A stretch of DNA of 64,000 nucleotides, from positions 62,001 to 126,000 of the forward strand of contig NZ_BIFH01000013.1 in the NCBI RefSeq assembly GCF_003967355.1, written 5' to 3'. Positions within the stretch are counted from its first letter, which is position 1. The number at the start of each line of letters is the position of its first letter. This DNA is from Embleya hyalina. GTDB lineage: Bacteria > Actinomycetota > Actinomycetes > Streptomycetales > Streptomycetaceae. Made by a program: the position numbers and the translations under genes. The notes below the pieces were generated by a model. That model had not been told where the DNA came from. It saw only the letters and a program-made list of their open reading frames with translations, and did no database searches. This document shows positions 1 through 64,000 of the stretch, in pieces.

Positions 1-2
1 GC

Positions 3-998
3 CGGGTGTTCGTGGTCGCGCTGTTCGCCGTGCCGATCTCCGCCCTCGCCGGCCTGGTCGTCGCCGGCACGACCACCCGTTCGTTGCGGGCGCTGCGTCG
101 ACGGGCGGCGGCGATCGAACCGGACGACCGGGAGCGGCCGGACGTACACGTCCCGTCGGGGGTGGCCGAGGTGGACGAGCTCGGTCGCACCCTCGCTGAC
201 GTGCTCGGGCGCTACGACGTGCAGACCGCGCGGACCCGGGACGCCCTGGACACGGCGCGCGCGTTCGCCGCCACCGTCGACCACGAACTGCGCGGGCCGC
301 TCACCGGGATGCGTACCGACCTCGACGTGCTCGTCGGCTACCCCGACCTGGCGGCGCACGAGCGCGTCGAGGTACTGGCCGACCTGACCGCCGGCCACGA
401 GCGGATCCTGTCCCTGCTCGCCTCGCTGCGCGCACTCGCCCAGGGCGACCTGGCAGACGCGCAACCCTTCGAACGGGTGGACCTGGTCGAACTCGCCCAC
501 GAGGCGGCCCACGACGCGCGCATCCGGCGGCCCGGCGCCGAGGTCGAGGTGGTCGGCTCCGGCGAGGTCCGGGTCGACGGCCTGCGTCCGGGACTGCGCC
601 TGGTCGTGGACAACCTGATCGGCAACGCACTGGTGCACGGGCGCGACCCGCACGGGCCGACCCCGATCCGGGTCGTCGTCGAGGCGGTACCCGACGGTGC
701 CCGGATCCGGGTGGACGACGCCGGCCCGGGGATTCCGGTCGACCGCCGCGCGGCGGTCTTCGAGCGGTTCCGCCGCGGACCGGACAGCCCGGGAGCCGGT
801 CTGGGGCTGACCCTGGTCGCCCAGCAGGTCGAGCTGCACCGGGGCCGGGTCACGGTCGCCGACCCGCCCGAGGGCGTCGGTACGCGCGTCGAGGTCGTAC
901 TGCCGCTGCGGCACCCGGCGGCGGACGCCGCCGGCGACGACGGGATCAGGCACGACTGGCTGACCCGCGAGCCGGGGGCGGTCGCCACCGCGGAGTGA
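3..998 (+). CDS. Sensor histidine kinase, 5'-truncated by the window edge
   Basis: This is the C-terminal part of a membrane sensor kinase of a two-component system. The reading frame is open to the window edge, so the sensor domain and true start lie upstream. What remains begins inside a hydrophobic segment (visible residues 1-20), followed by a HAMP-like linker (about 21-75). The HisKA dimerisation helix carries the phospho-acceptor His at visible residue 93 in VDHELRGPL. The ATPase domain shows an N box (DNLIGNALVHG), a G1 box (DDAGPGIP) and a G2 box (GAGLGLTLV). Family knowledge makes it an EnvZ/PhoR-like kinase that phosphorylates an OmpR-type regulator, presumably encoded just upstream. 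It stops 210 bp before a small secreted-protein gene with a repeat-rich promoter region that could be the regulator's target. Confidence 0.93.
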   Translation, partial: RVFVVALFAVPISALAGLVVAGTTTRSLRALRRRAAAIEPDDRERPDVHVPSGVAEVDELGRTLADVLGRYDVQTARTRDALDTARAFAATVDHELRGPLTGMRTDLDVLVGYPDLAAHERVEVLADLTAGHERILSLLASLRALAQGDLADAQPFERVDLVELAHEAAHDARIRRPGAEVEVVGSGEVRVDGLRPGLRLVVDNLIGNALVHGRDPHGPTPIRVVVEAVPDGARIRVDDAGPGIPVDRRAAVFERFRRGPDSPGAGLGLTLVAQQVELHRGRVTVADPPEGVGTRVEVVLPLRHPAADAAGDDGIRHDWLTREPGAVATAE

Positions 999-1035
999 AC
1001 CTCGGGAAGCGCCGGAGACCGGGGGATCGGGCGAC

Positions 1036-1126
1036 TCCCGGCCGAGTCCGACCGCACATCCCGGCCGAATCCCGCTTCACATCCCGGCCGAGTCCGGCTT
1101 CACAAAAACCCCACAGACGGCTCACA
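1036..1126. repeat. Phased tandem repeats (23/23/23/22 bp) in a promoter region
   Basis: Three head-to-tail 23-bp copies occupy 1036-1058, 1059-1081 and 1082-1104. Each starts TCCCGGCCGA and ends in YCACA or GCACA. A fourth 22-bp unit (1105-1126) has a different body but also ends in CTCACA, and a partial fifth follows. The CACA ends therefore recur every 22-23 bp, about two helical turns. OmpR-type response regulators bind such in-phase direct repeats, so this may be the operator of the regulator paired with the upstream kinase. That assignment is inference; the repeats themselves are seen directly. Confidence 0.75.
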
Positions 1127-1208
1127 AGAACCCCACAGATCGGCGACCTACTCTCGCGGCACGCCACCCCGCAGCGGGGCGGTGAACCGTGAACTCGGGA
1201 GATCCACC

Positions 1209-1628
1209 ATGTCTCGCCGTACCACCACTTCGCGCGCCCGCGCGCCCAGGCGCCTCGCCACTCTGGGCGCCCTCGCCGCCCTGACCACCGTCGGCGCCCT
1301 GGTCTCGGCACCCGCCGCCCAGGCGGGCCCGATGCCCGCCGGCGACAAGCACAAGCCGGCCGTCTGCAAGCGTGTTCCGACCATCGACACGCGTCTGACC
1401 AAGGCGATCGAGCGGCTGGGCGGCGCCGCGACCGTCAAGGGGTCCATCGCACACCTGCAGGCGCGCGTCGCCGAGGCGGACAAACTCGACCGCCCGGCCG
1501 TGAAGACCTATCTGAACGACAAGTTGACGACGCGTCAGCGTCTGTTGCCGGAACTCAAGCAGCGCAAGGCCGATCTGGCGAACGTCAAGACGTGGTGCGA
1601 CACGCAGCCGTCGGCCGCGGGCAAGTGA
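1209..1628 (+). CDS. Small secreted protein with a Cys pair (unknown function)
   Basis: A 139-residue exported protein. The chosen ATG has GGGAGA 6 bp upstream. A Sec signal peptide is clear: Arg-rich n-region, an Ala/Leu core, and an AQA-G cleavage site near residue 39. The mature part is highly charged and predicted helical. It has one Cys at its start (VCKR) and one near its end (TWCD), which could close a helical hairpin by a disulfide. No known domain is recognised. The stop overlaps the GTG start of a lipoprotein gene, so the two are translationally coupled. The repeat array upstream suggests control by the neighbouring two-component system (inference). Confidence 0.8.
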   Translation: MSRRTTTSRARAPRRLATLGALAALTTVGALVSAPAAQAGPMPAGDKHKPAVCKRVPTIDTRLTKAIERLGGAATVKGSIAHLQARVAEADKLDRPAVKTYLNDKLTTRQRLLPELKQRKADLANVKTWCDTQPSAAGK

Positions 1629-1858
1629 CCGGCGCGCGCCGCCGGATCGGCGGACTCGTCGTGGCGACGCTCGTTTTCGGGGTCACCCTGACCGGGTGCG
1701 GCGGCTCCGACGGCGGCGACAACGGGTCGAAACCGACCGGCAGCCGGGCCACGCCCGCCGACGCGCCCTCGGAGATGGCCTCGGCGGTGGCCGAGGCGGA
1801 GAAGGCCGCCGACCGCGCCGACCAGGACGCCACGGCGGCCGAGGACCCGCCGGGCTGA
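1625..1858 (+). CDS. Small lipoprotein, unknown function
   Basis: A 77-residue protein starting at the GTG that overlaps the previous stop (GTGA), which makes translational coupling likely and fixes the start. The n-region is TGARRR, the h-region GLVVATLVFGV, and the lipobox LTGC puts the lipidated Cys near residue 24. The mature tail is short, Ser/Pro/Ala-rich and acidic, with a helical stretch of Ala/Glu/Asp repeats. No enzymatic motif is visible. It probably sits on the outer face of the membrane as a partner of the secreted protein encoded just before it. The function is unknown. Confidence 0.7.
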   Translation: MTGARRRIGGLVVATLVFGVTLTGCGGSDGGDNGSKPTGSRATPADAPSEMASAVAEAEKAADRADQDATAAEDPPG

Positions 1859-1976
1859 CAACCTCGCCCAGACGCCGCGCCCTCGCCGGACCTCACGGGT
1901 CCGTCGGGACCACAGGGCCCCGGACCCATGAGCCCGGCCCATGGGCCCACCGACCCACGACGATCGGTACGTACAC

Positions 1977-2006
1977 ACCGGCGGGCCGCACGTGCGGCCC
2001 GCCGGT
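1977..2006. terminator. Bidirectional terminator between convergent genes
   Basis: A perfect 15-bp inverted repeat (ACCGGCGGGCCGCAC and its complement) with no spacer lies between the lipoprotein gene and the convergent acetyltransferase gene. There is no T-run, as is usual in this group. Confidence 0.75.
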
Positions 2007-2036
2007 CCCACGTCGACCCGTAGGCCCACCACCTGC

Positions 2037-2771
2037 CTAGCGCGCGTTCACTTTCGCGGCGATCTCGGCCCCCGGGACCCGGACCGCCAGGAAGGTCGGG
2101 GTGTGCCGCAGCCGGAACCCCAGCGACTCGTACAGCCGTATCGCATTGGCGTTCCCCGCCGAGGCATGCAGGAACGGAGTCTCGCCCCGACCCCGTATCC
2201 CGGCCACCAGCGCCAAGACCAGCCGCGTCGCCAACCCCCGCCCCCGATGCGCCGGATCGGTACACACCGCGCTCAGTTCGGTCCAGCCGGGCGGATGCAG
2301 GCGCTCGCCCGCCATCGCGATCAGCGCGCCGTCGTGGCGGACGCCGAGATAGGTGCCCAGCTCGATGGTGCGGGGCAGGAACGGCCCGGGCTCCGTGCGG
2401 GCGACCAGGTCCAACATCTCCGGTACGTCGGCGGCGGTGAGCCGGACCAGCGAGTCGTCGGGGATGCCCACCACGACGTCGCCCAGGAGCTGTACGCCCG
2501 CCAGTCGCATCACCACATCCCAGTCCTCGGGCGGCCGCAGGGCCTCCCCACCGGCCAGTGGTATGACCACGCCGGGACCGGCCAGTGCGGCCAGATCGGC
2601 CCAATCCGCCGCGTTCGGATCGTCCGGCAGCGCCGCGAACGGCGATACGTCGACGGGATAACGCCGCACTCGGCCCTTGCTCTCGGCGAGGCCGGCATGC
2701 GGTCCGGTCAGGGACGTGTAGGCCGCGTTGTCCAACACCCGCAGGTCGCTCACGCGGCACCGCCCGGCCAT
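2037..2771 (-). CDS. GNAT family N-acetyltransferase (FR47-like)
   Basis: A 244-residue protein. The C-terminal half (about 120-240) is a GNAT acetyl-CoA-binding domain: the motif A core reads AVCTDPAHRGRGLATRLV (R/Q-x-x-G-x-A type), followed by a conserved ASAGNANAIRLYESLGF segment typical of the FR47 subfamily. The N-terminal ~110 residues are a degenerate GNAT-like or substrate-specific half. It should transfer acetyl from acetyl-CoA to an amine; the substrate cannot be told. The ATG at 2771 was kept, though the GTG at codon 7 is possible. It is divergent from the sulfur-type leader and LLM oxygenase block. Confidence 0.88.
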   Translation of the reverse strand: MAGRCRVSDLRVLDNAAYTSLTGPHAGLAESKGRVRRYPVDVSPFAALPDDPNAADWADLAALAGPGVVIPLAGGEALRPPEDWDVVMRLAGVQLLGDVVVGIPDDSLVRLTAADVPEMLDLVARTEPGPFLPRTIELGTYLGVRHDGALIAMAGERLHPPGWTELSAVCTDPAHRGRGLATRLVLALVAGIRGRGETPFLHASAGNANAIRLYESLGFRLRHTPTFLAVRVPGAEIAAKVNAR

Positions 2772-2872
2772 CGGGACTGAGACATGATCCGCAGGCTACG
2801 AGCATGATCCCGCTCCGTCAAAGGGTGTTCACGGTTCGAAACGAGGCCCGGGGCCGGCCCCGACGGGGTCGA

Positions 2873-2902
2873 TGGACAAGACCGGACGGGCTGCGTTAGC
2901 GT
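2873..2902 (+). promoter_or_regulatory. Candidate promoter for the leader peptide and LLM operon
   Basis: TGGACA (2873-2878) and TAGCGT (2897-2902) are separated by 18 bp and resemble an HrdB-type -35/-10 pair. A transcript would start near 2909, about 27 nt before the leader ATG. Judged by eye only. Confidence 0.4.
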
Positions 2903-2935
2903 CGCGACGTCGACCGATATCGGGGGAACGATCGC

Positions 2936-3082
2936 ATGAGCGGGTGGATGAGTACGGCGAATCGCCGCGCCACGCCTGCCGCGTACCCCCGCACCGCCGC
3001 CGGCACGATGTCGCCCCGGGCGCGGTTGACCCGGCGCCTGTTCATCGATCTGCGCCGCTCCGCCGGCTCCCTGTGTCACTGA
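2936..3082 (+). CDS. Putative cis-acting leader peptide (sulfur-metabolism type)
   Basis: A 48-residue reading frame from an ATG with GGGGGA 8 bp upstream; an in-frame ATG at 3008 would give 24 residues. The C-terminal end reads LTRRLFIDLRRSAGSLCH. This matches the pattern of short actinobacterial leader peptides (RR-x-HIDL-x-R-xx-S-xx-C near the stop) that precede sulfate, sulfonate and cysteine genes, here with Phe in place of His. The single Cys codon is next to last. Such peptides are thought to sense cysteine supply through ribosome behaviour at the Cys codon. Two flavin-dependent monooxygenases of families used in sulfonate or sulfur scavenging follow on the same strand, which supports the call. 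Confidence 0.72.
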   Translation: MSGWMSTANRRATPAAYPRTAAGTMSPRARLTRRLFIDLRRSAGSLCH

Positions 3083-3505
3083 CCGGGTAGCACCCTCCAC
3101 CCACCCGGGCCCACGCGGCCGCTCCACGAAACGGCTCGTTCCGCGCGCGACATCGCGTGCGGCAGGGCTCGTGGTCGGCCGATTCCGCGCATGAACTCCA
3201 GCCCGTAGCAGGCAACTTCGGCATGCCCCAAGCGGGCTGTCCGGCGGCGCCGCGCGCCCGGGCCGAATCATGGCGCGCGTCGTCCCGGCCGGGACGCACC
3301 TTCGCCATCGTCACCAACCATCACCCATCGTGTCCGTCGTCCGTCGTCCGTCGCCTGCCCTGTCCGTCGTCCCGTCGCCTTTCGGGCACACGGGCACACG
3401 GGCCACGGGGACACACGGCCGGTCGGCCGTGCGACGGCGACCCACGCCCCCACCACCCGCCCGCCACCCACCCCCAGCCTCGATCCGAAAGCGAGAACCG
3501 AACCC
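3083..3505 (+). other. 423-bp 5' leader region between leader peptide and LLM genes
   Basis: No gene is seen. Two alternative pairings use the same GGGT (3085-3088): a short hairpin with ACCC at 3092-3095, or a longer one in which CCGGGT (3083-3088) pairs with ACCCGG (3103-3108). A 16-bp palindrome CGTCCCGGCCGGGACG lies at 3281-3296. A CCGTCGT heptamer is tandemly repeated at about 3333-3353. These could be attenuator elements of the leader peptide, but no clear terminator with a competing stem was proven. Confidence 0.4.
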
Positions 3506-4738
3506 ATGTCATCCGTACCGAACCCGGCAACCCCCCTCCACTTGGCCGTGGCCCTCGACGGCGCCGGTTGGCATCCCGCCGCCTGGCGCGAACCCGACGC
3601 CCGCGTCGACGAGTTGTTCACCGCCCGCTACTGGACCGACCTGGTCGCGGAGGCGGAGGCCGGGTTGCTCGACTTCGTCACCATCGAGGACGCGCTCGGC
3701 CTCCAGTCCACCGGGTTCGATCGCGTCGACGATCGGACCGACCAGGTGCGCGGTCGACTGGACGCGGTGCTGATCGCCGCCCGCGTCGCGCCGTCGACCC
3801 GGCACATCGGGCTGGTCCCGACGGCGACCGTGACGCACACCGAGCCGTTCCACGTCTCGAAGGCGATCGCCACCCTCGACTACGTGAGCCTGGGCCGGGC
3901 CGGCTGGCGGGCGCAGGTCTCCCGGCCGGTCGACAACGCCCACTTCGGGCGGCGCGAGCAACCGGCGTTCACCTTCGCGGACCTCGGGCAGCCCGAGGTG
4001 GTGGCCGCGGTCGCGGAAACCTTCGCCGAGGCGCGGGACTTCGTCGAGGTGGTGCGCAGGCTGTGGGACAGCTGGGAGGACGACGCGGAGATCCGCGACG
4101 CGGCGACGGGCCGCTTCATCGACCGCGACAAGCTGCACTACATCGACTTCGTCGGGCCGAGGTTCCGGGTCCGCGGCCCGTCGATCGTGCCGCGCCCACC
4201 GCAGGGTCAGCCACTGGTCACCGTGCTGGCCCACGACACGGTGCCCTACCGGCTCGGCGCCGACTCGGCCGACGTCGTCTACGTGACCCCGCGCGACCAC
4301 GACCACGCGCAGGCCATCGTCACCGAGATCCGAGCCGAACAGCGGGTCGCGGGACGGGAGTCGGAGACCGTACACGTCTTCGGCGACGTGGTCGTCGTCC
4401 TCGACGGGAGCACCGCGGCGGCGCGCGAGCGCAAGGCACGCCTCGACGACCTCGACGGCGCGCAGTACACGAGCGACGCGTTCGTATTCACCGGCACCGC
4501 GGCCGAGTTGGCCGACCTGCTCCAGGACTGGCAGCGCGCCGGGCTGACCGGATACCGCCTGCGCCCGGCCGCCCTGCCCCACGATCTGCACGCCATCACC
4601 CGGGAGTTGGTGCCCGAACTGCAGCGCCGCGGCGTCTTCCGCACCTCCTACGACACGGGTTCCCTGCGCTCCCGCCTCGGTCTGCCGCGTCCCGCGAACC
4701 GCTACGCCGCGCCCGTGCCGGCCGCCGCCGCGTCGTGA
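3506..4738 (+). CDS. LLM-class flavin-dependent oxidoreductase
   Basis: A 410-residue luciferase-like monooxygenase with a TIM-barrel fold, expected to use reduced FMN and O2. The N-terminal strand LHLAVALDGAGWHPAAWR, the acidic stretch DFVTIEDALG and the central SLGRAGWRAQVSRP segment (the SGGR-x-GWN position of the NtaA/SsuD relatives) are typical. The PPQGQPL motif near residue 230 is the usual substrate/FMN loop. It starts at an ATG after a weak GA-rich ribosome site. The next gene is a second, longer family member 49 bp downstream, and a sulfur-type leader peptide precedes both. A role in freeing sulfite from organosulfur compounds is plausible but not proven by sequence. Confidence 0.87.
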   Translation: MSSVPNPATPLHLAVALDGAGWHPAAWREPDARVDELFTARYWTDLVAEAEAGLLDFVTIEDALGLQSTGFDRVDDRTDQVRGRLDAVLIAARVAPSTRHIGLVPTATVTHTEPFHVSKAIATLDYVSLGRAGWRAQVSRPVDNAHFGRREQPAFTFADLGQPEVVAAVAETFAEARDFVEVVRRLWDSWEDDAEIRDAATGRFIDRDKLHYIDFVGPRFRVRGPSIVPRPPQGQPLVTVLAHDTVPYRLGADSADVVYVTPRDHDHAQAIVTEIRAEQRVAGRESETVHVFGDVVVVLDGSTAAARERKARLDDLDGAQYTSDAFVFTGTAAELADLLQDWQRAGLTGYRLRPAALPHDLHAITRELVPELQRRGVFRTSYDTGSLRSRLGLPRPANRYAAPVPAAAAS

Positions 4739-4787
4739 CTCCGGCGCACCCACCCGTCCCGCCACCCGTACGAAGGAACCCATACCG

Positions 4788-6203
4788 ATGAGCAAGCCGC
4801 ACAAGCAGATCATCCTCGGCGCCTACCTGGGCGGGGTGAACCACCACACCCTGTGGTCCGATCCCGAGGCCGGCAGCCAGATCGACTTCGCCTCCTTCCG
4901 GCACGCGGCGCAGACCGCGGAACGCGGCCGGTTCGACTTCTTCTTCCTCGCCGAGGGCCTGGCGCTGCGCGAACGTCTCGGCCTGATCTTCGACCAGGAC
5001 GTGGTCGGCCGCCCGGACACCCTGCCGGTGCTCGCCGCGCTCGCCGCCGTCACCGAACACCTGGGCCTGATCGGCACGATCAACGCGACCTTCAACGAAC
5101 CGTACGAGCTGGCACGCCAGTTGAGTTCACTCGACCACCTGTCCGGCGGCCGGGCCGGGTGGAACGTGGTCACCTCGTTCGACGCCTTCACCGGCGCCAA
5201 CTTCCGCCGCGCCGGCTTCCTGCACCGGGACGACCGCTACACCCGGGCCGGCGAGTTCCTGGCCGCGGCCCGCGAACTGTGGGACTCGTGGGCGGCGGAC
5301 GCGGTGGCCGCGGACCGGGAGGCGGGGGTGTTCCTGCGCGATGCCAAGGCCGGCGAATTCGCGTTCGGCGGCGCACAGTTCGACATCTCCGGGCGGTTCA
5401 CCACACCGCGCAGCCCGCAGGGCAGGCCGGTGATCCTGCAGGCCGGCGTCTCGCCGCAGGGCCGCGACTTCGCCGCCGGCGGGGCCGACGCGATCTTCTC
5501 CCCGTACCACCGCCTCGACGAGGCACAGGAGTTCTACCGGGACATCCGGGCCCGGGCCGTCCGGCTCGGCCGGCCCGCCGACGCGGTCAAACTGCTGCCG
5601 CACGCGTCCTTCGTACTGGGCGAGAGCGAGGCGGACGCGATCGAACGCCACCGCGACATCACCCGGCGACAGATCGGCGGACGCACCGCGCAGATCCTCC
5701 TGGAGACGGTCTGGAACCGCGACCTGTCCGGCTACGACCCCGACGGGCCGCTGCCCGACGTGGATCCCGACCCCGAGGGTCCGCCGGTGGTCCGCGGCCG
5801 GGCCCGGATCGCCGAGGACGCGCACCGCAGGGTGGCCGAATGGCGTGCGCTGGCGGAGACCGAGTCGTACTCGCTGCGCGACCTGGCGATCCACGTCTTC
5901 GGCCGCACCGAGTTCGTCGGCACACCCGAGCAGGTCGCCGACCGGATCGACACGTTCGTCCAGCAGGACGGCTCCGACGGGTTCATCCTCGGCTCGCACC
6001 TGACCCCCACCGGCCTCGACGAGTTCGTGGACAAGGTCGTGCCGCTGCTCCAGGAACGCGGTTCGCTGCGCACCGACTACACCGGTACGACGCTGCGCGA
6101 CAATCTCGGCCTGCCGTACCCGGACGCACGACCGGACGCACGACCGGACACGCTCGCGGACGCACAACCGGACGTGCAACCGGACGCGACCCGGGTGGCC
6201 TGA
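4788..6203 (+). CDS. NtaA/DmoA/SnaA-family FMN-dependent monooxygenase
   Basis: A 471-residue two-component flavin monooxygenase of the NtaA/DszA/DmoA branch. Features include the N-terminal LGAYLGGVNHHTLWSDP, the RFDFFFLAEG strand, the family signature SGGRAGWNVVTS near residue 120, and RSPQGRPVILQAGVSPQGR near residue 205. GAAGGA precedes the ATG. The partner flavin reductase is not in the window. Family members oxidise nitrilotriacetate, dimethyl sulfide, dibenzothiophene sulfone and similar compounds; with the sulfur-type leader upstream, an organosulfur substrate is favoured (inference). The last ~28 residues are an unusual Pro-Asp-Ala repeat tail made by 12-bp tandem repeats, not part of the family core. 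Confidence 0.9.
   Translation: MSKPHKQIILGAYLGGVNHHTLWSDPEAGSQIDFASFRHAAQTAERGRFDFFFLAEGLALRERLGLIFDQDVVGRPDTLPVLAALAAVTEHLGLIGTINATFNEPYELARQLSSLDHLSGGRAGWNVVTSFDAFTGANFRRAGFLHRDDRYTRAGEFLAAARELWDSWAADAVAADREAGVFLRDAKAGEFAFGGAQFDISGRFTTPRSPQGRPVILQAGVSPQGRDFAAGGADAIFSPYHRLDEAQEFYRDIRARAVRLGRPADAVKLLPHASFVLGESEADAIERHRDITRRQIGGRTAQILLETVWNRDLSGYDPDGPLPDVDPDPEGPPVVRGRARIAEDAHRRVAEWRALAETESYSLRDLAIHVFGRTEFVGTPEQVADRIDTFVQQDGSDGFILGSHLTPTGLDEFVDKVVPLLQERGSLRTDYTGTTLRDNLGLPYPDARPDARPDTLADAQPDVQPDATRVA
6120..6191 (+). repeat. Six 12-bp tandem repeats at the 3' end of the monooxygenase gene
   Basis: Units of CCGGACGCACGA and close variants repeat six times in frame and encode PDAR/PDAQ-like tetrapeptides. 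The tail probably arose by slippage and may vary between strains. Confidence 0.85.
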
Positions 6204-6210
6204 GCCACGA

Positions 6211-6256
6211 CGTCCCCATGTCCGGTCGTCGCCCGCGACGACCGGACATGGGGACG
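6211..6256. terminator. Strong bidirectional terminator
   Basis: A perfect 21-bp inverted repeat (6211-6231 with 6236-6256) has a 4-nt loop CCCG. It lies between the monooxygenase gene and the convergent sortase gene. Confidence 0.88.
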
Positions 6257-6268
6257 CGCGAGGGTGGG

Positions 6269-6985
6269 TCAGCGCGAGCCGGTCAGGTGCGCGAACAGGA
6301 TGGTGTTGTCCTGGTAGCCGCCCTTGTCGGCGTCGTACTCGCCGCCGCAGGTGATCACCCGCAACTCGGCGCGGTTCAGGTCGCCGTAGACCCGCTGGGT
6401 CGGGAAGTCGGTCTTGGTGAAGCGTTCCACCGTGTCGACGGTGAAGATCGCGGTGCTCTGGTCGGCCCGGCGGATCTCGACGGTGGCACCCGGACGCAGG
6501 TTGCCCACCTCGTAGAAGACGGCGGGGCCGGCGGCCGAGTCGAGGTGGCCGACCAGCACGGCCGGGCCGAGTTCGCCGGGGGTGGGTCCCTGGTCGTACC
6601 AGCCGGCGCGGCGCTCGCCCTCGGCGGGCGGTACCTGCACGGCACCGTCGGCGTCGAGGTCGACCGAGGTCACGGGGGCGTGCACGCCGATCTCCGCGAT
6701 GTCGACCGTGACCGGCTCGGAACGGGCCAGCACCGGGCCCTCCGGCGGTGCCGGCGCGGCCGCGGGAGCGGCGGGATCGCCAGGTGCGCCGGGTGCGCCG
6801 GGTGCGCCGGCGGCCGGGGAAGGGGCCGCCGTGGCAACGGACTTGGGCGCGGCCGTGGCCGTCGCGGGCGGGCGACGGTTCTGGTAGCCGATCACGCCGA
6901 GCACGACACCGCACACCACCGCCGCGACGGCCACCACCAGCAGGAGGCGGCGGCCGGCGCGACGAACGAAGGACGTGTCAGCCAC
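6269..6985 (-). CDS. Class F sortase
   Basis: A 238-residue membrane-anchored cysteine transpeptidase. It starts at a GTG overlapping the upstream stop by 8 bp. An N-terminal TM helix (about residues 10-35) is followed by a Pro/Ala-rich linker and a sortase domain. The catalytic His is in LVGHLDS, the catalytic Cys in LRVITCGGEYD, and the domain ends FAHLTGSR with the Arg. The PAVFYEVGNLRPG block matches class F enzymes of Streptomyces. It should cleave a C-terminal sorting signal and join the protein to the cell surface. Its translationally coupled neighbour is the obvious candidate substrate, although that protein lacks a clear LPXTG or LAXTG motif. Confidence 0.9.
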   Translation of the reverse strand: MADTSFVRRAGRRLLLVVAVAAVVCGVVLGVIGYQNRRPPATATAAPKSVATAAPSPAAGAPGAPGAPGDPAAPAAAPAPPEGPVLARSEPVTVDIAEIGVHAPVTSVDLDADGAVQVPPAEGERRAGWYDQGPTPGELGPAVLVGHLDSAAGPAVFYEVGNLRPGATVEIRRADQSTAIFTVDTVERFTKTDFPTQRVYGDLNRAELRVITCGGEYDADKGGYQDNTILFAHLTGSR

Positions 6986-7871
6986 GCAGGCTGCCCCGGC
7001 GCAGTGCGAAGGCACCGGCGCCCGCACCCGCGACGGCCAGCGCGCCGCCCAGGGCGAGCAGACCGGCGTCGGACTCGGTGGTCCCGCCCGAGCCACCGGC
7101 GACGGCGCCGACCGGCGTGGTCTTCGTCTGCGTCCCGTGGTGGGCCGCCGGCTTGGCCACGGGGTGCGGCTTGGGCTTGTCGGTCTTGTGGTGCACGTGC
7201 TTGGGCTGCTCGTGCTTCGGGTGCTCGTGCTTGGGGTGTTCGGGCTTCGGGTGCGCCGGCTTGTGGTCGTGCACGGTGTTCGTCGTGTGGTGGTTGTTGA
7301 TGTTCACCGTGTTGTTGGTCGTGTGATTGACCGTCACGTGCGACGTGCTCACGGTGGTGTTCGTGACGTGGTTGATCACGATCGGCCCGTGGCTCGGCTT
7401 GTGGTCGGGCTTGCCGGTCGGCTTGTGGTCCGGCTTGTCCGCAGGCTTGTGGTCCGGCTTCTCGGCCGGCTTTTCGGCCGGCTTGCCGGTCGGCTTGTGG
7501 TCGGGCTTCTCGGCCGGCTTGCCGGTCGGCTTGTGGTCCGGCTTCTCGGCGGGCTTCTCGGCGGGCTTTTCGGCCGGCTTGCCGGTCGGCTTGTGATCGG
7601 GCTTCTCGGCGGGCTTGTGGTCGGAGTCGCCGGTCGGCTTGTGCTCCGGCTTCGCGCTCTGGCAGTCGTGCGCGGGCCGGGGGCAGCGGCCCGAGCCGTC
7701 GGCGGTCCGCGCCGACTGGTCCTCGTCGGACCCGACACTGGTGCCGGTGGTCGGCGCCTTGAGGGTCCTGCTCTGCGGGCCGAGACCTTCGGCCGCGGCT
7801 GCCGTGCCGCCCATGGCTACGGCCAACAGGCCGGCGGCGACCGTGGTGCTAAGGACACGAGTGGTACGCAT
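6978..7871 (-). CDS. Lys/Pro-His repeat cell-surface protein, probable sortase partner
   Basis: A 297-residue exported protein. The ATG has AGGAG about 12 bp upstream. Residues 1-27 form a Sec signal peptide ending AAAA-E. A middle section is built from KPDHKPTG, KPAEKPAEKP and related units, followed by an Asn/Thr/His/Val stretch (VTNTTVSTSHVTVNH) and a KHEHPKHE section. The C-terminus has a Gly/Ala hydrophobic helix and a positive tail (FALRRGSLRG), the shape of a sorting signal. No LPXTG or LAXTG is visible; PVGAVAGGSGG precedes the helix and may be the cognate class F recognition stretch (inference). Cationic Lys/Pro repeats of this kind often span peptidoglycan or bind anionic polymers. 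Confidence 0.82.
   Translation of the reverse strand: MRTTRVLSTTVAAGLLAVAMGGTAAAAEGLGPQSRTLKAPTTGTSVGSDEDQSARTADGSGRCPRPAHDCQSAKPEHKPTGDSDHKPAEKPDHKPTGKPAEKPAEKPAEKPDHKPTGKPAEKPDHKPTGKPAEKPAEKPDHKPADKPDHKPTGKPDHKPSHGPIVINHVTNTTVSTSHVTVNHTTNNTVNINNHHTTNTVHDHKPAHPKPEHPKHEHPKHEQPKHVHHKTDKPKPHPVAKPAAHHGTQTKTTPVGAVAGGSGGTTESDAGLLALGGALAVAGAGAGAFALRRGSLRG
7390..7640 (-). repeat. Imperfect tandem repeats encoding KPxxKP units
   Basis: Repeats of about 24-33 bp (CGGCTTGTGGTC and TTCTCGGCCGGC blocks on the + strand) encode alternating KPDHKPTG and KPAEKP peptides in the surface protein. Copy number is likely to vary. Confidence 0.85.
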
Positions 7872-8180
7872 CAGCGTTGTTCTCTCCTTCGCGGCCGGCG
7901 CGTGATCGGGGATCCGATGGGGAACGCGGCGGCGCATCGGAGGGTTGCCACACTTTATGCGAATATCACTCTTCGTAGCTTTTTTGACACATATGGACGA
8001 TCGTTCCGGTCGGCGGCGACGCCCCGCCGCGACCGCCGCCGAAGTCGGCCGACGGGCGCGCCGGGCACGGTGCCGGCGCGGTGCCGGCGACGCCCTCCCG
8101 CGTGGATCACCGTGAGCACCCTGGGTATCTGCTTGGCTACTGTGTGACGTGACAGGCGCGTCGTGATTCGGGAGGCAGCG
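7872..8180. other. Divergent promoter region (309 bp)
   Basis: No gene is seen. An AT-rich island at about 7950-8000 (with TATGCGAATATCA and a T-run) stands out in the GC-rich background and probably holds the promoter of the leftward surface-protein/sortase operon. TACTGT at 8138-8143 is a possible -10 for the rightward DUF3052 gene. Confidence 0.4.
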
Positions 8181-8594
8181 ATGAGCACAACCGAGTACGA
8201 GCAGACCAACCCCGCCGTCCGGCTGGACCTCGAACCCGGCCAGATCGTCCAGGAATTGGGCTACGACGACGACGTCGACCACGACCTCCGCGAGGGCATC
8301 GAGTGGCTGACCGGCCACGACCTCGTCGACGAGGACTACGACGACATCGCCGACGCCGTGCTGCTCTGGTTCCGCGCCGAGGACGGCGACCTCGCCGACA
8401 CGCTGCTCGACGTCGTCGGCCTGCTCCCTGAGGACGGCGCCGTCTGGCTGCTCACGCCCAGGGCCGGCCGGGACGGCGCGGGCGAGCCCGACGCGGTCGA
8501 GGACGCCGCGCGCAGCACCGGCCTGAGCCGGACCCCGGCCGTCGACGTCGGCCCGGACTGGGAAGCCACGCGGCTGGCCGTCACCGGGAAGTAG
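8181..8594 (+). CDS. DUF3052 family protein
   Basis: A 137-residue acidic cytoplasmic protein that matches the DUF3052 family along its whole length. The signature segments are NPAVRLDLEPGQIVQELGYD, DYDDIADAVLLWFR and GAVWLLTPRAGRDG. The ATG follows GGGAGG. The family is widespread in actinobacteria, single-domain and of unknown function. It is monocistronic here, with a promoter region upstream and a strong hairpin terminator downstream. Confidence 0.93.
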   Translation: MSTTEYEQTNPAVRLDLEPGQIVQELGYDDDVDHDLREGIEWLTGHDLVDEDYDDIADAVLLWFRAEDGDLADTLLDVVGLLPEDGAVWLLTPRAGRDGAGEPDAVEDAARSTGLSRTPAVDVGPDWEATRLAVTGK

Positions 8595-8614
8595 TCGTCC
8601 GGGTACCGATGCGC

Positions 8615-8645
8615 GGGTGTGGCGGACGAGCGGCCCGCCACACCC
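8615..8645 (+). terminator. Terminator of the DUF3052 gene
   Basis: Perfect 11-bp arms (GGGTGTGGCGG at 8615-8625 and its complement at 8635-8645) with a 9-nt loop, 20 bp past the stop. Confidence 0.8.
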
Positions 8646-8812
8646 CTTCGCAGGCGTAGCCGTACTCCACGACGGCGGGGGCGGTTCGGGGCCGCCCGTG
8701 ACGGGAACGGACCGAGGCACGAGCCGCGTGTGGGTGTGATCCGTACGACGGGCGAGCGCGCGCCGCGTTCGGAGCCTGCCACCAACAGCCTTTCCTGACA
8801 CCGGAGTTGCCG

Positions 8813-9412
8813 TTGTTGTTCACCGACGACGTACTGGCCGGGATCGCCGCCGGCGAAGTCGATTTGGCCTTCCGGCGGTGGCGGCGACCCTCGGTGCGGT
8901 CCGGCACCGTACTGCGTACCCGGGTCGGCGAACTGGAGATCGGCGACGTGACGGTGGTGCCGGAGGATCGGGTGACCGACCGGGACGCGCGTCGGGCGGG
9001 CTACGCCGGGCGGGCGGAGGCGTTGGCGGACCAGCGGCCCGGCGAGGACCGGCGGTTGTACCGGATCGAGGTCCGCCGCATCGGCGCGGACCCCCGGATC
9101 GGCCTGCGTGAGGACACCGACCTGTCCGCGGCCGACCTGGACGGGATCGTCGCGGGCCTGCGCCGGCTCGACGCGCGCGGCGGTCGCGGGCCCTGGACCA
9201 CCGAGGTGTTGGAACTGATCGACGCCAACCCGAGCGTGCGCGCCGCCGACCTGGCCCCCCGGGTCGATCGGGAGACCCCGCGCTTCAAGGCCGACGTGCG
9301 CAAACTCAAGGAACGCGGCCTTACCGAGAGCCTGGACACGGGCTATCGGCTCTCCCCGCGCGGTCGGCTGGTCCTGGACCGGTTGCGGGGGCGGGGGACG
9401 CCCGGCGGCTGA
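8813..9412 (+). CDS. ASCH-like domain protein with C-terminal winged helix
   Basis: A protein of about 199 residues. The N-terminal part (LLFTDDVLAGIAAGEVD, FRRWRRPSVRSGTVLRT, GELEIGDVTVV) resembles the ASCH/PUA-like fold, thought to bind RNA or nucleotides, with the conserved K/R-R-W-x-x pattern. The C-terminal ~75 residues (TEVLELIDANPSVRAADLA, FKADVRKLKERGLTESL, GYRLSPRGRLVL) form a winged-helix domain. The start is one of two clustered TTG codons; GGAG at 8803-8806 favours TTG 8813 (6 bp spacing) over the earlier TTG at 8807. Its function is unknown; a role in translation or RNA handling is a guess from the fold. It stands alone and is convergent with the XRE-cupin gene. Confidence 0.78.
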   Translation: MLFTDDVLAGIAAGEVDLAFRRWRRPSVRSGTVLRTRVGELEIGDVTVVPEDRVTDRDARRAGYAGRAEALADQRPGEDRRLYRIEVRRIGADPRIGLREDTDLSAADLDGIVAGLRRLDARGGRGPWTTEVLELIDANPSVRAADLAPRVDRETPRFKADVRKLKERGLTESLDTGYRLSPRGRLVLDRLRGRGTPGG

Positions 9413-9469
9413 TCCCGCGGTGGCCTCGCTCCGGGCCCGGACCTCGCCGCCGCCGCTCGGCGACCGTCG

Positions 9470-10072
9470 CTACTCGGGATCGGCGGCGGTGCGGGGCTTG
9501 GCGCGTACGTGCATACGTTCGCCCTGGCGGCCGAAGAGGCTGAGCACCTCGACCGGCCGTTCGTCCGCGCTGCTGAACCAGTGCGGGACCCGGGTCTCGA
9601 ACTCGGCGGCCTCGCCCGGGCCGAGGACCAGGTCGTGCCCGCCGAGGACGAGCCGCAGCCGGCCCTCCAGCACGTACAGCCACTCGTAGCCCTCGTGGGT
9701 ACGGAAGGTGGGCTCGGTGCCCCGGAACGGGATGATCATCTTGAACGCCTGGAGCGGGCCCGGGGTCCGGGTGAGGGGGATGAACGTACCGCCGCTGGGC
9801 AGCGGGTGCGGGTTCAGCCGGATCCGGGGATCGCCCACCTCCGGGGCGCCGACCAGATCGTCCAGCGGCACCCGGTACACGCCGGCCAGCGGCAGCAACA
9901 ACTCCAGCGTGGGTCGGCGTCGGCCGGACTCCAGTCGGGACAACGTGCTCTTGGAGATGCCGGTCGCCTCGGACAGCGCGGCGAGCGTGAGACCACGCTC
10001 GGCCCGCAGCCGCCGAAGGCGGGGCGCGACCTCGTCGAGGACCGCCCGGTAGGGGAGTGCGTCGTCCGTCAT
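9470..10072 (-). CDS. XRE-family regulator with C-terminal cupin domain
   Basis: A 200-residue transcription factor. An XRE helix-turn-helix fills residues 10-70 (LRRLRAERGLTLAALSEATG, GISKSTLSRLESGRRRPTLE). A cupin fold follows (about 105-185: FRTHEGYEWLYVLEGRL, LGPGEAAEFETRVPHWF) and would hold the ligand. The ATG at 10072 is preferred to an upstream one because the family starts close to the HTH. It is divergent, 78 bp apart, from an MFS efflux gene. A small palindrome in the gap could be the shared operator, so the usual model is repression of the pump until a ligand binds the cupin. Confidence 0.92.
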   Translation of the reverse strand: MTDDALPYRAVLDEVAPRLRRLRAERGLTLAALSEATGISKSTLSRLESGRRRPTLELLLPLAGVYRVPLDDLVGAPEVGDPRIRLNPHPLPSGGTFIPLTRTPGPLQAFKMIIPFRGTEPTFRTHEGYEWLYVLEGRLRLVLGGHDLVLGPGEAAEFETRVPHWFSSADERPVEVLSLFGRQGERMHVRAKPRTAADPE

Positions 10073-10103
10073 GCGGGCATTCCACCGTGCCGTCCCCATC
10101 TTG

Positions 10104-10119
10104 GCAACACGAGTTGCCG
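10104..10119. promoter_or_regulatory. Candidate operator between XRE-cupin and MFS genes
   Basis: GGCAAC-ACGA-GTTGCC is a perfect 6-bp inverted repeat with a 4-bp spacer in the 78-bp divergent gap. It is well placed for autoregulation and control of the pump. Inferred from position and symmetry only. Confidence 0.5.
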
Positions 10120-10150
10120 GTGCGGGAGAAGCCGGTGCAGCCTCCTCGCC

Positions 10151-11599
10151 ATGACCTCGAAGACTTCGCGGAATGCGCGGGTATCACACGATGTGCGGCC
10201 GGCCTCGGGCTCGGTGCGGTGGGCGCTCGCCGGGCTGTGCCTGACGATGCTGCTGTCCTCGTTGGGCACGAGCGTCGCCAATGTCGCGCTGCCGACGCTG
10301 GCGGACACGTTCTCCGCCTCCTTCGCCCGGGTCCAGTGGATCGTGCTGGCCTATCTCCTCGCCATCACCACCGTGATCGTCGGTGCCGGCCGGCTCGGCG
10401 ACCTGATCGGGCGCCGCCGGCTGCTCCTGGTCGGGATCGGCTTGTTCACCGGGGCCTCGGTGGTGTGCGGCCTGGCACCGACCCTGGAGACGCTGATCGC
10501 CGCCCGTGCCGCCCAAGGTCTGGGGGCGGCCGTGATGATGGCGCTCACCATGGCGTTCGTCGGCGAAACGGTGCCCAGGGAGCGGACCGGGAGCGCGATG
10601 GGGCTGCTCGGCACGATGTCCGCGATCGGCACCGCGCTCGGTCCGTCGCTCGGCGGCGCGCTGATCGCCGGGCCGGGGTGGCGGGCGATCTTCCTGGTCA
10701 ACGTGCCGTTGGGACTCCTGGCGCTGCCGGTGATCCACCGACACCTGCCCATCGACCGCCGCGAGCCCGGGGCCGACCGCCCCCGCTTCGACCACGTGGG
10801 CACGCTGCTGCTGGCCGGGACACTCGCCGCGTACGCCCTCGCGATGACCGTCGGGCGCGGCGGGTTCGGCGCGCTCAACGGGGCGCTGCTCGTGGCGGCC
10901 GGGCTCGGCGTCGCGCTGTTCGTGCGGACCGAGGCGCGGGCGGCGTCCCCGCTGATCCGGCCGGCGATGTTCCGCGAGCCGGCGCTGAGCGCGAGTCTGG
11001 CCACGAGTGCGCTGGTGTCGACGGTGATGATGGCCACGCTCGTGGTCGGGCCGTTCCACCTCGCGCGGGCACTCGGCCTCGGCGACGCGCTCGTCGGACT
11101 CGTCATGTCGGTCGGCCCGATCGTCGCCGCGCTCACCGGGATACCGGCCGGCCGGATCGCGGACCGCTTCGGCGCACACCGGATGACCGTCGTCGGGCTG
11201 ATCGCGATATCCGTCGGCGCGTTCGCCCTGGCGCTGACCTCGGGACACCTCGGACCGGCCGGCTACCTCGCCCCGATCGTGGTGACGACCGCCGGATACG
11301 CGGTGTTCCAGACCGCGAACAACACCGCCGTGATGGCCGACGTCCGGCCCGATCGACGCGGTGTGGTCTCCGGCATGCTCAACCTGTCGCGCAACCTCGG
11401 CCTGATCACGGGCACATCGGTGATGGGCGCGGTGTTCGCGCTCGCCTCGGGCACACACGACGTGTCCACGGCACGCCCCGACGCGGTGGCGGCCGGCACC
11501 CGGATCACGTTCGCCGTGGCGGGAGCCCTGATCGTCGCGGCGCTCGCCATCACGCTCCTCGCCCGGCGCTCCGCCGCGCGCCGCGCCCCGACGACGTGA
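10151..11599 (+). CDS. MFS transporter, DHA2-like drug:H+ antiporter
   Basis: A 482-residue transporter with about 14 predicted membrane helices. The DHA2 signatures are LGTSVANVALPTLADTF in helix 1, RLGDLIGRRRLLL in loop 2-3 (motif A), and GPSLGGALI in helix 5 (motif C, antiporter). Proton-driven export of amphipathic compounds across the cell membrane is expected. The ATG was chosen because it gives the usual short cytoplasmic N-terminus. It is divergent from and probably repressed by the XRE-cupin protein. The isonitrile cassette begins 188 bp downstream on the same strand, so a role in its export is possible, though a second MFS pump sits at the other end of that cassette. Confidence 0.92.
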   Translation: MTSKTSRNARVSHDVRPASGSVRWALAGLCLTMLLSSLGTSVANVALPTLADTFSASFARVQWIVLAYLLAITTVIVGAGRLGDLIGRRRLLLVGIGLFTGASVVCGLAPTLETLIAARAAQGLGAAVMMALTMAFVGETVPRERTGSAMGLLGTMSAIGTALGPSLGGALIAGPGWRAIFLVNVPLGLLALPVIHRHLPIDRREPGADRPRFDHVGTLLLAGTLAAYALAMTVGRGGFGALNGALLVAAGLGVALFVRTEARAASPLIRPAMFREPALSASLATSALVSTVMMATLVVGPFHLARALGLGDALVGLVMSVGPIVAALTGIPAGRIADRFGAHRMTVVGLIAISVGAFALALTSGHLGPAGYLAPIVVTTAGYAVFQTANNTAVMADVRPDRRGVVSGMLNLSRNLGLITGTSVMGAVFALASGTHDVSTARPDAVAAGTRITFAVAGALIVAALAITLLARRSAARRAPTT

Positions 11600-11660
11600 A
11601 CCCGGCCCGGGTGAACCCGACCGGGTGAGCCCAACCGTGTGAACCCGCCCGCGCGGCCCG

Positions 11661-11685
11661 GGAACTTTGTCGGTCGGGCGGACGA
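11661..11685 (+). promoter_or_regulatory. Possible ECF-sigma type promoter ahead of the isonitrile cassette
   Basis: GGAAC at 11661-11665 is followed 17 bp later by CGAC (11683-11686), the general look of an extracytoplasmic-function promoter, about 100 bp upstream of asnB. Weak by-eye evidence. Confidence 0.25.
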
Positions 11686-11786
11686 CTGCTCGGGTGGAAC
11701 GACGAGGGCGGGGGCGCCCCACCGGCGCCGGCGAACCCGCCCCGATCCCTCCGCCGCCGACGTCTCGACCGAAGGACGGATCACGC

Positions 11787-13628
11787 ATGTGTGGAATCGT
11801 CGGCTGGGTGTGCCTCCGGCCCGACGGGCGCCCGCTCCGCCCGGTCGTCGAGGCGATGACCTCGACCCTGACCCGGCGCGGCCCGGACGCGGGGGACGTA
11901 TGGACGGACGCACACGCGGCGTTCGGCCATCGACGCCTGGCCGTGCTCGACCTCGCGGGCGGTGCGCAGCCGATGCCGGATCGGCCCGAGGACCCCCGGG
12001 TGATCCTCGTGTACAGCGGCGAGGTGTACAACCACCACGAGCTGCGCGCCGAACTCCGCCGCGCCGGGCACGAGTTCCGCACCCGCAGCGATACCGAGAC
12101 AGTGCTCCGCGCCTACCTGGAGTGGGGCGAGGCATGCGCGGAACACCTGGAGGGGATGTACGCGTTCGCGATTCGGGACCTGCGGTACGACCGGCTGGTC
12201 CTGGTCCGCGACCGACTCGGCGTCAAGCCGCTGTACTGGGCACGGGTGCGCGACGGCATCGCCTTCGGCTCCGAACCCAAGGCCCTGTTCGCCCATCCCG
12301 AGATCGAACCGCGCGTGGACGCGGACGGACTGCGCGCGGCCTACGGACTGCTCTTCGACACCGGACCCACCGTCTGGACCGGGATCCGCGAACTCGAACC
12401 CGGCTCGATCCTGACCCTCGACCGCGCCGGCATCCGGGAACACCGGTACTGGCGACTGGCGGTGGGCGCACACCACGACGACCGCGACACCACCGTGGAA
12501 CGGGTGCGGGCCCTGGTCGAACACGCCGCCCGCAGCCAACTGGAGGCGGACGTGCCGGTGTGCAGCCTGCTGTCCGGCGGCCTGGACTCCACCGTGGTCA
12601 CCGCGCTGCTCGCCGACGAACTGCGGCGCCGCGAGGGCCCCGACGCCCGGATCCGCTCCTACGCCGTCGACTACACCGACCAGGCCGACACGTTCACCGC
12701 CGACATACTGCGCACCGGCCATGACACCCCGTACGCCGCCGAGGCGGGCCGGTTCATCGGCACCGAGCACGACACGGTGGTCCTGGACCCGCGTTCCCTG
12801 CTCGACCCGGAGCACCGACGCGCGGTCGTCGCCTGCCGCGACTCGCCGATCGGCGTCGGCGACATGGACACCTCGCTGTACCTGCTGTTCGGCGAGATCC
12901 GCCGGCACGCCACAGTCGCGCTGTCGGGGGAGGCGGCCGACGAAGTGTTCGGCGGCTACCCGTGGTTCCACAACCCCGCCGCGCGTGCCGCCGACACCTT
13001 CCCCTGGCTCCTGGTCACCGGTGACGATGCCGCGATGCCGCTGCATCCCGACGTCGCGCACACGCTGCGGATCGGCGAGTACCGGGCGGACACCTACCGC
13101 ACCGCGCTCGCCGCCGTCCCGCACGCGGGGCACGAGAGTGCCGAGGAGCATCGGCTGCGCGAACTGCGGCACCTGTCGCTGACCCGCTGGCTGCGCCAAC
13201 TCCTGCACCGCAAGGACCGGTTGAGCATGGCCCAGGGACTGGAGGTGCGGGTGCCCTACTGCGACCACCGCCTGGTCGAGTACGCCTACGACGTGCCGTG
13301 GTCGCTGCACTCCTTCGACGGTCGGGAGAAGAGCCTGCTGCGGGCCGCCGCCGGCGACACGCTGGCTCCGCGCTCGGTCCGGGAGCGGCCCAAGAACCAC
13401 TACCCGGCCACCCATCACCCCGACTACAACCGGGGATTGCAGGATCTGGCCCGAGACGCCCTCGACGGGCACGGCGGACGGGTCCGCGCGCTCGTCGACG
13501 AGACGGTGATCAAGTCCTGCCTCGACACGCCCGCGCACGAACTGCCGTGGGGACACCGGTTGCGCCTGGAACGGGTGGTCGACCTGGGCCTGTGGCTGGA
13601 CCTGTACCGACCGGAGATCACCATCTGA
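11787..13628 (+). CDS. asnB: AsnB-type glutamine-dependent amidotransferase (asparagine synthase)
   Basis: A 613-residue two-domain enzyme. The start is fixed by Cys2 (MCGIVGW), the N-terminal nucleophile that hydrolyses glutamine. The glutaminase domain (1-200) has RRGPDAG, GHRRLAVLDL and YSGEVYNH. The synthase domain has the ATP pyrophosphatase loop LSGGLDSTVV (near residue 265) and LSGEAADEVFGGYPW; both active sites look intact. GAAGGA lies 10 bp upstream. The family turns a carboxylate, classically aspartate, into a carboxamide through an acyl-adenylate. Here it heads a co-directional set with a P450 and an isonitrile synthase (gaps 78 and 127 bp), so it may amidate the isonitrile amino acid rather than serve primary asparagine synthesis. 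That role is inferred from context. Confidence 0.92.
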   Translation: MCGIVGWVCLRPDGRPLRPVVEAMTSTLTRRGPDAGDVWTDAHAAFGHRRLAVLDLAGGAQPMPDRPEDPRVILVYSGEVYNHHELRAELRRAGHEFRTRSDTETVLRAYLEWGEACAEHLEGMYAFAIRDLRYDRLVLVRDRLGVKPLYWARVRDGIAFGSEPKALFAHPEIEPRVDADGLRAAYGLLFDTGPTVWTGIRELEPGSILTLDRAGIREHRYWRLAVGAHHDDRDTTVERVRALVEHAARSQLEADVPVCSLLSGGLDSTVVTALLADELRRREGPDARIRSYAVDYTDQADTFTADILRTGHDTPYAAEAGRFIGTEHDTVVLDPRSLLDPEHRRAVVACRDSPIGVGDMDTSLYLLFGEIRRHATVALSGEAADEVFGGYPWFHNPAARAADTFPWLLVTGDDAAMPLHPDVAHTLRIGEYRADTYRTALAAVPHAGHESAEEHRLRELRHLSLTRWLRQLLHRKDRLSMAQGLEVRVPYCDHRLVEYAYDVPWSLHSFDGREKSLLRAAAGDTLAPRSVRERPKNHYPATHHPDYNRGLQDLARDALDGHGGRVRALVDETVIKSCLDTPAHELPWGHRLRLERVVDLGLWLDLYRPEITI

Positions 13629-13706
13629 GCCCCGATCGGCACCCGACCCGCACCGCCCGCCCTCGCACCGCACCGCCCCGCCCCGCACCGCCAGGAGACG
13701 CACCCC

Positions 13707-14978
13707 GTGACCCGGATCGAACCCGGTACGAACCACTCCGACCGCACCACGAACGACCCGCACGCCGTCGAGTTGTACGGGCGCGAGTACAAACGCGACC
13801 CCTACCCCCTCTACGCCAAGCTCCGCGACGCCGGCCCGATCCATCGGGTGCGCTTCCCCAGCGGGGTGGGCGCCTGGCTGGTCACGGGATACGAGGCGGC
13901 GCACGCCACGCTCAACGATCCCCGGCTGGGCAAGAACCACGACCTGGGCAACGACCGTTGGCGGGCCCTCGCCTCGATCATGCCCGAGCCGCAACACACC
14001 GAACTACAGGTGCATTTGCTCCACCAGGACCCGCCCAAGCACACCACCATGCGCCGCCTCGTCACCGACGCCTTCGCACCGCGCCGGGTCGACGCGCTGC
14101 GCCCCCGGATCCAGGAGATCGCCGACGACCTCGTCGACGCGATGCCGGCCGGCGGGGGAGCGGACCTCGTGGCCTGCTTCGCGGCCCGCTTCCCGTTCCG
14201 GGTGCTCGCCGAAGTCATCGGCCTACCCTCTGAGTTCGCGGCCCGGTTTCGGCGCGAGTGGTGCAAGGTGGTGCAGCCCGTCGGTCCCAGGGACCCGCGC
14301 CGGGCCGGGTACGAGGCGCTGCTGCGCGAACTCCAGGGCTACATCGCCGACCTGGTCGCCGACCGCCGGGCCGATCCGGCCGACGACGGCCTGCTCGGCC
14401 GACTGGTCGCCGCGCACACCGCCGGCGAGCTGACCCGGGCCGAGCTGGACTCGATGATCTTCCAACTCCTGGTCGCCGGACAGGAACCCGTGACCAACCA
14501 GATCAGCACCGCGCTGATCACCCTCCTGCGGCATCCGGGACATCTGGACCGGCTTCGCGAGGAACCGGCGCTCCTGCCCGCGGCCGTGGAGGAACTGCTG
14601 CGCTACGACAGTGCCTTCGAGCTCACCACCTGGCGCTTCCTCGCCGCGGACGACGACCTGCACGGCACCGCCGTGCCCGCCGGCGACTCGGTGATCGTCT
14701 CGCTGTGCGCGGCCAACCGGGACCCGAAACGTTTCCCCGACGCGGACACCCTCGACTTCGACCGCAGCCCCAACCCGCACCTCGCCTTCGGCCACGGCAT
14801 CCACTTCTGCCCGGCCGCCGCGCTGGCCCGGGTCGAACTCCGGGTCGCGCTCGGCACGCTGGTCGCCCGACTGCCGGGGTTGGCCCCGGCCGTCCCGCTC
14901 GACGACGTCGAGTGGATCCCCGCCGTGCTCGCGCGCGGCGTCGACGCGCTGCCGGTCACCTACACCGAGCGCGCCTGA
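13707..14978 (+). CDS. Cytochrome P450 with altered I-helix and heme loop
   Basis: A 423-residue bacterial class I P450. The GTG start has AGGAG about 9 bp upstream. ExxR is EELLR, and the heme loop FGHGIHFCPAAALAR places the ligand Cys at residue 368. Two signatures are unusual. The I-helix reads AGQEP (257-261), with Pro where the conserved oxygen-activating Thr usually sits. The position after Cys-x, normally Gly, is Ala (CPAA instead of CLGA). P450s without that Thr include phenol-coupling types such as CYP158A2. With AsnB and an isonitrile synthase on either side, oxidative coupling or tailoring of a tyrosine-derived isonitrile is a reasonable guess. A ferredoxin partner is not encoded nearby. 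Confidence 0.93.
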   Translation: MTRIEPGTNHSDRTTNDPHAVELYGREYKRDPYPLYAKLRDAGPIHRVRFPSGVGAWLVTGYEAAHATLNDPRLGKNHDLGNDRWRALASIMPEPQHTELQVHLLHQDPPKHTTMRRLVTDAFAPRRVDALRPRIQEIADDLVDAMPAGGGADLVACFAARFPFRVLAEVIGLPSEFAARFRREWCKVVQPVGPRDPRRAGYEALLRELQGYIADLVADRRADPADDGLLGRLVAAHTAGELTRAELDSMIFQLLVAGQEPVTNQISTALITLLRHPGHLDRLREEPALLPAAVEELLRYDSAFELTTWRFLAADDDLHGTAVPAGDSVIVSLCAANRDPKRFPDADTLDFDRSPNPHLAFGHGIHFCPAAALARVELRVALGTLVARLPGLAPAVPLDDVEWIPAVLARGVDALPVTYTERA

Positions 14979-15105
14979 CCACACCCCGTTCCCCGAACCT
15001 CCCCGTTCCACAGGCACTTTCGCGCCGCCTCGACCGCCCTCGTGCCGGGGTGGCCCGCCGCCGCGCCCACCGACCCGCCGTTCAGCCCCGTGGAGAACCG
15101 ACGCC

Positions 15106-16092
15106 ATGCACGCCATCGACCGCCGCGACCGCCCGGGTCCCGCGCAGACCGCCGCGGTCAGCGCCGCGATCCTGGAACTGCTCCTGCCGCACCGCCGTGC
15201 GGCGGAACGCGACCTCGACCCGGGCCGCGAATCGGTCGCCGACTTCCCCGAACAACTCGACCGGCTGGGCGACTTCGTCGCCCGGGGCGAGCCCGTCGTG
15301 TTCGCGCTGCCGGGCTTCCCCTGCAAATCGCCCAACCCCGCCAAGGTCCTGGGACATCTGCCCGACGAGGGCGAACGGCTGAGCCTGGCCTTCCTGGACG
15401 GGTTGTGCGCGTCGGTCGCCGCCGTACACCCGCCCGGCGCCCGGATGGTGATCTGCTCCGACGGCCACGTCTTCGCCGATCTCGTCCGGGTGCCGGACGC
15501 GCACGTCGACGCCTACACCGACGAACTGCGCGCCGTCATCGCCGACAACGACCTGGACCGGCTGAGCGTGTTCGACCTGCGCGACGTGCTCGGCGAGGAC
15601 CCGACCGGCCCGGTCGGCCCCCGCACGCACGAGGACAAACGTGCCTGGCTGCACGCGCGCCACGCCCCGACCCTGGCCGAGTTGCGCGCCCAGGTCCGTT
15701 CCGACGAGGACACGTTGCGGCTGTACCGGGGCATCACCCGGTTCCTGTTCGAGGACACCGCCGACTTCGCCGGCACCCGATCCGCGCTGCAACGCGACTG
15801 CCGCGCTCGTGCCTACGGCGTCATCCAGCGCAGCCGGGCGTGGAGCGACCTGATCGCCGAACACCACCCGCGCGCGGTACGCCTGTCCATCCATCCGCAG
15901 CGGCGCGGCGCCGACAAGTTCGGGATCCGTCTGCTGGACGCCCCCGACGTATGGGCCACCCCGTGGCATGCCACCGTGCTGCGCCGCCCCGACGGCCCCC
16001 CGCGCCTGCTGCACCGCGCCGAGGCCGCACGCCTGGGCACCCTGGTCCACCACCACGGCCGTCCCAGTCACTTCCACCAGGCGGCCCACTGA
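15106..16092 (+). CDS. Isonitrile (isocyanide) synthase, PvcA/IsnA/DIT1 family
   Basis: A 328-residue protein of the pyoverdine/dityrosine biosynthesis family. These enzymes convert the alpha-amine of L-Tyr or L-Trp to an isonitrile with ribulose 5-phosphate as the carbon donor. Hallmarks are FALPGFPCKSPNPAKVLG (about residues 65-82), the DGHVFADLVRVPD strand, the FDLRDVLGED segment, and the C-terminal basic HPQRRGADKFGIRL and WHATVL blocks. GGAG lies 10 bp before the ATG. No Fe/2-oxoglutarate oxygenase (PvcB/IsnB) is next to it, so the carboxylate may be kept. The upstream AsnB and P450 genes and the MarR/MFS pair downstream complete a compact cassette. The amino-acid substrate cannot be read from sequence by eye. 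Confidence 0.93.
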   Translation: MHAIDRRDRPGPAQTAAVSAAILELLLPHRRAAERDLDPGRESVADFPEQLDRLGDFVARGEPVVFALPGFPCKSPNPAKVLGHLPDEGERLSLAFLDGLCASVAAVHPPGARMVICSDGHVFADLVRVPDAHVDAYTDELRAVIADNDLDRLSVFDLRDVLGEDPTGPVGPRTHEDKRAWLHARHAPTLAELRAQVRSDEDTLRLYRGITRFLFEDTADFAGTRSALQRDCRARAYGVIQRSRAWSDLIAEHHPRAVRLSIHPQRRGADKFGIRLLDAPDVWATPWHATVLRRPDGPPRLLHRAEAARLGTLVHHHGRPSHFHQAAH

Positions 16093-16119
16093 GCGGCGGG
16101 CCACCCGGCCGTCGCCGGC

Positions 16120-16491
16120 TCAGACCAGGTGTTCGCCGAGTACGGCGAGTTGGGTCACCCGGGCCTGCTCGTGCAGGGCACGGCCCTTGTCGGTGGCGAT
16201 GACGAAGACGCCCCGGCGGTCGCTCTCGCACATCGCGCGCTGGACCAGGCCGCACTTCTCGAGGCGGTCCACGGCGCGCGAGGAGGCACTCTGGCTCAGG
16301 TGCAGATCGACGACGAGGTCGTGGATGCGGGACTTGCAGCCCTCCGCGTCGACCAGGCGATCGAGGACCTCGTAGTCGCTCATCGTGAGGCCGTGCCGGG
16401 CCTGAAGGGCGCGATCGAGTTCGTGCGCCACCCGGCTGTACTGCGACAACAGCTCGCGCCAGCTCTCGATCAGCGGGTCCTTCGTCTTCAT
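16120..16491 (-). CDS. MarR-family transcriptional regulator
   Basis: A 123-residue winged-helix regulator. The ATG giving MKTKDPLIESWRELL is preferred: it yields the usual MarR length, and further upstream the frame runs through an AT-rich operator-like region. The DNA-binding part covers about residues 35-100 (LTMSDYEVLDRLVDAEGCKS, LSQSASSRAVDRLEKCGLV, CESDRRGVFV), with the wing Arg residues in place. It converges on the isonitrile synthase gene and diverges from an MFS pump across a region with repeated elements. It most likely represses that pump until a small molecule binds. Confidence 0.92.
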   Translation of the reverse strand: MKTKDPLIESWRELLSQYSRVAHELDRALQARHGLTMSDYEVLDRLVDAEGCKSRIHDLVVDLHLSQSASSRAVDRLEKCGLVQRAMCESDRRGVFVIATDKGRALHEQARVTQLAVLGEHLV

Positions 16492-16521
16492 TTCGTCACG
16501 GTAGCGCCGTGCGACGTAACA

Positions 16522-16571
16522 TGCAAGCAAATTTATTGCACCCACATTTAATGCGTAGACATTCAATGCGT
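16522..16571. promoter_or_regulatory. AT-rich MarR/MFS operator region with repeats
   Basis: TGCAA (16522-16526) and TTGCA (16536-16540) form an inverted repeat. It is followed by two direct repeats ACATTTAATGCGT (16544-16556) and ACATTCAATGCGT (16559-16571). The block is strikingly AT-rich for this genome and lies in the 100-bp divergent gap, so it likely carries the MFS promoter and MarR sites. Repeats seen directly; function inferred. Confidence 0.65.
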
Positions 16572-16591
16572 GCGCATGTACGTTCTTGCCC

Positions 16592-18088
16592 ATGGCTTCA
16601 ACAGTCGAGACCTACGCGGGACCGCCCTCCCGCGAGCACTCCGTCCCCTCGTCCTCCTCGTCGGCCGAAACACCGTCCGGTTCGCACTGGACTCCCAGAC
16701 TCTGGGGCGTCCTGGCCGTGCTGTGCCTCGTGCTCTTCCTGGATGGCCTCGATGTCTCGATGGTCGGCGTCGCGCTGCCGTCGATCGGCCACGAACTCGG
16801 CCTGTCGGCGACCTCCCTGCAATGGATCGTCAACGGCTACATCCTCGGCTACGGCGGGCTGCTGATGCTCGGCGGTCGGACCGCCGACCTGCTCGGCCGC
16901 CGCCGGGTCTTCCTGATCGCACTCGCCGTGTTCGCCGGCGCCTCGCTGCTCGGCGGCATGGTCGACAGCGGCGGCCTGCTGATCGCCACCCGCTTCATCA
17001 AGGGTCTGGCCGCCGCGTTCACCGCGCCCACCGCCCTGTCCATCCTCACCACGACGTTCCCCGAGGGCCCCGCCCGCAACCGGGCGCTGTCCGTCTTCTC
17101 CGTCTTCGGCGCCAGCGGCTACTCCTCCGGCCTGATCCTCGGCGGCCTGCTCACCGAGTTCGGCTGGCGCTGGACCTTCCTGATCCCCGTGCCGCTCGCC
17201 ATCCTGGCGCTGATCGGCGGCTGGTTCCTGATTCCGCGCGACCGTCCCGCCGACTCCGGCGGCCACGACGTGGTGGGCGCGATCACCCTCAGCGGCGGCA
17301 TGCTGCTGGCCGTCTACACCGTCGTCTCCGCCCCCGACCGGGGCTGGGGCGCACCGCTGACCCTCGGCTCGATAGTCCTGGCCGCCGCCCTGCTCACCGC
17401 GTTCGTCCTGGTCGAGAAGCGCATCGCGCACCCGCTCGTCCGGTTCGGCATCCTGCGCGTCGGCACCGTGGTCCGGGCCAACCTGAGCATGGTCGCGCTG
17501 ATGGGCTCCTACATGAGCTTCCAGTTCATGATGACCCTCTACCTTCAGGACGGACTGGGCTGGTCCGCGCTGCGGATGGCGCTCGCGCTGCTGCCCGCCG
17601 GCCTGGTCGTGGCCTTCGGCTCGCCGTTCACCGGCCGGCTGATCAACCGCTACGGCACCGCGCCGCTGCTGATCGCCTCGATGGCCTCGATGAGCCTCGG
17701 CTACGTGTGGTTCCTCGCCACCGCCGGCACCACGCCGAACTACGCGTTCGCGGTGCTGCCCACCATGCTGCTCCTGGGCGGCGGCTTCGCCTTCGGGTTC
17801 AGCGCGATCATGGCCCAGGCCACCGAGGGCATCGAGGACTCCGAACAGGGTCTCGCCTCCGGCCTGGTGCAGACCTCCGGCCAGGTCGGCGCGGCCCTCG
17901 TGCTCGCCGTGGTCACCGCGCTGACCACCGGTGCCAAGGCCGGCGACGCCGACTTCGGCTCCTACCGTCCCGGCGCCAACCTGGTGACCGCCGTGGCCGT
18001 GGTCGGACTCCTGCTCAACCTCGTCCCGCTGCTCGGCGCCAAGCGTCGCGGCACCGACGTGGACGACGCCATCGCGGACGCCCGGTAG
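16592..18088 (+). CDS. MFS transporter, DHA2 (14-TM) drug efflux family
   Basis: A 498-residue proton-coupled exporter. A Ser-rich cytoplasmic N-terminus of about 30 residues precedes 14 predicted helices. DHA2 motifs include LDGLDVSMVGVALPSIG in helix 1, GGRTADLLGRRRVFL (motif A), the W-I-V-N-G-Y segment of helix 2, and GYSSGLILGGLLTEFGWRW (motif C region). The ATG at 16592 is chosen from three near start codons because it avoids overlapping the operator repeats. It is divergent from the MarR gene and next to the isonitrile synthase, so it is the best candidate exporter and self-protection gene of that cassette. Confidence 0.93.
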   Translation: MASTVETYAGPPSREHSVPSSSSSAETPSGSHWTPRLWGVLAVLCLVLFLDGLDVSMVGVALPSIGHELGLSATSLQWIVNGYILGYGGLLMLGGRTADLLGRRRVFLIALAVFAGASLLGGMVDSGGLLIATRFIKGLAAAFTAPTALSILTTTFPEGPARNRALSVFSVFGASGYSSGLILGGLLTEFGWRWTFLIPVPLAILALIGGWFLIPRDRPADSGGHDVVGAITLSGGMLLAVYTVVSAPDRGWGAPLTLGSIVLAAALLTAFVLVEKRIAHPLVRFGILRVGTVVRANLSMVALMGSYMSFQFMMTLYLQDGLGWSALRMALALLPAGLVVAFGSPFTGRLINRYGTAPLLIASMASMSLGYVWFLATAGTTPNYAFAVLPTMLLLGGGFAFGFSAIMAQATEGIEDSEQGLASGLVQTSGQVGAALVLAVVTALTTGAKAGDADFGSYRPGANLVTAVAVVGLLLNLVPLLGAKRRGTDVDDAIADAR

Positions 18089-18128
18089 CCCGGACGGCGC
18101 GCGGACGGCTCGACGTCCGCAACGGTGA

Positions 18129-18184
18129 GGCGGGTGCCGGCCCCGGATTCGCAGACACGAATCCGGGGCCGGCACCCGCCTTTT
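18129..18184 (+). terminator. Strong intrinsic terminator of the MFS gene
   Basis: Perfect 23-bp arms (18129-18151 and 18158-18180) enclose a 6-nt loop CAGACA and are followed by TTTT. Among the clearest terminators in the window. Confidence 0.93.
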
Positions 18185-18199
18185 CCGGTCGTGCGGACG

Positions 18200-18685
18200 C
18201 TACTCGTCCGGTTCGATCCGCCCGGCCCAGGCGCGCCGCAGGTCCGCGAGCGCGACCTGCTCGGCGGGCGGGGCACCGACGGCGGACAGGGTACGTGCGT
18301 GCGCGTCGGCCAGGGCCAGATGCGCGGCGGTCGCGCGCCCGTTGGCGGCGGTGTCCTCCCGGGCCTGACGCAGCGCGGACGTGCCCAGGTCCAGCGCGAC
18401 GGCGACGTCGTACTCCAGCGCGGCCTCCAGGATCGTCGCCCACCTCGCGAACACGGCGGGGAAGCCCGGCGGGATGCGCCCGGCGAAGTGCGCCGCCTGC
18501 GCCACGAGTTCCCGGCGTCCCCGGTCCACGGCCTCGTCCCGCGGCGTCTCGGCGAGCCGCTCCCGGGCGTTCGCCAACTCGAGGAGCATCAGGTCGAGCA
18601 ACCGTTCGTGTTGCTCGCGCAGGAGGTACGCGGACCGCGGGTAGGCCGCCGTCCCGCGTTTCCGGCCCCGTCCGAACACCGCCAC
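18200..18685 (-). CDS. Conserved hypothetical helical protein
   Basis: A 161-residue soluble protein with no recognised domain. The GTG at 18685 follows AGGAGG (spacing 12); GTG 18679, two codons later, is possible. It is rich in Arg, Ala and Glu and predicted almost fully helical (LREQHERLLDLMLLELANAR, ALEYDVAVALDLGTSALRQA). It has no signal peptide or TM segment. It shares the strong terminator region with the convergent MFS gene. The long reading frame upstream on this strand is a shadow of the peptidase gene and not part of this gene. Confidence 0.72.
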   Translation of the reverse strand: MAVFGRGRKRGTAAYPRSAYLLREQHERLLDLMLLELANARERLAETPRDEAVDRGRRELVAQAAHFAGRIPPGFPAVFARWATILEAALEYDVAVALDLGTSALRQAREDTAANGRATAAHLALADAHARTLSAVGAPPAEQVALADLRRAWAGRIEPDE

Positions 18686-18961
18686 GCAACCACGTTGCCT
18701 CCTGTGACCGGTCGGCGACAAGCCGAATTCGAAGGGAGGTCCGAATCGGTCCGCGGACCCCGGTGGGATGATCCTAAATATGGTCGAACCGTGCCGTATC
18801 GAACCGGAATGATCGGATCCGAAACGGATGAACGGCACCGCGCGGTCCACCACTCGCCGGAATGTGCCGATGCCCACCGCCGGCGTTGACCGCGCCCCGG
18901 CGGGGTGTGAGCGTGTCGTTCGCCCGCGCGACGAACCCGCCTTCCACCCCGGGGAGTCCGG

Positions 18962-20050
18962 ATGCATCGCACCACGCTGACCTTCGGCTCGTGCCTGACC
19001 CTGATGATCGCCCTGCTGCTCGGCACCGTGCAGATCTCGAACGCGGCCGGCCCCCGACCCGCGCCCGCCGGCGCCCTGCCGACCGGGACCGGACACGGCG
19101 CGTGGAACGGGCCCGACCCGCTCGCCATCGACACCACGCGCATCGGCTCCACGTACACGCTGCGCGACCCGATCCGGGCCAACCTGGCCTGTACGAGGTA
19201 CAACGGCGGCGGCGCCTTCACCAAGCCGGTCGACGACTGGGGCAACGGCAATCCGACCAACCTGGAGACCGCCTGCGTCGACGCCCTGTGGGCGGCGCAG
19301 AAGCAGTTCGACATGTTCCGCACCTGGCTGGGCCGCAACGGGCAGAACGGCCAGGGCGGCGCGTGGCCGCTGCGCGTGGGCCTGAACGCCGTGGGCCTCG
19401 GCTGGAACCCGACCGCCGGCGCCATCGACATCGGGCACACCACGAGCGGTCGGTGGGTCACCGAAATGGACCTGGTGGGGCGCGAGTACGGACACGCCGT
19501 CGACCAGACCGCCCCAGGGTGGCCGTTCCGGGAACCGGGACTGACCGAGGGCTTCGCCGACATCATGGGCACGTTGACCGAGGCGTACGCCAACGAGCCG
19601 CTGCCGTACGACGAGCCGGACTACGTGATCGGCGAGAAGGTCGACCTGACGGGCAACGGACCGCTGCGCTACATGTACGACCCGTCGCTGGTCGGCGACC
19701 CGAACTGCTACAGCTCCGCCATCCCGAACACGGAGGAGCACGCGGCGGCCGGACCGCTCAACCACTGGTTCTACCTGCTCGCCGAGGGCAGCAACCCCGG
19801 TGGCGGCAAGCCGAAGAGTCCGACCTGCGACAACTCGACGGTCGTCGGGGTCGGTATCCGCACGGCGGGCAGAATCGTGTACCAGGCGCTGCTCGGGCGC
19901 ACGTCCAACACGAAGTACGCGCAGGAGCGCCGGCTGACCCTGAACGCGGCCAGGCAGTTGGATCCCACGTGCGCCCTCTTCGGGGCGACGCGGGCCGCGT
20001 GGAACGCGGTTCGCGTGCCGCCCACGGCCGGCGAACCGGCGTGCCCCTGA
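18962..20050 (+). CDS. Secreted M4-peptidase-like protein with a broken zinc motif
   Basis: A 362-residue exported protein; residues 1-28 are a Sec signal peptide ending NAA-G. The region 165-200 matches the thermolysin (M4) catalytic core, but the HExxH helix reads R174-E-Y-G-H178, so the first zinc His and catalytic frame are changed to Arg (codon CGC). The third ligand region GLTEGFADIMG (Glu196) is kept. The C-terminal part has NHWFYLLAEG and VGVGIRTAGRIVYQALLG, the usual M4 helices, but no His in the transition-state position is visible. Either it is an inactive pseudo-protease with a binding or chaperone role, or it uses another metal site. GGGGAG precedes the ATG. It appears monocistronic. 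Confidence 0.85.
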   Translation: MHRTTLTFGSCLTLMIALLLGTVQISNAAGPRPAPAGALPTGTGHGAWNGPDPLAIDTTRIGSTYTLRDPIRANLACTRYNGGGAFTKPVDDWGNGNPTNLETACVDALWAAQKQFDMFRTWLGRNGQNGQGGAWPLRVGLNAVGLGWNPTAGAIDIGHTTSGRWVTEMDLVGREYGHAVDQTAPGWPFREPGLTEGFADIMGTLTEAYANEPLPYDEPDYVIGEKVDLTGNGPLRYMYDPSLVGDPNCYSSAIPNTEEHAAAGPLNHWFYLLAEGSNPGGGKPKSPTCDNSTVVGVGIRTAGRIVYQALLGRTSNTKYAQERRLTLNAARQLDPTCALFGATRAAWNAVRVPPTAGEPACP

Positions 20051-20093
20051 GCGGGGTGCCCGCCGCCGGCGCTCGGGCCGGAGCGGGTCGGCC

Positions 20094-20780
20094 TCAGCCG
20101 GCCGGGTCCCAGACGGTGACCTCCATGCGCACCGGGGCCTCGCCGGCGGGCACCGAGGTCAGCTTGACGTACGCGGTGCGGCCCTCGTCGGTCACGGCGC
20201 AGAAGCGGGAGCCCAGGGCCAGTTCGCCGCCCAGGTAGGAGCCGCGCTTGCGGACCGCCTCGGCGCAGTCGGCCGCCGTCGGGTCGGGGCCGCCGGCGGG
20301 GAGCGGGGCCAGCGTGGGGCTGGATCCCTCGGTGACCAGGTCGGGCTTGCCGAAGAGGAAGCCGAAGACGAGGTCGGCGGCCTTGCCCGACGGGGTGACC
20401 AGTGGCGGGCTGGTGTCCAGGTCCACATAGCGGGACGAGGTCGTGGCGGTGACCGTGCCGGGGCCGAACAGTACCTTGGCCGGCCGGTCCGCCGGACCGG
20501 AGGTGCCGGCCGGCGACTGCTCCGTCTGCCCGCTCGGCGCTGCCGCCGACCCGGATGTCCCGTTGCCCGGCGGCGTGTTCCGCTGTTCCGGCGCCGGGGC
20601 GGTGTTCGCGGACGGCGCCTTCGAGTCCCCGTCGGAGCCGGATCCGCCGACGACGACGGTGACGACGATGCCGATCAACGGGATGGCGATGCCCACGACC
20701 CACCACGCCCACCTGGGCTGGGTCGGGTGCGCCGGCGGAGCGGGAGGGTAGGGCGGCGGGTTTCCCGGATTCTGGTGCAA
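20094..20780 (-). CDS. Membrane-anchored protein with Pro-rich N-terminus, unknown function
   Basis: A 228-residue protein starting at a TTG after GGAGG (short spacing). A Pro-rich cytoplasmic stretch (PPPYPPAPPAHP) is followed by one TM helix (about 25-47) and a Ser/Gly/Pro linker. The extracellular domain has two Cys residues (DCAEAV and RFCAV) that could pair. The layout (short proline-rich tail, TM, linker, small outer domain) is common in Streptomyces proteins of unknown function. It ends 44 bp from the convergent M4-like gene; a shared terminator was not evident. Confidence 0.75.
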   Translation of the reverse strand: MHQNPGNPPPYPPAPPAHPTQPRWAWWVVGIAIPLIGIVVTVVVGGSGSDGDSKAPSANTAPAPEQRNTPPGNGTSGSAAAPSGQTEQSPAGTSGPADRPAKVLFGPGTVTATTSSRYVDLDTSPPLVTPSGKAADLVFGFLFGKPDLVTEGSSPTLAPLPAGGPDPTAADCAEAVRKRGSYLGGELALGSRFCAVTDEGRTAYVKLTSVPAGEAPVRMEVTVWDPAG

Positions 20781-20861
20781 GTCCCCTCCGTGGAACGCGT
20801 GGCCGTCGAGCGGGCGGCACTCTATCCGAGAGTCACCGCGGAGTCCAAGGATCTCCGCGTG

Positions 20862-20903
20862 CCCGGGATACCGGCGGCATCCGGGTGCCGCCGGTATCCC
20901 GGG
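20862..20903 (-). terminator. Terminator downstream of the STAS gene
   Basis: Perfect 18-bp arms (20862-20879 and 20886-20903) with a 6-nt loop, 25 bp past the STAS stop on the minus strand. Confidence 0.85.
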
Positions 20904-20927
20904 GCGGACTTCGGTCGTCCGGGCGAA

Positions 20928-21251
20928 CTACCGGTCGACCAGGGCGACATCGGCCTCCACGCAGGCCAACGCGTCGCGCAGCTCCGGCGATACGGTGTGG
21001 CAGCGCGAGCGCAGGCCGAGGAGGAAGGCGTGTCGGCACGCCGAGCCGATCGCCGCCGCACCCGCCGCGTCGAAGACCTCGGTGCCCGACAGATCGAACG
21101 CCAGCTCGACCACGTGGTCGGGCAGCGCGTTGATCTGCGACACGAGGTCCTTGCGCAGATGGTGGGCGACGGAGACGTCGAGCACCCTCGGCGCGGTCAC
21201 CCGCGCGTAGCCCTGGTGCACGTGACAGACGCAATCCCGATCGTCGGTCAT
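20928..21251 (-). CDS. STAS-domain protein (anti-anti-sigma-like) without the phospho-Ser
   Basis: A 107-residue single STAS domain. The ATG at 21251 has GGGGA 8 bp upstream. The fold signature is VELAFDLSGTEVFDAAGAAA. In SpoIIAA-type antagonists this loop is D-S-S/T-G, with the Ser phosphorylated by the cognate anti-sigma kinase; here it reads D-A-A-G, so that control is missing. It also has three Cys residues, unusual for the family (near the N-terminus CVCHVH, and others). The next gene upstream on the same strand is a PP2C phosphatase fused to a HATPase domain, so both may act in one partner-switching network. It may be constitutively active or purely structural (inference). Confidence 0.85.
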   Translation of the reverse strand: MTDDRDCVCHVHQGYARVTAPRVLDVSVAHHLRKDLVSQINALPDHVVELAFDLSGTEVFDAAGAAAIGSACRHAFLLGLRSRCHTVSPELRDALACVEADVALVDR

Positions 21252-21416
21252 TCGGTTTTCCCCGATCACACGTCGACGGCCAACGCTCCCGCAGCGCGCC
21301 GGCCCTGTTCGTACGATCCCGCATGCCGGCGTTCCGCGTACGCACCGAAACGCAACCGAGACATGCGCGTCGCGACCGGATCGGTGGCGGCGCTCCCGAT
21401 CGGGGGCGCCGGCGCC

Positions 21417-23168
21417 CTAGGGGATGTCCTGTTCGGCCCAGACGATCTTGCCGGTGGGGGTGCGGCAGGAACCCCAGCCCCGGCACAACATGTTGATCAG
21501 TTGCAGGCCGCGCCCGCCCTCGTCGCTGAGCGACGAGTGCTGGATCTGCGGCAGGTCCGGGCCGGTGTCGGAGACCTCCACCACCAGACGGTCGTGCCGG
21601 AGCAGCCGCAGCCGGCCCGGGGCGTGGCCGTAGCGCAGCGCGTTGCCGACGAGTTCGCTGACCACGAGTTCGGTGACGTCGGAGAGGTCGCCGAGTTGCC
21701 ATTCGTCGAGTCGGCCGCGCACCAACCGGCGGGCCAGGCCCGCCGCCGAGCCGTCCGGGGGCAGGTCCCAGACGAACAGGTCGCCGCCCAGGAGCGGCGG
21801 TTGGGTCGCCGCGACCATCATCACGGCCTCGTCGAAGCGGGCCCCGGCGCCGGGCGTCGGATCGCCGAGCACGCCGGCGTCCAGCTCCTCGGGACCGAGC
21901 CGGGCGGCCCGGTTGCGCAGCCGGGCCAGCTGTACGTCGATGTCCTCGGTCCGCGACTTGACCAGCCCGTCGGTGTAGAGCACGAGTCGGCTGCCCGGCG
22001 GAACGGTCAGGCGCAGCGGGTCGTACGGGATGACGCCGGCGCCGATGGGCGCGCCGATCGGCACGTCCACGAACGACGCCTTGCCGTCGGCGTCGACCAG
22101 CAGCGGCGGCGGATGACCCGCGCTGACCAGGGTGTACGCGCCCTCGGCCGGGTCGTAGACGGCGCACAGACACGTGGCCACCTGGTCGTCCTCCAGGTCG
22201 CGGGCGGCGAGGTCGAGGCGGGCGAGCATACGTTCGGGGGTCAGGTCGAGCGCCATCAGGGTGCGGGCGACCGCGCGCAGTACGCCGGTGGTGGCCGCCG
22301 CCGCCATGCCGTGACTCATCACGTCGCCCACCACCAGGGCGGTTCGACCGCCCGGCAGCGGGGCCACGTCGTACCAGTCGCCGCCGACGCCGAGCGGGTC
22401 GGCGGTCGGGATGTAGCGGGAGTTCACTCCGAGGCCCGGGGTGCGGGGGGTGACGCGGGGGAGCAGGTTGCGCTGGAGCCGGGCCACGTGTTCGCGTTCG
22501 CGGTCGTACAGCCGGGCGTTGTCCATGTCGATGGCGGCCTTGGAGGCGAGTTGCATCGCCAGCGCGAGGTCCGCCTGGGAGAAGCCGGGGCGGTCGCCCG
22601 CGCGGATGAAGTCGGCCGATCCCAACTGCACGCCGCGCGCGATCAACGGCACCATCATGTAGCTGTGTACGCCCGCCTGGCGGAGTTTGGCCGCGGCGCT
22701 GGGGGTGGGCGCGATCTCGTCGAAGTCCTCCGGCCCGAAGCTGGCGATCAGTAACGGCCGACCGTCGGCCAGGGCCCGGGTGAAGCGCGAGTCCCGCTCG
22801 GGGGGAGAGGTGGAGAGTTCGCCGATCTCGTCCGGCTCCAGATCGGCGAGCCGGTCGATGTACGCCACCGACATCGCCCGTCGGGCCGGTCTGCCGAGGC
22901 CGCTGGGGCGTCGACCCTCGTCGCCCTGGAGTACGGACTCGAGCAGATCGACGGCGGCGGCATCGGCCAAACGGGGGACGGTGAAGTCGGCCAGTTCCTG
23001 GGCGGTGGTCTTCAGGTCGAGCGTGGTGCCGATCCGTAGGCCCGCCTCGTTGAGCCAACTGAGTTGATCGCGGGTGGCGCGGGTGCGGGAGGCGAGGCTC
23101 CGAGCCTTCGCCGCTCCGCGTCGCCGCACGTGCTTCCGGCCGTGACCGCCATCCACTCTCCCGCTCAC
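21417..23168 (-). CDS. SpoIIE-type PP2C phosphatase with GAF and HATPase domains
   Basis: A 583-residue regulator. The domains in order are: a GAF-like sensor (about 40-210, TLDLKTTAQELADFTVPRLA to AMQLASKAAIDMDNARLYD), a SpoIIE/PP2C phosphatase (about 215-435, with metal-binding Asp residues in GGDWYDVAPL and VVGDVMSHG, and LVLYTDGLVKSRT), and an RsbW-like HATPase_c domain (about 455-580, TELVVSELVGNALRYG and DEGGRGLQLINML). One protein can therefore both dephosphorylate an anti-sigma antagonist and act as an anti-sigma-type kinase. The GTG at 23168 follows GAGG. The STAS protein encoded next on the same strand is a natural partner, though it lacks the phospho-site. Confidence 0.92.
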   Translation of the reverse strand: MSGRVDGGHGRKHVRRRGAAKARSLASRTRATRDQLSWLNEAGLRIGTTLDLKTTAQELADFTVPRLADAAAVDLLESVLQGDEGRRPSGLGRPARRAMSVAYIDRLADLEPDEIGELSTSPPERDSRFTRALADGRPLLIASFGPEDFDEIAPTPSAAAKLRQAGVHSYMMVPLIARGVQLGSADFIRAGDRPGFSQADLALAMQLASKAAIDMDNARLYDREREHVARLQRNLLPRVTPRTPGLGVNSRYIPTADPLGVGGDWYDVAPLPGGRTALVVGDVMSHGMAAAATTGVLRAVARTLMALDLTPERMLARLDLAARDLEDDQVATCLCAVYDPAEGAYTLVSAGHPPPLLVDADGKASFVDVPIGAPIGAGVIPYDPLRLTVPPGSRLVLYTDGLVKSRTEDIDVQLARLRNRAARLGPEELDAGVLGDPTPGAGARFDEAVMMVAATQPPLLGGDLFVWDLPPDGSAAGLARRLVRGRLDEWQLGDLSDVTELVVSELVGNALRYGHAPGRLRLLRHDRLVVEVSDTGPDLPQIQHSSLSDEGGRGLQLINMLCRGWGSCRTPTGKIVWAEQDIP

Positions 23169-23457
23169 CCGCACCTCTTTCCCTCGGCACCGGACCGTCG
23201 CACGCGACTCGGCCGCCCGTCGTGCCCCGATACCCACTCTTCGAGTGGGCCGGCGGGCCGACATGTGGGATGCGACTGTACCGGCGCGGGGTTGCGATTG
23301 CATCGAATCGATCGAGGTCGAGAGAACCGAGCGAGACGGCGCGATCTGCCGTTGTCCTACCCGCCCGAACCGCTCCCGATGCGAGGCGTGTGCGCGGCCG
23401 CCGGCGGGCGGGTGTATATCGGTTGAGGGGTGGGAGGGGGCCGGCTAGTTTGATCGG

Positions 23458-24276
23458 ATGAGCGAACATTCGGCGGTCGAGGACTGGCGCGCGGTCAATC
23501 GGGCCAATTGGGACGAGCGGGTCCCGATCCACACGGCCAGTCGGTTCTACGACGTGGACGGGTTCGTCGCCGGCAAGGACCCGCTGCGGGACTTCGAGAC
23601 GGCCGAGGTCGGGGACGTGGCCGGGAAGAGCCTGCTCCACCTGCAATGCCACTTCGGGCTCGACACCCTGTCGTGGGCGCGGCGCGGGGCGACCGTCACC
23701 GGGCTCGACTTCTCCGCGCCGGCGGTGGCCGCGGCGGGCGCGATCGCCGCGCGGATCGGCGCCGACACGGCCCGGTTCGTCACCTCCGACGTCTACGACG
23801 CGCCGACCGCGCTCGATGGACGCACCTTCGACATCGTCTACACCGGACTCGGCGCGCTGTGCTGGCTGCCGGACCTGGCCCGCTGGGCCCGTACCGCGGC
23901 GGCGCTCGTCGCACCGGGCGGCTTCCTCTACCTGGCCGAATTCCACCCGTTCGCCGACGTGCTGGCCGAGGACGGCCGTACGGTCGAGCTGGACTACTTC
24001 CGGCGCGACGGCACCGTCTGGGACGAGCCGGGCACCTACGCCGACATGAGCGCCGAGACCACCGCCAACGTCACGGTCGAGTGGCAACACGGCATCGGCG
24101 AGGTGGTCAGCGCCCTGACCGCGACGGGCCTGCGCCTGGAATTCCTCCACGAACACGACTACACCCTGTTCGCCCGCTTCCCCGTGCTCGAGGAACGGTC
24201 CGGCATCCACCGCTTCCCGGCGGACCACCCGAGGGTCCCCCTGATGTACTCCCTGCGCGCCGCCAAACCGGTCTAG
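23458..24276 (+). CDS. Class I SAM-dependent methyltransferase
   Basis: A 272-residue enzyme with a methyltransferase_11/25-type fold. Motif I is the degenerate LLHLQCHFGLDTLSWARRG, motif II GLDFSAPAV, followed by FDIVYTGLGALCWLPDL and LVAPGGFLYLAEFHPF. The signature LQCHFG-x-DT and the acceptor-side W-x-x-x-N-W-D-E-R at the N-terminus are common in a Streptomyces subfamily with unknown small-molecule substrates. It starts at ATG 23458 and is divergent from the phosphatase gene across 289 bp. No operon partner gives the substrate. Confidence 0.9.
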   Translation: MSEHSAVEDWRAVNRANWDERVPIHTASRFYDVDGFVAGKDPLRDFETAEVGDVAGKSLLHLQCHFGLDTLSWARRGATVTGLDFSAPAVAAAGAIAARIGADTARFVTSDVYDAPTALDGRTFDIVYTGLGALCWLPDLARWARTAAALVAPGGFLYLAEFHPFADVLAEDGRTVELDYFRRDGTVWDEPGTYADMSAETTANVTVEWQHGIGEVVSALTATGLRLEFLHEHDYTLFARFPVLEERSGIHRFPADHPRVPLMYSLRAAKPV

Positions 24277-24348
24277 GACGAACCGCCTTTTCGCGCAGGC
24301 GACTTCCGGCCGGGGACGGCCGCGCGGCGGTCGAGGCGGGGGGACGGG

Positions 24349-25032
24349 TCAGGGGGTGGAACCCGGGGAGATCAGGCCGGATTCGTAGGCCAGGACGACC
24401 GCCTGGACACGGTCGCGAAGGTCCAGTTTGTTGAGGATTCGGCCGATGTGGGTTTTGACCGTCGTGGGGCTCAGGGTCAGGCGCGTGGCGAGTTCGGCGT
24501 TGGTGAGGCCGGTCGCGAGCAGGCGCAGGACCTCGAGTTCGCGGGGGGTGAGGTCGGACAGGTCGCGGTGCAGGGCGGCGGGGGGTTCGTCGCGGTGGGC
24601 GAAACGTTCGATCAGGCGACGGGTGATGGTGGGGGCGAGCAGGGCGTCGCCGGAGCGCACCAGGCGCACCGCCGCGACCAGGTGTTCGGGAGTGACGTCC
24701 TTGAGCAGGAAGCCGCTCGCGCCGGCGGTGAGCGCGGCGTAGACGTAGTGGTCGAGGTCGTACGTGGTCAGGATGATCACCCGGGTGCCGTCGGAGCCGT
24801 CCGGGCGCTCGGCGAGGATGCGGCGGGTGGCCTCGATGCCGTCCATGCGCGGCATGCGGATGTCCATCAGCACGACGTCGGGACGGGTCCGCCGGACCGC
24901 GGCCACCGCGTCGGCGCCGTCGGCCACCTCGGCCGCGACCTCGATGCCGTCCGCGCTCAGGATCATCCCGAACCCGGTGCGCACCAGGGCCTGATCGTCG
25001 GCGATCACCGCGCGCAGCGGCGCCCCGCTCAC
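24349..25032 (-). CDS. NarL/LuxR-family response regulator
   Basis: A 227-residue two-component regulator. The receiver domain (5-125) has the acidic pair DD near residue 11, the phospho-Asp in VVLMDIRMPRMDG, and the conserved T and K (LTTYD, FLLKD). The C-terminal LuxR HTH (LTPRELEVLRLLATGLTNAE, LSPTTVKTHIGRILNKL) binds DNA. The GTG start overlaps the kinase stop (GTGA), so it is translationally coupled to the sensor gene. The ABC exporter divergent from the kinase is the likely target, the usual layout for bacitracin- or envelope-stress-type systems in Streptomyces. Confidence 0.95.
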   Translation of the reverse strand: MSGAPLRAVIADDQALVRTGFGMILSADGIEVAAEVADGADAVAAVRRTRPDVVLMDIRMPRMDGIEATRRILAERPDGSDGTRVIILTTYDLDHYVYAALTAGASGFLLKDVTPEHLVAAVRLVRSGDALLAPTITRRLIERFAHRDEPPAALHRDLSDLTPRELEVLRLLATGLTNAELATRLTLSPTTVKTHIGRILNKLDLRDRVQAVVLAYESGLISPGSTP

Positions 25033-26342
25033 GCCGTCCGCCACGGGATGTGCGCCCGGATCCGGTAGCCGCCGGTCAGCGTCGGCCCGGCGGTCAACTC
25101 GCCGGCGTAGACCGCGAGCCGTTCGCGCAGCCCGAGCAGGCCCCGCCCGCTGCCGCCGTCGACCGGTGTCGACCCGGCGGGCGCGACGCCCGTGTCGGTG
25201 ACCTCGATCTCCAGCCGATCTCCGGTGTAGCCGATCGTCACGTGCGCGTCGGCGCCGGGCGCGTGCTTGATCGTGTTGGTCAGCGCCTCCTGGACCACGC
25301 GGTAGGCGGTCAGGTCGACCCCCGGCGGCAGCGGCTCCGGCGGCAGCGACACGGCCAGGCGTACGGGTGTCCCGGCCGCGCGGACCCGTGCGATCAGCGC
25401 GTCGAGCCGGTCCAGGCCCGGCTGCGGCTCGAGTTCGTCGGGGTGGTCGGTGTCGGGGGCGGCGAGCAGCCCCATCACGTGGCGCAGTTCGGCCATCGCG
25501 GCCCGCCCGCCCGCCTCGACCGCCAACAGCGCCGCCTTCGAGCGTTCCGGCGCCGCGTCCATCACCGTGCGGGCCGCCCCCGCCTGGATCACCATCACGC
25601 TCACATTGTGGGTCACGACGTCGTGCAACTCGGCGGCGATCCGGGATCGTTCCTCCTCGACGGCCCGGCGGGTGGCCTCGGCCTGGGCCCGTTCGAGGTC
25701 GGCGTATCGCTGCCGACCGGCCGCCAGTTGCCGCTGCCAGAACAGCACCAGCCCGGCCAGGCCGCCCGCGACCAGGAGCACCACCCCCGGGCTGGACCAA
25801 CCCGGCAACATCGGCGCGGTGTCCCGGAAGGCGGCGCCGGCCAGCACGGCGGCCAGACCCAGGACGACCACCGCGCGGCCCCGGTAGCGGCTGTGCACCA
25901 CCGCGCTGTAGGCGCCCAGGACACAGGTGGCCACGTTGATCCAGGACGCGTGGTCCTCGCCGATGCCCATCGTCGCGCCGAGCATCACGGCGAAGGCGGC
26001 GAGCGGATACCGGCGGCGGGCCGCCAGCGGCAGCGCGGACAACACGACCAACGGCCAGGCCCCCGGGCCGATCCGGTGGTCCTCCTCCGGCGGGAACCAG
26101 GGCCCCGGCAGCTCCGGTGGCTCCCGCGGCTCCGGCGGCATCGGCTGATCGCCCATCGGGCCGACCGGCCCCGGCCCGGCGTCGGGATAGCGCGCCGCGA
26201 CCACCAGCGCGACGAAGGTCAGCACCACCGCGAGCAGCAGATCGGCGTATCGCGCCCGCCGCGACAGCGGCACCGGCTCGGCGTCCGGGCGCAGCACCAC
26301 CCCGAGTTGCCCGCGCCATCGGCGCCAATCGTCCCTGAACAC
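25029..26342 (-). CDS. NarL-type sensor histidine kinase (HisKA_3)
   Basis: A 437-residue membrane kinase. About five to six hydrophobic segments lie in residues 20-215, with a Pro-rich loop (PMPPEPREPPELPGPW) between the first two. The HisKA_3 phospho-acceptor is in ELHDVVTHNVSVM. The ATPase shows an N box EALTNTIKHAPGA and GGSGRGLLGLRERL as the G boxes. The GTG at 26342 is the best-placed start. It is coupled to the response regulator gene and divergent (233 bp) from the ABC exporter. Multi-span kinases of this type usually sense membrane or cell-wall disturbance. Confidence 0.93.
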   Translation of the reverse strand: MFRDDWRRWRGQLGVVLRPDAEPVPLSRRARYADLLLAVVLTFVALVVAARYPDAGPGPVGPMGDQPMPPEPREPPELPGPWFPPEEDHRIGPGAWPLVVLSALPLAARRRYPLAAFAVMLGATMGIGEDHASWINVATCVLGAYSAVVHSRYRGRAVVVLGLAAVLAGAAFRDTAPMLPGWSSPGVVLLVAGGLAGLVLFWQRQLAAGRQRYADLERAQAEATRRAVEEERSRIAAELHDVVTHNVSVMVIQAGAARTVMDAAPERSKAALLAVEAGGRAAMAELRHVMGLLAAPDTDHPDELEPQPGLDRLDALIARVRAAGTPVRLAVSLPPEPLPPGVDLTAYRVVQEALTNTIKHAPGADAHVTIGYTGDRLEIEVTDTGVAPAGSTPVDGGSGRGLLGLRERLAVYAGELTAGPTLTGGYRIRAHIPWRTA

Positions 26343-26575
26343 CGGCCCATTGTGCGACTCGCCCGCCGGCCGCCGCATCCCCCCGCACGATCGATGCCCC
26401 GGGCCGAGCGGCGTACGTCGCGGGGATGACCCCGCCCGCGACTCCTTCCCGGGAAGGGCCGGATGTCCTCGCGGCGGCCGACGCGCCGCGAGCACCCGCG
26501 CACCTAGCGTCGCCGAGGCCGGCAGACACCCCTTCCACGACGCCCTCCCACCAACGCCAAGGACGGACGACCCCC

Positions 26576-27268
26576 ATGACCCCTGTGATCGAATTCGCGG
26601 GCGTGGCCAAGCGCTACGACACCGGCGGAGCACCCGCGCTCGGCCCGCTCGACCTCGGCGTGGCCGGCGGCGAGGCGCTGGCGGTGACCGGCCCCTCCGG
26701 CAGCGGCAAGTCCACGCTGCTCAACCTGATCGCCGGCCTCGACCGACCGAGCGAGGGCACGGTGACCGTGGCCGGGCAGCGCATCGACGGGCTGAGCGAG
26801 CACGCGCTGGCCCGCTTTCGCCGCGAGCACATCGGCATGGTCTTCCAGTTCTTCAACCTGCTCGACGACCTCACGGTGAGCGACAACATCCAGCTTCCGG
26901 CGCAGTTGACCGGAACCGGCCGACGCAAGGCGGCGGCGCGGGCCGGCGAGCTGATGGAGGTGCTCGGCATCGGGAAGCACGCCCGCGCCTACCCGGGTCG
27001 GCTGTCCGGCGGCGAGCGCCAGCGGGTCGCGGTGGCCCGGGCGCTGATCAACCGACCCGCACTGCTCCTGGCCGACGAGCCGACCGGGGCGCTGGACAGC
27101 GCCTCCGGCGCGGACGTCCGGGAGTTGCTCACCGAGTTGCACGGCGACGGGCAGACCATCGTGCTCGTCACCCACGATCCGGCACTTGCCCGGGCGTGCG
27201 CGAGCCGGTCGATCCACCTGGTCGACGGGCACCTGGCGCTCGACCCGCGCGCGGAGGCGGTCCGATGA
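26576..27268 (+). CDS. ABC transporter ATP-binding protein (MacB/LolD type)
   Basis: A 230-residue ATPase with every core motif intact: Walker A GPSGSGKSTLL, Q loop VFQFFNLLDDLTV, signature LSGGERQRVAVARA, Walker B ALLLADEPTGALD and switch His in VLVTHD. The PTGALD form marks the lipoprotein-release and macrolide-export (LolD/MacB) group that pairs with FtsX-like permeases. AAGGA precedes the ATG. Its stop overlaps the permease start (ATGA). Divergent TCS genes upstream probably control it. Confidence 0.96.
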   Translation: MTPVIEFAGVAKRYDTGGAPALGPLDLGVAGGEALAVTGPSGSGKSTLLNLIAGLDRPSEGTVTVAGQRIDGLSEHALARFRREHIGMVFQFFNLLDDLTVSDNIQLPAQLTGTGRRKAAARAGELMEVLGIGKHARAYPGRLSGGERQRVAVARALINRPALLLADEPTGALDSASGADVRELLTELHGDGQTIVLVTHDPALARACASRSIHLVDGHLALDPRAEAVR

Positions 27269-29703
27269 TCGGGCTCGGCGGCGCGCTCGGCCGGGTGGTC
27301 CGCTCCGGGGTGTCCAGGCGTCGGGTACAGACCGTGGTGATCGCGTTGGCCACGATGATGGCCGTGGCCTCGGCGGTGGTGGCCGGATCGCTCGTGGTCG
27401 CCGCGAACGCGCCCTTCGACCACGCCTTCGCCCATCAGCACGGGGCGCACCTGAGCGCCCAGTTCGATGCCGGCAAGGTGGGCGCGGCGGACCTGACGGC
27501 CACCGGGCACCTGGCCGGCGTCACCGCGAGCGCGGGACCGTACCCGACCGCGACGATCCACCCCACCGACGGTCGGGGCGGGCACTTCCCGGCGCTCACC
27601 GTGGTCGGTCGCGCCGGCCCGCACGCGGCGGTGGACGACCTCGATCTCACCTCGGGTCGCTGGGCGGAGAAACCGGGCGAGATCGTGCTGTCCACCGAGT
27701 TCGCCGGCCCCGAGATGACCCCCGGCTTCACGCTGGCCGGCTCCGACGCTCCCGGCGCGCCGATCCTGACCGTGGTCGGCCGCGCCCGATCGGTGAGCCG
27801 CACCGCCGGTGCCTGGGTCACTCCGGACCAGGTCGGCGCGCTCGCGTCCGCGAACGAGCCGGCGGGGCTGCAGATGCTCTACCGCTTCGCCGCCGCCGGG
27901 ACGGACGCCAAGGTCGCCGACCGCCGGGCCGAGCTCGTGTCGGCCGTACCGGCGGGGGCGTTCCTGGGCGCCCGGTCCCACCTGGACACCAAGCGCGCCG
28001 CCGACGGCAACGCCGCGCCGACCATCCCGTTCCTGACCGCCTTCGGCGTGCTCGGCATCGCCATGTCGGTGATCATCGTCGGCAGCGTGGTCAGCGGCGC
28101 GGTCGGCACCGGGCTGCGCCGGATCGGCATCCTCAAGGCGATCGGCTTCACCCCGCGCGAGGTGGTGCGGGCCTATGTGGCCCAGGCGTTGGTGCCGGCC
28201 GCCGTCGGCATCGGGCTCGGTGTCGTGCTCGGGAACCTGATGGCGCTGCCGCTCCTGGCGGACACCGAACAGGTCTACGGCGACACCTCGTTGTCCGTGG
28301 CCTGGTGGGTGGACGTACTGGTCGCGGTCGGCGCGCTCGTGGTGGTCGGGGTCGCCGCGCTGGTGCCGGCGCTGCGGGCGGGTCGACTGCGTACGGTCGA
28401 GGCGATCGCGGTCGGCCGGGCGCCGCGTACGGGGCGGGGGCGGTGGGCGTACCGGGTGACCGGGCGGCTGCCGCTGCCCCGGGCGGTGACCTACGGTCTC
28501 GCGAGCCCGTTCGCGCACCCCGTGCGGACCCTCGCGATGGTGCTCGCGGTGGTGTTCGGCACCGTCGCGGCGACGTTCGCGGTGGGCCTGACCGCGTCGC
28601 TGAACGCGGTCGGGGACGCGAAGGACCCGGAGAGCCGGGCGGCGGTCACGGTGCTCGCCGGCGCCGCGGGCGGACCCGGCGGGGCGCCGGCGGGCGGCCC
28701 GGGCCCGGCGGGCGCGAACGCCCCGGTCCCCGCCGGCGGCGCGGGGCCGGGTGCCGGCAACGTGCCCGCCGGGGGCGGTTCGTCCACCCCGGCCGACTCG
28801 GGCCGGATCCGGGACGCCGTGGCCGCCGCGCCCGGCACCGCCACGAGCTACGGCCTGGGATACGCCGACGTCACCGTGACCGGCATCCCGGGCTCGGTCC
28901 GGGCCGCGCTGTACCAGGGCGATTCGCGGCCCGGCGGCTATCCGATGATCGCCGGGCACTGGCTCGACGGTCCGGGGCAGGTCGTGGTGCCCACCCGGTT
29001 CCTGGCCCGCACCGGCACCCGGATCGGCGACACCGTCCGGGTCACCCACCAGGGCGACGTCCAGAGCCTGCGGATCGTCGGCGAGGCCTTCGACACCTCG
29101 GACGACGGCACCCGGATCCACGCCGACATGGCCTCCTTCGCCTCGGCCCGCCCCGACGTGTACCTGGTCGGTCTGAAGCCCGGTGTGGACCGCGACCGCT
29201 ATGCCGCCGATCTTGCCCGGGTGGTGGGGCCGTTGGGCGGCGAGGTGCTCGGCGACACGTCCTCGGGCCGCGACGACCTGATCCTGGTCCTGGACGCGAT
29301 GGCCGCGCTGCTCACCCTGATGCTGGTCGCCGTGGCGGGCCTGGGTGTGCTCAACTCGGTCGTGCTCGACACCCGCGAGCGGGTGCACGACCTGGGCGTC
29401 TGCAAGGCGCTCGGGATGACCCCGCGACAGACGGTGGGCCTCGTGCTCGCCTCGGTGGTCGGGATCGGTGTGGCCGGCGGGCTGATCGGTGTCCCGGTCG
29501 GCTACGCGCTGCACGGCTACGTGGTGCCGAGGATGGGCCACGCCGCCGGTACGAACCTGCCGCCGAGCGTGCTCGAGGTGTACGACCTGCCCGAGTTGGC
29601 CCTCCTGGGCCTGGCGGGCGTCGCCATCGCGGCCCTCGGCGCCCTCCTCCCGGCGACCTGGGCGGCCCGAACCCGCACGGCCACGGCGCTGCGCACCGAG
29701 TAG
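27265..29703 (+). CDS. FtsX-like ABC permease (two-repeat type)
   Basis: An 812-residue permease coupled by an ATGA overlap to its ATPase. It has an N-terminal TM helix, a large extracellular domain, and a first FtsX block of three helices (about 265-380, GIAMSVIIVGSVVSGAVG and RIGILKAIGFTPREVVRAYV). A second TM with another extracellular domain and the final FtsX block (LGVLNSVVLDTRERVHDLGV, CKALGMTPRQTVGLVLASVV) follow. An unusual Gly/Ala/Pro-rich insert (about residues 470-510) lies in the second outer domain. Such exporters move antimicrobial peptides or lipids, or act as sensors for the paired kinase. Function here is inferred from family and context. Confidence 0.94.
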   Translation: MIGLGGALGRVVRSGVSRRRVQTVVIALATMMAVASAVVAGSLVVAANAPFDHAFAHQHGAHLSAQFDAGKVGAADLTATGHLAGVTASAGPYPTATIHPTDGRGGHFPALTVVGRAGPHAAVDDLDLTSGRWAEKPGEIVLSTEFAGPEMTPGFTLAGSDAPGAPILTVVGRARSVSRTAGAWVTPDQVGALASANEPAGLQMLYRFAAAGTDAKVADRRAELVSAVPAGAFLGARSHLDTKRAADGNAAPTIPFLTAFGVLGIAMSVIIVGSVVSGAVGTGLRRIGILKAIGFTPREVVRAYVAQALVPAAVGIGLGVVLGNLMALPLLADTEQVYGDTSLSVAWWVDVLVAVGALVVVGVAALVPALRAGRLRTVEAIAVGRAPRTGRGRWAYRVTGRLPLPRAVTYGLASPFAHPVRTLAMVLAVVFGTVAATFAVGLTASLNAVGDAKDPESRAAVTVLAGAAGGPGGAPAGGPGPAGANAPVPAGGAGPGAGNVPAGGGSSTPADSGRIRDAVAAAPGTATSYGLGYADVTVTGIPGSVRAALYQGDSRPGGYPMIAGHWLDGPGQVVVPTRFLARTGTRIGDTVRVTHQGDVQSLRIVGEAFDTSDDGTRIHADMASFASARPDVYLVGLKPGVDRDRYAADLARVVGPLGGEVLGDTSSGRDDLILVLDAMAALLTLMLVAVAGLGVLNSVVLDTRERVHDLGVCKALGMTPRQTVGLVLASVVGIGVAGGLIGVPVGYALHGYVVPRMGHAAGTNLPPSVLEVYDLPELALLGLAGVAIAALGALLPATWAARTRTATALRTE

Positions 29704-29860
29704 GGCGGCGAACCGCGCCGGCACCGGGTACCGCCCCGCCCGATCCGCCCGCCCGATCCGCCCTGCCCCGATGTCGAGTTCGGGGCCGGGTGGGCCGGTC
29801 TCGCGGGGCGGGTGGGTCGGTAGGCTGCGTGTGGGGGGTTTGCGATCTTGGGGGCGGGTT

Positions 29861-30793
29861 ATGACGGGGCGGGACGAGCCGGACTGGGACGCGTTTCTCG
29901 CGCGCGAGGTGGCGCGGGCCGACGACGCGGCCGGCCGGCCGGGCGGGGACCTTCCCGGCGCGGGAGCGGGCACGGGTGCGGGCGGCGGCGGTGACCGCGG
30001 CGGGACCGGCGCGGGCCGCGGTGGCGCGCGATCCGGCGCGCGGTCGCCGGGGCGGGTGTCCCCGGGGTGGCTCGCCGCGTCGGTGGTGGGCTCGGTGATC
30101 CTGTCGGTGGGCGTGTACGGCCTGATCCGCCCGGCCGACAGCGGGCCGAACACGGCGGACGTGTCGGTGATTTCCACCGCGCGCCCGACCCTGGTGATCC
30201 GACCGGTCACCCCGACCGCGGGCATACCCGCGAGCCCGCCGGCGGCGAGCACGCCGCTCCAGGTGGGCCGGGCCGAGGCCGCGCCGCCGGTGCCCGAGAC
30301 GAAGGCGTTCCCCGAGGCGCGGGTACGGCTGCCGTCGGGGGCCGCGTTCGAGCGGGTCGACGTGCATGTGCCCCGGACCTGCGCCGAGATGTTCGCGCCC
30401 GACCTGACCGCCGCGGTCGCCCGGGGCGCCGGCTGTACGCGCCTGGCCGCCGCGCTGTACACCGACGCCGACCGGCGGATGCGGATCAGTGTCGCGGTGG
30501 TCACCATGAACCGCGCCGAGGACGCCGCCACCCTGTTCGCCCTGACGGGTACGGATCCGATCCGCTACCAGGTCGTCGCGCTCGACCCGCCGGCCGGCTC
30601 GACCCTGAAGCCGATACCGCCGGGCGGCACGGGCGACTTCGGTCGCCTCATGGCGGTACGTTCCCTGGTTGTGTCGTCGGCCGAGTGGAGCGACGGCCGC
30701 ACCGACGGAGCCAAGGAACTCAAGGACGCGGCGGCCGAGTTGCTGAAGTACGTGCAGACCCGCGTGGCCGACCACGAGGAGCACGTGGGCTGA
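29861..30793 (+). CDS. Membrane-anchored hypothetical protein
   Basis: A 310-residue protein. A short acidic start (MTGRDEPDWDAFLAREVARA) is followed by a Gly/Arg/Ala low-complexity stretch, one TM helix (about 68-88), a Pro/Thr linker and an outer domain of about 190 residues. That domain has two Cys residues (RTCAEMF and GAGCTRL) likely paired. It resembles a large set of Streptomyces proteins of unknown role. The ATG is preceded by GGGGGCGGG. There is no operon partner in close range. Confidence 0.75.
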   Translation: MTGRDEPDWDAFLAREVARADDAAGRPGGDLPGAGAGTGAGGGGDRGGTGAGRGGARSGARSPGRVSPGWLAASVVGSVILSVGVYGLIRPADSGPNTADVSVISTARPTLVIRPVTPTAGIPASPPAASTPLQVGRAEAAPPVPETKAFPEARVRLPSGAAFERVDVHVPRTCAEMFAPDLTAAVARGAGCTRLAAALYTDADRRMRISVAVVTMNRAEDAATLFALTGTDPIRYQVVALDPPAGSTLKPIPPGGTGDFGRLMAVRSLVVSSAEWSDGRTDGAKELKDAAAELLKYVQTRVADHEEHVG

Positions 30794-30903
30794 TCGCGGG
30801 GGCGATCGGGATCGAATCCGGTCGGTCTTCGCACACCTCCACGACCACGACGGGATGCCCCGGCCGCCCCCCCGGGTGCCGGTCGTCCCGTCCGCCTGGA
30901 AGC

Positions 30904-31308
30904 ATGCCGTGCGTGAACCCGCAGAGCCCACCGCCCCCGCCCGACCACCTCCCGGACTCCTTCTGGGAGCGGGTCGAGGACGTGTGCCGGGACCCCGGAG
31001 GCGTCGACGCCGCCCTGCGCGCCCTGGACCCGGCCGACCTCGTCCGTTTCCACCGCGAATTCCTGGACGCCGTGGTCGAGTTGCTGGACGACCCGTTCAC
31101 CCCGTACCTGCCGGACTCGGAGGACGGTGCCGAGGACGTCGCGCACTGGGTGGTCAGCCGGGGCCGGGCGTACTACCGCTCCCTGTGGGCGAGTCCCGAG
31201 ACCTTCCCGGCCTGGCGACCCGGACTGCCCGGGGTGCACGTCGGGCGGATCGCGAGCATTCACCACGATCTCACCGGCGAGTCGCTCGACTGGGACTGGC
31301 AGGACTGA
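30904..31308 (+). CDS. DUF4240 domain protein
   Basis: A 134-residue cytoplasmic protein. DUF4240 features are the SFWERVEDVCRD start, LRALDPADLVRFHREFLD, the SRGRAYYRSLWASPE block, and the ending FHDLTG-like IHHDLTGESLDWDWQD. The family is common in Streptomyces, and its function is unknown. Start ATG 30904 (GGAAG just upstream) or GTG 30910. Confidence 0.85.
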   Translation: MPCVNPQSPPPPPDHLPDSFWERVEDVCRDPGGVDAALRALDPADLVRFHREFLDAVVELLDDPFTPYLPDSEDGAEDVAHWVVSRGRAYYRSLWASPETFPAWRPGLPGVHVGRIASIHHDLTGESLDWDWQD

Positions 31309-31533
31309 GTCCCCCGCCCGCCCTACCCGCCTCTGGCGCCCCGGCTCGCACCCCGTCCGGGGCGGGTTTACGAACATAAGCACCACGCGGCGCAACGTGT
31401 TGTGATCATGACATCGGACCCTCGTGTTTCCGTGTGTCGGCCATTCCTGAAAGGCCCCGACCGGCACAAGATGGTGCCCGTCGTCTCCGAGCCCATCGGA
31501 ACGGTTGACAGCCCGCGAGGAGAGGACGCGCCG

Positions 31534-32328
31534 ATGAGCGACGCCCCGAACAGCACGGACACCGCAGACATCACGTACGGCAGCTATCTGCGGCTGGACA
31601 CCCTGCTGTCCTGCCAGCAGCCGGCCACCGACGCGCACGACGAGATGTTGTTCGTCGTCATCCACCAGGTCTACGAGCTGTGGTTCAAGCAGATCCTGCA
31701 CGAGGTCGCGCTGCTCCAGAGACACCTGGAGACCGGGAACAGCGCCGGCGCGCTGCATACGGCGCGTCGGGTGGCCAAGATCCTGAAGACCGTGGTCGGC
31801 CAGCTCGACATCCTGGAGACCATGACGCCCCGCCAGTTCGCCTCGTTCCGGGACGCGCTCGGCACCTCCAGCGGGTTCCAGTCGGCCCAGTTCCGCGAGC
31901 TCGAAGCGGTGCTCGGGCGCCGCGAGTTCGGCGGTTACGACCTGGACCTGGACGACCGGCTCAAGGCCGCCGCGCACCGCCCGTCCGTGTTCGACTCGCT
32001 GCTGCGCCACCTCGCCGCCCTCGGCTACCCGGTGCCCGCGCGGGTCCTGGACCGTGATCCGAGCGTCGCGTGGCGGGCCGACCCGGAGGTGCAGGCGGGC
32101 CTGGAGGTGGTCTACCGCGACGAGACCGGACACGCCGCGCAGGTCTGCGAGGCCCTGGTCGACATCGACGAGGGCCTCCAGGAATGGCGCTACCGGCACA
32201 TGAAGATGGTCGAGCGCACCATCGGCGCCAAGCTCGGCACGGGCGGCTCGTCCGGCGCGGCCTATCTGCGCTCCACCCTGTTCGACCCGGTCTTCCCGGA
32301 CCTGTGGGAGGTCAGGTCCAAGGCCTGA
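31534..32328 (+). CDS. kynA: Tryptophan 2,3-dioxygenase
   Basis: A 264-residue heme enzyme that opens the indole ring of L-Trp to N-formylkynurenine, the first step of the kynurenine path. Typical blocks are YGSYLRLDTLLSCQQP, HDEMLFVVIHQVYELWFKQI, SGFQSAQFRELE, and the C-terminal YRHMKMVERTIGAKLGTGGS with the carboxylate-binding loop GTGGSSGAAYLRSTL. The heme His lies in this last region. GAGGAGAGGA precedes the ATG, which fixes the start over an in-frame one further upstream. Kynureninase and formamidase genes are not beside it, so it is an orphan here. It may feed catabolism or a tryptophan-derived metabolite. Confidence 0.95.
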   Translation: MSDAPNSTDTADITYGSYLRLDTLLSCQQPATDAHDEMLFVVIHQVYELWFKQILHEVALLQRHLETGNSAGALHTARRVAKILKTVVGQLDILETMTPRQFASFRDALGTSSGFQSAQFRELEAVLGRREFGGYDLDLDDRLKAAAHRPSVFDSLLRHLAALGYPVPARVLDRDPSVAWRADPEVQAGLEVVYRDETGHAAQVCEALVDIDEGLQEWRYRHMKMVERTIGAKLGTGGSSGAAYLRSTLFDPVFPDLWEVRSKA

Positions 32329-32340
32329 GCCGGACCGCGG

Positions 32341-33408
32341 TCAGGCCCCGGCCAGGACCGCGTCCAGCCGGGCCGCGCGCGCCGCGATCTCGTCGACGGC
32401 GATCGGCTCGGCCAGGTCCGGCGCGATGTCCGCGACCGCGCGGTGTGCGGCGGCGGTGAGCCGGACCGTGCCGTCGGCGTCGATCCGGTCGATGCCGTCG
32501 CCGGCGGCGAGGCGTTCGTTGAAGGCGATCGCGTCGGCCTCGGTCAGCCCCGGTGGCAGGTCCAGGGACACGACGCCGTCGACGATCCGGACCGGGTATC
32601 CGCCGGGCAGGCCCGCCGGCGCGGCGGTGGAGTGGCGCAGCGCGCCGGCGCCCGGCAACAGCGCCTCCAGGACCGGGAGTACGGCCGCGCCGGTGACCAC
32701 GTTGTGCCGCGGTCCGGGCGCGAGCGGCTGCGCCTGGTAGGCCAGTGCGTCGTCGCGCCGGCCCTCTTCGCCGAGATACACCCGGCAGCCCGGGGCCGGG
32801 TCGGCGGGCCGCCGCGCCGTCATGACGCCGATCACCTGCGCGTGGTGGGCGAGTACGCGGATCAGCGGCAGCGGCCGATCGGGGTGCGCGGCGCGCAGCG
32901 CGGCCCGCACCCGCAGGTGGACCATCGCGGCGTTGCCCAGGCCGACGGTGGGGGCCAGTCCGAGGCGGGCCAGTACCGGGCCGGTCACGTCCGGGAAGGA
33001 CAGGTTCGCCACCGGCCCGGTGTACCCGGCGGCGCGGGTGGCCCGCATGACGGACAGGATCAGCGGCAGCTGGTACGGCAGCCGCAGGCCGAGACCGGCG
33101 GCGACGATCGCCTCGGCGGCGGGATCGGTACGGCCGGCGAGCGCCCAGGGGCCGCGCAGCGAGGCGCAGTGCACGATCAGGTCGGGGCGGAGCCTGTCGA
33201 TCAGCCCGGCCACCTCCTCCGTCCGGGACGCGTCGAGCCGGACCGCCTCGACGAGGCAGTCGCGGGAACTGGACACCGTCGCCGCCGCCGCGTCGCCCTC
33301 GGTCGAGCGGCCGGCCAGTATCAGGCGCCGCCCGGGACCGCCGGCGGCCAAGCCGTCGGCGACCCGCTCGCCCATGTCCCCCACGCCGATGATCAAAATC
33401 GTGGTCAT
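32341..33408 (-). CDS. NAD(P)-binding Rossmann protein, saccharopine-dehydrogenase-like
   Basis: A 355-residue protein. The N-terminal Rossmann motif IIGVGDMGERVADGL (G-x-G-x-x-G variant) is followed by a basic strand end (LAGRS). The middle contains RPDLIVHCASLRGPWAL, as in saccharopine dehydrogenase-like oxidoreductases. The C-terminal half is family-specific, with an LTEADAIAFNERLA segment. Dinucleotide-dependent oxidoreduction is expected, with unknown substrate. It is divergent from a P450 (227-bp gap) and convergent with the dioxygenase, 12 bp away. The pairing with the P450 suggests a small tailoring set (inference). Confidence 0.8.
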   Translation of the reverse strand: MTTILIIGVGDMGERVADGLAAGGPGRRLILAGRSTEGDAAAATVSSSRDCLVEAVRLDASRTEEVAGLIDRLRPDLIVHCASLRGPWALAGRTDPAAEAIVAAGLGLRLPYQLPLILSVMRATRAAGYTGPVANLSFPDVTGPVLARLGLAPTVGLGNAAMVHLRVRAALRAAHPDRPLPLIRVLAHHAQVIGVMTARRPADPAPGCRVYLGEEGRRDDALAYQAQPLAPGPRHNVVTGAAVLPVLEALLPGAGALRHSTAAPAGLPGGYPVRIVDGVVSLDLPPGLTEADAIAFNERLAAGDGIDRIDADGTVRLTAAAHRAVADIAPDLAEPIAVDEIAARAARLDAVLAGA

Positions 33409-33634
33409 CGGCCGATCGTAGGGGCCCGATCGGCCTGCCGTAAGGCCAATGCAGGCCACGTCCGGGTGCGACGCCGGCGGTGTCGCACCGCGCCCGAAAC
33501 GGCGTCGGGACCGGACCGGGACGTGTGCGGGACCCCCGCCCCAAGCGTTCGGGACGCCTCCGCGCCGATCGTGGGAGGCACATGTCGCCGGTATCGCCGG
33601 CGAACGACGCGCCCCGCCGACTGGGAGAGACACG

Positions 33635-34843
33635 ATGACCACCGACGAGCAGGTATGGGCATGCCCGTTCCGGCACGACGAGGCCCTGGAGCCCGACCCG
33701 GCGATGACCCGGATGCGTACCGAGGCACCGGTCGCCCGCGTCCGCATGCCCTACGGAGAGGGGCGCTGTTGGCTGGTCACCCGGCACGCGGACGTACGGC
33801 TCGTCACCTCGGACCGTCGGTTCAGCCGGGCGGCGCTGGTGGGTGCCGACTACCCCCGGATCACCCCGGCGCCGATCGCCCAGCCCGAGGCGATCAACCT
33901 GATGGACCCGCCCACGCTCAATCGGGTGCGCCGACTGGTGATCAAGGCGTTCAGCAACGCGCAGGTGGAGAAGCTGCGACCGTGGGCGCAGCGTGTGGTG
34001 GACGAACTGCTCGCCGCGATCCGCGCGCACGGCGCACCGGCCGACGTGATGGAACTGCTCGCCGGGCAACTGCCGTTGCGCACGATCAGCGAACTGCTCG
34101 GCATTCCGGAGGCGGACCGGCCGCGGATCCGCCGGCAGGCCATGGCGATGATGTCGATGAGCGACGCCGACCGGACCTCGGCCGCCGAGGCGAAGGCGGG
34201 CCTGCGTGCCTACTTCACCGCGTTGTGCGCCGCGCGGCGCCGCGACCCGGGCGACGACCTGATCAGCGCACTGGCCACCGCGCGGATCGACGACGAGATG
34301 TTGGACGAGGTCGAACTGACGGTCCTGGTCATGTTGTTGATGATCTCCGGACACGACACGCTCACCTACGACATCGGCAACATCGTCTACACGCTGCTGA
34401 CCCATACCGCACGCCTGGCCGAACTGCGCGCCGATCCCGCCCGGTTGCCCAAGGCCCTGGAGGAGTTGCTGCGCTTCATCCCCTTCCGCCAGGGCGTCGG
34501 CATCCCGCGCGTGGCCCTGGAGGACGTCGACTTCGACGGCGTCACGGTGCGGGCCGGCGATACGGTGCACGTGTCGTATCTGACCGCGAACCGTGACGAC
34601 GCGGCGTACGAGCGGCCCGACGAGCTCGACTTCGACCGGGAGAAGCCGCTCTCGCACATGGCCTTCGGGCACGGCACCCACCACTGCCTGGGCGCGCATC
34701 TGGCCCGGATGGAACTGGAGGTCTGCGTCGGCTCGTTGCTGGCCGAGTTCCCCGATCTGCGGCTGGCCGTACCGGCCGATCGGGTGCGCTGGAACACGGT
34801 GTCCATCTGGCGCTTCCCGCTCACCCTCCCGGTCGCCTGGTGA
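33635..34843 (+). CDS. Cytochrome P450
   Basis: A 402-residue bacterial P450 with canonical signatures: I-helix ISGHDTLTYD (acid-alcohol pair D-T present), ExxR as EELLR, heme loop FGHGTHHCLGAHLAR. Early features include the ACPFRHDEAL start and VTSDRRFSR. It is a monooxygenase dependent on external ferredoxin, of unknown substrate. GGGAGAGA precedes the ATG. It is divergent from a saccharopine-dehydrogenase-like gene and followed by its own terminator. Unlike the P450 at 13.7 kb, nothing in its active-site motifs is unusual. Confidence 0.95.
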   Translation: MTTDEQVWACPFRHDEALEPDPAMTRMRTEAPVARVRMPYGEGRCWLVTRHADVRLVTSDRRFSRAALVGADYPRITPAPIAQPEAINLMDPPTLNRVRRLVIKAFSNAQVEKLRPWAQRVVDELLAAIRAHGAPADVMELLAGQLPLRTISELLGIPEADRPRIRRQAMAMMSMSDADRTSAAEAKAGLRAYFTALCAARRRDPGDDLISALATARIDDEMLDEVELTVLVMLLMISGHDTLTYDIGNIVYTLLTHTARLAELRADPARLPKALEELLRFIPFRQGVGIPRVALEDVDFDGVTVRAGDTVHVSYLTANRDDAAYERPDELDFDREKPLSHMAFGHGTHHCLGAHLARMELEVCVGSLLAEFPDLRLAVPADRVRWNTVSIWRFPLTLPVAW

Positions 34844-34849
34844 CCGGGC

Positions 34850-34882
34850 GCCCGGGGCGACCTCGACGCGGTCGCCCCGGGC
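34850..34882 (+). terminator. Terminator of the P450 gene
   Basis: Perfect 13-bp arms (34850-34862, 34870-34882) with a 7-nt loop, 7 bp past the stop. Confidence 0.87.
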
Positions 34883-35005
34883 ACGATCCGTTGCACAACC
34901 GGCCATGCGGTGGCGGATCACTCGATCGGCCCAATGGGGATCACCCGTCGGAGCGGTCGACCAGGCGACGGCCTCGGTGTCCGCGAGTCTCGATAGCCTG
35001 TCGCA

Positions 35006-35509
35006 ATGGGCAAGAGTTTGATGTATCTGGAGATGACCGCGCCCGACGAACTGCGGCCGTCACGGCCCGTCGAGGCACTGGGACTGCGGCGGGTCGAGCC
35101 CTCGCCCGAGGTGTACGCGCTCCAGGCGCGGATCGGCGCCCCCTACGGCTGGCGCAGCACGGAGCGAACCGATCGCGACTGGGCGGAACTTCGCGCCGCC
35201 CACCCGCTGCGCGAGTCCTGGGTGATCACCCATCGGGGGGAGAGCGCCGGCATCGGCAACCTCGAACCGCAGCCAGGCGGCGTGGTGGAGGTGGTCACCT
35301 TCGGCCTGCTCCCCGAATACGTCGGCAAGGGCCTGGGCGGCTGGGCCCTGACCCTGGTGCTCCGTCAGGCGTGGGCCACCCCGCCGCTCCCGGACGCCGC
35401 GTCGGTGCGCCGGATCTGGCTGCACACCTCGTCCGAGGACCACGCCAACGCCCTGAAGAACTATCGCGGTCGGGGCCTGCGCCTGTACGGCGTGGAAGCT
35501 CACGCGTAG
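35006..35509 (+). CDS. GNAT family N-acetyltransferase
   Basis: A 167-residue single GNAT domain. The acetyl-CoA motif lies in FGLLPEYVGKGLGGWALTLVLRQ (G-K-G-L-G variant), followed by RRIWLHTSSEDHANALKNYR. The N-terminal part is basic and resembles uncharacterised Streptomyces acetyltransferases with an MTAPDELRPSR start. The substrate is unknown. It is monocistronic. Confidence 0.9.
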   Translation: MGKSLMYLEMTAPDELRPSRPVEALGLRRVEPSPEVYALQARIGAPYGWRSTERTDRDWAELRAAHPLRESWVITHRGESAGIGNLEPQPGGVVEVVTFGLLPEYVGKGLGGWALTLVLRQAWATPPLPDAASVRRIWLHTSSEDHANALKNYRGRGLRLYGVEAHA

Positions 35510-35534
35510 CCGCCGCCCGCCGGCCGGAGGGGCC

Positions 35535-35765
35535 CTACCCGGTGAGCGACCGGGTGCCGAGCACGCCGAGGAGGGCGAGGCGTTCGGCGTCCGGGGTGTC
35601 GGGTTCGGCGGTGTGGACGATGACGCGCAGATCGCTGCCGGCCGCGTGCAGCACGTCGCAGTCCAGGGTCAGCGTGCCCACGTGCGGGTGGTCGACGACC
35701 TTGCAGGTCACCCCCTCCTGCGGCACCACACCCGGCGATTCCCACAACGCGGTGAACCGCCTCGC
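35535..35765 (-). pseudogene. Remnant of an MmyB-type XRE regulator (C-terminal end only)
   Basis: This stretch encodes only the last ~75 residues of an MmyB-like ligand-binding domain: ARRFTALWESPGVVPQ, then VVDHPHVGTLTLDCDVL, VIVHTAEPDTPDAERLALLG and the stop. Family members are ~280 residues with an N-terminal XRE domain, all of which is missing. In frame, a stop lies just upstream of the homology, and the DNA changes at about 35765 into a truncated SDR gene on the other strand. No start with a ribosome site is present. It is a decay product, not a functional regulator. Confidence 0.82.
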
Positions 35766-35923
35766 TGACCCGGGTCACCGAGGCGGGCACGCCGACGCAC
35801 GCCTATCCGGGCGTGGCGTATCCGGCCTCGAAGGCCGCGGAGGTCATCGTGCGGATGGCCTGCCCGGGTCCCGACGGCCCGACCGGCGGCTTCTTCGACG
35901 TCGACGGCACGCTCCCGTGGTGA
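35765..35923 (+). pseudogene. Remnant of an SDR oxidoreductase with internal deletion
   Basis: The 52 sense codons read LTRVTEAGTPTHAYPGVAYP, then ASKAAE, directly followed by VIVRMACPGPDGPTGG and FFDVDGTLPW. The first part is the catalytic Y-x-x-x-K segment of a short-chain dehydrogenase (AYPASK), and the second is the extreme C-terminus of the same family. About 40-50 residues that normally separate them are absent, and the Rossmann N-terminus is also gone. Two deletions therefore shaped the locus. MmyB regulators are typically divergent from just such an SDR gene, so both remnants come from one ancestral pair. Confidence 0.82.
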
Positions 35924-36081
35924 CCGGGCTCGCGCGCGGCGCACGCTCCGCCGGGCGTTCGACCCGGTGGGGCGACAACGTGTAGTCGCTCGGGTGCGGT
36001 GCGCGAGATTTTGCGATGCGGGCTTGGACGGCGGGTGCCCGGCCGGCGAGATAGGGGGTGAGAGGCCTTCGGGTCTCGTGG

Positions 36082-36119
36082 ACACCGTCGGGCGCAACGT
36101 TCGGCGCGCCCGACGGTGT
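36082..36119. terminator. Terminator-like hairpin upstream of the sigma operon
   Basis: ACACCGTCGGGCGC (36082-36095) pairs perfectly with 36106-36119 across a 10-nt loop. It lies 33 bp before the first gene of the operon. It could terminate leftover transcription from the SDR remnant or act in the operon's 5' leader. Confidence 0.6.
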
Positions 36120-36151
36120 TCGCGCCGGACTTCACGGAAGGAACCGCTGCC

Positions 36152-36334
36152 TTGAACAACATCCTCGGCCCCGAGGCCAGACAACTGTGGCTGGTCATAG
36201 GCGTGTTCGTCGTCGTCGTGCGCGCGCCGCTCGGTGCCCTGATGCGTGGCTTCGCGCTCCCCGAGCCGCACCGCCACTGCGGCCACGGGTATCGCAGCAC
36301 ACACTCCGCGCGCGGGAAGGGCGGCGGACGATGA
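36152..36334 (+). CDS. Small one-TM protein with His/Cys-rich tail
   Basis: A 60-residue protein from a TTG with AAGGA about 9 bp upstream. One hydrophobic helix (LWLVIGVFVVVV) is followed by a basic linker, then PHRHCGHGYRSTH, which could bind a metal. Its stop overlaps the next ATG (ATGA), so it is translationally coupled to the sigma-like gene and very likely real despite its size. A membrane partner or sensor for the sigma protein is a natural guess but is not supported by homology. Confidence 0.65.
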   Translation: MNNILGPEARQLWLVIGVFVVVVRAPLGALMRGFALPEPHRHCGHGYRSTHSARGKGGGR

Positions 36335-37236
36335 CCGAACCCCGACACCCCGAGCAGGCCCAAGCCGTGGACGTGGACCTGGTGGACCTCCTGCGCAACG
36401 ACTTCGTCGCCTTCTGCCACAGCCACCAACTCACGCTCACCCGCTTCGCCTACGACCACCTGGGCTCGCGCCCGGAGGCCGAGGACATCGTCGCCGACGT
36501 GCTGCTCGCTCTGTTCGAACGCTGGGACGACGTACTGCGCGAGCCCGCGCCGCCCGTCAAGCGCGCGTTCCGGATGCTCACCGACGCCCTGGAGGACCGC
36601 CGGTTGCGGCGCGACCTCGTCCGGGACACGGTGGACCGCCGACGCCCCGCCCCCGGCGGCCCGGTGATCGACGCGCCGGCGGACTTCGTCCGATTCTGCC
36701 GGGAGTACCAGCAGACCCTGATCGACCACGCCTGGAAGAGCCTGGGCTGCGCGCACGACGCGGACGAGGCGGTCGCCGACGTGCTGCTCGCGCTGTCCCG
36801 GCGCTGGTCCGAGATCGTGCGCCACCCGAGCCCGCCGCTCGCGCTCGCCTTCGGGATCCTGCGCCGCCGGGTGGTGGACATCCGCCGGCGGCGCGGGCGC
36901 ACCCCCGAGGTGCTGTTCGACTTCACCGCGCCGGGCGCCCCCGACGCGGCCTCGACGGGCAGCGGCGACCCGGCCGCGGTGGTGCCCCACCTGGACATCC
37001 TGGATCGCACGATCGCCGCGATGCCGGTCAAGCGAGCCACCTGCGCCCGCCTGCACCTGGTCATGCAACTGCCGCTCCAGGACGTCGCCGACTACCTGGG
37101 GGTGACCATCTCCACCGTCCGCAGTCACGTACACGCGGCCCGCAAACAACTCGCCACCGCGCTGGAGCGGGCCCGCCACGTGCATCCCGATCCCACCCCC
37201 TCGTCCCCATCGCACCCTCGGGAACCGAATACATGA
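36331..37236 (+). CDS. Sigma-70 family protein with two tandem region-2 domains
   Basis: A 301-residue protein of unusual build. Residues ~22-95 match ECF sigma region 2 (FVAFCHSHQLTLTRFAYDHL, SRPEAEDIVADVLLALFERW, then RAFRMLTDALEDRRLRRD). Residues ~118-190 repeat the same pattern (FVRFCREYQQTLIDHAWKSL, AHDADEAVADVLLALSRRW, AFGILRRRVVDIRRRRGR). A single region-4 HTH closes it (about 235-285: CARLHLVMQLPLQDVADYLG, VTISTVRSHVHAARKQL). ECF factors normally have one region 2 and ~180-200 residues. Both neighbours overlap it by ATGA, and no classical anti-sigma factor is present. It could be a sigma factor with an internal decoy region 2, or a fused dimer-like regulator (inference). Confidence 0.87.
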   Translation: MTEPRHPEQAQAVDVDLVDLLRNDFVAFCHSHQLTLTRFAYDHLGSRPEAEDIVADVLLALFERWDDVLREPAPPVKRAFRMLTDALEDRRLRRDLVRDTVDRRRPAPGGPVIDAPADFVRFCREYQQTLIDHAWKSLGCAHDADEAVADVLLALSRRWSEIVRHPSPPLALAFGILRRRVVDIRRRRGRTPEVLFDFTAPGAPDAASTGSGDPAAVVPHLDILDRTIAAMPVKRATCARLHLVMQLPLQDVADYLGVTISTVRSHVHAARKQLATALERARHVHPDPTPSSPSHPREPNT

Positions 37237-37883
37237 ACCACCTCAATCCCCTCGACCACGCCCTCCAACAGCGTCGACGCGACATGGACGCGGCCTTCGT
37301 CGACTACGACGCCGGCGCCGCGACCCGCCGGCTGGCCGACCGCATCGTCCAGGAGCAGCTGCTGGCCGCCCTGGTCCGGCCGGGCACCATCGGTCCACCA
37401 CGCGGCACCGGCTTCGCGGACGCGCACGCCGCGCAGAACGCGGCGGCGGCGGACCTGGAGCACCTGTGCCAGGCCGTGGTGGCCAGGCCGACCACCGGCC
37501 CCCTCCTCGGCGACTTCGTGCACAAACGCGAGGCCGGCGGAGCGCTGGTGTTCGGGTGCCTGCTGTATCTGACGGGGCGGCCCGCGCCCGCGGCGTTCTG
37601 GTGGCGGTACGCGGCCGGTGCGGACGACGTCGAGGCGATGCGCCTGTTGACCCTGCACCACCGGATCGAGGGCGAACCGGAGGACGCCCACCACTGGGCC
37701 GGCCGGCTGCACGCGGCCAGGCCCACGCCGACTCCCGCCGAGACCGAGGGCGCGGGCGACCCGGAGGCGTATGTCGCCCGGGTGGAGCCGGGCATCGAGG
37801 AGGTCGACGACCCCGACCTCGGCGAGATCTGTAGACCCAACGACCGCTTCCCCCGCCTCCTGGCCGCCGCCGGCCACGGATGA
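37233..37883 (+). CDS. Hypothetical protein coupled to the sigma gene
   Basis: A 216-residue soluble protein whose ATG overlaps the sigma stop. An N-terminal coiled-helical part (HALQQRRRDMDAAFVDYDAG, TRRLADRIVQEQLL) is followed by a region resembling a Sel1/TPR-type helical repeat (ALVFGCLLYLTGRPAPAAFW, RYAAGADDVEAMRLLTLHHR, EPEDAHHWAGRLHA). The C-terminus is acidic (GIEEVDDPDLGEIC). Streptomyces regulators of this sort are often encoded after sigma-like genes and may hold the sigma protein. No enzymatic motif is seen. Confidence 0.82.
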   Translation: MNHLNPLDHALQQRRRDMDAAFVDYDAGAATRRLADRIVQEQLLAALVRPGTIGPPRGTGFADAHAAQNAAAADLEHLCQAVVARPTTGPLLGDFVHKREAGGALVFGCLLYLTGRPAPAAFWWRYAAGADDVEAMRLLTLHHRIEGEPEDAHHWAGRLHAARPTPTPAETEGAGDPEAYVARVEPGIEEVDDPDLGEICRPNDRFPRLLAAAGHG

Positions 37884-37890
37884 GCGTCTC

Positions 37891-37930
37891 GTGGCGGGCG
37901 CGCTCCGGACATCCCGGACGCGCCCGCCAC
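37891..37930. terminator. Nested hairpin terminator of the sigma operon
   Basis: Perfect 12-bp outer arms (37891-37902 and 37919-37930) extend into inner TCCGG/CCGGA arms, 7 bp past the operon's last stop. Confidence 0.87.
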
Positions 37931-38026
37931 GTTCGTGTGGGGCCGACGCGGCCTCGCCGCGTCGATGGCCGAATGTGACAGATACCCGTCATTGCGGCCA
38001 TCGGGCACGACCGCCACGATGGACGC

Positions 38027-39007
38027 ATGTCCACTCCACACCGCGTCGTGATCGCGGTCTTCCCCGATGTCGACCTGCTCGACGTCACCGGTCCGGCCGA
38101 GGTCTTCGCGCTGGCCAATCGGGAGACCGCCGGCGCGGCGGGTTACGTGGTTCGCCTGGCGGGCCCCGAGGCCGGCCCGGTCGTCACGTCGGCGGGCGTA
38201 CGGATCCTGGCGGACGTGGCCTTCGCCGAGGCGGGGGCCGCGGACACGCTGCTCGTCCCCGGCGCGGTGGCGATGGGCCCGGACGGTCCGGTGGCCCTGG
38301 TCGACGACGCCGTCGTGGCGTGGGTCGCGGTCACCGCGCCGCACGCCCGCCGGATCGCGTCGGTCTGCGTGGGCGCGCACGTGCTCGCCGCCGCGGGGCT
38401 CCTGGACGGGCGGCGGGCGACCACACACTGGTCGACCGCCGCGCAACTGGCCGCCGACCACCCCGAGGTGCGGGTCGACGCCGATCCGATCTTCGTGCGC
38501 TCCGGCCGGATCTGGACCGGGGCGGGGATCAGCGCCTGCCTGGACCTGGCGCTGGCCCTGGTGGCCGAGGACCACGGCGAGGACCTGGCCCTCGCGGTGG
38601 CGCGGCAGTTGGTCGTGTACCTCCGCCGGCAGGGCGGCCAGAGCCAGTTCAGCGTGCCGCTGAGCCGACCCGCGACCGGCCGGCGGGACATCGACGAACT
38701 GCGCGTGTACATCACCGAGCACCTGGACCACGACCTGTCCACGTCCGCGCTGGCCGGGCGGATGTGCCTGAGCGAGCGTCAGTTCGCCCGGGTCTTCCGG
38801 CAGGAGACCGGCACCGGCGCGGCGGCCTTCGTGGAGGCCGCGCGGGTCGAGGCGGCCCGCCGCCTCCTGGAGGGCACCGACGAAGCGCTGGAGGCGGTCG
38901 CGGCGGCCACCGGATTCGGCTCGGTGGAAACCCTGCACCGGGCCTTCCGCAGGCAGCTCTCCACCACCCCGGCCGGCTACCGCCGCCGCTTTCGCACGGT
39001 GTCCTGA
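38027..39007 (+). CDS. GlxA-family AraC-type regulator (DJ-1/PfpI domain)
   Basis: A 326-residue transcription factor. Residues 5-180 are a DJ-1/PfpI-like sensor domain (VVIAVFPDVDLLDVTGPAEV, the elbow region ASVCVGAHVLAAAGLLDGRR, TTHWS). Residues ~225-322 are an AraC HTH with two helix-turn-helix units (LSTSALAGRMCLSERQFARV and VAAATGFGSVETLHRAFRR). The elbow Cys is present, so the domain may sense ligand or redox. It starts at ATG 38027. It lies 88 bp upstream of an isochorismatase-like hydrolase on the same strand, a frequent pairing in actinobacteria, and probably regulates it. Confidence 0.95.
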   Translation: MSTPHRVVIAVFPDVDLLDVTGPAEVFALANRETAGAAGYVVRLAGPEAGPVVTSAGVRILADVAFAEAGAADTLLVPGAVAMGPDGPVALVDDAVVAWVAVTAPHARRIASVCVGAHVLAAAGLLDGRRATTHWSTAAQLAADHPEVRVDADPIFVRSGRIWTGAGISACLDLALALVAEDHGEDLALAVARQLVVYLRRQGGQSQFSVPLSRPATGRRDIDELRVYITEHLDHDLSTSALAGRMCLSERQFARVFRQETGTGAAAFVEAARVEAARRLLEGTDEALEAVAAATGFGSVETLHRAFRRQLSTTPAGYRRRFRTVS

Positions 39008-39095
39008 GCCCCGGCGGACCAACCCACGTGGCCCGGCGGCTTCGCCATGCCCGAAAACCATGCAACCGACAGCGAACGAAAGGCACTTCCGACTC

Positions 39096-39701
39096 ATGCA
39101 CCCCTCCGCGACCCTGCGCGAAGTGATCGGCCTCGACAACACGCCGCCGCGCCTGGACGGCGCGTGCGCCCTGATCATGATCGACTTCCAGAACACCTAC
39201 CGCACCGGCGTGATGGCCCTCGACGGCGTCGAACCGGCCCTGGCCGCCGGGGCCCGGCTGCTCGCCGCCGCCCGTGCGGCGGGTACGCCCGTCGTGCACG
39301 TCGTCAACGACGGCGGAGCGGGCACCCCGTACGACATCCGGGCCGAGATCGGCGCGATCAGCGGCGAAGTGGCGCCGGCCGAGGGCGAGTCGGTGGTGGT
39401 CAAGCAGGTCCCGGACGCCTTCCACGGCACCGACCTGGAGCGGACGCTCCGCGACCCGGACGCGGGACCCGACCTGATCCTGGCGGGGTTCATGACGCAC
39501 ATGTGCGTCACCTTCACCGCACAGGGCGCCTTCAACCTCGGCTATCGCCCCACCGTCGTCGCCGAGGCCACCGCCACCCGCGCGCTGCCCACCCTCGACG
39601 GCGCCGTCACGCCCGCCGAAACCCTCCAGGCGGCAAGTCTGACCACCATCGCCGACCTCTTCGGCCTCGTGGTACCGACGCTCGCGCACCTGCTCGACTG
39701 A
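39096..39701 (+). CDS. Isochorismatase-family cysteine hydrolase
   Basis: A 201-residue alpha/beta hydrolase. The catalytic Asp is in LIMIDFQNTYRTGVM, a Lys near VVVKQVPDAF, and the nucleophile Cys in LAGFMTHMCVTFTAQGAF with the cis-peptide before it. These match the nicotinamidase/isochorismatase superfamily. The substrate is probably an amide or N-carbamoyl compound, not known. The start at ATG 39096 follows AAAGG; ATG 39060 would add 12 residues. It is likely controlled by the GlxA-type regulator just upstream. Confidence 0.93.
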   Translation: MHPSATLREVIGLDNTPPRLDGACALIMIDFQNTYRTGVMALDGVEPALAAGARLLAAARAAGTPVVHVVNDGGAGTPYDIRAEIGAISGEVAPAEGESVVVKQVPDAFHGTDLERTLRDPDAGPDLILAGFMTHMCVTFTAQGAFNLGYRPTVVAEATATRALPTLDGAVTPAETLQAASLTTIADLFGLVVPTLAHLLD

Positions 39702-39727
39702 TCCGCCGGCGCGGTGGGCCCGGCCGC

Positions 39728-40432
39728 TCAGCGGCGGCCGGTGCGGGACTGGGGTTCGAGTTTGCGGATCCTGGCGAGGCGGGCCGTGTCGTCGTGGTCG
39801 CCGCGGTAGCTGTACGGACCGGTGAGCGGAGGCTGGTGCAGTGGGTCGGTGAGCGCGACCAGGAAGGGCAACTCCTCCCGGCGGTCCGCCGGTTCCTCGA
39901 ACTCCACGTTTCGGCCCGCGACCACGACGACCGGTCCGGACCGGCGGCACCTGGTGTAGTCGATCAGACCGGACAGGTCCTCGATGGAGGGCACCCCCTT
40001 CGCCTCGGACGGCAGGTGCCCGCGTCGGTACGCCTGCCGTTCCCGGGCGGACGCGTCGGCGTATCGCGGCACCCGTACGCCCCAGTAGGCGTGGATCGCC
40101 GCCCACAGCACCGACTCGGGCGCGGTGACCACTCCGTCGGTCCAACTGCGGCGGCAGCCGACCGCGAAACTCAGGAAGCCGCTGTCCCAGTTGTTCGGCT
40201 TGATCTCGGCGATGCCCCGGGCGCCGGAGTCGTCGAAGCCGAGGAGGTGGTGCGGGACGTCGATGTAGAGGGCGAGGCCCTTGTTGACCATGGAACGCTC
40301 ATGTTCGCGTCCGTCGGCGGTGAAATATTTCCGTTGCCGGTCCGCGACGTCCTGGCAGCCGGCCACCGCTCGCGCGTAGTTCGCCGACGTGTCCGAGCGC
40401 TGGGTCCATTCGCCGTACAGCTGAATGATCAC
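39728..40432 (-). CDS. Hypothetical protein
   Basis: A 234-residue soluble protein with no recognised domain. The GTG start has GAGGAG 6 bp upstream. Notable segments are IIQLYGEWTQRSDTSANYAR, KGLALYIDVPHHLLGFDDSG, EIKPNNWDSGFLSFAVGCRR and PESVLWAAIHAYWGVRVPRY. Many Trp/Tyr/His residues and a mildly lower local GC content (AAATATTT near 40325) hint at acquired DNA. It is convergent with the isochorismatase gene. Function unknown. Confidence 0.75.
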   Translation of the reverse strand: MIIQLYGEWTQRSDTSANYARAVAGCQDVADRQRKYFTADGREHERSMVNKGLALYIDVPHHLLGFDDSGARGIAEIKPNNWDSGFLSFAVGCRRSWTDGVVTAPESVLWAAIHAYWGVRVPRYADASARERQAYRRGHLPSEAKGVPSIEDLSGLIDYTRCRRSGPVVVVAGRNVEFEEPADRREELPFLVALTDPLHQPPLTGPYSYRGDHDDTARLARIRKLEPQSRTGRR

Positions 40433-40534
40433 GCGTGACTCCTCACCCCACCGTGATAACCGACGGAAGTCACCCAATCACTATCCGCAAAGGGCGCGCA
40501 GGTATGTTTTGCGCCAAGCTCCGCGCGCCGAAGA

Positions 40535-40560
40535 CCCCCCGCGCGCCGGTGCGCGGGGGG
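40535..40560 (-). terminator. Terminator of the Lrp-type gene
   Basis: CCCCCCGCGC and GCGCGGGGGG form perfect 10-bp arms around a 6-nt loop, 25 bp downstream of the Lrp stop on the minus strand. Confidence 0.8.
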
Positions 40561-40584
40561 TGCCGCGGCCTGTCGGAGCGACCG

Positions 40585-41091
40585 CTACGCGCGGGTGTCC
40601 GGCTCCGTCCCGTCGGTCGCCCCGACCGCGGATTCGGCGGACAGCAACGGGCGTTCGAAGACGGTGCGCAGCACGATCGTGGTGCCCGTGCCGCGGATGA
40701 CCGGGATCGCGCGGATCCGGTCGAGGGTGTCGGCGAGCGCGGTGGTGGAGGCCACTCGGACCTTGATCCAGAAGCAGTCCTCGCCCGCCACCTCGTGCGC
40801 CTCCAGGACGGCGGGCTCGCGATGGATCGCCGCCTCGACCTGATCGCGCGCCGCGCGACCCGCGTCGAAGCGCAGCGCGATGAACGCGGCCGTGCCGGCG
40901 TCGACCCGCGCGGGGGCCAACTCCGCGTGATAGCCGGTGATCACCCCATCGCGCTCCAGCCGTTGGATCCGCTCGCGCACGGCGGGTTCGGACAGGTCCA
41001 CCGATTTGGCCAGGGCGCGCACGGTGCGCCGGCCGTCCGCGCTCAGCGCGCGAAGGAGCGCCCGGTCGATCTCGTCGAGCTGCCGCGTCAT
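40585..41091 (-). CDS. Lrp/AsnC-family transcriptional regulator
   Basis: A 168-residue regulator. The N-terminal HTH (LDEIDRALLRALSADGRRTV, LSEPAVRERIQRLERDGVI) is followed by an RAM/AsnC effector domain (TAAFIALRF, VLEAHEVAGEDCFWIKVRV). The ATG at 41091 gives the normal family length. It is divergent from an EamA transporter over 90 bp; amino-acid exporters under Lrp control are common (LysG/BrnFE-like logic), so the pump is the likely target. Confidence 0.94.
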   Translation of the reverse strand: MTRQLDEIDRALLRALSADGRRTVRALAKSVDLSEPAVRERIQRLERDGVITGYHAELAPARVDAGTAAFIALRFDAGRAARDQVEAAIHREPAVLEAHEVAGEDCFWIKVRVASTTALADTLDRIRAIPVIRGTGTTIVLRTVFERPLLSAESAVGATDGTEPDTRA

Positions 41092-41120
41092 GGAAAAGCC
41101 CCTTGTTCCGGTGAACATGC

Positions 41121-41144
41121 CTGACCTACTCTAAAAAAGGTTAG
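41121..41144. promoter_or_regulatory. Candidate Lrp binding site
   Basis: CTGACC (41121-41126) and GGTTAG (41139-41144) are near-perfect inverted half-sites flanking an A-rich centre (CTAAAAAA) in the divergent gap between the Lrp and EamA genes. Position and AT-richness fit an Lrp operator; by-eye inference. Confidence 0.4.
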
Positions 41145-41181
41145 CAGCATGGATGGCCTAATTTAATGAGGTGTGCTGGTC

Positions 41182-42174
41182 GTGTTGTCTCCTCAAAAGA
41201 GGGAACGGCTGTTGCCGTGGGTCGCCCTCGTGACCGTGTGGATCCTGTGGGGCTCGACCTATCTGGGCATTCGCTACGCGGTCGAGACGATCCCGCCGCT
41301 GCTCTCGGCCGGGACCAGGTTCCTGGTCGCGGGCCTGCTGATGTTCGCGGTGGTCGGCCCGCGACACGCCCGCGGCGCGCACCGACCCACCTGGCCACAC
41401 CTGCGCTCGGCGGCGATCATCGGCGGGCTGCTCCTGGTCGGCGGCAACGGGCTGTTGAGCGTGGGCGAGCAACATCTCGACTCGGGCTTCGCCGCGCTGG
41501 TCGTGGCGACGGTGCCGGTGTGGATGGTGCTGATCAACGCGCTGGCCACCCGGACCCGGGTGTCGGGCGCCGTCCTGCTCGCGCTGCTCCTGGGCACGAT
41601 CGGCATCGGTGTGCTGGTCGGCGGCCCGGGCGGCGACGTGCACATCGGCGGCGTCGTGATGGTCCTGATCGCGTGCGTGTTGTGGGCGGGCGGCTCGGTG
41701 TACGCGCGGACCGCGCCGCTGCCTCGGCATCCGCTGGTGGTGGTCTCGTTGGAGATGATCACGGCCGGGGTGGCGCTGTTCGTCCTGGCCGCGCTGCGCG
41801 GCGAGTTCGGGCGACTGGACGTGGCCGGCATCTCGACCGCCTCGTGGCTGGGGCTGGCCTGGCTGGTGTTCGCCGGGTCGATCGTCGCGTTCAGCGCGTA
41901 CATGTACGTCAACAGCGTGCTTCCCAACGACACCGTGGCGACCTACGCGTACGTCAACCCGGTGGTGGCGGTGCTGCTCGGCGCGGCGATCGCGGGCGAG
42001 TCGGTGGGCCCGAACGTCTACCTCGGCGGCGCGATCATCGTCGCGTCGGTGGTCCTGATCGTCGCCACGCGTCCCCGCCCGGCCAAGCCCGCCGCGAAGC
42101 CCGTCGCGCAGGCGGTCGAAGAGCCCGCCCGGGTCGCGGACGTCGGCTCGCCGGAGGACGCCCGTCGCGGCTGA
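41182..42174 (+). CDS. EamA/DMT-family transporter
   Basis: A 330-residue carrier with ten predicted TM helices in two EamA repeats. Repeat one begins VALVTVWILWGSTYLGIRYA, and repeat two begins MVLIACVLWAGGSVYARTAP. The C-terminus is an Ala/Pro/Lys-rich cytoplasmic tail. GAGG at 41168-41171 favours GTG 41182 over GTG 41173. Family members export amino acids and metabolites. The divergent Lrp-type gene supports an amino acid as substrate. Confidence 0.93.
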   Translation: MLSPQKRERLLPWVALVTVWILWGSTYLGIRYAVETIPPLLSAGTRFLVAGLLMFAVVGPRHARGAHRPTWPHLRSAAIIGGLLLVGGNGLLSVGEQHLDSGFAALVVATVPVWMVLINALATRTRVSGAVLLALLLGTIGIGVLVGGPGGDVHIGGVVMVLIACVLWAGGSVYARTAPLPRHPLVVVSLEMITAGVALFVLAALRGEFGRLDVAGISTASWLGLAWLVFAGSIVAFSAYMYVNSVLPNDTVATYAYVNPVVAVLLGAAIAGESVGPNVYLGGAIIVASVVLIVATRPRPAKPAAKPVAQAVEEPARVADVGSPEDARRG

Positions 42175-42198
42175 CGATCCCGGACGCGCCCGCCGGCT

Positions 42199-42214
42199 CC
42201 CCGACGCGTCGGGG
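42199..42214 (+). terminator. Possible terminator of the EamA gene
   Basis: The 16-bp palindrome CCCCGACGCGTCGGGG lies 25 bp past the stop. The loop would be very small, so support is moderate. Confidence 0.45.
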
Positions 42215-42243
42215 GCCGAGGGCGCGCGATGCCCGGCGCTGTT

Positions 42244-42259
42244 CATACGATGCCGTATG
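42244..42259. promoter_or_regulatory. Candidate TetR operator overlapping a -10
   Basis: CATACG-ATGC-CGTATG is a perfect inverted repeat, 72 bp before the TetR-family start. It contains TACGAT (42246-42251), a fair -10 element, so binding would block the promoter, the usual autorepression layout. Confidence 0.55.
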
Positions 42260-42330
42260 GACGCAGGCCGGCACCCACGAGTACGACACCGTGCGGCGGG
42301 GCGTGCGGCGCGAACGAGAGGAACCACATC

Positions 42331-42888
42331 GTGGGCGTGACCCGTACACCACGCGGCAGATGGGTCGAGGAGGGGCTGCGCGCGCTGGCCGCCGGCGGTC
42401 CCGAGGCGGTCCGGATCGAGCCGCTGGCGCAGGCACTGGGCGTCAGCAAGGGCGGGTTCTACGGGTACTTCGGCAACCGGGGCGCACTGCTCACGGAGAT
42501 GCTCGACACGTGGGAGCGCGCGGTCACCGAGGACGTGATCGCGCGGGTCGAGGCCGGCGGAGGCGACGCCAGGGCCCGACTGGATCGACTCTTCGAACTC
42601 GCGTCCACGAGCGAGGGGCCGGTGCTGGGTACGACCGCCGACCTGGCGATCCGGGACTGGGCCCGGCGCGACGAGGCGGTCGCGGAGCGGCTGCGCCGGG
42701 TGGACAACCGGCGGATGGACTACCTGCGTTCGTTGTTCACGACGTTCTGCGCCGACCCGGGCGACGTCGAGGTGCGCTGCCTGCTCGCCTTCTCGCTGCG
42801 GATCGGCATGCACTTCGTCGCCGCCGACCAAGGTCCCTACACGCGCGCGGAGGTGCTGCTGCTCACCAGGAAGTGGCTGCTGAGATAG
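42331..42888 (+). CDS. TetR/AcrR-family transcriptional regulator
   Basis: A 185-residue regulator. The HTH occupies residues 5-50 (RGRWVEEGLRALAAGGPEAV, LAQALGVSKGGFYGYFGNRG), and the rest is a helical ligand domain with the conserved WARRDEAVAERLRRVD segment. The GTG start follows GAGAGGA. A palindrome upstream is a likely autoregulatory site. Its target is not obvious: the EamA gene lies just upstream on the same strand, and a membrane-protein gene converges from downstream. Confidence 0.92.
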   Translation: MGVTRTPRGRWVEEGLRALAAGGPEAVRIEPLAQALGVSKGGFYGYFGNRGALLTEMLDTWERAVTEDVIARVEAGGGDARARLDRLFELASTSEGPVLGTTADLAIRDWARRDEAVAERLRRVDNRRMDYLRSLFTTFCADPGDVEVRCLLAFSLRIGMHFVAADQGPYTRAEVLLLTRKWLLR

Positions 42889-42914
42889 CCGACTTCGGCT
42901 CCGGGCGCGCTCGG

Positions 42915-43940
42915 TCAGCCCGGCCGGCGGGTGCTCTGGTGCGGGATCCGCGGCCGGTGTGCGGCGATGTGGTCGGCGAGTTCCTCGGCCAGGCGCAGGG
43001 TACGCAGGCGGGCCAGGCACTGGCGCGCCCACACGGTGGCCGCGACGGAGCCGGCCAGGACGACGGTGAGCCGGTCGCAGCGGTGTCCGGCGAGCAGGTG
43101 TACGAGGGCGACGACGGTACAGGCGAGCACGGGTACGCTCGCGGCCAGCGCGGCGGTCGCGGCCCGACGTCGGGGAGTGCTCGCGGTCGCGGATATGCCG
43201 CCCGGGCGGGTACAGGGCCCGCACACGATCATCACCATGCCCACGACCCGGGTGGCCGTCGACAGACGGCCCACCCGGTCGACCGTGTCGGACACGAGCA
43301 CCTCGACGCCGCCGACGCCGATCACCGCCACGGCCACCAGCGCCACCAGGGCGGCGCCGCCGCGTCGTCCCCGAGCCGGCGCGCCGTAGAGCAGCGGGGC
43401 CAGGCACACCCACACCACGTCGACGCACAACCAGCCCACCGGGACCCAGGCGGTCGACGCGGGGCCGTGCCGAGGGTCGCCGGCGGCGCAGTGCAGCGCG
43501 GTCATCCGGCCCAGGGTGAGGACGGACGCGACGATCAGCCAGGCGTCCAGGGCGGTGCGCAGCCGCGGTGCACGGCCGCCCGCGACCCGCACGACCTCGG
43601 TCAACAGGCGGACCGCGGCGGTGAGTACGACGGCGAGAGTGATCGCGAGGAAGGCGAGCAGGGGCCACGGGGAGAGCGGCCGCCCGCTCGGTTGCGGGAC
43701 GGCCTGAAGGGCGCCCGCGCCGATGGTGAGCGCGCCGAACGCGATCGCGCGCGAGCGGTTCGGCCCGCGTGCCGTGCGCGGCAGGACGGCGAACGCCAGA
43801 CCGGCGGCGAGCAGGACCGGAAGGCCGGATCCGGAGCGGGCGCCGATGCCGATGCCGACGACGGCGAGCGCGATCAGGCCGGGCTCCGGTGCCGTGGCCG
43901 CTCTGGCGATCGACGGGAGGCGCTGTCGACCGGCCCTCAT
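42915..43940 (-). CDS. Multi-span membrane protein, unknown function
   Basis: A 341-residue protein with about nine predicted membrane helices (e.g. LIALAVVGIGIGA, LLAFLAITLAVVLTAAV, ALVALVAVAVIGVGGVEVLV) and a basic cytoplasmic C-terminus. The pattern resembles the N-terminal membrane part of large Streptomyces GGDEF/EAL sensors, but no such domain follows. The ATG overlaps the stop of a small Pro-rich frame upstream (ATGA). Its function cannot be stated. Confidence 0.8.
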   Translation of the reverse strand: MRAGRQRLPSIARAATAPEPGLIALAVVGIGIGARSGSGLPVLLAAGLAFAVLPRTARGPNRSRAIAFGALTIGAGALQAVPQPSGRPLSPWPLLAFLAITLAVVLTAAVRLLTEVVRVAGGRAPRLRTALDAWLIVASVLTLGRMTALHCAAGDPRHGPASTAWVPVGWLCVDVVWVCLAPLLYGAPARGRRGGAALVALVAVAVIGVGGVEVLVSDTVDRVGRLSTATRVVGMVMIVCGPCTRPGGISATASTPRRRAATAALAASVPVLACTVVALVHLLAGHRCDRLTVVLAGSVAATVWARQCLARLRTLRLAEELADHIAAHRPRIPHQSTRRPG

Positions 43941-44140
43941 CGGTACCCGCGGTCGTCCGGGCCGGGGGAGGGGAGCCGGCGAAGGGGGCGCGGCGGCAGG
44001 TCGGGTCCGGCGTACGGAGTTTCGGCGTACGGGAGTTCGACGTACGGGGGTTCGACGTACGGGGGTTCGGCGTTCGACGGGTGTCGGGTTCGCTGCGTGG
44101 CGGTCTCCTGGTTCGGGCGGTGGCCGAGGGCGGCGGGCAT
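43937..44140 (-). CDS. Possible small Pro-rich protein coupled to the membrane gene
   Basis: A 67-residue frame with four tandem PPYVE/PYAE-like pentapeptides, then a basic Pro/Arg tail. Its stop overlaps the downstream ATG (ATGA), a pattern shared with true operon pairs here. There is no good ribosome site before either possible ATG (44140 or 44209), so it may be spurious. Confidence 0.35.
   Translation of the reverse strand: MPAALGHRPNQETATQRTRHPSNAEPPYVEPPYVELPYAETPYAGPDLPPRPLRRLPSPGPDDRGYR
44011..44070 (-). repeat. Four 15-bp tandem repeats (CGTACGG unit)
   Basis: CGTACGGAGTTTCGG, CGTACGGGAGTTCGA, CGTACGGGGGTTCGA and CGTACGGGGGTTCGG lie head to tail. The period is a multiple of three and keeps the Pro-rich frame on the minus strand open. 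Confidence 0.9.
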
Positions 44141-44759
44141 CGGGTGCCGACCGCGCGCGGCGCGTGGGTGCGCCGATTCCCGGAGCGGTTCCGGCGTCGG
44201 AGCGGACAACGAGGATCCCGCGATCGATACACGCCGGTTACCGTGTGTTCACTCCATCGACACGCGACGCCACGCTTCCGGGTGACCGTCGGGGCGGCGC
44301 GGGGCGTGCCACGCCGGCGCGCCGATCGACCGGGCCCGACGACGAGCGGCTTGCCGCGTATCCCCGCGCGCCCGCGCCACGCGTCCGGCGCATCCGACGA
44401 GCGGTGCGGCCGCACGCCGCCCGCACCGCTCGTCCCGAGGCCGAGATCCCCCGATACCCGTCGAACCCGAACTCGGCCCCCGGTGCGCGCGCCCCGGTCC
44501 CACCGGAGAGCGGCGGGAGCGGGGTCGTTCGCTCGGTCGACGCAAGCCTCGACCGGTCGACGGCAACGACGGAAGGCCCGCGACCGTCTCGAACATGTTC
44601 GGAACACATTCCGGATGCGTCCCGAACACCCGGTCGCGAGCCGGGTGCGGCTTCCGGGTCGGCGCATCCGACGGCACGTGCCGATGCCCCGATCGACGTT
44701 GGCGAAAGCCCGCCGGTGGTGGTGTCGGAATGTGCCGCGGGTCCGTACCATGGCCCGGC
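44141..44759. other. 619-bp region without a confident gene
   Basis: No supported gene is seen, and codon-position bias is poor in all frames. A 12-bp palindrome CGAACATGTTCG lies at 44590-44601. The last part should hold the promoter of the rightward membrane-protein gene. Confidence 0.5.
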
Positions 44760-45563
44760 ATGACGGGGGTCGGGGATTCGAAGCGGCAGCAGGGCAACCT
44801 CGTACTGCTGGTGGCGGCACTGCTGTTCGCGGTGATCGTGCTGCCCCGCGTACTGGAGGACGACAGGCACGACAAGGGCGCCGCGGGCGCGCCGGCGGCG
44901 TTGGCCGCCGTTACGAAGGGGGCGCCGACGGCGGGGCTGCCCACGGGTTCGCCGACGGTGCGTGGGCTGCCGGCGGATCCCCGGCAGACGCCCGGGCGGT
45001 CGGCGGCCGGGAGCGATTCCCGGCCCGGCGGCTCGGTGCCGACCGCCGTGCGCGACCCGCGTGCGGACGCGTTCGCGGCGGTGGCGCACAACGGGACCTG
45101 TCTGAACGCGTGGCAGACCGGGACGGAGCGCGGCAGCGGCTGGAACACCGACATCCCGCGTGCCGTGGACTGCGACTCGGACAGCGCGTTCGTGCGCGTG
45201 GCCGGGGTGAACGCCACGAACTGCCCGATCAGCGATCCGGGGGTGACCAGTTGGCGCTACCGCGAGGTCGAACTGTGCCTGGAACGGCAGTTCCGCAAGG
45301 GCCAGTGCTTCCTGGTCTCCCGCTCGGGCGGGACCGAGAACACCCCGCGCTATTCCGCCAACCTGTTCACCTGGATCGACTGCGACGCGGCGCGCATCCC
45401 GGCGAGCTTCGATTCGCTCCTGGCCGTCACCGGGGTCTACCGGGCCCCGGCCGACGTCCGGGCCGGCGCGTGCGCCAGAGTGGCCAACGACCGGACGTAC
45501 TACTGGTATTGGGTCGCCCACCAGAACACCACGCTGGTCTGCGCGACCTATCCGAATCGCTGA
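44760..45563 (+). CDS. Membrane-anchored Cys-rich extracellular protein
   Basis: A 267-residue protein. A short cytoplasmic start and one TM helix (LVLLVAALLFAVIVLP, residues ~14-30) lead to a Ala/Pro/Gly linker and an outer domain with six Cys residues (GTCLNAW, AVDCDSD, TNCPISD, ELCLERQF, QCFLVSR, WIDCDAA and later ones) that likely form disulfides. Related Streptomyces septum-like proteins of unknown role share this WNTD/CDS pattern. There is no catalytic motif. It ends 30 bp from the convergent membrane gene. Confidence 0.8.
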   Translation: MTGVGDSKRQQGNLVLLVAALLFAVIVLPRVLEDDRHDKGAAGAPAALAAVTKGAPTAGLPTGSPTVRGLPADPRQTPGRSAAGSDSRPGGSVPTAVRDPRADAFAAVAHNGTCLNAWQTGTERGSGWNTDIPRAVDCDSDSAFVRVAGVNATNCPISDPGVTSWRYREVELCLERQFRKGQCFLVSRSGGTENTPRYSANLFTWIDCDAARIPASFDSLLAVTGVYRAPADVRAGACARVANDRTYYWYWVAHQNTTLVCATYPNR

Positions 45564-45593
45564 CGGGCGCGTCGAACCCGGGTCCACGCGGCG

Positions 45594-46088
45594 TCATTTG
45601 CGGGTCGCGGCATGCATCACCCCGAAGCCGAGCCCGAGGGCGAGCAGCACGATCGGCCCGGACGCGAACAGGTAGTACATCCCGACGGCGACGGCCAACG
45701 CGCAGTAGGCGGCGGAGACGTAACACAGGACGCGCTGCAACTCCGGCGACCCGTGCCGATTGAGGCGCACGACCAGGGCACAACACACCGCCGCCCACAA
45801 CGCCGCCCGCTCCTGTCCGAACGACGCCGTCTCGAACAGGTCCGCCGCCGTATTGTGCAACCCGTTGTGGGCCATCGACGCGGCCGCCTCGGCGAGCGCT
45901 CGAACCCGATCCGGCGGCGCGGCCCCCGGTCGCAGATCCTCGATCAACGACCGCCAGTACTCGGACAGGAGCAACACGGCCAGCCCGAGCCCGTGAAACA
46001 CCTTGGCCGTGCCCTCCGCGGACCCCAACCGCCCCCGGGCGGGCGTCTGTTCGACTCCGGCATCCCCCGAACCCCCGTCAGTTGCCAT
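45594..46088 (-). CDS. Small membrane protein, unknown function
   Basis: A 164-residue protein with four predicted TM helices (FHGLGLAVLLLSEYW, AALWAAVCCALVVRL, CYVSAAYCALAVAVGMYYL, IVLLALGLGFGVMHAA). An acidic N-terminus and one conserved-looking amphipathic segment (AEAAASMAHNGLHNTAADLF) are visible. No family is recognised. It starts at ATG 46088 and is divergent from a secreted-protein gene. Confidence 0.75.
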   Translation of the reverse strand: MATDGGSGDAGVEQTPARGRLGSAEGTAKVFHGLGLAVLLLSEYWRSLIEDLRPGAAPPDRVRALAEAAASMAHNGLHNTAADLFETASFGQERAALWAAVCCALVVRLNRHGSPELQRVLCYVSAAYCALAVAVGMYYLFASGPIVLLALGLGFGVMHAATRK

Positions 46089-46202
46089 CTGCGCAGCGTA
46101 GCGAACCACGCGCGGGGGCGAGTCCGGGATTTCGAGGTGGAACCGATCCGGGACCCGCCACATCGGAGGGAGGTGACCTCGAGGAACGGTGGGGGTGTTC
46201 GG

Positions 46203-46952
46203 ATGATGCGCACGGGTGGGCGGGTCGTGGTCGCCGGGCTGGTGGCGGCGGTGGTGGTCGGTGGCACGGCGGTATGGCGGCCGTGGGGGTCGGGTGGGTC
46301 GGGGCGCGAGGACGACGGGGCGGTGTTGTCGGCGCCCGGTCGGGTGTACCCCGTGCTGGCCGATCCCTATGGGGACCGGTACAACGCGAAGTTGTCGCCG
46401 ACGCTGATCCGGCGGCGCGAGGCGTTTCGGCAGCGGATCGCGGAGGTGCTGCAGCGGCATCTGCCGCCGCCCGCCGCCGTCGCGATCAGCGAGGCCACGT
46501 CCGGTGACTACCGGGTCACGGTCGACGGCAGGGAGTATCGGGTCGGGTTGAACCTCGACACCGTGCGCGTCGCGAAGCATCCGCCGAAGGGGATGGCCCA
46601 TCCGGTTCCGGACATGAGCGTGGACCCGTACACCCCGTGGTGCCGACCCCCGGAGAAGCGGGGCAGGGATCTCGGCTGCGTCGACGGGTCGCTCCCGGAC
46701 GGCGGGGCGGTCGCCGTCCACTTCCCCGCGCGGGCCGACCTTCCGCCCGCCGGAATCGGTACCACCGGCCCGTCGGCGGTGTTCCGGTATCGGGGTGCTC
46801 AGGTCGGCCTGACCGCGTTCGCCGACCTCGAATCCCGCTCCCTCCCGCCGATCACCGGCGAGCAGTGGCTCGCGGTGGTGCGCGACCCGTCATTCCTCGA
46901 ACTGGTCGACTACTGGCGGGCGCACCCCACCATCAAGGGCCACGGGTGGTGA
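46203..46952 (+). CDS. Secreted or membrane-anchored hypothetical protein
   Basis: A 249-residue protein. The N-terminus MMRTGGRVVVAGLVAAVVVG is a signal anchor. The outer part has PVLADPYGDRYNAKLSPTLI, VTVDGREYRVGLNLDTVRV and two close Cys (WCRPPEKRG, LGCVDG). No family is recognised. GGGGG stands 7 bp before ATG 46203; an in-frame GTG at 46173 is a less likely start. Its stop is followed at once by a bidirectional terminator. Confidence 0.75.
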   Translation: MMRTGGRVVVAGLVAAVVVGGTAVWRPWGSGGSGREDDGAVLSAPGRVYPVLADPYGDRYNAKLSPTLIRRREAFRQRIAEVLQRHLPPPAAVAISEATSGDYRVTVDGREYRVGLNLDTVRVAKHPPKGMAHPVPDMSVDPYTPWCRPPEKRGRDLGCVDGSLPDGGAVAVHFPARADLPPAGIGTTGPSAVFRYRGAQVGLTAFADLESRSLPPITGEQWLAVVRDPSFLELVDYWRAHPTIKGHGW

Positions 46953-46993
46953 CCGCCGGCGCCGGGGACGCACTCCCGGCGCCGGCGGTTTTC
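46953..46993. terminator. Bidirectional terminator, end of the poly-amino-acid operon
   Basis: Perfect 15-bp arms (46953-46967 and 46976-46990) with an 8-nt loop, followed by TTT on the plus strand. It starts directly after the upstream stop and serves the convergent aspartokinase operon as well. Confidence 0.9.
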
Positions 46994-47006
46994 GCCGCTC
47001 CCGCGA

Positions 47007-48272
47007 TCAGCGGCCCGAACCCGCGTGGACCAGGGCCTCCTCCGTCGCGTCGAGGTCGAACGCGGTGTGCAGGGCGCGCACCGCGTCGACCACCTGGGCG
47101 GTGCGGCACAGGACGGAGATCCGGATCTCCGACGTCGACATGATCTCGATGTTGACGCCCACGGCCGCCAGCGTCTCGCAGAAGGTCGCGGTGACCCCCG
47201 GACCGGCCCGCATGCCGGTGCCGATCAGCGAGACCTTGCCGACGTCCGCGTCGTGGCTCACCCTCTCGAAGCCGAGCTCGGCGCGCGTCGCGTCGAGTGC
47301 GGCCAGCGCGGCGGCCACGCCCTGCTCGGGCAGGACGAACGTCAGATCGGCGCGGGCGTCGTCCGGTCGTGCCGCGTTCCGCACCACCATGTCGATCTCG
47401 CCCCCGGCGTCGGCGACCGCGCGGACCAGCCGGCCCACCGCCCCCGCGCCGTCCGGGACCCCGTGCACGGTGACCTTCGCGCCGGACAGGTCGTGCGCGA
47501 CACCGGTGATCCGCGACGGTTCCGCGCCGGCGTCGTCGGGCCTGCCGGACACGGTGGTTCCGGGCTTGTCCCCGTACGAGGACCGGACCTGGATCGGTAC
47601 GCCCCAGCGGCGGGCGTACTCGACCGAACGCAGGGCCAGCACCCGACTCCCCGCCGCCGCCATCTCCTGCATGGCGTCGTAGCCGACGTGGTCGAGCAGC
47701 CGTGCGCTCGGCACGATCCGGGGATCCGCGCTGTACACGCCGTCCACGTCCGTGTAGATCTCGCAGACGTCGGCCTTGAGCGCGGCGGCCAGCGCGATGG
47801 CCGTGGTGTCGGAACCGCCGCGGCCCAGGGTGGTGATGTCGTCGGTGTCCCGGTTCAGTCCCTGGAATCCGGCGACCAACACGATGCGGCCCCGGTCGAG
47901 TTCCCGCCGCACCCGATGCGGGACCACCTCGACGATCTGCGCCCCGCCGTATTCGGCGGTGGTGAACACGCCCGCCTGCGGGCCGGACAACGAACACGCC
48001 GGCGCGCCCAGGTCGCGGATCGCCATCGCGGCCAGCGCGTTGGAGATGCGCTCGCCCGAGGTGAACAACATGTCCAGCTCGCGCGGGTGCGGGAAGGGCG
48101 AGATCTTCCGTGCCAGGTCGAGCAGTTCGTCGGTGGTGTCGCCCATGGCGGACAACACCACGACGACGTCGTGACCCTCGTGACGCGTGGCTACCACGCG
48201 TTCGGCGACCTGCTTGACGCGCTCGATGCTGTGCACCGAGGAGCCGCCGTACTTCTGCACGATGAGAACCAT
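47007..48272 (-). CDS. ask: Aspartate kinase, with substitutions at known feedback sites
   Basis: A 421-residue monofunctional aspartokinase (alpha/beta type with two ACT domains) that phosphorylates L-aspartate, the entry to aspartate semialdehyde. The kinase core has [27 protein letters not shown] and [14 protein letters not shown]. The ACT part runs from ~255. Aligned by eye with Corynebacterium LysC, which has the same length, three positions where single changes relieve Lys/Thr inhibition differ: Val279 (Ala), Ala301 (Ser) and Ala308 (Thr); Thr311, Gly345 and Ser381 are unchanged. It is the last gene of an operon with a diaminobutyrate aminotransferase and a Pls-type synthetase, so it supplies precursor rather than serving housekeeping needs. 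Confidence 0.95.
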
Positions 48273-48351
48273 GGAGTGAGGTCTCCTCGAGGCCGCCCCG
48301 GACGGGCGGCCGGTCGGCGCCGGGTCGGCCGGTGGCCCGGTGCGGATGGGC

Positions 48352-49710
48352 CTACGGGTGACCGGCTTCGACGGCGTCGACGAGGATCGTGCACGCGGTG
48401 TCCACGACCTCGGCGGTGACGTTGAGCGGCGGGAGGATCCGCACCACGCAGTCCTCGCGTCCGCCGCGCTCGACGATCAGTCCCCGGCGCAGCGCCCGGG
48501 CCTGGATCGCGCGGGCGAACTCCGCTGCGGGCAGCCCGGTTTCCGGGTCGGCGATCTCGATGCCCCACATCAGGCCCCGGCCGCGCACCTCGCGCACCCA
48601 GGGGTCGGCCATCAGCGGTGTGAGCCGGTCGGCGATCTGCGCGCCGCGCCGCCGCACGTTGCCGAGGATGTCGTCGCGCCGGACGATGCGCACGGCCTCG
48701 GCCCCGGCGGCGAACGCGAGTTGGTTGCCGCGGAAGGTGCCGATGTGCGCGCCGGCCGCCCAGCCGTCGAGCGCGTCGTCGTACAGGATCACCGCGATCG
48801 GGGTGCCGATGCCGCTGAGCGCCTTGGAGGCGACCACGACGTCCGGTTCGATCCCGTACTGCTCGAACGCGAACCAGGTACCGGTGCGCCCGCAGCCGGT
48901 CTGCACCTCGTCGACGATCAGCGGGATCCGCAACTCCCGGGTGAGCGCGCGCAGTCGGCGGACGAAGTCGGCGGTGGCGGGCACCACGCCGCCCTCGCCC
49001 TGCACGAGTTCGAGGAGCACCGCGGCGGGCAGCGGGATGCCGGCGTTGCCGTCGGTGAGCGAACGCTCCAGGTAGCCCACGCAGTTCGTGGTGCACGTGT
49101 CGGGGCTCAGGGCCAGCGGGCACCGACCGCAGTAGGAGAACGGGAAGAAGTGGGTGCCGGGTACGCCGTTGGGGACGGGCCGCTTCGCCGACACCAGACC
49201 GGTCAGCGCCATGGCGGCGTGCGTGCTGCCGTGGAAGCCGCCCTGGAAGGTGACGATGTCGCCGCGACCGGTGGCGATCTTGCAGAGCTTGATCGCCGCC
49301 TCGATGGCGTTGGCCCCGGTGGGACCGCAGAAGTGCACCTTCGTGCGCTCGCGCATCCCGGCGGGCAGCATCGACAGCTGGGCTTCCAGGAACGCGTCCT
49401 TGACCGGCGTCGGGAAGTCCAACCCGTGGGTGAGCACGCCCAGTTGCGCGGTGACGGAGCGGACCAGCTCGGGGTGGTTGTGGCCCAGCGACAGGACGCC
49501 GGCGCCGGCGAGGAAGTCGATGAAGACGTTGCCGTCGACATCGCGCACGAAGCTGCCGGCCGCCTCGGCCAGCGCGATGGGCAGATTACGCGGATACGTA
49601 CGGGCGTTGGACTCGCGCCGGGCCTGGCGCGCGAGCAGTTCGGCGGAGCGCGGACCGGGTAGGTCGCACGCCACATGGGGCTCGGTCATGGTGACCTGGG
49701 CAAGCGTCAT
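48352..49710 (-). CDS. dat: L-2,4-diaminobutyrate:2-oxoglutarate aminotransferase
   Basis: A 452-residue class III PLP aminotransferase. It is expected to convert aspartate 4-semialdehyde and glutamate to L-2,4-diaminobutyrate (Dab). Features: [52 protein letters not shown], the [11 protein letters not shown] motif, and the PLP Lys296 in [11 protein letters not shown]. The [20 protein letters not shown] segment and overall length fit the PvdH/Dat group more than the shorter EctB. GGAGA precedes the ATG. It sits 79 bp on either side from the Pls-type synthetase and the aspartokinase, forming a complete Asp to Dab supply and polymerisation set. Confidence 0.93.
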
Positions 49711-49732
49711 GGGTATCTCCGATGGGGACTAC

Positions 49733-49770
49733 GGGGATGGGGGGTGGGGGATGGGGGATGGGGGAATGGG
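49733..49770 (+). other. G-run cluster in the intercistronic gap (possible G-quadruplex)
   Basis: Six runs of three to six Gs separated by 1-3 nt (GGGG, GGGGGG, GGGGG, GGGGG, GGGGG, GGG) lie in the 79-bp gap between the synthetase and aminotransferase genes. They are on the template strand for that operon. The composition meets the usual G-quadruplex pattern; effect on transcription is inference. Confidence 0.7.
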
Positions 49771-49789
49771 CACCGGGAAGTGGGATGCC

Positions 49790-52700
49790 TCACCCGGGGC
49801 GGGCCGGGATGCCGCGCCACCGGGTTGCGTCGGGCAGGTGTTCGCCCTTCATGACCAGGGACAGTGCGTCGAGCGAGGCGCCCGCGCCGACCCGCGCGTC
49901 GTAGAGCACGACGGACCGGGTGCCGACCGAGGCACCCGCGCCGATCCGGACCTCGGACATCTTCATCACGCGGTCCTCGAACAGGTGGGTCTGCAACGAC
50001 GTCACCTCCGCCACCGCCGCGTCGTCGCCCACCTCGACCAGGTCGAACTCGGTCAGGTACGTGGTGCCGAGCCAGACCCGGCGGCCGATCCGGGCGCCGA
50101 ACAGCCGCAACACCGGGCCCATCAGGGGTGTGCCGGCGAGGATGTTGAGCAGACTCGGCACGACCAGGTTCTCGTACAGCCCGGTGATCAGCTCCGTGCG
50201 GCGCACCCAGATGCTCCACAGCGGTTCGACCCTGGCCCGATAGCGGCCGATGACCAGCCACTTCAACACCACCACGGCCAGCGTGGAGCCCACCCCGACG
50301 GCCAGGAACAGGGCCGGACCGAGCAGGAACAGCACCCACGGCGAGCAGGCCCCGGCGAGCCGGACGGCCGCGTACAGACTGCCGAGCGCACCCAGCGCGG
50401 CGATCGTGGCGGGCAGCGTCACCCGGAAGTACTCGATCGCCAGCCGGGCCGCGATCAGCCCCCGGCTGGGGTCGTACGTCAATTTCGCCGGGAAGTCCCG
50501 GCTCTCCTCGCGGCGCGGCAGGAAGATCGCGGGCGAACCGAGCCAGGTGGTCTCGGGGTCGATCGGCCGGGTCGGCGCGAGCGAGTGCACGCCGAGCAGA
50601 CTGTTCTCGCCGAGCCGGCACGAGCCGGGAACGAGCGCGCCGTTGCCGACGAAGCTGCGCGCGCCGATCTCGGCCGGGGCGAGCGCGACCTGCCCGTGAT
50701 GGAACACGGCCGGGCCCACCACGCTGACGTCCGCCACGAAGCTGCGCTCGCCGATGATCAGCATCTCGGGGTCGACGAAACTGACCGTGGCCACCTCGGA
50801 CCAGCGTCCGGTACGGGCACCGAGCAGGCGCAGGAACGGGACGAGGTACAGCGTCGAGTAGAGCGAGTGGGTCAGCGTCAGACTGGCCGTCATCATGCCG
50901 TCGCCGATCCACTTGCGCACGCCCAGGCCACTGCGTTCGGGATGGATCCCGGCCCGGGAGCGCGGCAGCACCACCCGTTTGACCACCAGCACCAGCACAC
51001 ACGTGAACAGCACCACCAGCGGCCCGGCCGGGAGCGTGGCGGCGATCGCCCACCCGAAGCCGTATCGCCAGGCGACGACCCCCACGAGCGCGCCGGCGGC
51101 ACCGGCGACCAACAGCGGGACCAGGGCGAGCAGTAGGGCGCCGGCGCCGAAGCCGATCAGGACCCGCAGCGGCCAGGCACGGCCGTCGTCCTCGGCCGCC
51201 ATCGCGTCGAGCAGGGCCGGCGCCCCCTCCTGGCGGGTGACGGGTGAGCCGGCCCAGTGCTCGTCGGCGGGCAGCACGTGGTCCGCCGGAACCGACGACT
51301 GCTCGCCGACCGAGGTCCGGTCGCCGATCACCGCGCCCGCGAGCACGACGCTGTTGGTTCCGACGAAGCAGCCGGCGCCGATGCGGACCGGCGCCAGCCG
51401 CAACCACCCGTGCTCGACCACGTACGGCTGGATCCGTGCGCCGTAGCCGATGCTCGTCCCGTCGCCGATCTCCACGAACGCGGGCAGCCCGAGCACCGCC
51501 GACACATGGCAGTCGCGGCCGATCCGGGCACCGACCAACCGCAACCACGGGGCCAGGAGCGGGGATCCGGTGAGGAACGCGAGCGGACTGAACGCGAGCA
51601 TCCGGCCGTACAGCCAGAACCGCAGGTAGGTCACGCCCCACAGCGGATACCACCCGGGGCGTACGCCGAGCATCAACAACCGCGCGCCGAACAGCGTGAC
51701 GAGCAGGCTCCCGACGATCCACCCGATCTCCAGGGCGATGAACCCGGGCAGGTGCAGGTGGGTGACGCGGTCGAGCGGGCCGCCGGGCGCCGGCTCGTGG
51801 ATCGGCAGGTCCCAGGCCAGGAACAGTCGGTACAGCAGCACGACCGCGGGCAGGCCCAGGGCGAGCAGCCACGCGTACAGCGCGACGAACTGCGCGACAC
51901 CGCAGGCGAATACCCGCCGGCCGCTGTGCCGGAGCGGCGCCGGCGCGGGGGTCGCGGGCGGCCGTGCGACACCGGCCGCCCGGACCTCGGCCGCCGCCTC
52001 GGCCTCGACGTGCCGGGCCAGGCCGCGAATGGTGGGGTGGGCGTACAGGTCGCCCATCGCCACGCCGCGCAACTCCGGTTCCCGGCGCAGTCGGGAGATC
52101 AGCCGGGCCGCCGCCATGGAGTGACCGCCGAGGTCGCAGAAGAAGTCGTCCTCGACGGAGAGCTCCGCGCCGCCGAGCACGTCCGCCCAGGCCCGGGTCA
52201 GGTGCCGCTCCAGCGCCGTCTCGGGCGCGACGTGGGTACCGGTACGCCGGTTCAGCGGCGCGGAGGCCGGCGCGGGCAGCGCGGCACGGTCGACCTTGTC
52301 CGCGGCCAGCAACGGGAATTCGGGCAACACCTCGACGTAGGACGGGATCATGTACGCGGGCAGCCGGCTCTGCAGGGCCACCCGCAACCGGGCCCGCAAC
52401 GCGTCGTGGGCGTCGGGGGCGCCGCGGATGTGACGCACGCCGTTGGACCCGTTGGACCCGTTCGACCCCTTGGATCCGTTGGATCCGTTCGACCCCGCGT
52501 CGTGCGCCGGGGCCGACGCCCCGTCGCCGCCGACGAGTGTCACGTAGCCGACCAGGTCCTGCACGACGCCGTCCCGCTCCAGCGGGGTCACGACCGCGTT
52601 CTCGATCGCGGGGTCCTCGCGCAGCACCTCCTCGATCTCGGCCGCCTCGATGCGGTAGCCGCGGATCTTGAGCTGGGTGTCGACCCGGCCGAGGTATTCG

Positions 52701-53950
52701 ATCTCGCCCGTCGCGGTGAACCGGCCGAGGTCGCCGGTGCGATAGATCCTCGGCACGTCGGCGCGTTCGGCCTCGATCGGGTTGGACACGAACCGCTCGG
52801 CGGTCAGGTCGGGGCGATTGACGTAGCCGACCGCCACACCCGGACCGCCGACGCAGATCTCCCCGCCCGCGCCCTCGTCGACCGGGCGCAGCCGCTCGTC
52901 GAGGATGTAGACCCGGTAGGTCGGCAGCGGTACGCCGATCGTCACCGGCCGGTTCGGGGCCAGTTCGCCGCAGGTCGCGGTGACGGTCGTCTCGGTGGGG
53001 CCGTACGCGTTGAGGATGCGTCGATCGGGTCGCGACCAGCGCCGGACCAGATCCGGCGGGCACGCCTCGCCACTGACCAACAGGCTGCGCAGAAGCGGGA
53101 ATTCGCCCTCGATGGTGGTCAACAGGGTGGGTACGCAGCACAGCACCGTGATCCGGTGCTCCAGCAGGAAGTCGCTCAGCCCCTGGCCGACCCGCCCACC
53201 GTCGGTGGGACCGGAGATCAGGGTCGCCCCGGCGATCCAGGCCGGCCAGATCTCCTCGACCGAGAAGTCGAAAGCGATCGAGAGCCCCTGATAGACCCGG
53301 TCCCGGGCGCTCACCCGGTAGATCGGGGTGACCACGTGCAGGAAGTTGGCGATGCTCGCGTGCGACACGGCCACGCCCTTGGGGCGCCCCGTGGTCCCGG
53401 AGGTGTAGATCACGTAGGACCACGAGCCCGGCTCGATCCGCACGTCCGGCCGATCGTCCGATTCTCGGGCCAAGTCGTGCGCCGCGACGTCGAGTTCGAG
53501 CAGCGGGCAGGTCGCCTCCGCGGTGCGCCGGCGCATGTCGGACGTACTGACCAGATCGCACAGGTCGGCGTCCCGGGCGATGAAGGCGACCCGTTCGGCC
53601 GGGAACGACGGGTCGAGCGGGACGTAGGCGGCGCCTGTCTTGATCACGCCGAGCAGGGCCACGTATGCGTCGAGCGAGCGTTCGAGGAGGATTCCGACGG
53701 CGCGGCCCGGAGCGGCCCCGCGGCTCCGGAGCAGATTCGCCAAGCGGTTGGCTCGGCGGTCCAGCTCCGCGTAACTCAACGAGGTGTTCTCGCAGACGAC
53801 GGCGACGGCCTCGGGATTGCGGTCGCAGGACCGCTCGAAGAAATGGGGGAGTACGCGGATCGGCGACTTGTCGAGAGTGGCCGTCGGGGGTGAGGCCCCC
53901 GGGGCGACGACCGAGTTCACCGGTCCGGGAGTGGTTCTCATACGGGTCAT
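49790..53950 (-). CDS. Pls-type NRPS: poly-amino-acid (probable poly-Dab) synthetase
   Basis: A 1386-residue membrane synthetase with the architecture of epsilon-poly-lysine synthetase. An adenylation domain (about 20-555) has YVIYTSGTTGRPKGVAVSH, SIAFDFSVEEIWPAWIAG, NAYGPTETTV, YRTGDLG and Lys552 in ADKVDR. A carrier domain has Ser611 in DLGGHSMAAA. The rest alternates TM helices (e.g. VAQFVALYAWLLALGLPAVV) with three soluble acyltransferase-like domains rich in hexapeptide repeats (SVLGLPAFVEIGDGTS-type). There is no condensation or thioesterase domain. The pocket start D-F-x-x-E fits a cationic amino acid. ATG 53950 follows GAGGA. Downstream dat and ask genes point to 2,4-diaminobutyrate as monomer. 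A Gly-Ser-Asn linker from 9-bp repeats interrupts the A domain. Confidence 0.93.
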   Translation of the reverse strand: MTRMRTTPGPVNSVVAPGASPPTATLDKSPIRVLPHFFERSCDRNPEAVAVVCENTSLSYAELDRRANRLANLLRSRGAAPGRAVGILLERSLDAYVALLGVIKTGAAYVPLDPSFPAERVAFIARDADLCDLVSTSDMRRRTAEATCPLLELDVAAHDLARESDDRPDVRIEPGSWSYVIYTSGTTGRPKGVAVSHASIANFLHVVTPIYRVSARDRVYQGLSIAFDFSVEEIWPAWIAGATLISGPTDGGRVGQGLSDFLLEHRITVLCCVPTLLTTIEGEFPLLRSLLVSGEACPPDLVRRWSRPDRRILNAYGPTETTVTATCGELAPNRPVTIGVPLPTYRVYILDERLRPVDEGAGGEICVGGPGVAVGYVNRPDLTAERFVSNPIEAERADVPRIYRTGDLGRFTATGEIEYLGRVDTQLKIRGYRIEAAEIEEVLREDPAIENAVVTPLERDGVVQDLVGYVTLVGGDGASAPAHDAGSNGSNGSKGSNGSNGSNGVRHIRGAPDAHDALRARLRVALQSRLPAYMIPSYVEVLPEFPLLAADKVDRAALPAPASAPLNRRTGTHVAPETALERHLTRAWADVLGGAELSVEDDFFCDLGGHSMAAARLISRLRREPELRGVAMGDLYAHPTIRGLARHVEAEAAAEVRAAGVARPPATPAPAPLRHSGRRVFACGVAQFVALYAWLLALGLPAVVLLYRLFLAWDLPIHEPAPGGPLDRVTHLHLPGFIALEIGWIVGSLLVTLFGARLLMLGVRPGWYPLWGVTYLRFWLYGRMLAFSPLAFLTGSPLLAPWLRLVGARIGRDCHVSAVLGLPAFVEIGDGTSIGYGARIQPYVVEHGWLRLAPVRIGAGCFVGTNSVVLAGAVIGDRTSVGEQSSVPADHVLPADEHWAGSPVTRQEGAPALLDAMAAEDDGRAWPLRVLIGFGAGALLLALVPLLVAGAAGALVGVVAWRYGFGWAIAATLPAGPLVVLFTCVLVLVVKRVVLPRSRAGIHPERSGLGVRKWIGDGMMTASLTLTHSLYSTLYLVPFLRLLGARTGRWSEVATVSFVDPEMLIIGERSFVADVSVVGPAVFHHGQVALAPAEIGARSFVGNGALVPGSCRLGENSLLGVHSLAPTRPIDPETTWLGSPAIFLPRREESRDFPAKLTYDPSRGLIAARLAIEYFRVTLPATIAALGALGSLYAAVRLAGACSPWVLFLLGPALFLAVGVGSTLAVVVLKWLVIGRYRARVEPLWSIWVRRTELITGLYENLVVPSLLNILAGTPLMGPVLRLFGARIGRRVWLGTTYLTEFDLVEVGDDAAVAEVTSLQTHLFEDRVMKMSEVRIGAGASVGTRSVVLYDARVGAGASLDALSLVMKGEHLPDATRWRGIPARPG
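52442..52495 (-). repeat. Six 9-bp tandem repeats encoding a (Gly-Ser-Asn) linker
   Basis: Six units of GTTGGACCC or close variants encode GSN repeats near residues 486-503 of the synthetase, in the C-terminal part of the adenylation domain. They make a flexible loop not found in the family core. Confidence 0.93.
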
Positions 53951-54844
53951 GACTCGTCCTCGTCGGGGATTTATGTAAACCCGGTTGAATAATGAGATTC
54001 CATCGGACATGCCTGAAGATCGACATACACGACAGGTATGCAGGACCGCTGCGACACCGCCCGCGCGTGACCGGCGCTACGGGGAAGGGCGCGAGTTGCA
54101 GGCGCCATCGGTGCAGGTGAAGAAGCATTCAAGGACCTGGAAACACCCGCCGAAACGGCCCGAGACGAGCCGACGCGGCCGTTTCGCGCGGTGGATTCCG
54201 GCGAACGGCCGGAGAGCCGAAGAACGCCGTGGCGGCGCCTTGGGTTCGGCTCTCTGTGCAATTCGAAGTCGTGATCATTCTTGACCGGGAAGATCACGGT
54301 CGTGCCGCCTATTGCGACTCGTGCCGGGCTCGACATTTGCCCGATAGCGCATGGAAGGCGAAATGAAAACTAGGTTCGCGGACTGTCTCCGGAACAGGTG
54401 AATACGAGCCAACGTGGGGTGGCCCATTGCGGCGGGTGAGGTTTACCACGGGTAACCGGGGGGCGATGCCGCGCTCCGCCGCGGGGTCGCCCGGTCGGAC
54501 ATCCGAAGGCGGGGTCGGGGCGGGTATGGGTGGGGGAGGTATGCCCTCGACGGCCGGCCGGGGCCGCACGCGGACGCCGCACATGGATGTTACCCATTGG
54601 AAACATGCGGCTACACAGGGTGGTGACGATGTCGACGCACAGGCGAGATCGAGCCGACGGCGGGTCGGCGAAAGTCGCCCGTGGGCCTCTCCAGGCTCCG
54701 ACGGCGCGTAAAGACTCGCTTACGGTTGGTTCTCGGTTGCCTCTTGACGCGCCGGGAACGGCCGTGATCGATCATGCGGGTCGAACGTCGCCACGCCGCC
54801 GCGCACAGTGCGCCGGTGCGCGATGCGCGTCGACCGTGGGTGGG
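53951..54844. other. 894-bp regulatory region upstream of the synthetase operon
   Basis: No confident gene is seen. The first ~70 bp are AT-rich for this genome. CATGCCTG (54008-54015) and CAGGTATG (54033-54040) form a near-perfect inverted repeat about 58 bp before the start codon. CGTGATC (54270-54276) and GATCACG (54292-54298) form another. Either may be an operator. TTGACG at 54744-54749 could be a rightward -35. The unusual length suggests complex control of the polymer operon. Confidence 0.5.
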
Positions 54845-55063
54845 TCAACCGCCGTCGTGCGTGGGCCACTCGTCGCCGCCCTCCCAGGCGACCCGGTCGC
54901 GGTCGGCGGGGTCGAGGCCCAGTTCGGCGGCGAGGGCGTCGAGTTCGCCCCGGTCGTGCAGTCGACGGTAGGTGCCGTCGGCGAGCATGACCAGCCGATA
55001 CGTGTCACCGGGACGGTACGCCTCGACGACGAGGTCGAAGCGACCGTGTGCCTTGTCGCTCAT
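54845..55063 (-). CDS. Small conserved hypothetical protein
   Basis: A 72-residue acidic protein, MSDKAHGRFDLVVEAYRPGD at the start, then TYRLVMLADGTYRRLHDRGE and a C-terminal ELGLDPADRDRVAWEGGDEW. It has a beta-rich N-half and a helical C-half, with no known domain. It ends well past a weak region between the synthetase operon and the MMPL gene, on the strand opposite to MMPL. Its codon-position bias supports coding. Confidence 0.6.
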   Translation of the reverse strand: MSDKAHGRFDLVVEAYRPGDTYRLVMLADGTYRRLHDRGELDALAAELGLDPADRDRVAWEGGDEWPTHDGG

Positions 55064-55195
55064 GTCGTCCAGGGTCGCGCATCCGAGTGCGAGCGGCCGG
55101 CGCCGGCGGGGGCGGGAACCACCGGCCGATGCCATCCTGGGGAGAGTGCACCTCGGGCGACACCACATCACGTTCGAGCGGTGGAGGTGTGGGGG

Positions 55196-57337
55196 ATGGG
55201 TGGTGCGGGGAGAGCCGCGCGACTGGTCTGCGGGCGGCGTGCCAAGTGGATCATCGTCGTGCTCTGGATCGTGGTCCTGGCCGCGGCCGGTCCGGCCGCG
55301 AGCAAGCTGACCGACGCGGAGAAGAACGACGCCTCCGCGTGGTTGCCGGAGAGCGCCGAGTCGACGAGAGTCGTCGACGAATCGAAGGCGTTCCTGCCGC
55401 AAAACGTCACCGCGGTCGTGGTGTACGCGCGCGACTCCGGCCTGACCCCGAGCGACGACGCGACGATCGCCGCCGACGCCGAGCAGCTGCGCGCCCTGAC
55501 CGCCCACGGCATCGTCGGCTCCCAGGTACAGGGCCCCCTGCCCGACCGTGTCGCCGACCCGCGAGCGAAGGTGATCCTGGTCCCGATCACCTTCGGCGAC
55601 AACGGCTGGAACAGCATCTCCAAGGCCGTGGACCAGATCCGGCCGATCGTGACGGACCACCCCGACGACGGCCTGGAAGCGCACATCACGGGTCCCGGCG
55701 GGGTCGCCGCCGACAGCAGCGACGCCTTCGCGGGCATCGACGGAACCCTGTTGTTCGCCGCCCTCGGCGTGGTCGTGGTGATCCTCCTCTGCACCTACCG
55801 CAGTCCGACGCTGCTGCTGGTCCCGGTGGTCTGCGTGGTCGGCGCGTTGCTCGCCGCCCAGGCGGTGATCTACGTGCTGGCCCGGCACGCCTCGCTCGTG
55901 GTCAACGCGCAGAGCGCGGGCATCCTGACCGTGCTGGTCTTCGGCGCCGGCACCGACTACGCGCTGCTGCTCGTCGCCCGCTACCGGGAGGAACTGCGCC
56001 GTCACGAGGATCGGCACGAGGCGATGGCGCTGGCCCTGCACCGGGCCGGACCCGCCGTGATCGCCAGCGCCTCCACGGTGATCGTGAGCATGTTGTGCCT
56101 GCTCGCCGCCGAGATGAACTCCACCAACGGGCTGGGACCGGTGGCCGCGATCGGCGTGGCGGTGGCGCTGCTCGCGATGCTGACCCTGTTCCCGGCGGTG
56201 CTGCTGATCACCGGGCGATGGATCTTCTGGCCCGCCGTCCCGCACCTGGGCTCGCCCGAGCCGACCGAGACCGGCCTGTGGGCTCGGACGGGTCGCCGCA
56301 TCGCCCGCCGCCCGCGCGTCGTGTGGATCACCACCGTCGCGATCTTGGCCGCGCTGTCCTTCGGCCTGATCTCGCTGAACGCCTCGGGCCTGACCACCGC
56401 CGAGAGCTTCACCGGCACGCCCGACTCGGTGGTCGGCCAGAAGGTCCAGGCCCGCTACTTCCCCGCCGGCACCGGACAACCGCTCCAGGTGGTCGCGAAC
56501 ACCGCGTCGCTGGACGCGGTCCGCACCTCGCTCGCCGCCGTCCCCGGAGTGGTCGCCGACAGTGTCACCATGCCGCCGGGCGTACCGGCGGAGCGCGACG
56601 GACGCTCGTATGTGGAGGCGACCCTGACCGCCGCCGCCGACAGCGGCGCGGCCCGGGACACGGTCGACGCCGCCCGCTCCGCGGTGCACGCGGTGCCGCA
56701 CGCCGACGCCCTGGTGGGCGGCGGTACCGCGGCCCAACTCGACAGCAATCGCGCCTCGGTCCGGGACGAGAAGGTGCTGATCCCCGTCATCCTGGCCGTC
56801 GTACTGATCATTCTGGCGCTGCTGTTGCGGGCCGTGGTGGCGCCGGTGGTGCTGATCGCGACGGTGGTGGTGTCGTTCACCGCGGCGCTCGGGATCAGTG
56901 CGTTGGCGTTCCGCCACGTGTTCGACTTCGCGGCCGAGGACACCTCGTTCCCACTGCTCGTGTTCGTCTTCCTGGTCGCCCTGGGCATCGACTACAACAT
57001 CTTCCTGAGCACGCGGGTGCGGGAGGAGAGCATGCGCGCCGACACCCGCACCGGTGCGCTGACCGGCCTCGCCGCGACCGGTGGGGTGATCACCTCGGCC
57101 GGCCTCGTGCTGGCGGGCACCTTCGCGGCGCTGGCCACGCTGCCGATCGTCGGGTTCGCCGAGATCGGCTTCGCGGTCGCACTGGGTGTCCTGCTCGACA
57201 CCATGGTGGTGCGGCCGGTGCTGGTCACGGCGCTGACGCTCGACCTGCGGCACCGGATGTGGTGGCCGAGCGCGCTGTGGCGACGCGAGGCGGAGGCGGC
57301 GGGTCGGGCCGAGGCCGGGAGTGGTGACGGGCGGTAG
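55196..57337 (+). CDS. MMPL-family RND transporter
   Basis: A 713-residue transporter. Twelve predicted TM helices are arranged as 1 + large outer loop + 5, duplicated (AKWIIVVLWIVVLAAAGPAA, LLFAALGVVVVILLCTY, then VWITTVAILAALSFGLIS, VLIPVILAVVLIILALLL). The proton-relay motif is GAGTDYALLLVARYREEL in half one and ALGIDYNIFLSTRVREE in half two, both with the Asp-Tyr pair. Family members export lipids, siderophores or pigments and give drug tolerance. GGAGG stands 8 bp before the ATG. It lies near, but divergent from, the polymer operon, so a role in export or protection is possible but unproven. Confidence 0.95.
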   Translation: MGGAGRAARLVCGRRAKWIIVVLWIVVLAAAGPAASKLTDAEKNDASAWLPESAESTRVVDESKAFLPQNVTAVVVYARDSGLTPSDDATIAADAEQLRALTAHGIVGSQVQGPLPDRVADPRAKVILVPITFGDNGWNSISKAVDQIRPIVTDHPDDGLEAHITGPGGVAADSSDAFAGIDGTLLFAALGVVVVILLCTYRSPTLLLVPVVCVVGALLAAQAVIYVLARHASLVVNAQSAGILTVLVFGAGTDYALLLVARYREELRRHEDRHEAMALALHRAGPAVIASASTVIVSMLCLLAAEMNSTNGLGPVAAIGVAVALLAMLTLFPAVLLITGRWIFWPAVPHLGSPEPTETGLWARTGRRIARRPRVVWITTVAILAALSFGLISLNASGLTTAESFTGTPDSVVGQKVQARYFPAGTGQPLQVVANTASLDAVRTSLAAVPGVVADSVTMPPGVPAERDGRSYVEATLTAAADSGAARDTVDAARSAVHAVPHADALVGGGTAAQLDSNRASVRDEKVLIPVILAVVLIILALLLRAVVAPVVLIATVVVSFTAALGISALAFRHVFDFAAEDTSFPLLVFVFLVALGIDYNIFLSTRVREESMRADTRTGALTGLAATGGVITSAGLVLAGTFAALATLPIVGFAEIGFAVALGVLLDTMVVRPVLVTALTLDLRHRMWWPSALWRREAEAAGRAEAGSGDGR

Positions 57338-57388
57338 GCGAGGGCCCCCGGCGGGCCGGAGGCCGGAGTTACAGTGGAGGAACAGGGA

Positions 57389-58330
57389 GTGCTCGGGGAC
57401 GCCCGCATGCTCGGGGCAGTCGTTTCGGCACCGGAGTCGGCCATGATCGTGGCGCTCGTGATCATCATTGTCGTCGGCGGCATCGTCGCGCTGGTCGGGC
57501 TGCTCGCCGCGACCGGGCTGCGCGTGGTCCGCCAATACGAACGCGGCGTGGTGTTCCGCCTCGGCCGCGTACAGGAGCCGATCCGCGAGGCCGGACTGAC
57601 CCGGATCGTGCCGATCGTGGACCGCATGCGGAAGGTCAACACGCAGATCGTGACGATGCCGATCCCCGCCCAGGACGGCATCACCCGGGACAACGTCACC
57701 GTCCGGGTCGACGCAGTCGTCTACTTCCGGGTGAACGATCCGGTCAAGGCGACGGTCCAGGTCCAGGACTACGAGTTCGCGGTGTCGCAGGTCGCGCAGA
57801 CGTCGTTGCGCTCGATCATCGGCAAGAGCGACCTGGACGACCTGCTGTCGAATCGTGAGGCGCTGAATCAGGGGCTGGCGCTGATGATCGACTCGCCCGC
57901 GGTGGGCTGGGGCGTGGAGATCGACCGGGTGGAGATCAAGGACGTGGCGCTGCCGGAGTCGATGAAGCGCTCGATGTCCAGGCAGGCCGAAGCGGAGCGG
58001 GAGCGGCGCTCGCGGATCATCACCGCCGACGGCGAGTTCCAGGCGTCGCGCAAGCTGGCCTCGGCGGCGACCGTGATGTCGAGCAGTCCGGCGGCACTGC
58101 AGTTGCGCCTCCTCCAGACGATCGTCGAGGTCGCGGCCGAGAAGAACTCGACCGTCGTGCTGCCGTTCCCGGTGGAGCTGTTGCGGTTCCTGGAGAACGC
58201 GACCGCGGAATCGGCGCCGGGCTCGGGCGCGATGGCGGCCGGCGCGAACGGCACGTCGGCGTGGTTGCGGGAGGGGCACGCGCGACCGTCGGTCTCGACG
58301 CGTCCGCATCACCTGAAGAACCGGCGGTGA
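57389..58330 (+). CDS. Slipin (SPFH/band 7 membrane protein)
   Basis: A protein of about 313 residues. One N-terminal membrane hairpin/helix (MIVALVIIIVVGGIVALVGLL) is followed by an SPFH domain (RVVRQYERGVVFRLGRVQEP, MRKVNTQIVTMPIPAQDGIT) and a coiled-coil flotillin-like stretch (RQAEAERERRSRIITADGEF). It matches the stomatin-like slipin group (two-gene operons with NfeD), but no nfeD is here. The GTG at 57389 has GGAGG 8 bp upstream; ATG 57407 or 57443 would also work. It organises membrane microdomains. It is followed by a GyrB paralogue. Confidence 0.92.
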   Translation: MLGDARMLGAVVSAPESAMIVALVIIIVVGGIVALVGLLAATGLRVVRQYERGVVFRLGRVQEPIREAGLTRIVPIVDRMRKVNTQIVTMPIPAQDGITRDNVTVRVDAVVYFRVNDPVKATVQVQDYEFAVSQVAQTSLRSIIGKSDLDDLLSNREALNQGLALMIDSPAVGWGVEIDRVEIKDVALPESMKRSMSRQAEAERERRSRIITADGEFQASRKLASAATVMSSSPAALQLRLLQTIVEVAAEKNSTVVLPFPVELLRFLENATAESAPGSGAMAAGANGTSAWLREGHARPSVSTRPHHLKNRR

Positions 58331-58670
58331 CGGCCGCGAGGCCGATCCCGCCGTGTGCCGGGCCGGGTGGTCGGCGACGGGTCGACCCGCATCGGAGCGA
58401 AGCTTTGTGCGGCGATCTGACGGCCTGAAAGGCCGGTTTGGGTAGGGGGATTTGGCTCGTGGGATTTCAGGCGCTCAGAAAGGCGTACAGAGACCCTTAA
58501 GGTCTGGTGTTCGGGTCCATATTGGGTATGCTGAACTGGTTCTCGGGGCGCGGAAACCTGTGCGCCTCGGGCTTGTTCGGCCTGTCCGGGGCCGGTGTAT
58601 CACCCGACGACACGACCGCTCCCGCCATCACGGTGGGAGCGTGATTCGTGATGCCAGAAAAGAGGGCCTT
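58331..58670 (+). other. 340-bp gyrB leader with hairpin and candidate promoter
   Basis: No gene is seen. AGACC-CTTAA-GGTCT (58491-58505) is an inverted repeat. TATGCT at 58527-58532 is a fair -10. CGCTCCCGCC (58617-58626) pairs with GGTGGGAGCG (58632-58641), one G-T pair, to form a stable hairpin 29 bp before the start codon. Long leaders suggest regulated expression of this gyrB copy. Confidence 0.45.
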
Positions 58671-60698
58671 GTGACTGATTCCGGCAGCCTTTCCGCCGTC
58701 GCGTCGTCCGACGTCGGCGGGAGGGAGGGCCCGGCGTACGACGCCGGCGCGATCACCGTGTTGGACGGGCTGGACGCGGTGCGCCGGCGGCCGGGGATGT
58801 ACATCGGCTCGACCGGCGAGCGCGGGCTGCATCACATGGTGCAGGAGATCGTGGACAACTCCGTCGACGAGGCCCTGGCCGGTGTCGCGGATCGCATCGA
58901 TGTCACGCTCCTGGCCGACGGTGCCGTGCGGGTGGTGGACAACGGGCGCGGGATTCCGGTCGGGCTGCACCCGGAGAAGGGGCTACCGGCCGTCGAACTG
59001 GTGCTGACCGTGCTGCACGCGGGCGGCAAGTTCGGGGGTGGCGGCTACGCGGTCTCCGGCGGGCTGCACGGCGTCGGGTTGTCCGTGGTCAACGCGCTGT
59101 CCACGCATCTGTCGGTGGAGATCCGCGCCGACGGCCGGCGGTGGACCCAGGACTATCGCCGGGGTGTGCCCGTCACCGAACTGGTCCGGCACGAGGCCGT
59201 CTCCGACACCGGCACCTCGCTCACCTTCCGGGCCGACCCGGACGTCTTCGAGACCACCGAGTACTCGTTCGAGACCCTGGCCCGTCGCCTCCAGGAGATG
59301 GCCTTCCTCACCGGGGGCCTGACCCTGGCCCTGACCGACGAACGCCACGGCGCACGGACGCCGGGCACCACGCCGGGCGGGACCGGCGCCGGGGAGCCGG
59401 CCCGGTCCGTCGTGTACCGCTATCAGGGCGGCATCGTCGACTTCGTCACCCACCTCAACGCCGGCAAGGGCGAGCCGGTGCACGCGTCGGTCGTCGCCAT
59501 CCGGGCCGAGGACGCGGAGCGGTCGGTGTCCGTCGAGGTCGCGATGCAGTGGAACTCCCGGTTCAGGGAAGGGGTGTACTCCTATGCCAACGCCATTCAC
59601 ACCCGCGAGGGCGGCACCCACGAGGAGGGTTTCCGCGCCGCGCTGACCGGCGTGGTCAACCGCTACGCGCGCGAGCGACGGTTGTTGCGGGAAAAGGACG
59701 AGAACCTGCCCGGCGAGGACATCCGCGAGGGGCTGACGGCGATCGTCTCGGTCAAGCTGGGCGAGCCGCAGTTCGAGGGCCAGACCAAGACCCGGCTGGG
59801 CAACACCGAGGCGCGGACGTACGTACACAAGGCCGTGCACGAGCAGTTGACCGACTGGTTCGCCCGAAACCCGGTCGACGCGACGGAGATCGTGCGCAAG
59901 GCGGTCCGGGCCCGCACCGCCCGGCTCGCCGCGCGCAAGGCCCGTGATCTCACCCGCCGCAAGAGCCTGGTGGAATCCATCGCGCTGCCCGGCAAACTCG
60001 CCGACTGCCGGTCCACCGATCCGACGGCCTGCGAGATCTTCATCGTCGAGGGCGACTCCGCCGGCGGTTCGGCCAAGTCCGGCCGCAATCCCGAGTATCA
60101 GGCGATCCTGCCGATCCGGGGCAAGATCCTCAACGTCGAGAAGGCCCGCGTCGACAAGATCCTCGACAACCAGGAGATCCAAGCCCTCATTTCGGCCTTC
60201 GGCACCGGCGTGCACGAGGACTTCGACATCGACCGGCTGCGCTACCACCGGATCATTCTGATGGCCGACGCGGACGTCGACGGTCGGCACATCAACACGC
60301 TGCTCCTGACCTTCCTCTTCCGTTTCATGCGGCCGCTGATCGAGGCCGGCCACGTGTATCTCTCCCGCCCGCCGCTGTACAAGATCACCTGGGGGCGGGG
60401 CGACATCGAGTACGCCTACGCCGATCGGGAACGCGACGTGCTCGTCGAACGCGGCCGGCGCGAGGGCAGGCGGCTGCGCGAGGAGAGCATCCAGCGCTTC
60501 AAGGGGCTCGGCGAGATGAACGCGGAGGAGTTGCGGGTGACGACCATGGACCGGGACCACCGGGTGCTCGGTCGCATCACGCTCGAGGACGGCGCACAGG
60601 CGGACGCGCTGTTCTCGATCCTGATGGGCGAGGACGTCGAGGCGCGGCGCGGGTTCATCCAACGCAACGCCGCCGACGTGCGGTTCCTGGACATCTGA
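58671..60698 (+). CDS. gyrB: DNA gyrase subunit B paralogue
   Basis: A 675-residue type IIA topoisomerase subunit. The GHKL ATPase has [32 protein letters not shown] and [14 protein letters not shown]. The TOPRIM part has [20 protein letters not shown] and [14 protein letters not shown]. The GyrB-type end [18 protein letters not shown] is also present. Length and start ([17 protein letters not shown]-like) fit streptomycete GyrB. But dnaN, recF and gyrA are not adjacent, so this is most likely a second copy, as seen for resistant GyrB in aminocoumarin producers. The start GTG follows AGAGGG. A thrS paralogue is convergent, 66 bp away. Confidence 0.9.
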
Positions 60699-60710
60699 CG
60701 CACGGGGCCG

Positions 60711-60750
60711 GGTGCCTCGCGCGGCGACGACCGTCGCGGCGCGAGGCACC
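60711..60750. terminator. Bidirectional terminator between gyrB and thrS
   Basis: Perfect 12-bp arms (60711-60722, 60739-60750) continue inward as GCGAC/GTCGC arms around a 4-nt loop. Confidence 0.92.
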
Positions 60751-60764
60751 GAATCCCGTCCCGC

Positions 60765-61997
60765 CTACCCCTCGGCGTCCTTCTCCGCCCACAGTTCGCC
60801 CGCGTGCGCCGCGACGAGGGCGGCGATTCGGGCGAGTACGTCGTCCGCCGGTCGCGCGTCGAGCCGGCGGCCGTCGCGCAGGCGCAGCGCGACGTGGTCG
60901 GCGGCGGCCTCGCGGGCGCCGAGCACGGCCTGATACGGGACCAGTCGCGCCTCCCGGATGCGGGCGCCCAGACTGCCTCGTTCCGGACCCGCGATCTCGA
61001 CCCGCAGTCCGAGGTCGGCGCAGCGACGGGCCACCTCCTCGGCGCCCGGCCACTCGGCTTCGGTGATCGGCAGCACCACCACCTGGGTCGGCGCGAGCCA
61101 GGCGGGGAACGCCCCGCCGTGCCGCTCGATCAGGTGCGCCACGGCCCGTTCCACGCTGCCGATGATGCTGCGGTGGATCATCACCGGCCGATGCCGGGCC
61201 CCGTCGGCGCCGATGTAGTGCAGGTCGAACCGCTCGGGCTGATGGAAGTCGACCTGGACGGTGGACAGGGTGGACTCCCGGCCGGCCGCGTCGGTGACCT
61301 GGATGTCGATCTTGGGGCCGTAGAAGGCGGCCTCCCCCTCCGCCGCCTCGTACGGGAGGCCGGAGCGGTCGAGGACGTCGCGCAACAACGCGGTGGCCCG
61401 ACTCCACTTCTCCGGCGCGGCGACGTACTTCCCGCCGGGACCCGGGAGGGAGAGCCGGTGGCGGCTCGCCTCGATGCCGAGTGCCCGGTACGCCCGGCGG
61501 ATCATCTCCAGCGCGGCCCGCGCCTCGTCGGCGACCTGGTCGAGGGTGCAGAAGATGTGCGCGTCGTTGAGCTGGATCGCCCGCACCCGGGTCAGCCCAC
61601 CCAGCACGCCGGAGAGCTCGGACCGGTACATGCCGCCCAACTCGGCCATCCGCAAAGGAAGTTCGCGGTAGCTGTGGGCACGGGAGCGGTAGATGACCGC
61701 ATGGTGCGGACACAGGCTCGGCCGCAGCACCACCTGCTCGCCGCCGAGGTCCATCGGCGGGAACATGTCGTCGCTGTAGTGCGACCAGTGGCCCGAGATC
61801 TCGTACAACTCGCGCTTGCCGAGCACCGGCGAGTAGACGTGCCGGTAGCCCGCCCGGCGCTCCGCGCCCCGGATGTACTCCTCGAGGGTGTGCCGCACGG
61901 TGGCGCCGTCGGGCAGCCAGTAGGGCAGTCCCGCGCCGATCAGCGGGTCGGTGTCGAACAGGTCCAATTCGCGGCCGAGTCTGCGGTGGTCGTACAC
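60765..61997 (-). CDS. thrS: Short threonyl-tRNA synthetase lacking N-terminal editing domains
   Basis: A 410-residue class II synthetase that charges tRNA-Thr. The frame opens at the catalytic core (RLGRELDLFDTDPLIGAGLP, motif 1-like LPDGATVRHTLEEYIRG). Motif 2 spans YRSELSGVLGGLTRVRAIQL, zinc ligands are RPSLCPHHAVIY and the later His, and motif 3 is MIHRSIIGSVERAVAHLIE. The anticodon domain follows. The ~240-residue TGS and editing domains of normal ThrRS (~650 residues) are absent. The GTG has GAGGAG upstream. Short copies like this are known as extra ThrRS, sometimes tied to borrelidin or obafluorin tolerance. A Thr-codon leader peptide and an attenuator upstream mean it is switched on by threonine or Thr-tRNA shortage. 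Confidence 0.95.
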   Translation of the reverse strand: MYDHRRLGRELDLFDTDPLIGAGLPYWLPDGATVRHTLEEYIRGAERRAGYRHVYSPVLGKRELYEISGHWSHYSDDMFPPMDLGGEQVVLRPSLCPHHAVIYRSRAHSYRELPLRMAELGGMYRSELSGVLGGLTRVRAIQLNDAHIFCTLDQVADEARAALEMIRRAYRALGIEASRHRLSLPGPGGKYVAAPEKWSRATALLRDVLDRSGLPYEAAEGEAAFYGPKIDIQVTDAAGRESTLSTVQVDFHQPERFDLHYIGADGARHRPVMIHRSIIGSVERAVAHLIERHGGAFPAWLAPTQVVVLPITEAEWPGAEEVARRCADLGLRVEIAGPERGSLGARIREARLVPYQAVLGAREAAADHVALRLRDGRRLDARPADDVLARIAALVAAHAGELWAEKDAEG

Positions 61998-62017
61998 GGG
62001 GGTCTCCTCGCTGGTGT

Positions 62018-62067
62018 GGGGCGAGTGACCACAAGCCGAAGCCCCGGGGCACTCGCCCCGGGGCTTC
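62018..62067 (-). promoter_or_regulatory. Transcription attenuator of the short thrS (terminator/antiterminator)
   Basis: On the minus strand a 13-bp perfect hairpin (62055-62067 with 62038-62050, 4-nt loop) forms a terminator 17 bp after the leader-peptide stop. The sequence GGGGCGAGTG inside it (62050-62059) is fully complementary to CACTCGCCCC just downstream (62018-62027), so a competing hairpin excludes the terminator. Bases near the leader stop (GTCCCGG) can also pair with the terminator's CCGGGGC arm, a classic 2:3 antiterminator. Together with three Thr codons in the leader this is a complete attenuator. Confidence 0.87.
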
Positions 62068-62083
62068 TTGACCAAGACATCTG

Positions 62084-62137
62084 TCAGCGCGCCGGGACAC
62101 TCTCCGGCGTCGTCGTCATCATGGCAGCGCGCTTCAT
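62084..62137 (-). CDS. Threonine attenuator leader peptide (17 residues)
   Basis: The frame MKRAAMMTTTPESVPAR has three consecutive ACG Thr codons (62108-62116) and stops 17 bp before the terminator hairpin of the short thrS. AGCGCGC near the start and GCGCGCT at the stop can form the leader's own 1:2 hairpin. Ribosome stalling at the Thr codons when Thr-tRNA is scarce would free the antiterminator. There is no strong ribosome site. The peptide itself is not expected to have a function. Confidence 0.85.
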   Translation of the reverse strand: MKRAAMMTTTPESVPAR

Positions 62138-62166
62138 GCCGGCAACGGTAGCAGAGAGGGGCGTCG

Positions 62167-62172
62167 GGTATA
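62167..62172 (-). promoter_or_regulatory. -10 element of the thrS leader transcript (shared divergent region)
   Basis: TATACC on the minus strand lies 30 bp before the leader ATG. It overlaps a symmetric GTATAC that could also serve the divergent HAD gene, only 46 bp from the leader. A -35 would fall inside the HAD gene's start. Confidence 0.45.
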
Positions 62173-62182
62173 CGGTGAGTCG

Positions 62183-62773
62183 ATGATCATTTCGCTGCCG
62201 TCCGGCGACTTTCGCGCGTACCTGTTCGACTGCGACGGAACCATCGTCGACTCCATGCCGCTGCACTATCGGGCCTGGAAGCAGGCCCTCGACGAGTGGG
62301 ACTGCGCGTTCCCCGAGGACCTGTTCTACGCCTGGGGCGGTCGACCGGTGACGGACATCATCGCCTCGCTCAACGCGGACCGGGGCCTGGCCATGCCGGT
62401 CGAGACGGTCGCCCGCCGGCGGGAACTGCTCTTCCGGGAGTATCTGCCGCAGTTGACCCCCGTACCGGGGATCCTCGCGCACATCGACGACGCGTGCGGG
62501 CGGATACCGACCGCCGTGGTCTCCGGGAGCACCCGCGACTCGGTCACCTCGTCGCTGGACACCCTCGGACTGCTCGACCGGTTCGACGTGCTGGTGTGCG
62601 CCGAGGACTACACGCGGGCCAAGCCCGACCCCGAGGGCTTCCTCCGCGCGGCCGGGCACCTGGGTGTCGCACCGGAGCACTGCCTGGTCTTCGAGGACAC
62701 CGAGATGGGGATCCGGGCCGCCACGGCCGCGGGCATGGCATCGGTGCGGGTGCCGCAGAGCCGTCGGGGGTGA
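62183..62773 (+). CDS. HAD-family phosphatase (beta-phosphoglucomutase-like)
   Basis: A 196-residue HAD hydrolase with subclass I cap. Motif 1 is LFDCDGTIVDSMPLHYRAW (nucleophile and acid Asp), motif 2 VVSGSTRDSV, and motifs 3/4 KPDPEGFLRAA and CLVFEDTEMGIRAATAAGM. This is the pattern of sugar-phosphate phosphatases and phosphomutases. The ATG is preceded by GGTGAG. The substrate is unknown. It is divergent from the Thr leader with almost no intergenic space. Confidence 0.93.
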   Translation: MIISLPSGDFRAYLFDCDGTIVDSMPLHYRAWKQALDEWDCAFPEDLFYAWGGRPVTDIIASLNADRGLAMPVETVARRRELLFREYLPQLTPVPGILAHIDDACGRIPTAVVSGSTRDSVTSSLDTLGLLDRFDVLVCAEDYTRAKPDPEGFLRAAGHLGVAPEHCLVFEDTEMGIRAATAAGMASVRVPQSRRG

Positions 62774-62940
62774 ATGAGCGTCCCGGGTGAGGGCGCGGAC
62801 ACGGCGGGTGGAGCGTCGCCGCGGGCCGGCGGCGAATTCACGCGGTCGTCGGCCGTTGTTGGCGGTGTGGATGATCTTCGTGGGTTTTCCAACCAATACC
62901 GTGCGCATGCCCCCACCCCGCCTGCGCCCGGAGAAGCACC

Positions 62941-64000
62941 ATGTGCGAGCAGCACGACGACGATTGTCCCCAGCCCGTCACGCCCCTGTCCGGGCCCGCC
63001 CGCCGGGCGTTCCTGCGCTCCGCGGCGCTGGCCGGAGCCGGTGCCGCGGCCGTGGGGGCGGTCGGCATCTCCCCGGCCGCCGCGGCCGGCACGGACGGCG
63101 GCGCCGGCGGCGCGGCGGCCGACGCGCCGGTGGACGCGCAGGGCATGCCCGCGTGGCGTCCTGATCGCGACAGTCGGCGATTCACGCTGGTGGTGATGCC
63201 GGACACGCAGTACATGTTCGACGAGCCGAGCATCACCACCGAGCCGATCGAGGCGTCCTTCCGGTACATCCTGGAGCACGCGCGCGAGGACAACATCGTC
63301 TTCATGGCGCACCTGGGCGACCTCACCCAGAACGGCCGCAAGCCCGAATTCGACGGCATCGGCCGGGCGTTCGAGGTGCTCGACCGCAAGGGCGTGGCCT
63401 ACAGCGTGCTGGCGGGCAACCACGACATCGATTCCAACACCGACGACCGGCGCGGCCGGTCCGCGTACCTGGACACGTTCGGCCCGCAACGCTTCCGCGG
63501 CAAACGCTCGTTCGGCGGGGCCACCCCGGACGGCTACAACACCTACCACCTGTTCCAGGCCGGGGGACGGGAATGGCTCGTACTCGCCCTGGACTGGCGG
63601 CCCTCGCCCGCGAGCATCGCGTGGGCGCGCAAGGTGATGGCGGACCACCCGCATTCGCCGGTGATCCTGACCAGCCACGAACTGGTCTCCGCCGACATCC
63701 CGGGCCGGGAGGCGGAATTCTCCGACCACGGCCGCCGGTTGTGGGACGAACTGATCAAGGGCAACGACCAGATCTTCCTCACCCTCAACGGCCACTACTG
63801 GCCGGCCGGCCGCAGTACCCGTCGCAACGACGCCGGCAACGACGTACACCTGCACATCACCAACTACCAGAACCGCTACTTCGGCGGCGCCGCGATGATC
63901 CGGCTCTACCACTTCGACCTGGACCGCGACACCATCGACGTGGAGACGCTGTCCCCGTGGATCCTCGGTCGCAACAGCCGCGACCTCAACGAACTCGAGC
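62941..64000 (+). CDS. Tat-exported metallophosphoesterase, 3'-truncated by the window edge
   Basis: The frame from ATG 62941 stays open to the window end (353 codons visible). The N-terminus has a twin-Arg signal (ARRAFLRSAALAGAG) with a long Ala/Gly h-region. The calcineurin-like domain follows: MPDTQYMF (metal Asp), AHLGDLTQNG, AGNHDID, SHELV and NGHYWPAG, all the canonical metal and catalytic residues. It should be a secreted phosphomonoesterase or phosphodiesterase active outside the cell. The domain beyond the phosphoesterase is cut off. Confidence 0.93.
   Translation, partial: MCEQHDDDCPQPVTPLSGPARRAFLRSAALAGAGAAAVGAVGISPAAAAGTDGGAGGAAADAPVDAQGMPAWRPDRDSRRFTLVVMPDTQYMFDEPSITTEPIEASFRYILEHAREDNIVFMAHLGDLTQNGRKPEFDGIGRAFEVLDRKGVAYSVLAGNHDIDSNTDDRRGRSAYLDTFGPQRFRGKRSFGGATPDGYNTYHLFQAGGREWLVLALDWRPSPASIAWARKVMADHPHSPVILTSHELVSADIPGREAEFSDHGRRLWDELIKGNDQIFLTLNGHYWPAGRSTRRNDAGNDVHLHITNYQNRYFGGAAMIRLYHFDLDRDTIDVETLSPWILGRNSRDLNELE

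Follow-up and report, generated by a model that had tools for sequence, protein, structure and literature searches.

The window analysed here, a 64,000-nucleotide (64-kb) stretch of Embleya hyalina contig NZ_BIFH01000013.1, contains a putative polymer synthetase gene (pls) beside genes for a diaminobutyrate aminotransferase (Dat) and an aspartokinase (AK), raising the question of which amino acid is polymerised, in which linkage and with which handedness. The three genes are highly likely to make gamma-linked poly-L-2,4-diaminobutyrate (poly-L-Dab). The pls-dat-ak arrangement is already in print, for the S. celluloflavus gamma-poly-L-Dab synthetase and for Streptoalloteichus hindustanus PddA-PddD.

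Gene organisation and family assignment

The earlier note had described a Pls-type synthetase, a Dab aminotransferase and an aspartokinase in that order on one strand with 79-bp gaps, and open reading frames and family models agree with this: all three genes lie on the minus strand and both intergenic gaps are 79 bp. The features are as follows.

49790..53950, minus strand: Pls/PosA-family single-module NRPS, predicted gamma-poly-L-Dab synthetase, 1386 aa (TIGR02353, pocket code, tree)
52823..53839, minus strand: adenylation core, AMP-binding (Pfam PF00501, 3.6e-82; coordinates recalculated for the 53950 start)
52979..53269, minus strand: pocket positions 1-9, D228 F229 E232 C271 L291 S293 A315 V323 T324 (PheA numbering)
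52007..52201, minus strand: peptidyl carrier domain, its phosphopantetheine site reading DLGGHS (Pfam PF00550, 8.8e-12; motif from translation)
49793..51880, minus strand: membrane and condensing region, three repeats (AlphaFold2, hhalign, Foldseek)
49970..49993, minus strand: QTHLFEDR motif, third repeat (conservation in 57 aligned sequences)
48352..49710, minus strand: Dat, L-2,4-diaminobutyrate:2-oxoglutarate aminotransferase, PddC-like (TIGR00709; identity to Pls-linked Dat)
47007..48272, minus strand: PddD-like aspartokinase of the pathway, with changes at candidate sites of feedback control (NF005153; residues R298/A301/A308)
54530-57337, upstream of the synthetase: MMPL transporter gene

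The synthetase reading frame opens at 54010 and stops at 49790, and translation likely starts at the ATG at 53950, behind a AGGACGAG-like ribosome site. A consensus scan of both strands from 46700-54900, uninformative at the local G+C, found no promoter or terminator.

The synthetase scored 553.5 bits against the Pls/PosA model TIGR02353 (cut-off 423.1) and 428.8 bits against the AA-adenyl-dom model (cut-off 317.4), the AK scored 623.6 bits against the aspartate kinase model NF005153 (cut-off 585), and Dat scored 438.7 bits against TIGR00709 dat (cut-off 401.6) and under the respective cut-offs of the finer models NF005393 and NF005386. Pfam domains across the three proteins were AMP-binding, PP-binding, Hexapep, Aminotran_3, AA_kinase and ACT; no condensation or thioesterase domain was detected in the synthetase (Pfam, E 0.001), which has the family plan of an A domain, a carrier and a terminal region of ~700 residues.

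Conservation of the cluster among relatives

Relatives were taken as the best 80 of 362 synthetase matches, 78 of which had a full-length synthetase whose pocket could be scored, and a further survey scanned 150 genomes with Dat as the query. Dat adjoins the synthetase in 19 of these best 80, and in 15 of the 19 the kinase domain of an aspartokinase also adjoins it; since it recurs in this way, the linkage is not due to chance. The window Dat is 72-81% identical to the Pls-linked Dat of 18 relatives and 89% identical to that of L048.

It is extremely unlikely that the genes supply Dab for another purpose, with the synthetase adding one or a few Dab units and forming no homopolymer. Dat-family enzymes do act in several pathways, and two further genes of the family score over the cut-off in this genome; against this, pls, dat and ak are the only genes that recur together across the relatives, and, one P450-like group aside, the further recurrent genes to which an identity could be given (an M1 peptidase, transporters of the MFS and ABC types, two-component proteins and a glycosyl hydrolase) point to neither ectoine nor a siderophore. 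The S. catenulae cluster carries an additional phosphopantetheinyl transferase, in favour of the poly-L-Dab reading.

Among the closest known systems is the S. celluloflavus gamma-poly-L-Dab cluster (WP_110952768 in PMC8117764), here represented by locus L036 of strain NRRL B-2493, which was equated with the reported protein by species and not by accession. The two synthetases are 72% identical over aligned positions, and in both loci Dat and AK are next in line. In a quick tree the window synthetase clustered with the S. celluloflavus enzyme and 16 other L-type sequences (18 rows, SH-aLRT 97).

Adenylation pocket and monomer

At the positions that we take to be those of the PheA numbering, the synthetase pocket reads DFECLSAVTK, with the tenth residue, K552, lying outside 52979..53269. 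Comparison of the A-domain pocket, a check proposed in the earlier note, gave an acidic, Dab-type code with all ten letters identical to those of L036. According to the PosA paper (PMC10522769), Asp at position 1 and Glu at position 3 mark a diamino-acid pocket, and position 2 holds Phe when the substrate is diaminopropionate (Dap) or Dab, Met when it is Orn and Ala when it is Lys; D228 and E232 are both present here. The S. albulus epsilon-poly-L-lysine synthetase Pls (PDB 7wew, A domain) shares the domain plan and NCBI family of the window enzyme, but has Ala at position 2 and, as the partner gene of its type, the peptidase PldII (PMC9223678, PMC8117764), whereas the window has Phe229 and a neighbouring Dat. 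Similarly, the PosA delta-poly-L-ornithine synthetase shares family, domain plan and, in its published model, the threefold beta-helix, but has Met at position 2 and a single-gene operon in place of three genes.

A monomer of 2,3-diaminopropionate or another diamino acid is very unlikely, even though Phe at position 2 also occurs in the poly-Dap synthetase and the two kinds of synthetase are described as difficult to distinguish (PMC10522769), and the Dap enzyme adenylates Dab too, more weakly (PMC4668381). Dat and AK specify Dab, and at positions 6 and 7 the window pocket has Ser-Ala where 57 Dat-less relatives have Gly-Thr; within the available flanking sequence, none of these 57 had a Dat (>=50% identity) near the synthetase. 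The full code DFECLSAVTK was common to 13 of the 78 scored relatives, all with an adjoining Dat, and Ser at position 6 was found in 21, of which 18 had an adjoining Dat (of the other three, L022 has almost no sequence beyond the synthetase gene, and the racemase PddB is encoded in L032 and L033). These Dab-specific letters are not independent evidence, because they are based on gene neighbourhood and track clades. We rejected the idea that all Gly-Thr relatives are poly-Dap enzymes, several having recurrent BPL_N and DDAH-like neighbours in a survey that left out cysteine-synthase and cyclodeaminase genes.

Racemase and chirality

With Dab as the probable monomer, handedness was considered by reference to the Streptoalloteichus hindustanus pddABCD cluster for gamma-poly-D-Dab, in which a Pls-type synthetase is accompanied by Dat (PddC) and aspartate kinase (PddD) (PMC8225329). 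This species is absent from the relatives set, and the four loci with PddB, among them that of Streptoalloteichus tenebrarius (L035), served as stand-ins. The synthetase, Dat and pathway aspartate kinase are common to pddABCD and the window, but the window has no PddB racemase, another pocket and a synthetase of another clade.

That the product is poly-D-Dab, with the racemase encoded elsewhere, has only a slight probability: although poly-D-Dab clusters hold the same three kinds of gene plus pddB (PMC8225329) and PddB-linked synthetases are 54-57% identical to that of the window, PddB was confined to four of the best 80 of 362 relatives, exactly those with the pocket DFECLSCVSK, and these form their own clade, separate from the L-type (SH-aLRT 100; quick tree). 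In line with the earlier observation that no epimerase stands beside the synthetase, no PddB match was found in the 64-kb window, and among enzymes of the PddB family, as distinct from PLP-type racemases, the genome yielded one DapF-type housekeeping epimerase only (49-50 bits, 35% to PddB); the Pfam family used in the genome search does recognise a PddB (93.6 bits). The Dab-type pocket, the grouping with S. celluloflavus and the lack of PddB give good support to the poly-L-Dab synthetase with dedicated Dab supply that had been put forward.

At positions 6-7, Ser-Ala or Ser-Val may denote L-Dab, Ser-Cys D-Dab and Gly-Thr other monomers. Position 9 is Thr in most L-type and Ser in the four D-type sequences, with a poorer fit in the L-type L022 and L023, which also have Ser.

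Supply of Dab

The earlier description of a complete operon from aspartate to Dab was wrong, as aspartate-semialdehyde dehydrogenase (Asd) has to act between AK and Dat and the only Asd found in the genome is on another contig, adjoining a housekeeping AK of which the cluster enzyme is a second copy. The cluster AK has R298/A301/A308 where all 19 scored housekeeping-type enzymes have Q/S/T, and of the 12 cluster AKs whose regulatory part could be aligned, 11 deviate at one or more of the three sites; its feedback control is therefore predicted from sequence to be weakened. These changes are not unique to the Dab pathway, because the cluster AK of L026 is unchanged at every scored site, and deviations at one site or more are also seen in four second-copy AKs that lie outside such clusters. 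The regulatory half is lost in two relatives, and a third retains that half alone. No AK match was found in three of the 19 Dat-linked relatives (L020, L031, L043), and AK is therefore helpful and not required. A general rule, that pocket positions 6 and 7 read out monomer and handedness and that Dab clusters repeatedly dismantle AK feedback, is a tentative and rather doubtful proposal.

Condensing region and proposed mechanism

In the AlphaFold2 model (pLDDT 93.6, pTM 0.92), each repeat of the terminal region consists of a long helix pair (2-22/44-69, 238-273/275-304 and 473-511/514-543 of the terminal segment) followed by a left-handed beta-helix; the model predicts six membrane helices, as three pairs, and three soluble domains, as in the Pls/PosA family. 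The three repeats align to one another (hhalign probability 99.86/99.91/98.88). Of the three hexapeptide-rich domains claimed earlier, the three beta-helix repeats stand in the model, but Pfam scores one Hexapep stretch only. Foldseek matched the region to hexapeptide acyltransferases, and the condensing region resembles those that use phosphopantetheine; the three domains have already been described as acetyltransferase-related (PMC8117764). A threefold beta-helix condensing region is no new idea, having been published for PosA, and the present analysis adds a residue count for the third repeat: in the QTHLFEDR motif, Q, T, H, D and R were present in 57/57 aligned sequences and E in 56/57. 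His1322 in this motif is proposed as the catalytic base.

In the proposed route to poly-L-Dab, the pathway aspartokinase, with weakened feedback control, would convert aspartate to aspartyl phosphate, housekeeping Asd would yield aspartate semialdehyde, and Dat would form L-Dab by transamination with glutamate. The A domain would activate free L-Dab, with Glu232 holding the side-chain amine and Phe229 limiting chain length, and load it onto the carrier domain, from which the threefold beta-helix region would repeatedly move the residue onto the gamma-amine of the growing chain, His1322 being the likely base in chain transfer.

Export

The polymer would presumably be secreted. The earlier note saw no obvious exporter, but the MMPL gene at 54530-57337 is exporter-like and nearby. 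Its suggestion that the synthetase may be its own conduit is a conjecture. The MMPL gene was rejected as a dedicated exporter or cluster member: in a comparison that took in 80 relatives, the two plasmid records L156 and L157 and six loci too short to inform (L104-L109), the sole match was a weak one (26%, in L096), an absence limited to the sequence covered (<5 kb upstream in 11 of the 78 cases where the synthetase gene is full-length), and in the 23-locus comparison MMPL was not recurrent. MFS and ABC transporters each occur in a few loci, none in most.

A second polymer and implications

Contig C47 of the genome carries a second synthetase, of the epsilon-poly-lysine (pls-pldII) type, with Ala at pocket position 2 and an adjoining peptidase. 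S. celluloflavus, which reportedly co-produces epsilon-poly-lysine (Takehara 2008), would be similar in this respect. The Embleya genome is thus predicted to encode two polymers, poly-L-Dab and epsilon-poly-lysine, and the organism joins the likely co-producers of these antimicrobial polycations. The cluster very probably yields a positively charged antimicrobial L-Dab chain and is of a kind already known in a few related bacteria. The possibly deregulated aspartokinases would be of use for Dab supply, and the pocket code offers a testable rule for separating L-Dab, D-Dab and other synthetases.

Gene organisation and synthetase domains

The earlier note had described a synthetase lacking condensation and thioesterase domains, followed on one strand by a diaminobutyrate aminotransferase (Dat) and an aspartokinase (AK), and this is borne out by the gene coordinates and domain content (genes in transcription order):

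start ATG 53950, stop at 49790, minus strand: Pls/PosA-family synthetase, 1386 aa
48352-49710, minus strand: Dat-family class III aminotransferase, 452 aa
47007-48272, minus strand: aspartate kinase, 421 aa

Both intergenic gaps are 79 bp, as had been claimed. In the synthetase an adenylation domain is followed by a single carrier domain (DLGGHS) and ~700 terminal residues; condensation and thioesterase domains are absent. Upstream lie ~0.9 kb and then a 71-codon ORF without Pfam match; on the opposite strand upstream are genes for an MMPL transporter and for Band 7 and GyrB-like proteins, the last (58452-60698) being ~4.5 kb from the synthetase, behind the Band 7 gene.

Adenylation pocket and chirality

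The ten-letter adenylation pocket, with positions placed by PheA numbering, reads DFECLSAVTK, a code common to 13 loci, including Streptomyces celluloflavus, among the 78 relatives with a full-length synthetase. Other codes of the L-type group (rows grouped with S. celluloflavus poly-L-Dab) were DFEALSAVTK (L058), DFECLSAVSK (L023), DFECLSVVTK (L020) and DFECLSVVSK (L022), and DFECLSCVSK was the code of exactly the four loci with PddB, the racemase of poly-D-Dab clusters (phmmer search, 4/80 loci). According to PMC10522769, Phe at position 2 goes with Dap and Dab, Met with ornithine and Ala with lysine. The pocket comparison set as a check in the earlier note returned the S. celluloflavus code, with Phe and not the lysine-type Ala at position 2.

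The code tracked the neighbouring genes: serine occupied position 6 in 21/78 full-length relatives, 18 of which had Dat, and glycine in 57/78, none with Dat at >=50% identity (0/57), with downstream DNA shorter than 5 kb in 14/78 loci. Three Ser6 loci were without Dat: L022, whose contig ends directly behind the gene, and the PddB-carrying L032 and L033; one Gly6 locus, L097, had one distant aminotransferase (34%). A quick tree was built by maximum likelihood from 41 rows: 39 synthetases hand-picked from the 78 loci, the window protein and, as root on a very long branch, the second synthetase of the same genome. In it, the window sits among 18 L-type rows (SH-aLRT 97); the four PddB rows form a separate clade (SH-aLRT 100), beside which two Ktedonobacteraceae rows with Gly6 pockets fall in one larger clade. 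As pocket codes follow clades, agreement between code, neighbourhood and tree does not amount to three independent tests. In a large actinobacterial Pls clade with Gly-Thr pockets (e.g. L050, L052, L069, L072), BPL_N and dimethylarginine-hydrolase-like genes are recurrent neighbours (one member of each scanned).

The window's genome has a single DapF-type epimerase, which scores 50 bits to the PddB of Actinokineospora enzanensis, where the other three PddB proteins reach 338 to 459 bits. When the genome was searched directly with that PddB, this gene alone was returned. Pfam DAP_epimerase matches PddB (93.6 bits), so a family search of the genome could have seen PddB.

Recurrence of the gene trio

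A genome scan gave 362 synthetase relatives, and in the best 80 of these, which were fetched, Dat adjoined the synthetase in 19, with an AK kinase domain also adjoining in 15/19; one further Dat-linked locus (L058) has the regulatory half of AK alone, and three (L020, L031, L043) have neither part. Genes of 23 loci (the window and 22 relatives) were also compared by crude gene calling, which misses some (only 15 Dat and 11 AK called); the trio alone occurred in more than eight loci. An antisense ORF group inside the dat/ak region (8/23) represents shadow frames; an M1 peptidase recurred in 5/23 loci, an MFS transporter in 4/23, and a second MFS group, an ABC transporter, response regulators, histidine kinases, a P450-like group and a glycosyl hydrolase group in 3/23 each (one member per group scanned, except the P450-like group, judged by eye, and the antisense groups). 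These neighbour comparisons found no transporter common to most relatives.

A close Dat (E <= 1e-150), matched as a gene alone and not as synteny, was present in 13/150 genomes of the family sample, including three of the window's genus (G000, G004, G031; a fourth, G020, is among the listed genomes without a match). Annotated plasmid records hold the trio in Embleya sp. NBC_00888 (synthetase 80% identical) and on the 0.9-Mb linear plasmid of Streptomyces sp. NBC_01527, there with a two-component pair directly upstream of the synthetase.

Two-component regulator genes lie near some of the clusters: L157 (a plasmid record, 3701-5693), L028, L034, L045 and L029. In Streptomyces orinoci a single genome carries synthetase-Dat pairs at two places (L025, L043). 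S. morookaense (L023, 22789-24066) has another Pls-type gene ~8.7 kb further downstream than its first; it is cut by the locus end and shares 68% identity with the window protein.

Aspartokinases and precursor supply

In the window's genome (12.05 Mb, 78 contigs, 98% complete), two AKs exceeded the family cut-off, the window copy and one on contig C23 adjoining the sole Asd found. The window AK carries R298, A301 and A308 at sites that presumably bear on lysine-threonine feedback in Corynebacterium. We scored 23 of 30 returned loci, omitting three window-type copies and four fragments of split genes. In 19/19 genomes the best-scoring enzyme has Q, S and T there, and the four second copies differ at one or two of the sites. 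Among cluster AKs with an alignable regulatory part, 11/12 differ at one site at least, L026 keeping all three. The regulatory half was not found in L029 or L045 and is degenerate in L034; L058 retains that half alone. T311, whose change T311I bears on the same feedback in Corynebacterium according to PMC4225761, is kept in the window AK. The altered candidate feedback sites and the lost or degenerate regulatory halves suggest, at sequence level, that feedback control is relaxed in the window and cluster AKs.

The L058 gene (12305-12811, Pseudonocardiaceae YIM PH 21723) is a stand-alone regulatory (ACT) protein after Dat, without kinase domain; in L029 (Streptomyces catenulae, about 16340-17000) an AK without ACT part precedes a phosphopantetheinyl transferase gene. 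Contig C35 (L100, 5754-7637 and 12437-13291) has a second Dat-family gene ~5 kb from dapF, near a siderophore-synthetase-like gene (judged by eye).

Terminal region

The structure model proposed as a check was made with AlphaFold2 for residues 691-1386 (57 sequences; pLDDT 93.6, pTM 0.92). Foldseek matched it to hexapeptide acyltransferases (serine and maltose acetyltransferase, LpxA, LpxD, GlmU) and to gamma-carbonic-anhydrase-like proteins; as every match spans only part of the model, TM scores over the whole query are low. A PDB sequence search gave weak matches only, of the same kind. The three repeats match one another. From the topology, with the domains set between membrane-helix pairs, the carrier and three soluble domains would be expected on one membrane side. 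In QTHLFEDR of the third repeat, Q-T-H and D-R are present in 57/57 sequences, including the genome's lysine-type enzyme, and this is the sole histidine to clear a 93% conservation filter in the set; the histidine, His1322, is proposed as the catalytic base. A threefold beta-helix is already proposed in PMC10522769, so the assignment is the sole addition here.

A second polymer synthetase and known clusters

The contig C47 synthetase has the pocket DAESIGTVVK, and its adenylation domain matches epsilon-poly-lysine synthase (PDB 7wew) with 660 bits. The gene directly behind it shares 45% identity with the L026 M1 peptidase and may by its position be PldII, which adjoins pls in S. albulus (PMC9223678 and PMC8117764). 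M1-type peptidases lie near synthetases in L019, L023, L024, L026, L036 (S. celluloflavus) and 11 Gly-Thr loci (of these, the L026 member was scanned with Pfam, and the group of 11 was judged by its sequence), and perhaps serve self-protection, like PldII. Takehara in 2008 reportedly described S. celluloflavus as producing both poly-Dab and epsilon-poly-lysine, and PMC8117764 states the same. That paper also prints pocket codes in a figure and lists the gamma-poly-L-Dab synthetase of S. celluloflavus as one of the enzymes confirmed by experiment. PMC8225329, citing Yamanaka 2020, describes PddC as transaminase and PddD as pathway-specific aspartate kinase of the Streptoalloteichus hindustanus poly-D-Dab cluster; Dat and AK are their counterparts in the window. 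The kind of cluster is therefore already known, and that of the window is a further example of it.
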